Shown piece by piece: positions 1 through 30,022 of a stretch of DNA of 30,022 nt. The position numbers and the translations under genes are program-made. The notes under the pieces were generated by a model. That model was not told the DNA's origin. It saw nothing but the letters and a program-made list of their open reading frames with translations, and ran no database searches. The first letter of the stretch is position 1. Every line of letters begins with the position of its first letter. Source of the stretch: a virus. The stretch spans positions 1 through 30,022 of IMG/VR virus record IMGVR_UViG_3300029952_000099. One strand, given 5' to 3'.

Positions 1-20
1 AGCTGTCACTAGCTTGATTC

Positions 21-94
21 TGGGGCATCTGCGCAAAATCGAATCGCAGTCATAAGATTGGAAGGCAGCGGCTCTACCATTGAGCTACAAACGC
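21..94 (-). tRNA. tRNA-Gly(TCC)-like sequence with a broken anticodon stem
   Basis: On the minus strand these 74 nt form a seven-pair acceptor stem (GCGTTTG with CAGATGC, two G-U pairs), a four-pair D stem (GCTC/GAGC), a T arm with loop TTCGATT, and an encoded CCA. The anticodon loop position reads CTTCCAA, which would be TCC for glycine, but the flanking five-base arms (GCTGC and TCTTA) pair at only one position. Three arms are therefore intact and one is not. It may be a decaying phage or host tRNA, or a tRNA-like RNA in the late transcript. It lies just beyond the terminator at 98-128. Confidence 0.5.
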
Positions 95-97
95 AGA

Positions 98-128
98 AAA
101 GCCCCGGCCAGTTAAGGTGCGGGGCTTT
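98..128 (-). terminator. Hairpin terminator downstream of the late promoter
   Basis: AAAGCCCC and GGGGCTTT form an eight-pair stem around a 15-nt loop, followed on the minus strand by a short T run (TTTTC). It lies about 200 nt downstream of the promoter at 328-356. In lambda the equivalent tR' stops the short pR' transcript until Q acts; that role here is inferred from position. Confidence 0.65.
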
Positions 129-327
129 CAATAATTGCCTATTTATGAAGAGATTCGCAGGCCCAGAGCTATCTGCAAAGTGGCCTGCTTGTTGTGAATC
201 TACTCAAGAATCGGAAATTTAGGGCGAACGATCCCATCAACTGATTCCGGCTTGACGTAGGCCGGTGCCGTGCTTTCGCCCAAATTATGCGCGCAGAAAG
301 GTTTCCCAATGTTCGAGCAGTAGGGCA

Positions 328-356
328 ACTATATACTGTGTTTACAAACAGTTCAA
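328..356 (-). promoter_or_regulatory. Probable late promoter next to the Q-like gene
   Basis: On the minus strand there is a -35 TTGAAC (351-356), a 17-bp spacer and a -10 TATAGT (328-333). It begins 17 bp after the Q-like gene ends, the lambda pR' position. The gene-free stretch 1-372 holds this promoter, the terminator at 98-128 and the tRNA-like sequence; I see no convincing protein gene in it. Confidence 0.65.
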
Positions 357-372
357 GCATTTTTTCACCAAA

Positions 373-873
373 TTAAAAATCCATCTGTTGGCGCAACTTG
401 CGCATAGCAACACCGGCTGCATGGAACGCATAGCCGTCCAGTTCGCTCACCATGTCCTCGATATAATCGCGCTCGCGGTGATCGCACACAACGCCCTTCT
501 TCGCCGATCCGCCGCACACCTTGCAGGCGATATCGGAAATCTGTTTGCCGGAACGATAGGCCTCAACACCGCGACCGCCGCATGGCTCGCATAGATCATT
601 CAGCCAATGCTTTAATGAGATTTCAGCAACCTTTGCAGCGCTGATATGACTTGGCCAAGTGCGCAACGCAGCCTTCTTCGTCACGATATCCCTCCACTTG
701 CCAAGTAATGCGGCGTAGCTCGTCGCGTCATTGGCGTATTTGACGCGGTAAAACAGCGAGCCCACATCGCTTGAGAGCGCCACGGCCGCCAGTACATCGG
801 TTCCATGATGAAACTCGTCGTCCTTCAGGTTCGATGAATTTACCGACCGCGTATATTTCTCAATTACATTCAT
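373..873 (-). CDS. Q-like late antitermination protein with zinc finger
   Basis: The 166-residue protein has a C-x2-C...C-x2-C zinc-binding module (Cys95, Cys98, Cys117, Cys120, in CEPCGG and CKVCGG) in its second half, as in zinc-finger-type phage antitermination Q proteins. Such proteins load on RNA polymerase at the late promoter and allow read-through of the following terminator. It is the last gene of the leftward early operon, overlaps the preceding gene by 4 bp (ATGA), and a strong promoter and terminator follow it. Family assignment rests on the cysteine pattern and position, without a database search. Confidence 0.7.
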   Translation of the reverse strand: MNVIEKYTRSVNSSNLKDDEFHHGTDVLAAVALSSDVGSLFYRVKYANDATSYAALLGKWRDIVTKKAALRTWPSHISAAKVAEISLKHWLNDLCEPCGGRGVEAYRSGKQISDIACKVCGGSAKKGVVCDHRERDYIEDMVSELDGYAFHAAGVAMRKLRQQMDF

Positions 874-1028
874 CGCTTGCCCTTTCGCTGTTTCTTCGCT
901 GTCTCACGGCGCTTAATTTCTGATTCAAACTCGACGTGCTTTGCTGGGTCGCCGTACTGATATCGCCTCAACTGACTGGCCTCGTTCATGCGTCGGAACT
1001 GGTCTTCGTAACGCGCCAGCTTCGCCAT
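870..1028 (-). CDS. Small basic phage protein
   Basis: This 52-residue protein has a very basic C terminus (KRRETAKKQRKGKR). I placed the start at the ATG at 1028, just after the upstream gene ends at 1043; an earlier in-frame ATG at 1124 would add 32 residues but overlap that gene by 82 bp. The end overlaps the Q-like gene by 4 bp, implying translational coupling. Function unknown. Confidence 0.55.
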   Translation of the reverse strand: MAKLARYEDQFRRMNEASQLRRYQYGDPAKHVEFESEIKRRETAKKQRKGKR

Positions 1029-1042
1029 CTCTTGCTGCCAGT

Positions 1043-1351
1043 TCAAGCAATCACCTTTACCGGCCTTAAGGTGGACGCATCCAACAGTGTGAAATACCCC
1101 GTTCCCCGATGCGCAGGCAGCCATGCCCCTGTATCGATGTAGAGAACGTTGCCCAGGCTGGTGAAGAGGCCCAATTTAACGGAAAGGCGCAGCGCATCAC
1201 CATCATCATCAAGCGGACACCACCAATCTTGGGTGTAGCCTTCACCATGCACGATTGCGCGGTAGGTGTCCTTGCTCCCTTCTCGGTATCGCCCATGGAT
1301 GCCGATGGCTTTCCCCGCAAGCGTCAGCAGCTCTTGATCGGATAAGCTCAT
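1043..1351 (-). CDS. Conserved small phage protein, unknown function
   Basis: The 102-residue protein contains WWCPLDDDGDALRLSVKLGL near its middle, resembling the 'NPLxDDGDALRLAVKL' motif I recognise from small early-region proteins of many proteobacterial phages. Its ATG overlaps the stop of the HTH gene upstream by 4 bp. The motif is the reason I prefer this frame to the overlapping frame at 1066-1320. No biochemical role is known to me. Confidence 0.7.
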   Translation of the reverse strand: MSLSDQELLTLAGKAIGIHGRYREGSKDTYRAIVHGEGYTQDWWCPLDDDGDALRLSVKLGLFTSLGNVLYIDTGAWLPAHRGTGYFTLLDASTLRPVKVIA

Positions 1352-1572
1352 GGCGCCACCGGATCTTGATAGTTGATGAACGCCTTGATCTTCTTCGTCG
1401 GCCAGCCGGTTGCTTCATGGATGGCGACGATTACCGGCGCGCTGACCTCGCAATGGCCGTGGCGCATATTGCTGATCACCGCGCGCTGGCAGCCGAGGTG
1501 CCGTGCTAGGTCTGAATCGCTCTCCAACTTCAGCGCGTCCTTCACCGTTTCGAATAGTCCTGCTGCACTCAT
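1348..1572 (-). CDS. Small HTH DNA-binding protein
   Basis: The 74-residue protein has a Cro/C1-type helix-turn-helix pattern: LARHLGCQRAVISNMRHG supplies the two helices, followed by SAPVIVAIHEATGWP, which resembles the third and fourth helices of XRE-type domains. It sits inside the leftward early operon, so a role as an accessory regulator is plausible. It overlaps the next gene by 4 bp. A GGGAG motif about 7 bases upstream of the ATG fits a ribosome site. Confidence 0.7.
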   Translation of the reverse strand: MSAAGLFETVKDALKLESDSDLARHLGCQRAVISNMRHGHCEVSAPVIVAIHEATGWPTKKIKAFINYQDPVAP

Positions 1573-1617
1573 TTCAATCTCCCTTGCTGCCCGGCGAACC
1601 GGGCGGCGGCATTCCGA

Positions 1618-2019
1618 TTAGCTTGCTTGTGACGCTTCGCCGGTCACCAATTCCGACCCGTAGCCTGGCAGAGCAACCTGCAAGCGTGCATCCAATACAT
1701 CCGAATACAACTGCATGTAGTCGGCCTGCTGATCCAAACGAAGTTGCTCTTGTACATCCAGTCCGGCAAAGCGTTCAGTACCGAAGAACGTCCGCAACTT
1801 CAGAAGCTTGTCGTCCAGCTCGGCCTTCTCACCGATCACGCGCTGCAGATGAGGCGGCAAGTGGGCAACATGGCCGATGTCAACGTAGGCTGCTTCGAAG
1901 ACATCCTTCGGGCTCCAACTCTGATAGCCATCCGAGTACTTCACGCCGTAACCTGGCGCACCATCTTTATCTGCCGGCCATGCCGTGACTATCTTTGTTC
2001 CGATGTATTCATGAGTCAT
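1618..2019 (-). CDS. crAss001_48-related phage protein
   Basis: The protein has 133 residues. Its second half (residues about 50-110) has the pattern HLPPHLQRVIGEKAELDDKL followed by a second amphipathic helix with a QADYMQLYSDVLDARL ending, which matches my memory of the crAss001_48-related family of small phage proteins. Their function is unknown. The N-terminal half is a short, aromatic-rich unit. The ribosome site AAGGAG lies 6 bases before the ATG. No overlap with neighbours. Confidence 0.65.
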   Translation of the reverse strand: MTHEYIGTKIVTAWPADKDGAPGYGVKYSDGYQSWSPKDVFEAAYVDIGHVAHLPPHLQRVIGEKAELDDKLLKLRTFFGTERFAGLDVQEQLRLDQQADYMQLYSDVLDARLQVALPGYGSELVTGEASQAS

Positions 2020-2043
2020 TGATTTCTCCTTGCTATGGTTGAT

Positions 2044-2376
2044 TTAAACGGCCAGTCGGGCCAGAGAACTGCTGATGTATTCGGCGTTAATTTCACGAAC
2101 ACGGCGTGTCAGTGCGTCGAGGCTTTGCACCACAGGAACGCTCGATGCCGGTTCGTTATCAGTCGCACTAGATGCATTGCCGCCCGAACTCAACACAGGC
2201 ACCAAACGATTCGCCAGACTCTGAGCGTCTCCGCCCAATTGGGCGATTGCGGAACTTAAATCGTTGATAGCTGTATCAACGATAGATTGCGGTAGTGACG
2301 TGCTACCGATGACACCTGATGCACTTCCAGACTGCTGCCGCATAGCGCCTCCAGACACATTTCCTTGATGATTCAT
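2044..2376 (-). CDS. Hypothetical phage protein
   Basis: The 110-residue product is low in complexity at its N terminus (Gly, Ser, Gln) and carries two helical segments (VDTAINDLSSAIAQLGGDAQ and QSLDALTRRVREINAEYI). The ATG at 2376 is preceded by AAGGAG at good spacing, so it is preferred over an upstream ATG at 2397. Not recognised; position suggests an accessory early function. Confidence 0.6.
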   Translation of the reverse strand: MNHQGNVSGGAMRQQSGSASGVIGSTSLPQSIVDTAINDLSSAIAQLGGDAQSLANRLVPVLSSGGNASSATDNEPASSVPVVQSLDALTRRVREINAEYISSSLARLAV

Positions 2377-2405
2377 TTGCTTCTCCTTGGTTGGCACTGC
2401 TTGGT

Positions 2406-2600
2406 TTATTGCTGCTTCTCAAGCCAGATCGACCGTTCGCCGATCGTCACTTCCCCCATGGTCTGCAATACTTTCCGGATTACGGTATCGCCGCGGCGCA
2501 GTTTCTTTTGGAGGTCGACCATTGAGTACCGCTCACCTGGGCGCATCATGTTCACTATCTGACTGGGACGGAGGGCTTCGTTGTCGTTTTGCTTAGTCAT
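2406..2600 (-). CDS. Small winged-helix-like phage protein
   Basis: Sixty-four residues starting at an ATG with GGAG upstream. The order ALRPSQIVNMMRPGERYSM, then a helix with LQKKLRRGDTVIRKVLQTM, then a short beta hairpin (GEVTIGERSIWL) is what a minimal winged helix looks like, so DNA binding is plausible. It begins directly after the DnaC-like gene ends and probably shares its mRNA. Function not known. Confidence 0.55.
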   Translation of the reverse strand: MTKQNDNEALRPSQIVNMMRPGERYSMVDLQKKLRRGDTVIRKVLQTMGEVTIGERSIWLEKQQ

Positions 2601-2601
2601 A

Positions 2602-3366
2602 TCAGGCTCCATTAGCGGCTTTCCCGCGCTGTGACTCCCAGTTGAAAACGACAAATTTGCCGCCCTCGCGCAGCCGGTCATAACTGCGATCACCGAGAAA
2701 TGTTTTCATTTCAGATGCCGTCAAGTTGGTCAGCAGAATCACCGGCCGCTGATCTCGGTACCTCTTATCAATGATGTCGAACAGCGTTACCTGCTCGGAT
2801 TCGGTGCCGTACTGCACGCCGATTTCGTCCAAGATCAAGAGATCAACACTGGCCAGCGCGCGCAAAACCTGCGATTCGGATTTATCTGAGTTGCGGCGCC
2901 AGGTATCTCGCACCATGCGGACGGCATCGATGGCACTGGTGTACATGGCCGTGTACGTCGGCATGATGGCTGAGGCGATGGCCAGGGCCAGATGGCTCTT
3001 GCCGGTGCCAATCTTGCCCAAGAACACAAGTGCAGTCCCAGCCTTGGCATGAGCATCGAAGTTGCGCGCAAACTCCATGGCGACTGATCGTGCGCGCTCC
3101 ATCTCGTCGGTATCGGTCCTGAAGGATGCAAAATCCTTGTTTCGAAACCGAAGCGGAATGCCGGCCTGGCTCAGACGCTGCTCAATCAAACGCTGACGCT
3201 CAAGCGCCTCTTTGTTTGCCAAGTCGGCGACGTTCTTCGCGTGACTCTCCCTGGTGCATTCTGGGCAAGCAAGCCAGGTGACGCGCGAACCGAGCTCGTA
3301 CCCAATTGCCTCGTATTCCCCATGGGTCTCGCAATGCCTAACCTGCGTTTTAGTTGATGCGTCCAT
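2602..3366 (-). CDS. dnaC: DnaC-like helicase loader
   Basis: An AAA+ ATPase of the DnaC/IstB type: Walker A is GKIGTGKS and Walker B is LLILDEIG, followed by a sensor-like LLTNLT segment. Cysteines near the N terminus (HCETHG, CPEC) suggest a small metal site. The role in such phages is to load the host replicative helicase DnaB at the phage origin, the job of lambda P. It follows the replication initiator gene and overlaps it by 17 bp. I chose the ATG at 3366; in-frame ATGs at 3387 and 3402 are alternatives and would lengthen the overlap. Confidence 0.85.
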   Translation of the reverse strand: MDASTKTQVRHCETHGEYEAIGYELGSRVTWLACPECTRESHAKNVADLANKEALERQRLIEQRLSQAGIPLRFRNKDFASFRTDTDEMERARSVAMEFARNFDAHAKAGTALVFLGKIGTGKSHLALAIASAIMPTYTAMYTSAIDAVRMVRDTWRRNSDKSESQVLRALASVDLLILDEIGVQYGTESEQVTLFDIIDKRYRDQRPVILLTNLTASEMKTFLGDRSYDRLREGGKFVVFNWESQRGKAANGA

Positions 3367-4201
3367 CGCTTCCAATCCCTTCGCCATAGTTTTTCTGATC
3401 AAATCCTGCGTGTCGTGATTGCTGTGGAGGCGGCGATGCGCGGGGCTGCTGGTCTATCCGCAACTTCGCCCAGTCATCGGTGATTGCATTGCGCAAGGCG
3501 GCATCCCAGTTGGCGTACACGTAACCCTTGGCTTTTACCTTGTCGATGAACGATTCGAAATGACGCTCAAGGTGCTGCACGCCGTTCTTTTCCGCCCACT
3601 CCCTGACCTGATCGGAAATGCAAAAATCGTCCGGCAAAGGAATCGATGCCTCTTTGCGGGTGCGCTTCGGCTTTGCCGGAGCAGGCGCTCGCGCCGTACT
3701 GTCTTTCAATCCGGAATCAGGAATCAGTGAATCAGGAATCAGTGAATCAGGGTGTTCTTTAACAGTTAAAGACTTGTCGTCGGACTGTTTGATGACAGTT
3801 CCGTCTATGCCTCTTAACTGAATGATGCCAGTGGAATAACCATTCTTTCCACGCACATGAACAGAAAATAGAGCGTCAACACCAGGGAGGTCACTGTCTT
3901 TTTCCGTCCCATGAGGCGTTTGGTGCTTAGAAAAGCCAGTGATTTGAATAACTTTCTGCCCGGCAGCTTCGTATCTAGCGATGAAACCGTAGTTGCAAAG
4001 TTCGACAAGCATTGCGCCAACATCGGCAGTGCGGTCATACGGCAAAGCCTGGGCAGCAATTCGCTTGGGGCGATCTTCCAAGCGACCCTCACGGTCTGCG
4101 AGCATCCATAGGTAGACAAATAACAGTCGCGTCAATGGTTCCAGGTCGGCCAGATCCTCGTTATCCATGATGGCTGGTTTGATATTGCGTGCGCGTGCCA
4201 T
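3350..4201 (-). CDS. Phage replication initiator with DnaT-like C-terminal domain
   Basis: The 283-residue protein has an N-terminal winged-helix region (residues about 1-100, starting MARARNIKPAIMDNEDLADL) typical of phage replication proteins, a disordered linker rich in Pro, Ser and Ala, and a C-terminal region (about 190-250; LPDDFCISDQVREWAEKNGV then WDAALRNAITDDWAKLR) like the DNA-binding domain of DnaT. With the next gene, a helicase loader, it forms a lambda O/P-type replication pair. The start forms a TAATG overlap with the ninG stop. Tandem repeats at 3714-3750 lie inside the linker coding region. Confidence 0.75.
   Translation of the reverse strand: MARARNIKPAIMDNEDLADLEPLTRLLFVYLWMLADREGRLEDRPKRIAAQALPYDRTADVGAMLVELCNYGFIARYEAAGQKVIQITGFSKHQTPHGTEKDSDLPGVDALFSVHVRGKNGYSTGIIQLRGIDGTVIKQSDDKSLTVKEHPDSLIPDSLIPDSGLKDSTARAPAPAKPKRTRKEASIPLPDDFCISDQVREWAEKNGVQHLERHFESFIDKVKAKGYVYANWDAALRNAITDDWAKLRIDQQPRASPPPQQSRHAGFDQKNYGEGIGSDGRIN
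3714..3750. repeat. 15-bp iteron-like tandem repeats inside the replication gene
   Basis: Two exact tandem copies of gaatcagtgaatcag (3721-3735 and 3736-3750) are preceded by a half copy (gaatcag, 3714-3720). They encode the repeated residues LIPDS in the linker. Lambda has its origin iterons within gene O, so this is a candidate origin, with an AT-rich stretch next to it (3756-3772). Two and a half units is few for an iteron array. Confidence 0.5.
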
Positions 4202-4824
4202 TACGCAGCCTCCTTCTCGGCCCGGGCAGCGAGCAAGTCTTTCAGTTTCAATTGATAAATGCGCTTGATCGTCTTGGCGTCATCGATGGTCAACTTCACT
4301 GGTTCGTGATGTCCCTCCAGAAACGACAGGCGATCAGCGCCGATCTTGCCAAGCAGGCGCAGGCGGTACTCAACCACGTTGCCGCCCTTGTGCTGGTTGC
4401 ACGGCACGCATTGCTTGTGAACGTTGTCTTCGTTAAATCTCAGTGTCGGCATTGATCCAACAGAACGGTAGTGGCCGGCATCGTAGGAGCCTTTATGGAA
4501 GCGCCCACAAGAAATGCACGGCTCAGAGATATCGCGCTCACGGATGAAGGTATTGAATGCCGCCTGCGCCTCTCTCAGCCATTCCGAGCGGCTCTTCATT
4601 GCTTCCTTGCGTGCACGGTCCTCTGCGCGCCCCTGCTTTGCCGCCTTGGCTTCTTTTGCCAAAGCCTTGTATCGAGCAAGGCTGATTGCGCAGTCAGTGC
4701 AGCAGGCGGCCTGCATTGGACGCAGAGGAATGAACATGTCGCCGCAAGCCTTGTTTTTGCACTTACGCGGCTTCAGCGGCTTTGGCTTGAAGGCGGCGGC
4801 TTTGGGTGGATTGATGATTTTCAT
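4201..4824 (-). CDS. ninG: NinG/Rap recombination protein
   Basis: The 207-residue protein has the NinG arrangement: an N-terminal zinc-binding part (CKNKACGDMF, then CCTDCA), a basic helical middle, then a second cysteine/histidine cluster (CISCGRFHKGSYDAGHYR, CVPCNQHKGG) resembling an HNH-type nuclease fold. In lambda, NinG (Rap) is a structure-specific nuclease that cleaves recombination intermediates and aids Red recombination. It overlaps the DUF1367 gene upstream by 4 bp and the replication gene downstream by one base (TAATG), so the three are probably translated in a coupled way. Confidence 0.85.
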   Translation of the reverse strand: MKIINPPKAAAFKPKPLKPRKCKNKACGDMFIPLRPMQAACCTDCAISLARYKALAKEAKAAKQGRAEDRARKEAMKSRSEWLREAQAAFNTFIRERDISEPCISCGRFHKGSYDAGHYRSVGSMPTLRFNEDNVHKQCVPCNQHKGGNVVEYRLRLLGKIGADRLSFLEGHHEPVKLTIDDAKTIKRIYQLKLKDLLAARAEKEAA

Positions 4825-5339
4825 TCGAAGTTATCCAGGATGCTTTTCATCATGGCGCCAGCTTCTTCGGCGTCCAGGTGCTTCCAAAGGAAGGGCGCGA
4901 TATGCGGGCCATGTAAAGCGGCAATCATTTTGTCGTGGAACTCGCGCATTTCGACCTCTTCCATTTCGGCATAGCTGGTCGATTTAGGCAGCGGGACAAT
5001 GCCACCCTTGGCGCCAGGCACCCAGTCGACATGCCCGACCTGAATTTTCAGCCAATCGCGGAAGCGTTCAAAATCACTGAAGCGCTCCTGCGCATCAAAG
5101 ACAGATTGCTCGACCAGCATATGAAATCGGTGAAACGGGCCGCTGCGTGGGTGACGAGTGTCTACTGTGGTGATTTCGCCCGCTTCCAGGCCGAACCATG
5201 TGCGCACCACGCGCAGCCAGCGCTTGTTGTGCTGATCATCAATTCCGCGCAGCACTTGAGTGAGAACCTTCTTGCCGATTTCTTTCTCGGCCTCGGTCAA
5301 CTCAATGCTGTGGTCGCGCATGATCAGGGTCTGGGTCAT
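4821..5339 (-). CDS. DUF1367-family phage protein
   Basis: The 172-residue product matches the DUF1367 pattern in its second half: a PHRF-like segment (GPFHRFHMLVEQSV), an FRDWLKIQVGHVDW stretch and a PKSTSYAEMEEVEMREFHDK segment. DUF1367 genes stand beside ninG and replication genes in many lambdoid phages; the function is not established. The ATG at 5339 has GGGCGG upstream; an in-frame ATG at 5384 is less likely. It overlaps ninG by 4 bp. Confidence 0.7.
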   Translation of the reverse strand: MTQTLIMRDHSIELTEAEKEIGKKVLTQVLRGIDDQHNKRWLRVVRTWFGLEAGEITTVDTRHPRSGPFHRFHMLVEQSVFDAQERFSDFERFRDWLKIQVGHVDWVPGAKGGIVPLPKSTSYAEMEEVEMREFHDKMIAALHGPHIAPFLWKHLDAEEAGAMMKSILDNFE

Positions 5340-5429
5340 GCTGCCGCCCAGCAAAAATGGTGCGCGCTCACAACCGTGGCACAATCAAGGATCTGACCCC
5401 TATCAACTGTGGAAACGAAAGGAACGCGC

Positions 5430-5720
5430 ATGGAAAACTCAATTGGCTTTGATCGCATTACCATCACTCCTCACAACCATCAGGAAGACGGGATATCTCC
5501 CTATATGCGAGTTGATATCCAATTCGAAGAAACTGACCGCATAGGTCAAGAGCTTGTGAATGTGTCGGTTCTGATAAAGGGAAGTCAGAAAGCTCTTTCG
5601 GACATTCAAATTGAAGCAATCTCCCGCGCTCAAGCTCTACTTCAACGAGTCGTCGAGTCGCACCGTCAAGGCACTTCACCTTCAATAGAGACGTGGAGCA
5701 AGCTGGGTAATCTTGAGTAA
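5430..5720 (+). CDS. Hypothetical protein encoded against the early operon
   Basis: A 96-residue product with well-formed alternating strand and helix patterns (YMRVDIQFEETD, LVNVSVLIKG, IEAISRAQALLQRVVESH), more protein-like than most reading frames here. AAAGGA lies 7 bases before the ATG. It runs opposite to the surrounding leftward operon and is antisense to most of the reading frame at 5464-5862. Genes inserted this way are often independently expressed cargo. Not recognised. Confidence 0.55.
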   Translation: MENSIGFDRITITPHNHQEDGISPYMRVDIQFEETDRIGQELVNVSVLIKGSQKALSDIQIEAISRAQALLQRVVESHRQGTSPSIETWSKLGNLE

Positions 5721-5862
5721 CTTCAGTTTCAAGGGCTGGCCGGGAAAAATGCAGAGGCATTGCGGCCAGCTCTTCGATCGCAGCAGACAATTTTTGTAGT
5801 GCCGCATCGATTGCCCTGCCTTGGCGCAGGATCTCGTCGCGTAATTGAGTACCGGTTTTCAT
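5464..5862 (-). CDS. Hypothetical early protein, antisense to 5430-5720
   Basis: The 132-residue frame starts in a TAATG overlap with the stop of the gene upstream, which favours real translation. The first 45 residues form a plausible helical segment (TQLRDEILRQGRAIDAALQK, then LSAAIEELAAM). The rest lies exactly opposite the plus-strand gene and looks less constrained. Either both frames are used or only one is; I cannot decide from sequence alone. Confidence 0.4.
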   Translation of the reverse strand: MKTGTQLRDEILRQGRAIDAALQKLSAAIEELAAMPLHFSRPALETEVTQDYPACSTSLLKVKCLDGATRRLVEVELERGRLLQFECPKELSDFPLSEPTHSQALDLCGQFLRIGYQLAYREISRLPDGCEE

Positions 5863-6119
5863 TATTGAGCGTAATACGGCGCGATTGATGTCCATGCCTC
5901 GCGCAGTTTCGGAAGACGCGGTTGTGTTGACTCGGCAGCCTTGCGCGCAGCAGCAGCAGCAGCATATTTAAAGGCCACGGCGACCTGGTGCGATGACTCG
6001 TTGCGAACCTTTTCGGGAATTCCATTTGTTGACGTCAGGATTTTCCTGATCAACTCTGCAGTTTCGCGCTTATCAGATTCAAGCTGCGCCTCGGATTTCA
6101 CTTGTGCTTTTGTGACCAT
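5862..6119 (-). CDS. Hypothetical phage protein, alanine-rich helix
   Basis: An 85-residue, highly charged, mostly helical product. A run of alanines in the middle (KYAAAAAARKAAES) is encoded by a short GCT/GCA repeat. AGGAGA precedes the ATG. It belongs to the leftward early operon. Not recognised. Confidence 0.55.
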   Translation of the reverse strand: MVTKAQVKSEAQLESDKRETAELIRKILTSTNGIPEKVRNESSHQVAVAFKYAAAAAARKAAESTQPRLPKLREAWTSIAPYYAQ

Positions 6120-6146
6120 TTACTTTCTCCTATTGCTCTTGGCGAA

Positions 6147-6368
6147 TCACGAAACGGTAGGGAGTTTTGCGTCCCCATCCGTCCCAACTTGTCCCAGATC
6201 GTCCCGCTCAAATGCAACTACTTCGGGGTGCAAAACGCCGCGATAGCTCTTCAAGACGTGATAACCGAGGTATTTATCTGTCGGCACTCCTTGCATCGCA
6301 GCGCGCACCGCAAGGCTGTCAGCCTCATCCTCAGGCAGGTCTACCTGCATTTTTCGTCTACTCATCAA
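6147..6368 (-). CDS. Small ribbon-helix-helix-like protein
   Basis: Seventy-three residues. The start (MQVDLPEDEADSLAVRAAMQ, then GVPTDKYLGYHVLKSY) has the strand-helix-helix pattern of Arc/MetJ-type DNA-binding proteins. It begins with ATGATG and overlaps the preceding gene by 4 bp. That gene also looks like ribbon-helix-helix, so the two may form a heteromeric regulator. Assignment is by pattern only. Confidence 0.5.
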   Translation of the reverse strand: MMSRRKMQVDLPEDEADSLAVRAAMQGVPTDKYLGYHVLKSYRGVLHPEVVAFERDDLGQVGTDGDAKLPTVS

Positions 6369-6580
6369 TGCGTCCCAGCTTGGGCCACTTCGGCACTGAC
6401 ACTGGATAGCTGGGATGGCAATATCCCTACTGAGCCAAGCAAATGCTGAGCGGCAATACGGGCAAGAGCGGCAGAAATGCTGTTGAGATGATTGATTTCC
6501 ATGTACAGCAGCAATGCGCTGTAAACAGGGTCGTCAAGTCGTGTCTTGACTTCATTTCGGTAGGCGGTAGGGCGTTTCAT
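6365..6580 (-). CDS. Small ribbon-helix-helix-like protein
   Basis: The 71-residue product begins with a short beta strand (VKTRLDD) followed by two helices (PVYSALLLYMEIN and SISAALARIAAQHLL), the canonical ribbon-helix-helix order. Such small proteins bind DNA as dimers and often regulate phage early genes or act as antitoxins. GAGGTT lies about 6 bases before the ATG. A 4-bp overlap joins it to the next gene. Confidence 0.55.
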   Translation of the reverse strand: MKRPTAYRNEVKTRLDDPVYSALLLYMEINHLNSISAALARIAAQHLLGSVGILPSQLSSVSAEVAQAGTH

Positions 6581-6704
6581 GGGTCAACCTCTAAATTATT
6601 TTTAATACTTTTTACTGCGACGAGAATGCAAACTCAAAAACTGGTGGAAGTCCTCAATGCGTTACGATTGGAGTTCTCACACAACAATCAACAAAGGGAC
6701 CTCC

Positions 6705-6911
6705 ATGACCGAATACAACCTAGGTACCGCCACTATCCAATGCCCCTCTTGCGGAAGCACAAAGCTCAGCAAGGGCGACACTCCGGAAACGCAGGATGTA
6801 GGTACTTGTCTCGCATGCGGGGATGTCTTCAATCTCAAGGAGGAAGTCAGCAAGATTGGCAATGCGGTCGCGGAATCCATTGCGGACATGCTCAGGAAGG
6901 CGCTCAAGTAG
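6705..6911 (+). CDS. Zinc-ribbon protein encoded against the early operon
   Basis: The 68-residue product has a clear zinc ribbon, CPSCGS...CLACGD, in residues 10-38, and a C-terminal amphipathic helix (VAESIADMLRKALK). AAGGGA precedes the ATG by 6 bases. It is encoded opposite the leftward operon and is antisense to 6720-6992 over nearly its whole length. The paired Cys-x2-Cys motifs strongly suggest a real gene, probably a small nucleic-acid or protein-binding factor. Confidence 0.6.
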   Translation: MTEYNLGTATIQCPSCGSTKLSKGDTPETQDVGTCLACGDVFNLKEEVSKIGNAVAESIADMLRKALK

Positions 6912-6992
6912 CGAATTCAATTCGGCAACCTGCTCATTTAAAACCGACAGATCAGGTTGCACGGTTATGCTGATCGCGCACTTATCACTCAT
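6720..6992 (-). CDS. Hypothetical early protein, antisense to 6705-6911
   Basis: The second gene of the leftward operon by position. The ATG at 6992 overlaps the end of the Cro-like gene by 8 bp and has GAGAGGAAG upstream. The 90-residue product is helical and protein-like (LNEQVAELNSLLERLPEHV). It lies opposite the zinc-ribbon gene. In lambda this slot holds cII; I see no clear cII-type HTH here, so I leave the function open. Confidence 0.5.
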   Translation of the reverse strand: MSDKCAISITVQPDLSVLNEQVAELNSLLERLPEHVRNGFRDRIANLADFLLEIEDIPACETSTYILRFRSVALAELCASARGALDSGGT

Positions 6993-7248
6993 GACTTCCT
7001 CTCTGTGGTTGGGCTGGTTGGGTGATGGCAGAATCTCGAACCGACTTCCAATCAGCCTCTGGCAACAAATCTTCATGAACCAGATGGCCTTGAGATTCTC
7101 GGACTAGGTTGATGCATAGCGCGGCTTTAAACTCCTGCCCCTTACTAATAGCCTTGCGCAAATAATTCAACGTCGTGCCACAGGCGAGCGCATATGCGAT
7201 CTGCTGATCGGTAGAAAGGCTATTCAGGTATGAGCGAAGTTTTTCCAT
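6985..7248 (-). CDS. Cro/YdaS-like repressor
   Basis: This 87-residue protein matches the YdaS-like family: a short N-terminal helix (EKLRSYLNSLSTDQQIAYAL) followed by the HTH segment ACGTTLNYLRKAISKGQ and a C-terminal tail ending near EDLLPEADW. It is divergent from cI and is the first gene of the leftward operon, so it fills the Cro position. There is no Shine-Dalgarno sequence, and the -10 at 7257-7262 predicts a transcript start about 2 nt before the ATG, suggesting a near-leaderless message. Confidence 0.8.
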   Translation of the reverse strand: MEKLRSYLNSLSTDQQIAYALACGTTLNYLRKAISKGQEFKAALCINLVRESQGHLVHEDLLPEADWKSVRDSAITQPAQPQRGSHE

Positions 7249-7256
7249 ATGACTTA

Positions 7257-7285
7257 AATATACCTATGGGTAAATTTAAAGTCAA
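7257..7285 (-). promoter_or_regulatory. Leftward early promoter
   Basis: On the minus strand: -35 TTGACT (7280-7285), 17-bp spacer, -10 TATATT (7257-7262), close to the sigma-70 consensus. Operator 7261-7272 fills much of the spacer and overlaps two bases of the -10, and operator 7286-7297 abuts the -35, so repressor binding should block RNA polymerase. Confidence 0.8.
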
Positions 7286-7312
7286 TACCCACAGGTCATT
7301 TACCGATAGGTA
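7261..7312. promoter_or_regulatory. Left operator cluster (three TACC-N4-GGTA sites)
   Basis: Three 12-bp sites lie between the divergent cI and cro-like genes: TACCTATGGGTA (7261-7272), TACCCACAGGTC (7286-7297) and TACCGATAGGTA (7301-7312). They are near-palindromic. The first is the exact reverse complement of a site at 11805-11816. The third overlaps the presumed cI promoter -35. The most likely ligands are the CI-like and Cro-like proteins encoded on either side. Confidence 0.8.
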
Positions 7313-7328
7313 TATAGCACTCGATAAT
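7300..7328 (+). promoter_or_regulatory. Possible cI promoter
   Basis: A -10-like GATAAT (7323-7328) is 17 bp downstream of a poor -35 (TTACCG, 7300-7305) that overlaps an operator. The predicted start falls at about the ATG at 7335. A weak, operator-overlapped promoter giving a leaderless cI mRNA is what lambda PRM does. The -35 is far from consensus. Confidence 0.4.
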
Positions 7329-7334
7329 TTACAT

Positions 7335-8045
7335 ATGGACAAATACGAACGTCGACGCTTAAACCTTTTAAAACTCAAAAATGAGTTTTGCGAAGGAATA
7401 AATAAAGTGCTCGCAGAAAGAATTGAACGAGACCCTACTTATGTCTCGCGAATGCTCTACCCAGAGGGGAAGCAGGGGAAGAAGCGCATTGCAGACGACC
7501 TCATAGAGGTTATTGAGGAAAAATTTAATTTGCCAAGGGGATGGCTGGACTCATCCCCGGCAGAAGAAGGCGGCGCGCACTTGCAAATCACCGAGCAGAA
7601 CAGTGATGACGACACAATAGTCGTTGTGACAAATGCAATCGCATCTATGGGTCTCGGCCATCCTCAGCCGGAATACGACCAGGTTGTAGATACGATACGC
7701 CTCACTCGGTCATGGGTTCATGGGAGTCTCCCAAAGCTCACCTCTGCTGAAAATTTGGCGATACTCACAGCTTATGGCGACTCGATGTCTCCAACATTTT
7801 CCGATGGTGACCTGCTGCTTGTTGATAGAGGGGTAAATCAGATCAAGCTCGATGCTGTCTATGTAATTGCCAGAGATGGAGAGCTATTCGTCAAGCGCGT
7901 TCGTAGGCGCCTTCAGGATGGTGCTGTTATCATCAAGTCCGACAACCCGCTGTTTGGGCCAGACGATATCATCGAGAATGGCGAGCGGGCGCAACTCGAC
8001 GTGCTGGGGCGCGTGGTCTGGGCTTGGAGTGGGAAAAGGCTGTAA
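7335..8045 (+). CDS. CI/LexA-like prophage repressor (S24 peptidase)
   Basis: The 236-residue protein has an N-terminal DNA-binding part (residues 1-72; INKVLAERIERDPTYVSRML is the HTH) and a C-terminal S24/LexA-type domain with the Ser in GDSMSPTF (Ser150) and the Lys in LFVKRV (Lys187). Such repressors hold the prophage silent and cleave themselves when RecA filaments form. I start it at the ATG at 7335, since the upstream in-frame ATGs lie in the operator region. It is divergent from the Cro-like gene, and operators at 7261-7312 and 11805-11841 are its likely targets. Confidence 0.85.
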   Translation: MDKYERRRLNLLKLKNEFCEGINKVLAERIERDPTYVSRMLYPEGKQGKKRIADDLIEVIEEKFNLPRGWLDSSPAEEGGAHLQITEQNSDDDTIVVVTNAIASMGLGHPQPEYDQVVDTIRLTRSWVHGSLPKLTSAENLAILTAYGDSMSPTFSDGDLLLVDRGVNQIKLDAVYVIARDGELFVKRVRRRLQDGAVIIKSDNPLFGPDDIIENGERAQLDVLGRVVWAWSGKRL

Positions 8046-8111
8046 GTGAGAATTCGGATTACTATTCGAGATTTGCAGGATAACCAAAATCTTTTCTGCT
8101 ATCATGAGTTT

Positions 8112-8306
8112 ATGAAAAAGTCACCAGAAACAATAATTGCGGAAATTCTCTCGCCCGATCCGTCGGTTGAGCGCGTTCGCACTGCGTTTCGAAATTTCGG
8201 CGACAAGATTCTGAAGGCTCAAGAAGTTACCAAAGAGAAAAGAAAAAACTTTGAAAGAGACTTCTCCAATGGCGCAAGAGCCACAAAACACCGATTCAAT
8301 CCTTGA
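8112..8306 (+). CDS. Hypothetical small protein downstream of cI
   Basis: A 64-residue, charged, helical product whose 3' end overlaps the next gene by 38 bp. It probably shares the cI transcript and is therefore expressed in the lysogen. No recognisable family. Its pairing with the DUF6414-like gene suggests the two work together, by position only. Confidence 0.5.
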   Translation: MKKSPETIIAEILSPDPSVERVRTAFRNFGDKILKAQEVTKEKRKNFERDFSNGARATKHRFNP

Positions 8307-9126
8307 TTTTCTCTACGTCGACTTTAACCGGATAAAGTCATGGATTGCTCAACTCGTTGATGACGGGGTCCAGACAAGCCATAAAAAATTAACAAACTCC
8401 AGTGAATCATCAAACGATGAAGTTGGGGGATTTGTAGAGTCTGGCGCAAGGGCATCCGTATTGGTGGCCAAGGCTGGCCTGAAAGCTTCGGCGAACGCAA
8501 AATCAAGTTCCAGCGAGAGCTACGCCTCAACTCTTGAAAAGAGCTTTGACGCATCTTGGTCGTTGCCATTAAATTTCTTGGATCTTGTTTCTGAAGCTGG
8601 GCTCATTAATCCAAGCATTGAGTCTGCAAGCATTGGCTCGCTCGTGCTAGTTACCGGGTCGCCAGTAGTCATGGATATCAAGTTCCTCCAAGATATTTGG
8701 GCGCCAGGCATTGCCTATATGGCAAGCCAGTCGAAGGTCACGCACAAGACTAAGCACGCGCATTCAGAGATGACTAACTTAGGGTCTTTCTTAAAGGTTA
8801 TGCCACCAGCGCCTCAGATGAAAATCTATGTTGAGAACGGGCCAACCGCATGGGCAACATTGAATAATGAGCACATGATAATTAATACCTCTGCTTTGGC
8901 GCTTACACATGGATTCAATATCAGCGGTCAGTGGGGCGTTCTCGCAATTCTGGATGCTACGCCCGACATAGGCATGCCAGCACCTCCCGTACGCTCTTCG
9001 AGCGGACTCCTGGGCGGAATGAATGATTTGCTGGTATCCCTCCGCGACACGATGGGTCGCCCCGCAGATGCGTACGGCATTTCTCCGCTAGTCATTTATC
9101 GAGAGGTTGAGCGCCTAAAGGCATAG
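8269..9126 (+). CDS. DUF6414-like protein, possible lysogenic cargo
   Basis: The 285-residue protein begins with a segment (ILDFLYVDFNRIKSWIAQLV) that resembles the start of DUF6414 proteins, with a short strand, YxD and a Ser/Gln-rich helix. A serine-rich middle (res. 40-90) and a beta-rich C-terminal half follow. No transmembrane helix or catalytic motif is evident. It sits directly after cI, where lambda keeps rex, so a role in excluding other phages is a reasonable guess. I chose the ATG at 8269; an in-frame TTG at 8251 is the alternative. Confidence 0.5.
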   Translation: MAQEPQNTDSILDFLYVDFNRIKSWIAQLVDDGVQTSHKKLTNSSESSNDEVGGFVESGARASVLVAKAGLKASANAKSSSSESYASTLEKSFDASWSLPLNFLDLVSEAGLINPSIESASIGSLVLVTGSPVVMDIKFLQDIWAPGIAYMASQSKVTHKTKHAHSEMTNLGSFLKVMPPAPQMKIYVENGPTAWATLNNEHMIINTSALALTHGFNISGQWGVLAILDATPDIGMPAPPVRSSSGLLGGMNDLLVSLRDTMGRPADAYGISPLVIYREVERLKA

Positions 9127-9157
9127 TCAAGTTGCAAATAATTCCAAACAACGAATT

Positions 9158-9439
9158 ATGAAAAAACTACTGCTTGTTGCCTTAGTTGCATCTCTTCCAT
9201 TTCTGGCATTTGCCAAGAAACCACCAAGCTACGACGAATCCCCGAATGAGGCGCAGCTTGTTGAGCATGGGCATTACACCAACAAAAAAGGGCAAGACGT
9301 TCACTCCCCGGCGCACACAAAGGATGGGAAGGCTCCTGCCGGTGCTACGGCGAAATGTCGCGATGGCACCTACAGCTTCAGCAAGTCTCATCGAGGAACT
9401 TGCTCCAGGCATGGCGGTGTGGCTGAGTGGATAAAATAG
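9158..9439 (+). CDS. Secreted DUF3761 protein
   Basis: The 93-residue protein has an N-terminal signal peptide (MKKLLLVALVASLPFLAFA, residues 1-19) and then the DUF3761 pattern: HGHYTNKKGQDVHSPAHT, GATAKCRDGTYSFSKSHRGT and CSRHGGVAEWI. It should be exported to the periplasm. The two cysteines could form a disulphide. DUF3761 proteins are common in Burkholderiales genomes and have no known function. It is likely a lysogenic-conversion gene. A terminator follows it. Confidence 0.85.
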   Translation: MKKLLLVALVASLPFLAFAKKPPSYDESPNEAQLVEHGHYTNKKGQDVHSPAHTKDGKAPAGATAKCRDGTYSFSKSHRGTCSRHGGVAEWIK

Positions 9440-9455
9440 AATGGCAGGATCAATC

Positions 9456-9487
9456 AAAGGCACTGACGTGAGTTGGTGCCTTTTGTG
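9456..9487 (+). terminator. Terminator after the cI-cargo transcript
   Basis: AAAGGCAC (9456-9463) pairs with GTGCCTTT (9476-9483) around a 12-nt loop, followed by T and a T-rich stretch (TTTTGTGTTT). Position 9488-9715 holds no gene that I can support; only the region before the DUF4258 start. Confidence 0.75.
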
Positions 9488-9715
9488 TTTGTGTGGTCGC
9501 ATTCTTCTTGGTAGGTTAGCGCAAGATGAAATTGGGTAGGCTGCCGAGAGTGGCCTAAAAAACGCCTCCGCAGGCAGACTGGTGATTGAGCTAGATAGCC
9601 TCCTGCACATTTGTGTGGAATACGCAATGTTTTATGGGTGGTTTGTGGATAAGTCCATTGCAATTATCTCGGCTTCAGCCTATATTTTGTATAGCAAATT
9701 GAAAAGAGCTTGAGC

Positions 9716-10033
9716 ATGCTAAAAAAGCCACAAACACCTAAGTCAAGGTGGTCGGTCCAGCAGTTAGAAGCATATATTAGGAAGCAATCATCCGATACTC
9801 ATAAGATCGTTTTTCTACCGCATGCGAAAGCGCAAATGAAAAAGCGGAAGATAACCATGGATTTGGCGCTTGCAACATTGCGAAAAGGAAAGATTAATTT
9901 GCAACCGGAGCCTGACTCAAACACGGGCGATCTGAAATGTCGAATGGAATATTTTTGCGCGGGTGAAGATATAAAAATTGTAGTAGCTATCAGCGATGAC
10001 AACCCTGATTTGGTTGTTGTTACGGCGATTTGA
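9716..10033 (+). CDS. DUF4258-family putative toxin
   Basis: The 105-residue protein has a RelE/MqsR-like sequence: FLPHAKAQMKKRKITMDLAL, then CRMEYFCAGEDIKIVVAISD and a C-terminal LVVVTAI strand. The histidine-containing HAKAQMKKR segment is typical of DUF4258 proteins, predicted mRNA-interferase-like toxins. It is followed 25 bp later by an HTH protein, as in MqsR/MqsA-type loci. It begins at the ATG at 9716, with AAGAG upstream; a TTG at 9710 is an alternative. Confidence 0.7.
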   Translation: MLKKPQTPKSRWSVQQLEAYIRKQSSDTHKIVFLPHAKAQMKKRKITMDLALATLRKGKINLQPEPDSNTGDLKCRMEYFCAGEDIKIVVAISDDNPDLVVVTAI

Positions 10034-10057
10034 CTGCTGCAGATGAAGGAGTAATAA

Positions 10058-10540
10058 ATGCATCACTACACCGACGGCGGCCTACAAAACGTATGGCTAA
10101 AAAATGGGTACGTGGAACACGCCACTAAGTATGGCAAGGGTTATTCTTACCATGATCTGGATGGACTAACCCAGGCTATATGCCAGGCTTTAATTAAAAA
10201 GAAAAGTAAATTAACAGGCGCGGAATTTCGCTATATCCGGAGCAATATGCATATGTCCCAAAAATCTTTGGGCAAGCTACTGGGCTATACGGAACAAGCT
10301 GTTGCCAAATGGGAGAAGTACGGGAAAATTCCCAAGGCAGCTGATGCCCTGATAAGATTAATTTATCAAGCAAAGCATAATGGGAATGAGAAAATAAGCT
10401 CGATGATTGACTCCCTGAACTTCATAGAGAATGTAGCGAATACAAAAATTGTCGTATCTGAAGTTAGGCAAAAATGGAGCGCAAAGGTTGAAAAGGCGTC
10501 CACGCCCGAATCTTACGAAGACTGTGCTGAATTTGCATAA
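10058..10540 (+). CDS. MqsA-like HTH antitoxin
   Basis: The 160-residue protein carries an HTH in residues about 60-105 (FRYIRSNMHMSQKSLGKLLG, then YTEQAVAKWEKYGKIP), the arrangement of MqsA-type antitoxin DNA-binding domains. The usual N-terminal zinc finger of MqsA is missing; instead there is a YHDLDGLTQAICQALIKK segment. Its place after the DUF4258 toxin gene makes it the likely antitoxin and autoregulator. Confidence 0.7.
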   Translation: MHHYTDGGLQNVWLKNGYVEHATKYGKGYSYHDLDGLTQAICQALIKKKSKLTGAEFRYIRSNMHMSQKSLGKLLGYTEQAVAKWEKYGKIPKAADALIRLIYQAKHNGNEKISSMIDSLNFIENVANTKIVVSEVRQKWSAKVEKASTPESYEDCAEFA

Positions 10541-10550
10541 TCCCCTTCCC

Positions 10551-10570
10551 AGCCGCCTCCGGGCGGTTTT
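10551..10570 (+). terminator. Terminator after the DUF4258/HTH pair
   Basis: CCGCC-TCCG-GGCGG followed by TTTT. An identical stem recurs at 10617-10638. The stretch 10541-10785 carries three hairpin terminators and no gene that I can support. Confidence 0.75.
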
Positions 10571-10616
10571 CATTCCGCCCGGCCATTACGGCATCGTAAT
10601 AGCCGGGTAAATAAAT

Positions 10617-10638
10617 AGCCGCCTCCGGGCGGTTTTTT
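10617..10638 (+). terminator. Second copy of the same terminator
   Basis: The same CCGCC-TCCG-GGCGG stem with a longer T run (TTTTTT). It lies 67 bp after the first copy; the two may come from a local duplication. Confidence 0.75.
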
Positions 10639-10740
10639 ATTGCCTAGGCCGGACACAGTGCCCAGGCAGAAATCTGGCACCACGCAACCCACAGAAAACT
10701 GCCGAAGCTCAGTTCCGGTGCGCACTCGCTTGGCTGTGCA

Positions 10741-10767
10741 ATAAAAAAACCGCCACGAGGGCGGTTT
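10741..10767 (-). terminator. Terminator of the leftward toxin-antitoxin operon
   Basis: AAACCGCC (10747-10754) pairs with GGCGGTTT (10760-10767). On the minus strand the stem is followed by a seven-T run, so it is a strong leftward terminator 20 bp after the antitoxin gene. It may also work rightward. Confidence 0.75.
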
Positions 10768-10785
10768 CTATCGAGCCAAGAAACT

Positions 10786-11154
10786 CTAGGCTGCGTGACG
10801 CTGATCGAGTTCGAGTTTGAGTTCGACCTCGACTTTTTGCCGGCCATTTTCAAGGGACTCTTTTTTACTATCGTTTGCCATTTTTGCAATGATGATCTTT
10901 ATCTCTGAGCCTGCAAAGCGCTTCAATGCCTCGCGCATCAGGGGTTGGTAGCCCATACCGTGAATTTTTGCGATTTGCTTAAATTGCTCAATCAATTCCT
11001 TATCCAAGCGTATTGAGATGGCCTGCATCCCTTGTGCTTCGTCAATCTGACGCTGTAACTCCCTAGGGGCCGGTTGCGCATGATCCATATCCTGACCCAA
11101 AGCTCCATCTTCCCAGTTCTCGATTGTGCTATCAATCTTTGCTGTGGCGTTCAT
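10786..11154 (-). CDS. BrnA/CopG-like antitoxin
   Basis: The 122-residue protein contains MQAISIRLDKELIEQFKQIA and then GMGYQPLMREALKRF, the strand plus two helices of BrnA/CopG-type antitoxins. The N terminus is disordered and acidic. It follows the toxin gene by 26 bp on the same strand. GGAG lies 8 bases before the ATG at 11154, preferred over the ATG at 11166. In such modules the antitoxin binds toxin and represses the shared promoter. Confidence 0.7.
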   Translation of the reverse strand: MNATAKIDSTIENWEDGALGQDMDHAQPAPRELQRQIDEAQGMQAISIRLDKELIEQFKQIAKIHGMGYQPLMREALKRFAGSEIKIIIAKMANDSKKESLENGRQKVEVELKLELDQRHAA

Positions 11155-11180
11155 TTCTTTCTCCATTTGTGCAACTTCAA

Positions 11181-11468
11181 CTACTTCCCTTTTCGTTCAT
11201 AAATTTCTATTTCGACATCATTCGGTTCGTATGCTGTTTTTATTTGATGCTGTCCATCTTGGTATATAAAAACAATTTTTAATAAGCGCCCTTTATTTGT
11301 CTCAGCGACAAACCATAGGGTGGATGGGTCGGTGCGCCTATTTTCCCGATCGTCCACAAGAAATATCCCGCACTGGTTATCAAAACACTCATTGATTTCT
11401 TTTGGAGTGACCTTGTGCTTTTCGGATAATTTTTCCAGTACTCCTGGCGAGATGTGCAGTGACCTCAT
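11181..11468 (-). CDS. BrnT-like toxin
   Basis: The 95-residue product reads like the BrnT-like proteins often labelled 'ADP-ribosyl-(dinitrogen reductase) hydrolase': ISPGVLEKLSEKHKVTPKEI, ECF, FLVDDRENRRTDPSTLWFVA and LKIVFIYQDG. BrnT proteins are RelE-fold ribonucleases. The gene comes first, followed by the antitoxin, the BrnT-BrnA order. AAGGAG lies directly upstream of the ATG. Identity is from family recall, not a search. Confidence 0.7.
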   Translation of the reverse strand: MRSLHISPGVLEKLSEKHKVTPKEINECFDNQCGIFLVDDRENRRTDPSTLWFVAETNKGRLLKIVFIYQDGQHQIKTAYEPNDVEIEIYERKGK

Positions 11469-11479
11469 TTGCTCCTTGT

Positions 11480-11517
11480 GTATATACAGAATATATAGGC
11501 CTTGGCCTTCAAATCAA
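11480..11517 (-). promoter_or_regulatory. Promoter and probable operator of the BrnT/BrnA-like module
   Basis: On the minus strand: -35 TTGATT (11512-11517), 16-bp spacer, -10 TATATT (11490-11495). A perfect palindrome GTATATAC lies at 11480-11487, between the -10 and the ribosome site, a normal place for an autoregulatory operator. An identical GTATATAC lies at 11600-11607. No gene is visible between 11518 and 11804. Confidence 0.6.
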
Positions 11518-11804
11518 GTGAACTAAGCTCTGATACCGCACTGCCATGGCTTAGTATGGGCCTAATGCTGCCTGAGTCAAGCGAAAAACGATTATATCTG
11601 TATATACGTTCTGGCGCAGGAGAGCTTTACTCTGATTTCCCATAGGTGCGCCCGCCCTCTCTTCTTGCCGCTCCCAGCCGCCTCCCTTCGGGGTTGTGGG
11701 TGTGGTTTTGTGCGACCTACTCGGCATCCGGCCTCCATATTCAAAATGCAGCTAACTTTCCAATTTGCTTATTCCAATTGAATCTATACCCAGTCTCTTT
11801 TATT

Positions 11805-11845
11805 TACCCATAGGTATTGCATTTATATTTACCCACAGGTATAGT
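11805..11845 (+). promoter_or_regulatory. Rightward early promoter with two repressor operators
   Basis: TTGCAT (11817-11822), 17-bp spacer, TATAGT (11840-11845). Operators TACCCATAGGTA (11805-11816) and TACCCACAGGTA (11830-11841) have the left cluster's consensus; the first abuts the -35 and the second overlaps the -10 by two bases, exactly as at 7257-7297. A half-site TACCC occurs at 11787. This promoter should drive the recombination-DGR-integrase operon and be silenced in the lysogen. Confidence 0.8.
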
Positions 11846-11849
11846 TACT

Positions 11850-12160
11850 CCATCGACAAAGCAAACGCAGCACCGCCAAGTCACCGCTCATAAACAACTC
11901 AGAGAATAAACAGAGGCGATGCCCCGGGGCGATAACCTCCTGCCTCGTGGCGTGTGCGGCAGAAGTAAAAGCACGCGAAATCCGAACTCCCTGACTGTTG
12001 GCACAAGGTGCGCAGTGAAGTCATAGCAGCGGTCGAAAGACGCCCATCCGTGGTGGCGGGTAACCACGGAAGTAACAAATTTGAGATTTAGGAGAGGGGG
12101 ACAGCTTTAGGGCTAGCGGGACGGCGCGAACCGCCCCGCTTTTCCTAGGTAGAGAACCGC
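11850..12160 (+). other. Structured untranslated leader of the rightward operon
   Basis: About 310 nt follow the promoter without a gene I can support. Visible structures include the palindrome GCCCCGGGGC (11922-11931) and an eight-pair hairpin TCCGTGGT/ACCACGGA (12047-12070). A terminator-like hairpin closes the leader. No Arg-rich N-like gene is seen nearby, so RNA-based antitermination is possible; this is inference. Confidence 0.4.
12115..12143 (+). terminator. Terminator-like hairpin in the early leader
   Basis: AGCGGG (12115-12120) pairs with CCCGCT (12135-12140), extended by CGG/CCG across an A-C mismatch, then TTT. A terminator before the first operon genes would need antitermination or be leaky, like lambda tL1. 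Confidence 0.55.
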
Positions 12161-12163
12161 TCT

Positions 12164-12421
12164 ATGAGCATCGACAGTAACGCTGTCAGCGCCCATAGAT
12201 TGATTTCTACCTTCACTACTTTGAATGTCAGCTTGAACATGGCATCGCCCTGTTTTCGCTGGCAGCGCTGCCAACTGGTGAAGGTCGGCATTTATAAAGC
12301 GCCGTTGCCTGGCGCTTGCGAATCGCTACCTAGGATTGCTCTTCGCACATGCAATGAACTCCTTGCGGACCTTCATTGCATGCTGGCTGAATTGCTTACA
12401 GCCGTTTTGCGCGGCATCTAG
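12164..12421 (+). CDS. Doubtful small ORF overlapping strong hairpins
   Basis: An open frame of 85 residues without a good ribosome site or recognised domain. Its DNA carries several perfect inverted repeats: TGGCAGCGCTGCCA (12260-12273), AAGCGCC/GGCGCTT (12297-12317) and an 11-bp pair CATGCAATGAA/TTCATTGCATG (12348-12382). That structure suggests the stretch may act as RNA. From 12422 to 12593 I see two more hairpins (GGGG/CCCC and CCGGAG/CTCCGG) and no gene. Confidence 0.25.
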   Translation: MSIDSNAVSAHRLISTFTTLNVSLNMASPCFRWQRCQLVKVGIYKAPLPGACESLPRIALRTCNELLADLHCMLAELLTAVLRGI

Positions 12422-12593
12422 CCAAGGGGAATCCTCCCCTGCACTACGACTGTTCGCAATATCACCTTTAGCGGATTACTAGCCCGCAACCGGAGTTAGT
12501 CGCTCCGGCCAGGAAAGTATAGCAAAGCTGTTGCCCCCTCCCCTAAGTCCCAACTATCAATGCCCGATAAACCAAGCGCAACCGGAGAAAACC

Positions 12594-12905
12594 ATGATCA
12601 CCAAGAGCAAACAAGTATGGACAGTTGGCAGCACAGTCAAAATCGGCTTCATCGTCGGCCTGCTGGTTGTGGCTGCCGTGCCAACACCTGGTGACCACGC
12701 TCCTGACGCTTACGTGCTGTCGCGAAATAACCAGTTCTATTCGTTCGTGCCACATCAGGGACTGTCGAAGATTGATCTGATTGAGGCTCGCGAAATGATC
12801 GCAAGCGCCAAGGTCGAAGCGGACCGTCAGGCCGCTGCCGCAATCGCCAGTGCGCAAGCGTCCATGCGTCACATCGCAGCGATCAATGAACTGATCTTTG
12901 CCTGA
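12594..12905 (+). CDS. Hypothetical protein with one membrane segment
   Basis: The 103-residue product has a hydrophobic segment (residues 13-27, VKIGFIVGLLVVAAV) and an alanine-rich C-terminal helix (EADRQAAAAIASAQASM). The rest is probably exposed on one side of the membrane. GGAG lies 7 bases before the ATG at 12594. It is the first well-supported gene of the rightward operon. Not recognised. Confidence 0.6.
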   Translation: MITKSKQVWTVGSTVKIGFIVGLLVVAAVPTPGDHAPDAYVLSRNNQFYSFVPHQGLSKIDLIEAREMIASAKVEADRQAAAAIASAQASMRHIAAINELIFA

Positions 12906-12937
12906 TTTTTGAAGCCTCACAATAGATGGAGAAACAG

Positions 12938-13129
12938 ATGAGCAAGACCCTTTACGGCAGCGCCTTCGCACTCGCAGCAATCATCATTGTGATTCTCGGC
13001 TTCGGTTATGGCTGGATCATGAACATCATTGCTCTAGCCCACATGGAATCTGCTTTCAGTGGCTTTGGCGTTTTGCGTGCAGTCGGAATTTTCGTCGCTC
13101 CACTTGGCGGCGTTCTCGGCTACCTCTGA
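12938..13129 (+). CDS. Small membrane protein
   Basis: The 63-residue product is almost entirely hydrophobic, with two predicted membrane segments (LAAIIIVILGFGYGWIM and VLRAVGIFVAPLGGVLGYL). I start it at 12938, after GGAGAA, rather than at 12926. Function unknown; its neighbour at 12594 is also membrane-associated. Confidence 0.6.
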   Translation: MSKTLYGSAFALAAIIIVILGFGYGWIMNIIALAHMESAFSGFGVLRAVGIFVAPLGGVLGYL

Positions 13130-13778
13130 TTTACAAAACGCTGGCAGAAACCCGGGCCCGGGTGAAAGCGCAAAGCAGGTAGCAGCGTCCTGCAAGCTTT
13201 GGCAGACAAACGTCACTTGCTCGCCAGTCGGTGTACGGCAAGTCAGAAACTGCCCGTGACCATTCGAAAGAGTGGCAACACGACTCCAACTTGAAAGATG
13301 CGCTCTCCCACGGGGCGCTCGTCGTGGGACGGCATCAGGTTGGAGCCTTGTTGGGGGAATTGCGCAGGCTGATGCGCAAGCGAATGCTGCTGTTGCGCAT
13401 GGGGTCTTTAGTGACGATGAGCATGTACCAGCAACAAGCCGGAGATCAGTGCCGGCCACCAACAAAACCGGCCATCCAAAGCCGCGAAGTGAGGTAGTTG
13501 AGGTACTCGCAATTTGGCGCGGTCAGAAATGACGCTGGAGACGTAACCAGCACCAACACGAAGCCCCACTCGCAGCAGCCGAAGCCTGTTGAAGAAGTCG
13601 GGGGAGTGTAAGCCGAGGCGGGCTTCGTGTTGGTGGCCGCATGACTGAATCTGGCTGGTAGCGGTATCAGCCCCCTAAATCAGACGCTCTCAGTTGCTTA
13701 GGCACTTATGGGACGGCGATAGGTAGTGGTGAAGGTAGCCCGGCATACCAACTTCAAATTAAACGAAAGAGGGTTGAC
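13130..13778 (+). other. Gene-poor region with long perfect inverted repeats
   Basis: Nearly 650 nt carry no convincing gene but several strong stems: palindrome ACCCGGGCCCGGGT (13150-13163); a nested stem CTCCAAC/GTTGGAG with GATGC/GCATC and TCCCAC/GTGGGA inside it (13284-13345); TTGCGCA/TGCGCAA (13360-13379); and a 16-bp perfect pair CACCAACACGAAGCCC / GGGCTTCGTGTTGGTG (13551-13566 and 13620-13635) around a 53-nt loop. It lies directly before DGR target 1 and would be transcribed with it. A noncoding RNA is a reasonable hypothesis. Confidence 0.5.
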
Positions 13779-14666
13779 ATGAAAATCGAAATCACACAAG
13801 AACGCAGCTTCACCCTTCGCGCTGGTGCCAAGGCTATTCATGGCCTTATCCACGTCAGCGACTGGGAAGGCTTCACCAAGTACCAGGATGCCAAGGGCGG
13901 CGCTGTGTTCACTCATGGGGGCAAGTTGGTGCATGCATCCAACGACTTGGCTCACGATCTTGGCTTCGGCGTGGTCGAAGACGGATTTGTGCTGGTGCCG
14001 CAAGTCACCCTCCCCGGCGGTACTGTTGTCCCCTCTTTCTACGTTGCTCAGTATGCGGCCAGCAAGGGCGATGACGGCAAGGTGACCATTGATGCAAAAC
14101 GTAAGCCATGGGTCAACATCAATTTCGCTGACTCGAAGTCCGCTTGCGCAGCATCTGGTTATTCGATGATCACTGAAACTCAGTGGCTGGCCATCGCCTA
14201 TGACGCATCTCAGCAAGCATCGAACTGGACTGGCGGCAAGGTCGGCGAAGGTTCCATGTTACAGGGCGTGCGCAATGGCGGCAACGCTCTGGCCGGCGAC
14301 CAAGAGCCGGCGCACACAGAAGAGCGTCGTTGGCTTGTCTTGTCGAACGGCTCCCGCCTCTGTGACTTCAACGGCAACGTGTTCCAGTGGGTATTTGATG
14401 ACGTGCAAGGCAACGATGCTGGCCTGATCGCAAAGAAAATCACGTTGGAATCACCGTCGATGTCTACTGCACCCTACGCGTCAGAGAAAAAAGGCATGGG
14501 CTGGCGCCCTGACGGTGCGCGCGATTGGTCCAGCCGTGCGCTCTTCCGGGGCGGCTGCTGGGGCTCGGAGGACTATGCCGGCGCGTTCAGTCTCGACTAC
14601 GACTGGCCGGACCACGGGCTCGGCAGCATCGGCTTCCGCTGCACCAAGTCTAGCCCGGGTCTCTAG
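13779..14666 (+). CDS. DGR target protein 1 (FGE-sulfatase/C-type-lectin fold)
   Basis: The 295-residue protein has a unique N-terminal part (1-75) and a C-terminal FGE-sulfatase-like, C-type-lectin-fold domain, recognisable from IPSF-type strand VVPSFYVAQY, the GYSMITETQWLAIAYDAS helix, NWTGGKVGEGSMLQG, CDFNGNVFQWV and RGGCWGSED...AGAF...IGFRC. The last 40 residues are the variable repeat (14525-14641). This fold is the usual scaffold for DGR diversity because it tolerates changes on its ligand-binding surface. GAGGG precedes the ATG. The ligand is unknown. Confidence 0.9.
   Translation: MKIEITQERSFTLRAGAKAIHGLIHVSDWEGFTKYQDAKGGAVFTHGGKLVHASNDLAHDLGFGVVEDGFVLVPQVTLPGGTVVPSFYVAQYAASKGDDGKVTIDAKRKPWVNINFADSKSACAASGYSMITETQWLAIAYDASQQASNWTGGKVGEGSMLQGVRNGGNALAGDQEPAHTEERRWLVLSNGSRLCDFNGNVFQWVFDDVQGNDAGLIAKKITLESPSMSTAPYASEKKGMGWRPDGARDWSSRALFRGGCWGSEDYAGAFSLDYDWPDHGLGSIGFRCTKSSPGL
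14525..14641 (+). repeat. DGR variable repeat 1 (VR1)
   Basis: Aligned without gaps to the template repeat 20251-20367. In the 114-bp core (14528-14641) it differs at 17 positions, every one an A in the template; three more template adenines at 20251-20253 read TTG here. Non-A positions all match. The shared 3' end ATCGGCTTCCGCTG would be the initiation-of-mutagenic-homology end. Confidence 0.95.
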
Positions 14667-14677
14667 TCCCTGGTTCC

Positions 14678-14700
14678 GGGTCGCTGCGTAGCAGTGTCCC
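14678..14700 (+). promoter_or_regulatory. DGR hairpin downstream of VR1
   Basis: GGGTCGCTGC-GTA-GCAGTGTCCC folds into a ten-position stem with one mismatch and one G-T pair. It starts 37 nt after the VR1 end, the same distance as the hairpin after VR2, and shares the CTGCGTAGC top. Hairpin/cruciform elements after VR are known to aid retargeting in other DGRs. Confidence 0.7.
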
Positions 14701-14776
14701 GCTCAATGAAGTGAAATTTAAGAGCGCGCCGAAAAGGCGCATGGGCGGAGCTTTGTCAAAAATTTGGAGAGAATAC

Positions 14777-14908
14777 ATGAACTGTCGTTATCGATTCGTC
14801 TTTGCTGACGGCCGAGTACAAGTGGGCCAGAAGCGCGGCAATCCCAGCGTCATGGAGCGCGCTGCTCGTATGGCTGGCGCACTCGGCGTAACTGTGGTGG
14901 TGCTGTGA
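14777..14908 (+). CDS. Small hypothetical phage protein
   Basis: A 43-residue product with a KRGNP-containing basic middle and a hydrophobic end (GALGVTVVVL). GGAGA lies 7 bases before the ATG at 14777, which is better than the in-frame ATG at 14711. Its stop overlaps the next start (TGATG). Function unknown. Confidence 0.6.
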   Translation: MNCRYRFVFADGRVQVGQKRGNPSVMERAARMAGALGVTVVVL

Positions 14909-15000
14909 TGCGCGCCATCAAAGTCGGCTTGATCATGAGTGCGGTGTATCTCCTGATCATCGTCAAGCTGTGCGCCGAAAAGATGATTGGCGGTGCGTGA
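14908..15000 (+). CDS. 30-residue single-pass membrane peptide
   Basis: A very short frame bounded by TGATG overlaps on both sides, which is good evidence for coupled translation. It encodes a hydrophobic segment (KVGLIMSAVYLLIIVKL) with charged ends. Function unknown. Confidence 0.5.
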   Translation: MRAIKVGLIMSAVYLLIIVKLCAEKMIGGA

Positions 15001-15233
15001 TGAATGCGCGCTCCCGTCGAATTGTTCGCCGCTTTAGCCGCGCACTGCTTGCCTACATTGCCCTGTTCGCCCTGGTGTTCTTGTACGGCTACGTGCAGCA
15101 GCGTGACGAGAACGCCAACAACCAAGCCGAAGAAAGCATGCTCCGCAAAATCGCCGCTAACCAATGGCGCGAGGTGGACAGCAAATTAACGTACATGACC
15201 GGAATGCCGGCAACTAATAACGCAGGAGATTGA
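15000..15233 (+). CDS. Small single-pass membrane protein
   Basis: The 77-residue product has a basic start (MNARSRRIVRRF), one membrane helix (ALLAYIALFALVFLYGYV) and a polar tail, so the N terminus is probably cytoplasmic. The ATG overlaps the preceding stop (TGATG), which favours 15000 over the upstream start at 14970. Function unknown. Confidence 0.65.
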   Translation: MNARSRRIVRRFSRALLAYIALFALVFLYGYVQQRDENANNQAEESMLRKIAANQWREVDSKLTYMTGMPATNNAGD

Positions 15234-15235
15234 AA

Positions 15236-16387
15236 ATGGAAGCCCTTGAAAAGCCAAAAACAGAACTGTCCTTGCCGCAGCGCGCCGCCGTAGCGCTAGG
15301 CAGCACCGAGTTGGAAGCGAATCTGATTGCGCTTGCTAAGAAGCACGCCGATATCGTGGCAGTGAAAGACAAGACCGACCGCGCCCAAGTTCACGGCGCT
15401 GCAATGACGCTCAAAAACAACCGCACCGCTATAAAGAATACAGGTAAGGCGGCGCGGGAAGATGCGACGGCATTTCAAAAGGCAGTTATCACCGAGGAAA
15501 ATCGATTGGTCGCAATCATCGAACCCGAAGAGATTCGCTTGCTTGCTTTGCGCGATGAATTTGATGCGGCGGAAGAAGCTGCAAAGCAGGCTAAGATTAC
15601 CTCCGAGCGTAAGCGCATTGACGGCATCAAGGCCGCTATCGATGCCATTCGCAATATCCCGCTTGCGATGGTCGGCAAGTCATCGGCTGAAATTTCGCAG
15701 TGCATCTTTGGGTTAGCAGCTAGGCCGGATTATTCGGACATGGAAGAGTTCGAAGCGGAAGCGATCTCGGTCCGCCTGCAAGTTATCGATCAACTAGCCA
15801 AAGCAGAAACCGCGACCCGTGCAATTGAGGGTGAGGCCGAATCGCGGCGGAATGAGGCGGCCCGCATTGCTGCTGAGCAGGCAGAAACAGCGCGGCAGCA
15901 GAAGGAAAAGCAGGCCGAGCTTGATCGGGCCACCGCCGCACACTCTGCACGCATGGCAGAAGAAGAGCGCATAGCCACCCTCGCCCGTCAGAAACTAGAT
16001 GCCAAGGCAGCTGAAGCGCGCCGCATAGCAGATGCTGAGCTGGCCTCACAACGCGCCGAAATGGCAAAGCAGCAGGCAATCATCGACGCCCAGCTACGCG
16101 AACAGGAAGCCGCTACCGCCAAAGAGGAGGCCCGACGCAATTCTGAATCAAAAGCCGCTGCCGATGCCGAGGCCAAGCGCTTACAAGACATCGCTGATGA
16201 GCAAGAGCGCCAAGATAAGGCTGCAAGGCAGGAGCGCACTCGCATTGAGAGCGCGCAGCACGTCGAACGCGTACATGCCGATATTGTCGCCAACATGGTT
16301 GCCAACGGGTTTCATACGAGTGACGCGGATACGCTCATCGATCTGATCTGTGCCGGCAAGGTGCCACACGTAACCATTAACTATTGA
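15236..16387 (+). CDS. Coiled-coil phage protein next to ERF
   Basis: The 383-residue product has a helical N-terminal half (residues 1-180) and a long alanine/glutamate/lysine/arginine coiled coil (about 190-345). GGAG lies 9 bases before the ATG. Proteins of this kind often stand just upstream of phage single-strand annealing genes and may organise DNA ends or partner the annealase; that is inference from position. No enzymatic motif is evident. Confidence 0.6.
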   Translation: MEALEKPKTELSLPQRAAVALGSTELEANLIALAKKHADIVAVKDKTDRAQVHGAAMTLKNNRTAIKNTGKAAREDATAFQKAVITEENRLVAIIEPEEIRLLALRDEFDAAEEAAKQAKITSERKRIDGIKAAIDAIRNIPLAMVGKSSAEISQCIFGLAARPDYSDMEEFEAEAISVRLQVIDQLAKAETATRAIEGEAESRRNEAARIAAEQAETARQQKEKQAELDRATAAHSARMAEEERIATLARQKLDAKAAEARRIADAELASQRAEMAKQQAIIDAQLREQEAATAKEEARRNSESKAAADAEAKRLQDIADEQERQDKAARQERTRIESAQHVERVHADIVANMVANGFHTSDADTLIDLICAGKVPHVTINY

Positions 16388-16394
16388 GGAAATC

Positions 16395-17180
16395 ATGACT
16401 GATACAGTCCTTGAAATGGAAGCGCCAAAAAAGATGCAAGTGGCAGTGCATGCCCCACAACAAACTGCCCTGGCGCTTTCAACAAGCAGCGATTCGCAAA
16501 CCATGATGCGCCTGATCGAAGCCGCAATGGATAAACCCGACTTCGATATCGCAAAGCTTCAGCAACTTTTAGAGGTTAAAGAGCGCTGGGACGCTAACGA
16601 ATCGCGCAAAGCATTCACTTCCGCCATGACCGCATTTAAGACTGAGCCGCTGGAGATTTTCAAGCGCAAGGAAGTCAGCTTTGTTACTCAAGGCGGCGGA
16701 ACAACGTCGTATAAACATGCCGAATTATCGGACGTCACTGCCGCTATTACCCCTGCCATGGCGAAGCATCAGCTCAGCTTTCGCTGGAACGTGCGCCAAG
16801 ACTCGGGAATCATTTCTGTCGATTGCATCGTAACGCACGTACTCGGTCACTCTGAAATGGTTTCGATGGTCGGTAGCCCTGATGCATCTGGCAAGAAAAA
16901 CGCTATTCAGCAAGTCGCATCGACAGTGACTTACTTACAGCGCTACACGCTCCTGGCGGCGACTGGGATGTCTACCAAGGGCGAGGATGACGATGGTCGC
17001 AGCGCGCAACCAGAGAAAGAAGAAGCCCCAAAACCGGCAATCTCGGGCGCGCGATTCGATGGTGCATTGAAGTCGATTCGCAAAGGCGACTACACCATCA
17101 AAGAACTGGTCGGCTATTACGCGCTGACTCCAGACCAACAAACCGTTGTCGATGATCTGAAAAAGGAACTTTCAAAATGA
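16395..17180 (+). CDS. erf: ERF-family single-strand annealing protein
   Basis: The 261-residue protein shows ERF hallmarks: FTSAMTAFKTEPLEIFKRKE, TTSYKHAELSDVTAAITPAM, LSFRWNVRQDSGIISVDCIV and QVASTVTYLQRYTLLAATGM. ERF proteins anneal complementary single strands during phage recombination and circularisation, like lambda Beta. The acidic linker and small C-terminal domain are typical. The end overlaps the exonuclease gene by 4 bp, and an SSB follows, giving a full annealing module. Confidence 0.9.
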   Translation: MTDTVLEMEAPKKMQVAVHAPQQTALALSTSSDSQTMMRLIEAAMDKPDFDIAKLQQLLEVKERWDANESRKAFTSAMTAFKTEPLEIFKRKEVSFVTQGGGTTSYKHAELSDVTAAITPAMAKHQLSFRWNVRQDSGIISVDCIVTHVLGHSEMVSMVGSPDASGKKNAIQQVASTVTYLQRYTLLAATGMSTKGEDDDGRSAQPEKEEAPKPAISGARFDGALKSIRKGDYTIKELVGYYALTPDQQTVVDDLKKELSK

Positions 17181-17839
17181 TCCGTATCCGTGCCTCATCT
17201 CTGCATGAAATCATGGGCAATCCAAAATCCGGCGACGGCCTGTCCATTGCTGCAAAAACGTACCTGTCCGGCATGGCAAAGGAATTTGCCTACGGTTACA
17301 CAGAGGTAATCAGCAGCAAGTATATGGACAAGGGAATTCAGTGTGAAGACCCCGCAATTGATCTGTACAACATGGTTTTTTTCACGAACTACACCAAGAA
17401 CAAAATACGCAAGGATAACCAGTGGATTACCGGTGAGTGCGACATTCTCGTTCCTGCCCGCAAGGTCATCGATATCAAGAACGCTTGGTCGCTAGCGAAG
17501 TTTCCGGCGACAAACGAAGAAGTCGCAGCTATCGCAAAAAAGTCAGGGTATGACTGGCAAGGCCACTCCTACATGTGGCTGGAGGATGTTGATTTGTTCG
17601 AGCTGGCTTACTGCCTCGTATCGACGCCAGAAGACCTTATTAAGTATGAGCAGCAAGAGCTGCACTTTGTTGACCACATCGACCCAACGCTACGCGTGAC
17701 ACGGACGTTCATTGAACGCGACAAAGAAGTAGAAGCAAAAATCAAACACAAGGTAGAGCTGGCGCGCGAGTTTCTTTTGAACTACGCCGCTCAAATCAGC
17801 CTTGACCACAAACACGACGAATTTAAGGAGGCTGCATAA
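17177..17839 (+). CDS. YqaJ-like/lambda-exonuclease-type nuclease
   Basis: The 220-residue protein has the PD-(D/E)XK nuclease core: Glu57 in QCEDPA, Asp89 in GECDI and Asp99-x-Lys101 in VIDIKNAW, with QGHSYMWL further on. Enzymes of this type degrade the 5' strand at double-strand ends and feed single strands to the annealase. It overlaps erf by 4 bp and is followed by ssb. The 220-residue length fits the lambda Exo/YqaJ class. Not tested by search. Confidence 0.75.
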   Translation: MIRIRASSLHEIMGNPKSGDGLSIAAKTYLSGMAKEFAYGYTEVISSKYMDKGIQCEDPAIDLYNMVFFTNYTKNKIRKDNQWITGECDILVPARKVIDIKNAWSLAKFPATNEEVAAIAKKSGYDWQGHSYMWLEDVDLFELAYCLVSTPEDLIKYEQQELHFVDHIDPTLRVTRTFIERDKEVEAKIKHKVELAREFLLNYAAQISLDHKHDEFKEAA

Positions 17840-17840
17840 C

Positions 17841-18278
17841 ATGCACATGATCGGACTCGCCCGCCTGGGCAAAGACAGCGAATTGCGTTCCACCAATGAC
17901 GGCACGCAAGTTCTCAGTATGGCACTGGCATTCAATTTCGGTCGAAAAGATCAGCAGGGGCAGCGTCCCAGTCAATGGGTCGATGCCGCACTGTTCGGAG
18001 ACCGCGCTGAGAAGCTTGCACCTTATCTGCTCAAGGGCGTTCAAATTGAAGTGCACTTGTCGGACCCACATATTGAAACCTTCAAACGCCGCGATGGCAC
18101 TGAAGGGTTCAAATTAGTTGCCATGGTAGGTCCGCTTGAGTTCGCCGCAAACAGCGCACCGCAAGGGCAGCCAAATCAGCAACAGCAGTCTCGGCAACCG
18201 GCAGCAGGAGGCCATCGTGCGCCAGCCAGCCGCCCTGCCCCGAATTTCTCGGATATGGACGACGACATCCCGTTTTGA
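17841..18278 (+). CDS. ssb: Single-stranded DNA-binding protein
   Basis: The 145-residue protein has an OB-fold N-terminal part with typical SSB features (ARLGKDSELRSTNDGTQVLS, WVDAALFGDRAEKLAPYLLKG), a Gln/Pro-rich linker and the acidic tip DMDDDIPF, the standard docking site for SSB partners. AAGGAGG precedes the ATG. With ERF and the nuclease it completes the phage recombination set. Confidence 0.9.
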   Translation: MHMIGLARLGKDSELRSTNDGTQVLSMALAFNFGRKDQQGQRPSQWVDAALFGDRAEKLAPYLLKGVQIEVHLSDPHIETFKRRDGTEGFKLVAMVGPLEFAANSAPQGQPNQQQQSRQPAAGGHRAPASRPAPNFSDMDDDIPF

Positions 18279-18372
18279 GACCCAGTAATTCCCCGCAGCC
18301 GCCGGACTGCAAGCCTGCGATAGCGGGCTCCGGCACAAACATTCAACCGCAGCACAATTAAGGAGAAGATCC

Positions 18373-19302
18373 ATGAATGCAATAACTGAAGCGCAGGTCG
18401 ATAAAAGAAAAATCGGCATCTACAACAAGTTTGACGTGCGCCGCACAGATGGAAGCGATGAACCAGGCGGCAAGCACCATGGTGACAAACTGTTTGTCTT
18501 GAATATCACTACCGACAAATTTGCCGCCACCGCCGCACTTGCCTATGCCAAGGCATGCGCGAAGGAATACCCAGTCCTGGCTGCCGATCTTCGTTCCATG
18601 GTTCGCGGCGCACCATTCATGCAAGATACGTTCGTGACAGTTCCTGAAACCATGCTGCCAAATGGTCTCGTCGTTCCAGAGTTTCAGGTAGCAGCCTATC
18701 TTACCGGCAAGTCTGAAGATGACGAGCTTGTCATCAATGATCAGGCTACGCCATGGACTGACATCAGTTATTACGACGCGAAGTCCACTGCTACCGATGC
18801 CGGTTACCAGCTGATCACTGAAACGCAGTATCTGGCATTGGCGCACAACATCGCCAATCAGGACATCAACTGGACTGGCGGCAAGGTCGGCGAAGGCTCG
18901 TTGCTCCAGGGGCTCCGAGATGGCGAACACGACGAAGCACAGCCAGTCAGTGTCGGTCCAGATGAAGGCAACGAGCGCCGTTGGATGCAACTGTCAAATG
19001 GCGCGCGCATCTGGGATGTCGCCGGGAACGCATATTCATGGGTGCATGACGACGTCCAGGGCAATGATGAAGGCTTGATCGCAAAACCTTTTGCAGAAGA
19101 CTCACCTTCGATCACGACCGCCCCCGCGCCATCGATGAAGCAAGGCGTTGGCTGGTATCCATCCGCTGGCTCTGATTGGTCCGGCGATGCGCTCGTCCGG
19201 GGCGGCTGCTGGAGCTCGGGGGACCGTGCCGGCGCGTTCCGTCTCGACCTCGTCTGGCCGGACAACGGGAGCGACGGCATCGGCTTCCGCTGCACCAAGT
19301 AA
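18373..19302 (+). CDS. DGR target protein 2 (phage domain fused to FGE/C-type-lectin fold)
   Basis: The 309-residue protein has two parts. Residues 10-80 (YNKFDVRRTDGSDEPGGKHH, KLFVLNITTD, YPVLAADLRS) resemble a small stand-alone protein found in the early region of many Betaproteobacterial phages. Residues 85-309 are the same FGE-like fold as target 1 (ITETQYLALAHNIA, NWTGGKVGEGSLLQG, RGGCWSSGDRAGAF). The end is the variable repeat 19176-19292, closing with GFRCTK. AAGGAGAAG lies before the ATG. The two targets share the scaffold but not the N terminus. Confidence 0.9.
   Translation: MNAITEAQVDKRKIGIYNKFDVRRTDGSDEPGGKHHGDKLFVLNITTDKFAATAALAYAKACAKEYPVLAADLRSMVRGAPFMQDTFVTVPETMLPNGLVVPEFQVAAYLTGKSEDDELVINDQATPWTDISYYDAKSTATDAGYQLITETQYLALAHNIANQDINWTGGKVGEGSLLQGLRDGEHDEAQPVSVGPDEGNERRWMQLSNGARIWDVAGNAYSWVHDDVQGNDEGLIAKPFAEDSPSITTAPAPSMKQGVGWYPSAGSDWSGDALVRGGCWSSGDRAGAFRLDLVWPDNGSDGIGFRCTK
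19176..19292 (+). repeat. DGR variable repeat 2 (VR2)
   Basis: Gap-free alignment to the template gives 19 differences in the 114-bp core (19179-19292), all at template adenines, with changes to G, C and T. Three further template adenines at 20251-20253 read TTG, as in VR1. No non-adenine position differs. This is the signature of reverse-transcriptase-linked adenine mutagenesis. Confidence 0.95.
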
Positions 19303-19328
19303 TAGCTCGGGCATCTGGTTTCCGGTCC

Positions 19329-19353
19329 CTGGTCACTGCGTAGCGGTGACCAG
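19329..19353 (+). promoter_or_regulatory. DGR hairpin downstream of VR2
   Basis: CTGGTCACTGC-GTA-GCGGTGACCAG makes an 11-pair stem (one G-T pair) with a GTA loop. It begins 37 nt after the VR2 end, exactly as after VR1, and shares the CTGCGTAGC apex. It is not found after the template repeat. Confidence 0.75.
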
Positions 19354-19380
19354 TTAAAACAACAAAGAAAAATTGCAGAC

Positions 19381-20229
19381 ATGAAAATAGATCAAGTACC
19401 AACCGCCGAAGAAGTCAGTAAGTTCACAATCAGCTCGTTCAAAGGGATTGATGTTGGACTAGGCAAGGACGACAAGATTGCTGATATCGCGGCAAAGCTG
19501 GAAGAACAATACCCGATGCACCTTATCTTGATCCAGGCCGGTAAATTCCTGCATGGATATGACCGCACAGCACATGCGCTCAGTACGCTAAAAAAGTACA
19601 AGCTGAAACTGGTTGGCACTTCAGACAATCCGCATATACGCGTTGGCTTCCCGGTCAACAAGTTCAAAAGCCGCCTCTGGTCGATGGTGGAAGAGTTCAA
19701 GACACCCTACGTGGTTTCTCTCGGCACGCATGAGGCTGGCCGTGATGTGTACGTTTCAGAGTTTGGCACAGCCGAGGCTTCCATCATGTCCGCAGTCTCA
19801 CGCGGAATCGTCATGCAGGTCATCAATGATCTGCGCCAGCACGGCGAACTGAATCAGGCCAGCGCCAAGAAGCTGCTGACCAACCCTGAAACGTCCGGCT
19901 TCAAGCTGAAGATGCACGCACAGGATCTGGACCAGCATTTGATCATGGACCTAATCAAGATGCCTCGCGACATCCGCGTGACATGGGGCGAGAACGTGCG
20001 CGTCTGCATGGCAAGAATCATGCACGGCATTTTCGTCTATGGACTTGAAATCAACAAAACTGGCCTTCTCGTTCGTGTATCTGCCGATATCGATCTGCTG
20101 AAGCACTATCTCAGCCAGGCACCGCGTTTAAGCAATCTCAAGTTCGCGTTCGAACATCGAGTTTCCTTAGCCGTTGAGCTTGGCCGGTTACTGGGTGGCG
20201 TTATGCGCGCCGCAAAGGAGCCGACATGA
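19381..20229 (+). CDS. DGR accessory protein: MutS-like domain plus Avd-like helical bundle
   Basis: The 282-residue protein has an N-terminal part (about 35-125) resembling MutS domain I: YPMHLILIQAGKFLHGYDRT matches the 'P..LLFF+.GdFYElF.+DA' pattern, followed by IRVGFPVNKFKSRLW. The C-terminal part (about 195-280) is four-helix, basic (RDIRVTWGENVRVCMARIMH, ADIDLLKHYLSQAP, FAFEHRVSLAVELGRLL), like the Avd protein that binds DGR RT. MutS-like accessory genes are known from DGR surveys. It lies between VR2 and the template and overlaps the RT frame by 4 bp. The division into two domains is my inference. Confidence 0.75.
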   Translation: MKIDQVPTAEEVSKFTISSFKGIDVGLGKDDKIADIAAKLEEQYPMHLILIQAGKFLHGYDRTAHALSTLKKYKLKLVGTSDNPHIRVGFPVNKFKSRLWSMVEEFKTPYVVSLGTHEAGRDVYVSEFGTAEASIMSAVSRGIVMQVINDLRQHGELNQASAKKLLTNPETSGFKLKMHAQDLDQHLIMDLIKMPRDIRVTWGENVRVCMARIMHGIFVYGLEINKTGLLVRVSADIDLLKHYLSQAPRLSNLKFAFEHRVSLAVELGRLLGGVMRAAKEPT

Positions 20230-21506
20230 TCAACAAAGGGGATTCTCTGGAAAGTCCAGCAATGCGCTCATCCGAGGCGGCTACTGGAACTCGGAGGACA
20301 ATGCCGGCGCGTTCAATCTCAACAACGACTGGCCGGACAACGAGAACGACAACATCGGCTTCCGCTGACCCAAAAATTACACGCTTAGATCGTGGGCATG
20401 CCCTCGTAAAGCAATCTATTCTTGGTCGGGAATCTCCTGGGGATACCCCAAAAGCACGGCATCAGGCCACACCGGAAACCGTCGCAGGGCTCACGAGCGC
20501 TGCGGCGGGATGCGGTAAGCAATCCGAATTCACGCGCCTGACAAGCCTGAGCAATATGTTCCAGTGCTGGAGCAAGGCAAAAAAGAACAAGTCGCAAAAT
20601 CTGCGGGTGCAGCGCTTCGGCGATGACCCATTGCGTTACTTGGTCACCATTCAAGCCAAGCTGCGCGACTGGAGCTATAGCTTTGGCCCATACAAGACTT
20701 TCACTGTGCGCGAAAAGAAATTCCGGCACGTTGTCGACGCACCGATGAAAGATCGCGTGGTGCACTGGATGCTGTACCAGTACATGTTGCCGATCTGGCA
20801 GCCACGATTCATCCACGATACATTCGGCAACCTCCCTGGACGTGGCACACACGCCGCCGTACAGCGTTTGGCTGACTTCACTCGGGCGGCCGGCACAAGC
20901 TGGGTGCTGCAGTTGGATATCTCGAAGTATTTTTATTCGGTCAATCATGCGATTCTCAAGGCGCGTGTATTGCGATTCATCGGTGATACCAGTCTGCGCC
21001 GGTTGATCATCAGCCTGATTGATTCATTCCAAACAGACGCTCAGTTTGACGAGCTCTTCGCTCCTGACAGCATGTACCGCACCACGGCCGCCAAAGGCAT
21101 GCCGATTGGCAATCTGTCATCGCAGCTCTTCGCAAATATTTTCCTCAATGACTTTGACCACTGGGTGAAGGAAGTGCTGCAAATCCGCCATTACATTCGA
21201 TATGTAGATGACATGGCTATCTTGGGTGACTCCCGCGCCGATCTGCTCCGCATTGGCGAACAGATCGTACAAAAGCTTGCTGCCGATGGTTTGACGATTC
21301 ACCCTTTCAAGATTCGTCTGGCGCCGACCGCCGCTGGCGTGCCGTTCCTCGGATATGTCGTGCATCCAAACCACATTTCAGCCGGCAAGTATGTACGCAG
21401 CCGGTATCACTACCGCCTGCGACAGCACGAAACAGGCGGCTACGACCGCACCGAGGCGCTTGCCTCTTATCAAGCCATGTTTGCCCATACGGGCGCCACC
21501 TACTAA
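20226..21506 (+). CDS. DGR reverse transcriptase
   Basis: A DGR-type reverse transcriptase: the catalytic motif is YVDD (21201-21212), and the signature IGNLSSQ (21105-21125) has the SQ form typical of DGR enzymes. Other RT blocks: FRHVVDAPMKDRVVHWMLYQ, TFGNLPGRGTHAAVQRL, LQLDISKYFYSVNH, FLGYVV. The conserved part begins near FTRLTSLSNMFQCW, about residue 101. The ORF opens at 20226 by ATGA coupling, and the template repeat lies in its first 48 codons. Other in-frame starts are 20262, 20301 (in the template) and 20556; the last would cut off conserved residues. Start unresolved. Confidence 0.92.
   Translation: MINKGDSLESPAMRSSEAATGTRRTMPARSISTTTGRTTRTTTSASADPKITRLDRGHALVKQSILGRESPGDTPKARHQATPETVAGLTSAAAGCGKQSEFTRLTSLSNMFQCWSKAKKNKSQNLRVQRFGDDPLRYLVTIQAKLRDWSYSFGPYKTFTVREKKFRHVVDAPMKDRVVHWMLYQYMLPIWQPRFIHDTFGNLPGRGTHAAVQRLADFTRAAGTSWVLQLDISKYFYSVNHAILKARVLRFIGDTSLRRLIISLIDSFQTDAQFDELFAPDSMYRTTAAKGMPIGNLSSQLFANIFLNDFDHWVKEVLQIRHYIRYVDDMAILGDSRADLLRIGEQIVQKLAADGLTIHPFKIRLAPTAAGVPFLGYVVHPNHISAGKYVRSRYHYRLRQHETGGYDRTEALASYQAMFAHTGATY
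20251..20367 (+). repeat. DGR template repeat (TR)
   Basis: This 117-bp repeat is the template for VR1 and VR2. In the target frame it would encode an Asn-rich version ending in GFR-stop, with AAC/AAT codons where targets vary. Of 29 adenines in the 114-bp core, 24 are changed in at least one VR. It lies between the accessory gene and the conserved RT region. The next 190 bases (20368-20555) may serve as the spacer part of the template RNA. Confidence 0.95.
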
Positions 21507-21512
21507 GGATAG

Positions 21513-22658
21513 ATGATGTTAAAAAATGCCACGATTTACCGCTTGTCTGCACCATGGGCTATGACCGCTGAAGCACTGGAATCGCTGCTGGTGCCGCAAC
21601 GATTCGCCCCGCTGTCGAGCCTTGAAATGAAGTCTCAGGGCTGGGCGCCGGTTCGCGAGCATGGCACCCTAGTGCATGTAGTCAATCATCAGATTCTGCT
21701 GAGCTTACAAACTGAGTCCAAGATTCTGCCTGCCAAGGTCATCAATAAAGTGGTCAAGGAGCGCGCCATAGAACTGGAAGAGCAGCAAGGCTTTCCGCCT
21801 GGTCGCAAGCAGACCAAGGAACTGAAGGAGCAGATCACAGACGAACTATTGCCGCGTGCGTTGAGCAAAGTCGCATCGATGTTCACTTGGATTGACCCGG
21901 TGAACGGCTGGCTGGTATGCGATGCCAGCGCCACTGCCCGCGCAGAGGATGCGCTCAAGCTGATGCTCAAGGCAATCCCAAAGTTCCCGCTGGAAACGCT
22001 GCGCACCGTCCGCTCTCCCCTAGCTGCGATGACAGACTGGCTTGCCAGTGACGAAGCGCCAGCAGGCTTCACTATCGATCAGGATGCGGAGTTACAGGCC
22101 AGCGGCGACAGCAAGGCAACGGTTCGCTTCGTGCGCCACACGCTGGACCCGGACGACGTGCGCCGCCATATCGAGTCTGGCAAGCAATGCACGCGCCTGG
22201 CGATGACCTGGAGCGACCGCATTTCGTTCACGCTGACCGAGGGCGGAGTCATCAAGGGTATCAAGCTGCTGGATGTGCTCAAGGAGGATAGCGACGGATC
22301 GAGCAAAAACGAGGATGAGCGCTTTGATGGCGACTTCATGCTGATGACTGGCGAGCTCAATAAGTTGCTGGGCGATTTGGTAGCGGCGCTGGGCGGCTTT
22401 ATTGTTGAGGGCGCTGAGCCAGTCCACGGCACTCCCTCAGTAGCGGCGCAGTCACCAGAGAGCGAGCTGCCTGATGACGAACTGTATGACCAGGCCGTCG
22501 CAGTGGTGCTCAAGAATCGGCGCGTCTCAATCTCACTTGTGCAGCGGCATTTGCGGATCGGCTACAACCGTGCCGCCCGTTTGCTGGAACAAATGGAGGT
22601 CAACGGCGCGGTTTCGGCGATGCAATCGAATGGCAATCGCACCATCTTGGCCGTATGA
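21513..22658 (+). CDS. rdgC: RdgC protein fused to an FtsK-gamma domain
   Basis: Residues 1-310 match RdgC ([77 protein letters not shown]), a ring-forming DNA-binding protein that limits RecA and aids some phages. The last 65 residues ([39 protein letters not shown]) are a winged helix of the FtsK-gamma type, which reads KOPS motifs in FtsK. At 381 residues it is about 80 longer than E. coli RdgC. AAGGA precedes ATGATG (21513 or 21516). The end overlaps the methyltransferase gene by 4 bp. Confidence 0.85.
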
Positions 22659-24256
22659 CCATCACATATGGCTCTGTCTGTAGCGGCATTGAGGCGGCTA
22701 GCGTCGCAGTGCATCCGTTTGGCTGGAAGGCTGTATGGCTCGCTGAGATCGAGCCGTTCCCGTCTGCCGTGCTGGCGCATCACTACCCAGATGTGCCGAA
22801 CCTTGGCGACATGACCAAAATTGCTGACCGCATCCGCACTGGTGAGGTTGCCGCCCCAGACGTTCTTGTGGGTGGAACTCCCTGCCAAGCGTATTCAGTC
22901 GCTGGCCTGCGCGCTGGAATGTCCGACCCTCGCGGGGCCTTAACTATGTCTTTTGTGGAGCTTTCAGATGAAATTGATGCAGCTCGATCTATTCGAGGCC
23001 TTGCCCCTTGCGTTATCTGGTGGGAAAACGTACCAGGAGTCCTCAGCTCCAAGGATAACGCCTTCGGTTGTTTCCTTGCGGGACTTGCCGGCGAAGATTG
23101 TGAATTGCAGCCGCCAGGGGGCAAATGGCCGAACGCTGGTTGTGTCGTTGGCCCCAAAAGAACAGTCGCGTGGAGGGTCTTTGATGCCCAATATTTCGGA
23201 GTGGCCCAACGACGCCGCCGTGTGTTCGTTGTCGCAAGTGCTAGAAAAGACTTTGATCCCGTCTCAATACTTTTTGAGTTCGAAGGCGTGCGCCGGGATT
23301 CTGCGCCGAGCCGAGAAGCGGGGGAAAGCACTTCCCATCCAATTGCTGGTTGCCTTACAAGTAGTCGCCTTCAACGGATCGGCGACCCGACAGGGCAGGA
23401 CCCAGTAGTCGCCGTCGTGAGCGCCGGCGAAACGGAAACGTTGCTTGTCCAGAGCATTGCCGGTGCACTACAGGCCAGCGGTAAGGCCGCCGGCAGCGCA
23501 ACACAACAGGATGCAGAAAACGGCATGTTGGTACCTCTGTCTGTTGCCCTCCGTGGCCGTGAGGGTGGCGCAACCGCTGAGTTAGGTGACGAAGTCGCTG
23601 GGTGCCTTCGCGCAAGCGGAGGGGGCGGAGACAAAGCGCATGTTCTGGCGCCTATCGCATTTGACTGCAAAGCATCCGGCCAATCCGGCTTCGGTGTTGG
23701 TGAAATCGCCAGCACCATGCGCTCGATGAACAGCGCAACATCGCACGCCAACGGCGGTGGGCATCTTGCCGTGTGCGTGACCGGCGAGATCTCGCACACC
23801 TTAAAGGCCGATGGATTTGACGCCAGCGAAGACGGTACTGGGCGCGGTCAGCCGATTGTTGCTGCATTCATGGAAAACCAGCGTGGTGAAGTCAGAGTAT
23901 CCGAAGCTACTGATGCATTGACTCGTGGAGGTGGCAAGCCAGGTCAGGGCTATGCGGCTGCGATGGTTGGCATGGCTGTTCGCCGGCTGACTCCTCGCGA
24001 GTGCGAGCGCCTGCAATCGTTTCCAGATGACTACACGCAGATTCCATTCAGATCACGGAAGAAGATCGAGGCGAGCACATTGCTGTACCTGCGATTGACG
24101 CATCCGGAGCTCAGCATGGACGAAGCTAGGCAACTTGCCGCTGACGGGCCCAGATATAAAGCACTCGGCAACTCAATGTGCGTTTTCAATATGCGTTGGA
24201 TTGGACGCCGAATTGATGCTGCACTTCGTAAAAACCAAATTGTGAGGGCAGCATGA
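22655..24256 (+). CDS. C5-cytosine DNA methyltransferase
   Basis: The 533-residue protein has the full set of C5 motifs: SVCSGIEAA (I), GGTPCQAYS with catalytic Cys77 (IV), WWENVPGVL (VI), [10 protein letters not shown] (VIII) and YKALGNSM (X). The region between VIII and X (about 205-460) is long and holds repeats of an 'xGxLxASG' type ([34 protein letters not shown]). No restriction enzyme is nearby, so it probably protects phage DNA from host restriction. The target cannot be read from sequence. Overlaps with neighbours by 4 bp. Confidence 0.9.
22968..23408 (+). CDS. Nested gene inside the methyltransferase, +1 frame
   Basis: A 146-residue frame lies wholly within the methyltransferase. 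It begins [16 protein letters not shown] and ends with a stretch I recognise from phage proteins associated with methyltransferases: [20 protein letters not shown], then [21 protein letters not shown] ribosome site GGAG stands 8 bases before its ATG. The codons that encode this helix also encode the methyltransferase segment [13 protein letters not shown], so both frames carry familiar sequence. Function unknown. Confidence 0.65.
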   Translation: MKLMQLDLFEALPLALSGGKTYQESSAPRITPSVVSLRDLPAKIVNCSRQGANGRTLVVSLAPKEQSRGGSLMPNISEWPNDAAVCSLSQVLEKTLIPSQYFLSSKACAGILRRAEKRGKALPIQLLVALQVVAFNGSATRQGRTQ

Positions 24257-24591
24257 GCAAAGAAAAAACAGCAGCGCACTACGTAGAGCAAGCGGCTATC
24301 AAGGATCAGATTGTAGAGTGGTCAGAGCAGATTGCGCTTAAGGTAGCGAAGAATGCTGGGGTTGCTCCGCAGTTGTGCTTCCCCCATATCTACCTTGGCC
24401 TGTCCGACATTCTTCTATCTCAGGCAGCCGCGCCGCAGGTGCCAGCGCAGGCCGACAGCGCAGCAGAACGCCAAGCCGGATATCTGGAAGGGCTGGAGGC
24501 GGCGGCGAATTGGATTGAATACGATGAAAGTGACACTGGCGCAAATTTTGCTGCGAGTATCCGCGCCCTGAAATCCGAGGTGAGCAAATGA
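24253..24591 (+). CDS. Hypothetical phage protein
   Basis: The 112-residue product has two helical parts joined by an Ala/Pro-rich linker (SQAAAPQVPAQADSAAERQA); the second (GYLEGLEAAANWIEYDESDT) resembles a segment seen in small phage accessory proteins. It overlaps both neighbours by 4 bp. Function unknown. Confidence 0.65.
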   Translation: MSKEKTAAHYVEQAAIKDQIVEWSEQIALKVAKNAGVAPQLCFPHIYLGLSDILLSQAAAPQVPAQADSAAERQAGYLEGLEAAANWIEYDESDTGANFAASIRALKSEVSK

Positions 24592-24833
24592 GCAAACCAT
24601 TTAACGTTGATGTAGAAACAGACATTAACAAGCGTTGGGAGTCTGGAGCCGAACATCATCCAAAAAGTGTGGAACTATTCAAAGCGTTAAGCAAAATTGA
24701 TTACGACCACTGCGATGATTATTTCTGCTGGAAATCCGGGGGCGATGGAGATAACGGAGAAACGTTCATGTATCAGCTTGATATTTACTTTGAACGGCTT
24801 GAAGCCCTCCAATCGCAAGAGGTGAAATCATGA
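24588..24833 (+). CDS. Hypothetical phage protein
   Basis: An 81-residue acidic product (YDHCDDYFCWKSGGDGDNGE) ending in a helix. ATGA overlaps join it to both neighbours, so it is part of a tightly coupled run of small genes. Not recognised. Confidence 0.6.
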   Translation: MSKPFNVDVETDINKRWESGAEHHPKSVELFKALSKIDYDHCDDYFCWKSGGDGDNGETFMYQLDIYFERLEALQSQEVKS

Positions 24834-25078
24834 GCTTGGGTGAATTCATCAAAAAACGACGTAAAGCAAAGAAGCTCACGCTACAGCAAGTAGCTGCTAT
24901 GGCTGGCACTAGCAAATCATACATCTGGGAGCTTGAAAACGGACGCACACCGAATCCCGGATTCTTAAACTGCATCTATATCGCGTTTGCAGTTGGCGCA
25001 AGCATGGATGAGATGGCAATAGCCGCTTGCGATGGCGTGAGAGACGCGAAGCTTGGACTTGGGAAAAACAAGAGGTGA
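24830..25078 (+). CDS. XRE-family HTH regulator
   Basis: The 82-residue protein is an almost bare Cro/C1 helix-turn-helix domain: GEFIKKRRKAKKLTLQQVAA, MAGTSKSYIWELENGRTPNP, then a YIAFAVGASMDEM helix. A role as an extra regulator of the rightward operon or a control of a host target is plausible. It overlaps the upstream gene by 4 bp. Confidence 0.8.
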   Translation: MSLGEFIKKRRKAKKLTLQQVAAMAGTSKSYIWELENGRTPNPGFLNCIYIAFAVGASMDEMAIAACDGVRDAKLGLGKNKR

Positions 25079-25082
25079 AATC

Positions 25083-25451
25083 GTGAAAGAACTGAACATT
25101 GAACAAGAGCGCCGCGAGTTTGTTGCCGCCGCTGAAATTGAATTTCGCAATGATGAGTCATTCACCAAGCGCGACTTTGCCGTCGGCTTGCGTACATGGC
25201 TTGCCGCCAAGCGGTCTATGGGTGGCGCGGAGGTGGCGGGCAATGATGAGCTTGAGGCTACAGCTAAATATCTTAGCGAAGTCCAGAGTGGATTAGAACG
25301 TGCATGTCGCGCAGAGGATGCGCTTTGCTCCCTGGTTCGGCAGATTCAAAGAACAAGCCCAGTTGATGATCATGGACATGATTTCAAGATGAATACTGCA
25401 TATCTTAGCGCAGTGCATTTAATTGATGAGGCATTGGAGAAAACAAAGTGA
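25083..25451 (+). CDS. Hypothetical phage protein (GTG start)
   Basis: The 122-residue product is helical (NIEQERREFVAAAEIEFRND, LAAKRSMGGAEV). I place the start at the GTG at 25083, five bases after the HTH gene and preceded by AGAGGTGA; the longer frame from 25053 would overlap that gene. It ends in a GTGA overlap with the next gene. Function unknown. Confidence 0.6.
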   Translation: MKELNIEQERREFVAAAEIEFRNDESFTKRDFAVGLRTWLAAKRSMGGAEVAGNDELEATAKYLSEVQSGLERACRAEDALCSLVRQIQRTSPVDDHGHDFKMNTAYLSAVHLIDEALEKTK

Positions 25452-26095
25452 CTGATGAATTAATCACCAAGGATGGGGGTAGATATAACGTCCTTCGCCG
25501 CTGGCACCCGAGGTTGGAAATAAGATACTGGACTGGTCAATGGTGGGAACCGCTTTATGGTGAAAAGTTGGATAAGTGCATTGATGATCTAGAAAAAGTT
25601 TCGCAACAAACTATGCATCAAGTCCCATTAAATCAGAACGATACAACTGATGAAGAGACTCTCGTCGCCCCGCTATCGCCTGCAAGTGCGGAGCCGGCGC
25701 AAAAGGAACTGGAGAGCATGACGCGGATGTTCAATGCTGCATGCGTCGATCTTGGTCTGATCAATGAAGCTCTCGGCCTCGATCCTGATGACGGCGGTGC
25801 GGAGCCGATCCTTAGCGCCATCGAAGAACTAAAGAGCGAGCGCGACAAATGGGTGGATGCTCAATACGCCGCTCCGCCATACACAGATGCGAAGGACCGT
25901 GAGCGGCTGGATTTCATGTTTGCCAACGATGCGTTTCTGAGCCGAAGCACCGCTGACGCTGGCGTAGTCGTCTACCAGCTAATGGCGCAAGACGAGGACG
26001 AGGAATACACCGAATTGTCGGGAGCGCACGTATTCTTTCCATCGCCACGCGCAGCCATCGACGCAGCTATCGCAGCAAAGGAGGCGGCAAAGTGA
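25448..26095 (+). CDS. Hypothetical phage protein (GTG start)
   Basis: The 215-residue product has a Trp/Tyr-rich N-terminal part (RRWHPRLEIRYWTGQWWEPL), a Pro/Ala linker, a helical middle (LESMTRMFNAACVDLGLINE) and a C-terminal domain starting DRERLDFMFANDAF, a form I associate with small phage early proteins. Start is GTG overlapping the preceding stop (GTGA). Function unknown. Confidence 0.6.
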   Translation: MTDELITKDGGRYNVLRRWHPRLEIRYWTGQWWEPLYGEKLDKCIDDLEKVSQQTMHQVPLNQNDTTDEETLVAPLSPASAEPAQKELESMTRMFNAACVDLGLINEALGLDPDDGGAEPILSAIEELKSERDKWVDAQYAAPPYTDAKDRERLDFMFANDAFLSRSTADAGVVVYQLMAQDEDEEYTELSGAHVFFPSPRAAIDAAIAAKEAAK

Positions 26096-26436
26096 TCAAA
26101 CTAATTGAAGCTGCTGAAGTCAAGCGCGACGACGACGGATACTGGTATCACCCTGATGAGCCGGATTTTGACGAAGACATCCAAAAATATAACGCTTGGC
26201 TCGAAGAACAAGGCCTGGAAATTCGCTACAAATCACTGGAAGATGAGGGCGAAAGTCATCCGGCGCATGCGCGTTACTGGCCCGATAATTGGGAGGATGG
26301 CAGCCCGAATGTTAGCGACTGGCATCCAGATCAGCCTGCTGGTGATGGTTGGTTTACTCTATCAATTCACGATACCGAAGATGGCCCGGTTTGGGTGTGG
26401 GTGCGCCGCAAGGCTGATTTCAAGGATGCATCATGA
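26092..26436 (+). CDS. Hypothetical acidic phage protein (GTG start)
   Basis: A 114-residue, strongly acidic, tryptophan-rich product (DGYWYHPDEPDFDED, RYWPDNWEDGSPNVSDWHPD, GPVWVWVRRKADF). Such negative charge is common in phage inhibitors that imitate DNA, but nothing specific supports that here. GTGA overlap before and ATGA overlap after. Confidence 0.6.
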   Translation: MIKLIEAAEVKRDDDGYWYHPDEPDFDEDIQKYNAWLEEQGLEIRYKSLEDEGESHPAHARYWPDNWEDGSPNVSDWHPDQPAGDGWFTLSIHDTEDGPVWVWVRRKADFKDAS

Positions 26437-27107
26437 GCCAGTTACCAGAGTTGCCGCCCTGCCCGTTCTGCGGAGCAGTCCTTGCAGAGAAAGCGCCTAA
26501 ATCAAAGTACTTCATTCATCCAGGCAACGATTGTCTTCTTTCGCACTACGAATTCGATATGAACGGGAATCCTGATATTGCTCGGCAGTGGAATGTCCGC
26601 GCTATTGCCAGCGCGAGGCGGGAGCCGCTGGGCATAGGGAAAGTGCGCGAGATTGAGAGAAATCATGTCTACGCACGCACGGCTACGCTTATTGACTTTA
26701 CCCGTGCTATCGAAGCTGAACACGGCATTACCGGTGAGCCTAAACACCAGCAGGATGGACCGGAAAGCCGCGCCAGTGCTGATACCCAGGGTGTGCATAA
26801 GGTTCAAGAAAGCCTGCCATCGGCATTACCGATACCAGCCCCAGAACAGAAGTGGTTGCCGATTGAAACAGCGCCGAAGGATGAGCGCAAGCCATTCCTT
26901 GTACTGCTGCCGGGTAATGACGCGGCTGATTATCTAGTGCTTCAGGTATCGGCGTTCGAAGGCAATATGTACCCGGACCACCTGGGCGGATCGATTGATT
27001 ATGGGGATCGAGTAACTAATGCCGTGGGCTGGATGCCACTACCGCCGCCGCCAGTTGGAAAGGAGTCTTTGACTGGCGAACCTTCAATAAAAAATACTGG
27101 AAAATAA
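26433..27107 (+). CDS. Lar-like zinc finger plus DUF551-type protein
   Basis: The 224-residue protein opens with PPCPFCGAVL, the first half of the Lar-type restriction-alleviation zinc ribbon, then a spacer, and ends with the DUF551 pattern (KWLPIETAPKDERKPFLVLL and WMPLPPPP). Lar in the Rac prophage moderates type I restriction. Whether this protein does so is unknown; only a single Cys-x2-Cys plus a later Cys (NDC) is clear. Confidence 0.65.
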   Translation: MSQLPELPPCPFCGAVLAEKAPKSKYFIHPGNDCLLSHYEFDMNGNPDIARQWNVRAIASARREPLGIGKVREIERNHVYARTATLIDFTRAIEAEHGITGEPKHQQDGPESRASADTQGVHKVQESLPSALPIPAPEQKWLPIETAPKDERKPFLVLLPGNDAADYLVLQVSAFEGNMYPDHLGGSIDYGDRVTNAVGWMPLPPPPVGKESLTGEPSIKNTGK

Positions 27108-27108
27108 A

Positions 27109-28329
27109 ATGACGTTTGAAATCATCGACAGCACCGGCCTGCCAATCAAAGCTTGGACTCGCGGCGTACAGGTAGAGGAAGCGGCAAAGCAGCAATTGCG
27201 CAATCTAGCCTCCCTACCATTCATTCACAAGCACGTTGCGGCCATGCCGGACGTTCATTGGGGCATGGGCGCGACGGTCGGCAGTGTGATCGCCACCAAG
27301 GGTGCAATCATCCCGGCTGCGGTCGGTGTCGATATCGGCTGCGGCATGGCTGCGCAGCGCACAACTTTGGTAGCGTCAGACCTGCCGGACAACCTAGGGC
27401 CATTGCGTAGCGCTATCGAGGCAGCGATTCCGCATGGCCGAACAAACAATGGTATGCCTGGCGACCGAGGCGCATGGGGTGATGTACCAGAATCGCACTA
27501 CGCGGCCATCGGCAGCCACCTTGAAGCGCTGAAGGTCATTACGACCAAACACCCGAAACTGGAACGCGCCGCTCGCCGCGCAGAACACCATGCCGGCACC
27601 TTGGGCACTGGTAATCACTTCGTTGAAATCTGCCTCGATGAAGAGCAGCGCGTCTGGATCATGCTTCACTCAGGCTCACGTGGCATGGGCAACGCTATCG
27701 GAAGCTACTTCATAGAAGCGGCCAAGAAGGATATGGAGCGCTGGTTTATCAACCTGCCGGACAAGGATCTAGCCTATTTCCCACAAGGATCGAACATGTT
27801 TGATGACTATTTTGAGGCCGTCGGCTGGGCGCAGGGGTTCGCCCGGACTAATCGGGAACTGATGATGGTAGCTGCCCTGCGCGCCCTTCATGCCGCCGTG
27901 CCGAAGCAGTTCCAATGTGACTGCGAGGCGGTGAACTGCCACCACAATTACGTGACCTGGGAGAAACATTTCGGCGATAACGTCATGGTCACCCGCAAGG
28001 GTGCTGTTGACGCGCACGAGGGAAAGCTCGGAATCATCCCCGGCAGCATGGGGGCCAAGTCATTTATCGTGCGCGGCAAGGGCGAGCGCGAGGCATTTTG
28101 CTCATGCTCCCACGGTGCCGGACGATCAATGTCCCGAGCAGAGGCAAAACGGCGATTCACCATCGATGACCACATTGCTGCTACAGCCGGCGTTGAGTGT
28201 CGCAAGGACGAGGATGTGATTGATGAGACACCGGCCGCCTACAAAGACATTGATGCCGTAATGGCCGCGCAATCTGACCTGGTGGATGTTGTGCACACGC
28301 TGAAACAGGTTTTGTGCGTGAAGGGATAG
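27109..28329 (+). CDS. rtcB: RtcB 3'-phosphate RNA ligase
   Basis: The 406-residue protein is a full-length RtcB: Cys78 in VGVDIGCGM, DVHWGMG, HHAGTLGTGNHFVEI, HSGSRGMGN and the guanylylated histidine in CSHGAGRSMSR (His334), matching E. coli Cys78 and His337 in order and spacing. RtcB joins 2',3'-cyclic-phosphate RNA ends to 5'-OH ends using GTP and Mn2+. In a phage the likely use is repair of tRNAs cut by host anticodon nucleases. It is followed by a tiny basic ORF and the excisionase gene. Confidence 0.95.
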   Translation: MTFEIIDSTGLPIKAWTRGVQVEEAAKQQLRNLASLPFIHKHVAAMPDVHWGMGATVGSVIATKGAIIPAAVGVDIGCGMAAQRTTLVASDLPDNLGPLRSAIEAAIPHGRTNNGMPGDRGAWGDVPESHYAAIGSHLEALKVITTKHPKLERAARRAEHHAGTLGTGNHFVEICLDEEQRVWIMLHSGSRGMGNAIGSYFIEAAKKDMERWFINLPDKDLAYFPQGSNMFDDYFEAVGWAQGFARTNRELMMVAALRALHAAVPKQFQCDCEAVNCHHNYVTWEKHFGDNVMVTRKGAVDAHEGKLGIIPGSMGAKSFIVRGKGEREAFCSCSHGAGRSMSRAEAKRRFTIDDHIAATAGVECRKDEDVIDETPAAYKDIDAVMAAQSDLVDVVHTLKQVLCVKG

Positions 28330-28331
28330 AC

Positions 28332-28403
28332 ATGGCCAAGCCACCACGCAGAAATGAGCGCCGCAAGGCGCGGGAACAAAAGAGAACGCCGGGAGGACGA
28401 TAA
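28332..28403 (+). CDS. 23-residue basic peptide
   Basis: A short frame (MAKPPRRNERRKAREQKRTP then GGR) with AAGGGA 6 bases upstream. The stop overlaps the next start by one base (TAATG). It is strongly basic and could bind RNA or DNA. It follows rtcB by two bases. Too short to assign. Confidence 0.45.
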   Translation: MAKPPRRNERRKAREQKRTPGGR

Positions 28404-28711
28404 TGGGAATGAAGGAAGGCCGGCGCGTGCCGGCAAAGGAAGCTGCTGCAATACTTGGCGTTCCGGAGCATTTGATTAGCCGCCTGGACCCACATTGCGA
28501 GGTGATAAAGCGTTTCAAGCTAACTCGAAAAACACATGTCTATGACATCGAATCACTCTATCTTTACCTAGAATCATGCCAATCGAAACCATTACAAAGG
28601 CCGGAAAAAAGAGATATCGCTGGACGTTCAATCGCATCATTTCGGGCCAGCGTATCCGCCAAACCAAGCTTCTCCCTGTTGGAATTTCTGCCGCAGAAGC
28701 GGATGGCCTAG
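28403..28711 (+). CDS. Excisionase-like HTH protein
   Basis: The 102-residue protein has a MerR/excisionase-like start: RVPAKEAAAILGVPEHLISR, then the short strand-loop KTHVYDIESLYLYL. Its place directly before the integrase, with 136 bp of overlap in another frame, is the usual xis place. In lambda Xis binds near att and directs excision; that role here is inferred. Confidence 0.65.
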   Translation: MGMKEGRRVPAKEAAAILGVPEHLISRLDPHCEVIKRFKLTRKTHVYDIESLYLYLESCQSKPLQRPEKRDIAGRSIASFRASVSAKPSFSLLEFLPQKRMA

Positions 28712-29574
28712 CGCGGCGGTGGGAGTCTGAACTGTATGCAATCACAAGCGGAGAAAGAAAGGCAGTCGTCACCATTGGCGACTGCGTCCACAAACATGTG
28801 GCGGACAAAAAAGGAAGCTGGAAGGATGGGACGAAGCGCATTTTGATTTTGCAGAAATGGCGCGAGGAATACGCGGAGCAAAATGCGGAAGACCTGCACG
28901 ACTGGTCCATCAAGTTCGTTGGCTATATGCGCGCCGGGCTTGACCGGCTTGGCCGCAAGAAACAGCCACTAACTGACGGATCAATCCGCAATATCCTTGC
29001 CTACATTCGCGCAGCTATCAAATACGCATGCAAAGTTGGCATGATTGACATCGATCAGACTTCGCGCATGACAATTCCGCCAGTTCGGAATCAGCGCCAT
29101 CATTACCCGTTGCGTAAAGAAATGATTCTGATTGCCAGGGCTTGCCGAGATAGGCAAGTACGCGCAGGAATCCGGGTCGCATTTTATTCCGGCATGCGAA
29201 AGTCAGAAATATTGCGAGCAAGAGTGACGCGGAAGGGATTTGTGCTCGACGACACAAAGAACGGGAGGCCTCGTATCATTCCAATTCATCCACGCATTGC
29301 TGTGGTCGCCCGGAAAATAAAATTCACTATTGGCGTCAATGCCTTTACCAATGAGTGGGAGATGGCAAGGAAGATTGCGGGATTCCCAATGACGCACTTC
29401 CATGACTTGCGTCATGGTGCGGCGTCGGAGATGATTAATGCCGGTATTGACCTCTTTACGGTCGGCGGCGTTCTTGGACATGTGTCCATTGTTTCCACCC
29501 AGCGGTACAGCCATTTGGTTACCGAGCGACTGGCTGATGCAGTCGGCAAGATCGGTATAAAGCAGAAGAAATAG
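28576..29574 (+). CDS. int: Tyrosine site-specific integrase
   Basis: The 332-residue protein has an N-terminal arm-binding part (MPIETITKAGKKRYRWTFN), a core-binding helical domain (about 65-155) and a catalytic domain with Arg208 (YSGMRKSEI), His276 and Arg279 (HDLRHG), His302 (GHVS) and nucleophile Tyr311 (QRYSHL). It recombines phage and host att sites. It is the last phage gene; a tRNA-Leu 3' part lies 127 bp further on, the expected att position. Confidence 0.92.
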   Translation: MPIETITKAGKKRYRWTFNRIISGQRIRQTKLLPVGISAAEADGLARRWESELYAITSGERKAVVTIGDCVHKHVADKKGSWKDGTKRILILQKWREEYAEQNAEDLHDWSIKFVGYMRAGLDRLGRKKQPLTDGSIRNILAYIRAAIKYACKVGMIDIDQTSRMTIPPVRNQRHHYPLRKEMILIARACRDRQVRAGIRVAFYSGMRKSEILRARVTRKGFVLDDTKNGRPRIIPIHPRIAVVARKIKFTIGVNAFTNEWEMARKIAGFPMTHFHDLRHGAASEMINAGIDLFTVGGVLGHVSIVSTQRYSHLVTERLADAVGKIGIKQKK

Positions 29575-29576
29575 GG

Positions 29577-29596
29577 GTGTGCATTTTTCTGCCATT
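29577..29596 (+). repeat. 20-bp direct repeat, copy 1
   Basis: GTGTGCATTTTTCTGCCATT occurs here, two bases after int ends, and again at 29819-29838. The copies flank the tRNA-Leu remnant. Possibly integrase arm sites or the trace of an earlier recombination. Confidence 0.6.
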
Positions 29597-29701
29597 CAAC
29601 ACCATTCACTGTATTTATTCACAGTATAAAAACAGGCCCGAAACCCGCCATTTACCGTTATGGAGAGATCTAAAGCCTGTTGGTAAACACAGTGGGAAAG
29701 T

Positions 29702-29763
29702 ACTTAAAATCCGCCGCTTACCCGAGAGGGGGCGTACCGGTTCAAGTCCGGTCTCAGGCACCA
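29702..29763 (+). other. tRNA-Leu(TAA) 3' part, probable attachment site
   Basis: From the anticodon loop (ACTTAAAAT) to CCA the DNA reads as a tRNA-Leu(TAA) 3' part: a class II variable arm, T arm ACCGG-TTCAAGT-CCGGT, acceptor strand CTCAGGC and ACCA. The 5' side does not pair (AAGTA faces TCCGC where GCGGA is needed), so the tRNA is not complete here. A weakly tRNA-Leu-like stretch starts at 29675 (GCCTG, TTGGTAAACACAG). This fits attR of a phage that integrates in the anticodon loop, with the intact tRNA at the far left end of the prophage. Confidence 0.7.
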
Positions 29764-29784
29764 GCAAAGGCTTTCAGGCCGATT

Positions 29785-30022
29785 TTACAAAATAAAAAAG
29801 CCAAAAATTAAAATGGCAGTGTGCATTTTTCTGCCATTGCCATATTTTCCCGCAGAATTATCTACGGAAGCCAGTGCGAGCCGCCGAACACCCGCACCCC
29901 GGCCCACATGAGCCAGCGCCTCGGCATAAAGCCCGCAAGAGTGATCCCTCAGCGACTCTAGGCAGTCATCTGCTGGCGCCGCATCCAATGCAATCCACGG
30001 CTCGGTGTGCTGCCAATCCAGA
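29785..30022 (-). CDS. Partial ORF at the window edge, probably host
   Basis: A minus-strand frame is open from the window edge to a stop at 29785. Its start (DWQHTEPWIALD, then GLYAEALAHV) faintly recalls small HAD-like proteins of Burkholderiales, but an aspartate expected after ALD is missing and the C-terminal part looks random. The frame is cut by the window edge. Confidence 0.3.
   Translation of the reverse strand, partial: LDWQHTEPWIALDAAPADDCLESLRDHSCGLYAEALAHVGRGAGVRRLALASVDNSAGKYGNGRKMHTAILIFGFFIL
29819..29838 (+). repeat. 20-bp direct repeat, copy 2, within a hairpin
   Basis: An exact copy of 29577-29596. Here it also forms the right half of a hairpin AATGGCAG (29812-29819) / CTGCCATT (29831-29838). 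It lies just past the tRNA-Leu remnant, probably in host DNA. Confidence 0.6.

Follow-up and report, generated by a model that had tools for sequence, protein, structure and literature searches.

Organization of the cassette

The window analysed here is the entire IMG/VR viral contig IMGVR_UViG_3300029952_000099 (30,022 bases). Positions 13779–21506 contain a genuine and complete diversity-generating retroelement (DGR) with two target genes and adenine-only variation, all features being on the + strand. A sequence-only reading of the window had described a DGR cassette with two targets, which our analysis supports, the C-terminal domain of the accessory protein having an Avd fold; the lie of the template repeat (TR) in the reverse transcriptase (RT) frame, the MutS domain of the accessory protein and the hairpins after the variable repeats (VRs) did not feature in that reading. 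This kind of element is already known; unusual features here are a template region that shares the RT frame across a whole lineage, the fusion of MutS-I to Avd, and the GNA/GNNA hairpin loops.

The carrier is a temperate phage with the cassette in its early/recombination region, and its host, drawn from the relatives alone, is probably a member of the Betaproteobacteria. Genes for an Erf annealing protein, an exonuclease and an SSB-like protein (the last being our own reading of the translation) lie between the two targets (16395–18278), and RdgC with a C-terminal FtsK gamma domain is encoded directly 3′ of the RT (21513–22658); RdgC is also found close to the cassette in 14 other loci. Both targets are surrounded by recombination genes and not by tail genes. 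A search of both strands of the contig gave no third VR copy, and the phage and plasmid collections held no close relative of the accessory gene, target 1 or the cassette. The relatives used for comparison comprise 56 loci with 97 VRs from betaproteobacterial phages and prophages (37 RT clusters at 85% identity), including prophages of Solimicrobium silvestre, Duganella and Pseudoduganella, with the TRs assigned under a position constraint; the order target, accessory gene, TR, RT is kept in all loci of the family.

Template and variable repeats

VR1 (14528–14641) and VR2 (19179–19292) were compared with the TR (20254–20367), which lies within the RT ORF in a frame that differs from that of the VRs. 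The counts of the sequence-only reading were reproduced: all 17 mismatches of VR1 and all 19 of VR2 fall on a template adenine, none of the 85 non-adenine positions is changed in either VR, and 24 of the 29 template adenines are altered at least once. The changes are A>G (10), A>T (4) and A>C (3) in VR1 and A>G (14), A>C (3) and A>T (2) in VR2, and the hypergeometric chance of all mismatches falling on adenine is 7e-13 and 1e-14, respectively. The family shows the same confinement, with 1539 of 2470 adenine sites changed against 30 of 8588 other sites (97 VRs in 56 loci).

Target genes and hairpins

Target gene 1 (13779–14666; 295 aa) matches PF03781 (9.1e-07) and phrog_2889 (1.4e-27), and target gene 2 (18373–19302; 309 aa) matches PF03781 (2.5e-05) and phrog_9572 (1.5e-36). 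Each has the FGE-sulfatase fold with the VR at its C-terminal end, so that a C-type-lectin-like domain (PF03781) with a 3′-terminal VR is found in both; the target proteins may act as binding proteins. The N-terminal extension of target 1 is one of two types in the family. The VR ends 10–25 nt before the stop codon in both targets, and the spacing is similar family-wide.

A hairpin follows each VR: CGGGTCGCTGC-GTA-GCAGTGTCCCG (14677–14701), 35 nt 3′ of VR1, and CTGGTCACTGC-GTA-GCGGTGACCAG (19329–19353), 36 nt 3′ of VR2. Such hairpins occur in the family after 95 of 98 VRs but after only seven of 56 TRs. Among the 95, the loop is GNA in 59 and GNNA in 27; GRNA, the published tetraloop type of phage DGRs (PMC3240598), is fitted only by two GATA loops. 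The GRNA loop, which neither hairpin in the window has, is a trait of known phage DGRs and does not define the family.

Accessory protein

The accessory gene (19381–20229; 282 aa) was analysed using an AlphaFold model, PDB fold searches and Pfam/NCBIfam. The predicted protein is a fusion of a MutS domain I-like module with Avd. Residues 28–131 (19462–19773) match MutS/MSH3 domain I with a Z score of about 12 (99 residues, r.m.s.d. 2.2–2.9), and residues 172–281 (19894–20223) form a four-helix bundle with a Z score of 15.0 to BPP-1 Avd (PDB entry 4dwl). A PDB sequence profile search with the protein returned unconvincing matches only, and it was the fold search that identified both domains. At the family level, Pfam MutS_I (PF01624) matches 11 of 44 accessory proteins (best 3.9e-4) and NF033474 matches all 44 (best 1.4e-9, which is under the curated cutoff). 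The position of the MutS Phe-x-Glu motif is occupied by (F/W)-L-(H/Q) in our own alignment, the aromatic residue being present in 44 of 44 proteins and the Glu absent. MSL (MutS-like) is named among the known DGR accessories (PMC10053308), and MSL (PF01624) likewise associates MutS domain I with DGRs; unlike MSL as described, the protein here carries MutS-I and Avd in a single chain.

Reading frame through the template repeat and spacer

The RT ORF (20226–21506; 426 aa) matches RVT_1 (3.8e-24) and phrog_1423 (2e-96), and contains the motifs IGNLSSQ and YVDD, as had been pointed out from the sequence. Its tblastn matches include RTs of the BPP-1 type at about 32%. In the AlphaFold model the RT fold begins only at about residue 99 (20520); residues 1–98, encoded by the TR and spacer, are predicted to be disordered (pLDDT about 27 over the 98-residue leader). 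The ORF start carries an AAAGGAG ribosome-binding site and an ATGA stop/start overlap with the accessory gene (20214–20229). This overlap is present in 54 of 56 loci, with a 4-nt SD core in 42.

The spacer 3′ of the TR (20366–20508) is a structured RNA by covariation and likewise lies within the RT ORF. Of its 32 pairs, 18 show compensatory changes, and double-changed cells number 93, compared with 24 ± 6 after shuffling and 4–13 after sliding.

Across TR and spacer together, the RT frame has no stop codon in any of the 47 short-spacer loci, while the other forward frames have 105 and 89. The TR by itself is almost without stops in any frame. A stop-free TR was therefore rejected as proof of coding, and evidence for a frame was taken solely from the spacer and the pattern of indels. 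In the spacer alone there are no stops in the RT frame, against 62 and 20 in the other frames of the short-spacer loci and 71 and 20 over all 56 loci; a shuffled spacer would be expected to contain 1.6 stops per locus, with P(0) = 0.19 per locus. Spacer lengths in the 47 short-spacer loci range from 161 to 185 and are without exception 2 mod 3, the leader length is 24, 27 or 30 in almost every locus, and every indel in the TR, spacer and leader preserves the frame (3n). The third-position excess in the spacer is 299/301/382 (p = 0.001) and the synonymous share is greatest in the RT frame (0.40 versus 0.29 and 0.26), although the codon signal is weak. Six relatives carry this leader in frame with unrelated proteins instead of the RT, and have no start codon at the junction; this cargo includes, in some, a DNA methyltransferase, a PAPS-reductase-like protein and an H-NS-type protein. 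These patterns in the sequences strongly indicate that the template is translated as part of the RT ORF. The weak codon signal and the disorder suggest that the leader peptide itself may not matter.

It is also conceivable, although we consider it unlikely, that this is an ordinary DGR in which the RT initiates after the spacer and the open frame is an untranslated by-product of composition and RNA structure. The predicted disorder of the leader and the weak codon signal fit this reading, and some ATG, GTG or TTG lies near the RT core in most loci (in the window, an ATG 15 codons upstream); eight of 46 loci, however, have none between the TR and the RT core. The brt frame of BPP-1 is likewise open upstream through its TR, yet a BPP-1 plasmid still homes when its TR has been altered by a net 44 nt (PMC3240598). 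An open frame alone is therefore no proof of translation, and since homing tolerates a frame-shifting edit of the BPP-1 TR, the RT of that phage does not depend on its TR for coding. What speaks against late initiation here is the spacer free of stops in the RT frame only, the frame preservation by every indel, the loci without a start codon 3′ of the TR and the leader joined to unrelated proteins. A coding TR in all DGRs was considered and rejected: among RTs of ∼30% identity the frame is closed in several loci, and in some relatives with an RT at 33–39% the TR is located 3′ of the RT.

Comparison with known DGRs

The window shows an adenine-confined TR/VR pair, the RT motifs [IVL]GxxxSQ and Y[MV]DD, an Avd domain, and a hairpin at the VRs with none at the TR. 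An untranslated intergenic TR, the usual but not the defining form of a DGR, is not what is found. The BPP-1 DGR (mtd-avd-TR-brt) has a hairpin after the VR, the Avd fold and a structured spacer (PMC12875486), all of which are shared with the present cassette, as are the order target, accessory, TR, spacer, RT and the placing of adenine-only VRs at the 3′ end of the target. The single target of BPP-1 is a tail fibre, whereas there are two non-tail targets here; the BPP-1 TR directly adjoins avd, whereas TR and spacer are here kept in the RT frame; and the MutS-I fusion and the GNA triloops are found here and not in BPP-1. A TR overlapping the RT ORF is an arrangement listed in PMC3521204, where the overlap comes from annotation with no coding test, the TR and RT RNAs were inferred to be probably separate and the arrangement irrelevant. 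Unlike in that listing, the overlap here is conserved across the lineage, where indels are 3n in length and the ATGA couples the RT start to the accessory gene.

Activity of the element

Close relatives have VRs that differ at 15–22 of 24–28 adenine sites while their flanks differ by 1–4%. Since near-identical relatives differ chiefly within the VRs, the lineage appears to be active. For the window's own copy activity is an inference, as it had been in the sequence-only reading: a search by target protein for another population sample of VR1 and VR2 gave none (nearest relatives 77% and 60%), and the sole other contig of the same virus (L017; 99.985% identical) does not reach the TR, starting 62 nt 3′ of it. 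That gap, together with the identical VRs of the near-identical relatives L004 and L005, would suit a decayed DGR whose VRs record past activity. We find this quite improbable, as the RT motifs, accessory ORF, TR and both hairpins are all intact, VRs turn over among close relatives, and VR1 and VR2 match the TR at 85 of 85 non-adenine sites, a match that neutral decay would erode. Gene conversion with point mutation, for example by an adenine deaminase, and no RT-copied template can practically be dismissed: A>G is the most frequent change (24 of 36 here, 904 of 1539 in relatives), but 41% of the changes across the clade are A>C or A>T transversions, which deamination does not produce, the changes are in the VRs only with the TR unchanged, and the cassette encodes both a DGR-clade RT and an Avd domain.

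Proposed mechanism and implications

We propose that the TR and structured spacer act as the template RNA. The RT, helped by the MutS-I::Avd protein, would copy this RNA, misincorporating at random opposite adenines, and the resulting cDNA would then replace the 3′-terminal VRs of the two lectin-like target genes (VR1 and VR2), each VR being marked by its hairpin and the TR by none. Ribosomes finishing the accessory gene would restart at the ATGA (20226) and translate the TR and spacer, as the first ∼98 RT codons, into the RT. A single RNA would thus be both RT message and template, so that the two uses would have to compete or take turns. MutS-I may bind distorted cDNA/VR or hairpin DNA. A DGR of this form, with coding TR and spacer and a MutS-I::Avd helper, is in our judgement very probably the best explanation of the cassette. 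We lean towards a wider reading for the lineage, in which the template is obligatorily translated, the leader (TR and spacer) being fused to the RT or to another protein; this would tie production of the RT in cis to the template that it copies and provide a switch between translation and mutagenesis, with MutS-I::Avd as a mismatch- or structure-sensing module in retrohoming.

Searches for DGRs may misjudge this lineage if they take it as a warning sign when a TR falls within coding sequence. How the cDNA enters the target is unexplained (PMC12875486), and the fusion of Avd to a mismatch-recognition domain points to a testable step of heteroduplex or hairpin recognition. A coding template would be a natural setting for the coupling of RT and RNA in cis, as in other retroelements. 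The presence of two hypervariable proteins near early recombination genes suggests that phages also diversify non-tail proteins.

Adenine-only variation and its turnover

Realignment of the repeats over the 114-base core showed that VR1 (14528-14641) and VR2 (19179-19292) differ from the template repeat (TR; 20254-20367) at 17 and 19 positions, respectively, every one of them an adenine in the template. None of the 85 non-A template sites differs in either copy and 24 of the 29 template adenines are altered at least once, so that the adenine-only variation described in the sequence-only reading was reproduced in full. A chance origin of this pattern is negligible. A search of the window, a complete IMG/VR viral contig, for further repeat copies gave none beyond these three. 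In the VR frame, 28 of the 29 template adenines fall at codon position 1 or 2 and no stop codon is reachable from any of the 20 A-containing codons; the theoretical repertoire computed from the template is about 4 × 10^16 proteins, and 13 (VR1) and 14 (VR2) of 37 residues are altered.

Searches with the RT returned a tight group at 66-100% identity; the next matches lie at about 32% in viral contigs and at no more than 43%, mostly short or distant, in genomes. After removal of duplicates, 56 loci share one order of accessory gene, TR and RT, 52 of them with one to three detected VRs. Over 97 VRs of the family, 1539 of 2470 A sites and 30 of 8588 non-A sites are changed. Near-identical relatives diverge at the VRs and little elsewhere, demonstrating VR turnover in the lineage: the related loci L047 and L049 differ in three VRs at 16-18 of 27 A sites and 2-3 of 87 non-A sites (0.9% outside the VRs), L032 and L033 at 15 of 24 A sites and 0 of 90 non-A sites (3.8% outside), and L026 and L059 at 22 of 28 A sites (2.8% outside). 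In the pair L004 and L005, by contrast, the VRs are identical. A second VR sample of the window's own phage was sought and none was found. In one relative (L018:5768-7821) the accessory gene and TR are tandemly duplicated with identical TR copies, either genuinely or as an assembly artefact. Another (L102:13224-14498) encodes a 425-residue protein that shares its N-terminal domain with one type of target (phrog_9572 positions 2-69); no VR was detected in it.

Template and spacer within the RT frame

The RT ORF (20226-21506) starts in an ATGA overlap with the stop of the accessory gene (19381-20229), has AAAGGAG upstream and continues through the TR and spacer; translation of this leader probably begins at 20226. 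The ATGA overlap is present in 54 of the 56 loci, 42 of which also have a Shine-Dalgarno core, and the interval from the TR to the RT core has no ATG, GTG or TTG at all in eight of 46. Over TR plus spacer, the 47 short-spacer loci (37 clusters at 85% RT identity and, being related, not independent trials) contain no stop in the RT frame versus 105 and 89 in the other two forward frames. The TR alone is uninformative on coding because it is stop-poor in every frame; the spacer alone has 0 stops versus 62 and 20 (shuffled expectation 1.6, P(0) = 0.19 per locus), and its length in these loci (161-185) is always 2 modulo 3. Spacer changes by codon position (299/301/382, p = 0.001; RT 1469/1039/3844) show a modest third-position excess, and synonymous changes make up their largest share in the RT frame. 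In the AlphaFold model of the ORF residues 1-98 are disordered and the RT fold starts from about residue 99. Overall, then, the frame is maintained, with only weak constraint on the peptide.

In the Bordetella phage BPP-1 the frame of the RT gene, brt, is likewise open through the TR, the other frames carrying only one stop each, and a plasmid with 74 bases removed from the TR and 30 added retained homing (PMC3240598; the frame arithmetic is ours). An open frame alone is therefore no proof, and it is the lineage-wide pattern that argues for a coding TR in the window's lineage. More distant RTs (about 30% identity) are mixed, some loci having this frame open and some having it closed; in L064, L069, L077, L079 and L084 the TR nearly abuts the RT, within its open frame.

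Nine loci have long spacers. In L014, L015, L047, L049, L098 and L100 the leader is fused in frame to another protein at a junction without a start codon; L042 has an ATG there, and in L044 and L060 the leader runs in frame into the RT. The fused proteins include a D12-class adenine methyltransferase (1.3e-22), a PAPS-reductase domain (1.2e-24), an N6/N4 methylase (2.1e-13) and an H-NS C-terminal domain (4.5e-09); a Pfam search with the L015 cargo gave no match. Cargo genes lie at L047:7144-7977, L049:7042-7977, L100:9258-9974, L015:9143-9901 and L098:9735-9977, and in L014, L015, L047, L049 and L098 the cargo stop again overlaps an ATG for the RT, 24 nt upstream of where the RT normally starts. 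Across 5.5 kb of upstream sequence L047 and L049 share 98% identity, yet their cargo differs, so the junction behaves as an exchange point. Across all the short- and long-spacer loci examined, the leader is thus open and continues into a downstream protein.

The spacer (20366-20508) has a consensus structure of 32 pairs, with 97% paired cells and two-sided changes at 18 pairs; doubly changed cells number 93, whereas shuffling gives 24 ± 6 and sliding the partners gives 4-13. The result agrees with the BPP-1 spacer, whose structure recruits bRT-Avd and primes cDNA (PMC12875486); here the structured spacer lies inside coding sequence.

Accessory protein

The AlphaFold model of the accessory protein (mean pLDDT 75.6) has two domains. 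By fold search, residues 28-131 resemble MutS domain I (Z about 12) and residues 172-281 resemble Avd (4dwl; Z = 15.0, r.m.s.d. 1.8 over 105 residues); sequence profiles agree weakly but consistently for both. The position that we aligned to the MutS Phe-x-Glu probe is aromatic (F/W) in 44 of 44, with His or Gln instead of Glu. MutS-like (MSL) proteins are established DGR accessories (PMC10053308). We found no description of a MutS-I::Avd fusion in the literature searched.

Hairpins downstream of the variable repeats

A hairpin lies 27-44 nt 3' of 95 of 98 VRs; the corresponding counts are seven of 56 for TRs and 33 of 490 for shuffled sequences. Pairing is kept across 39 distinct stems. The 95 loops are mostly GNA (59) or GNNA (27), with a C-G closing pair in 84. 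In DNA, C(GNA)G and C(GNNA)G form highly stable loops, consistent with the hairpin acting as DNA. The hairpin rule of published phage DGRs is a GRNA tetraloop (PMC3240598), matched in the window's lineage by two GATA loops only. Presence at recipient VRs and absence from the donor TR can explain the direction of transfer.

Genomic context

The window encodes DnaC, a replication initiator, a CI/LexA-like repressor, an Erf annealing protein, an exonuclease, an SSB-like protein, RdgC, a C5 methyltransferase, RtcB and a tyrosine integrase, and the DGR and both targets (13779-14666 and 18373-19302) lie in its early/recombination region. The relatives' cassettes again neighbour RdgC, SSB-like, RecT, RecE or Erf genes and integrases. 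No tail gene with a VR was found in the window or relatives; two relatives have tail-fibre and baseplate genes past the integrase, without a VR. Chromosomal relatives reside in Betaproteobacteria, for example Solimicrobium, Duganella, Pseudoduganella, Aromatoleum, Methylotenera and Paracandidimonas.

Directly 3' of the RT (21513-22658), the RdgC protein (PF04381 plus PF09397) ends in an FtsK gamma domain, a DNA-binding winged helix; 14 other loci likewise have RdgC close to the cassette. An Rfam tRNA match (24-94, minus strand; 33.4 bits, no ARAGORN call), at the other end of the contig from the integrase, is possibly an attachment-site remnant, and a 28-nt direct repeat (29569-29596 and 29811-29838, 89% identical) on either side of the integrase 3' end may represent att or integrase arm sites. 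A possible toxin-antitoxin pair at 9710-10540 consists of a 107-residue ORF and, after it, an MqsA-type antitoxin-like gene; on our reading, two small genes at 10786-11468 (minus strand) look like a pair of the BrnT/BrnA type. An RtcB-family RNA ligase is phage-borne at 27109-28329.

Mechanism and novelty

With its components, adenine-only variation and family conservation, the cassette is a DGR and hence not categorically new, and overlap of TR and RT ORF was catalogued from annotation in 2012 (PMC3521204). As far as the literature searched shows, the conserved coding frame, cargo fusions, MutS-I::Avd fusion and GNA loops are new, although some may be recorded in the 2018 survey that defined MSL. 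By analogy with established DGRs, the template would be copied by priming from the spacer, with mutagenesis at adenines and retrohoming. The ribosome and RT would compete for one RNA, and MutS-I may bind distorted DNA or shield the heteroduplex from host mismatch repair. The targets, with FGE-sulfatase folds, are probably binding proteins expressed early.
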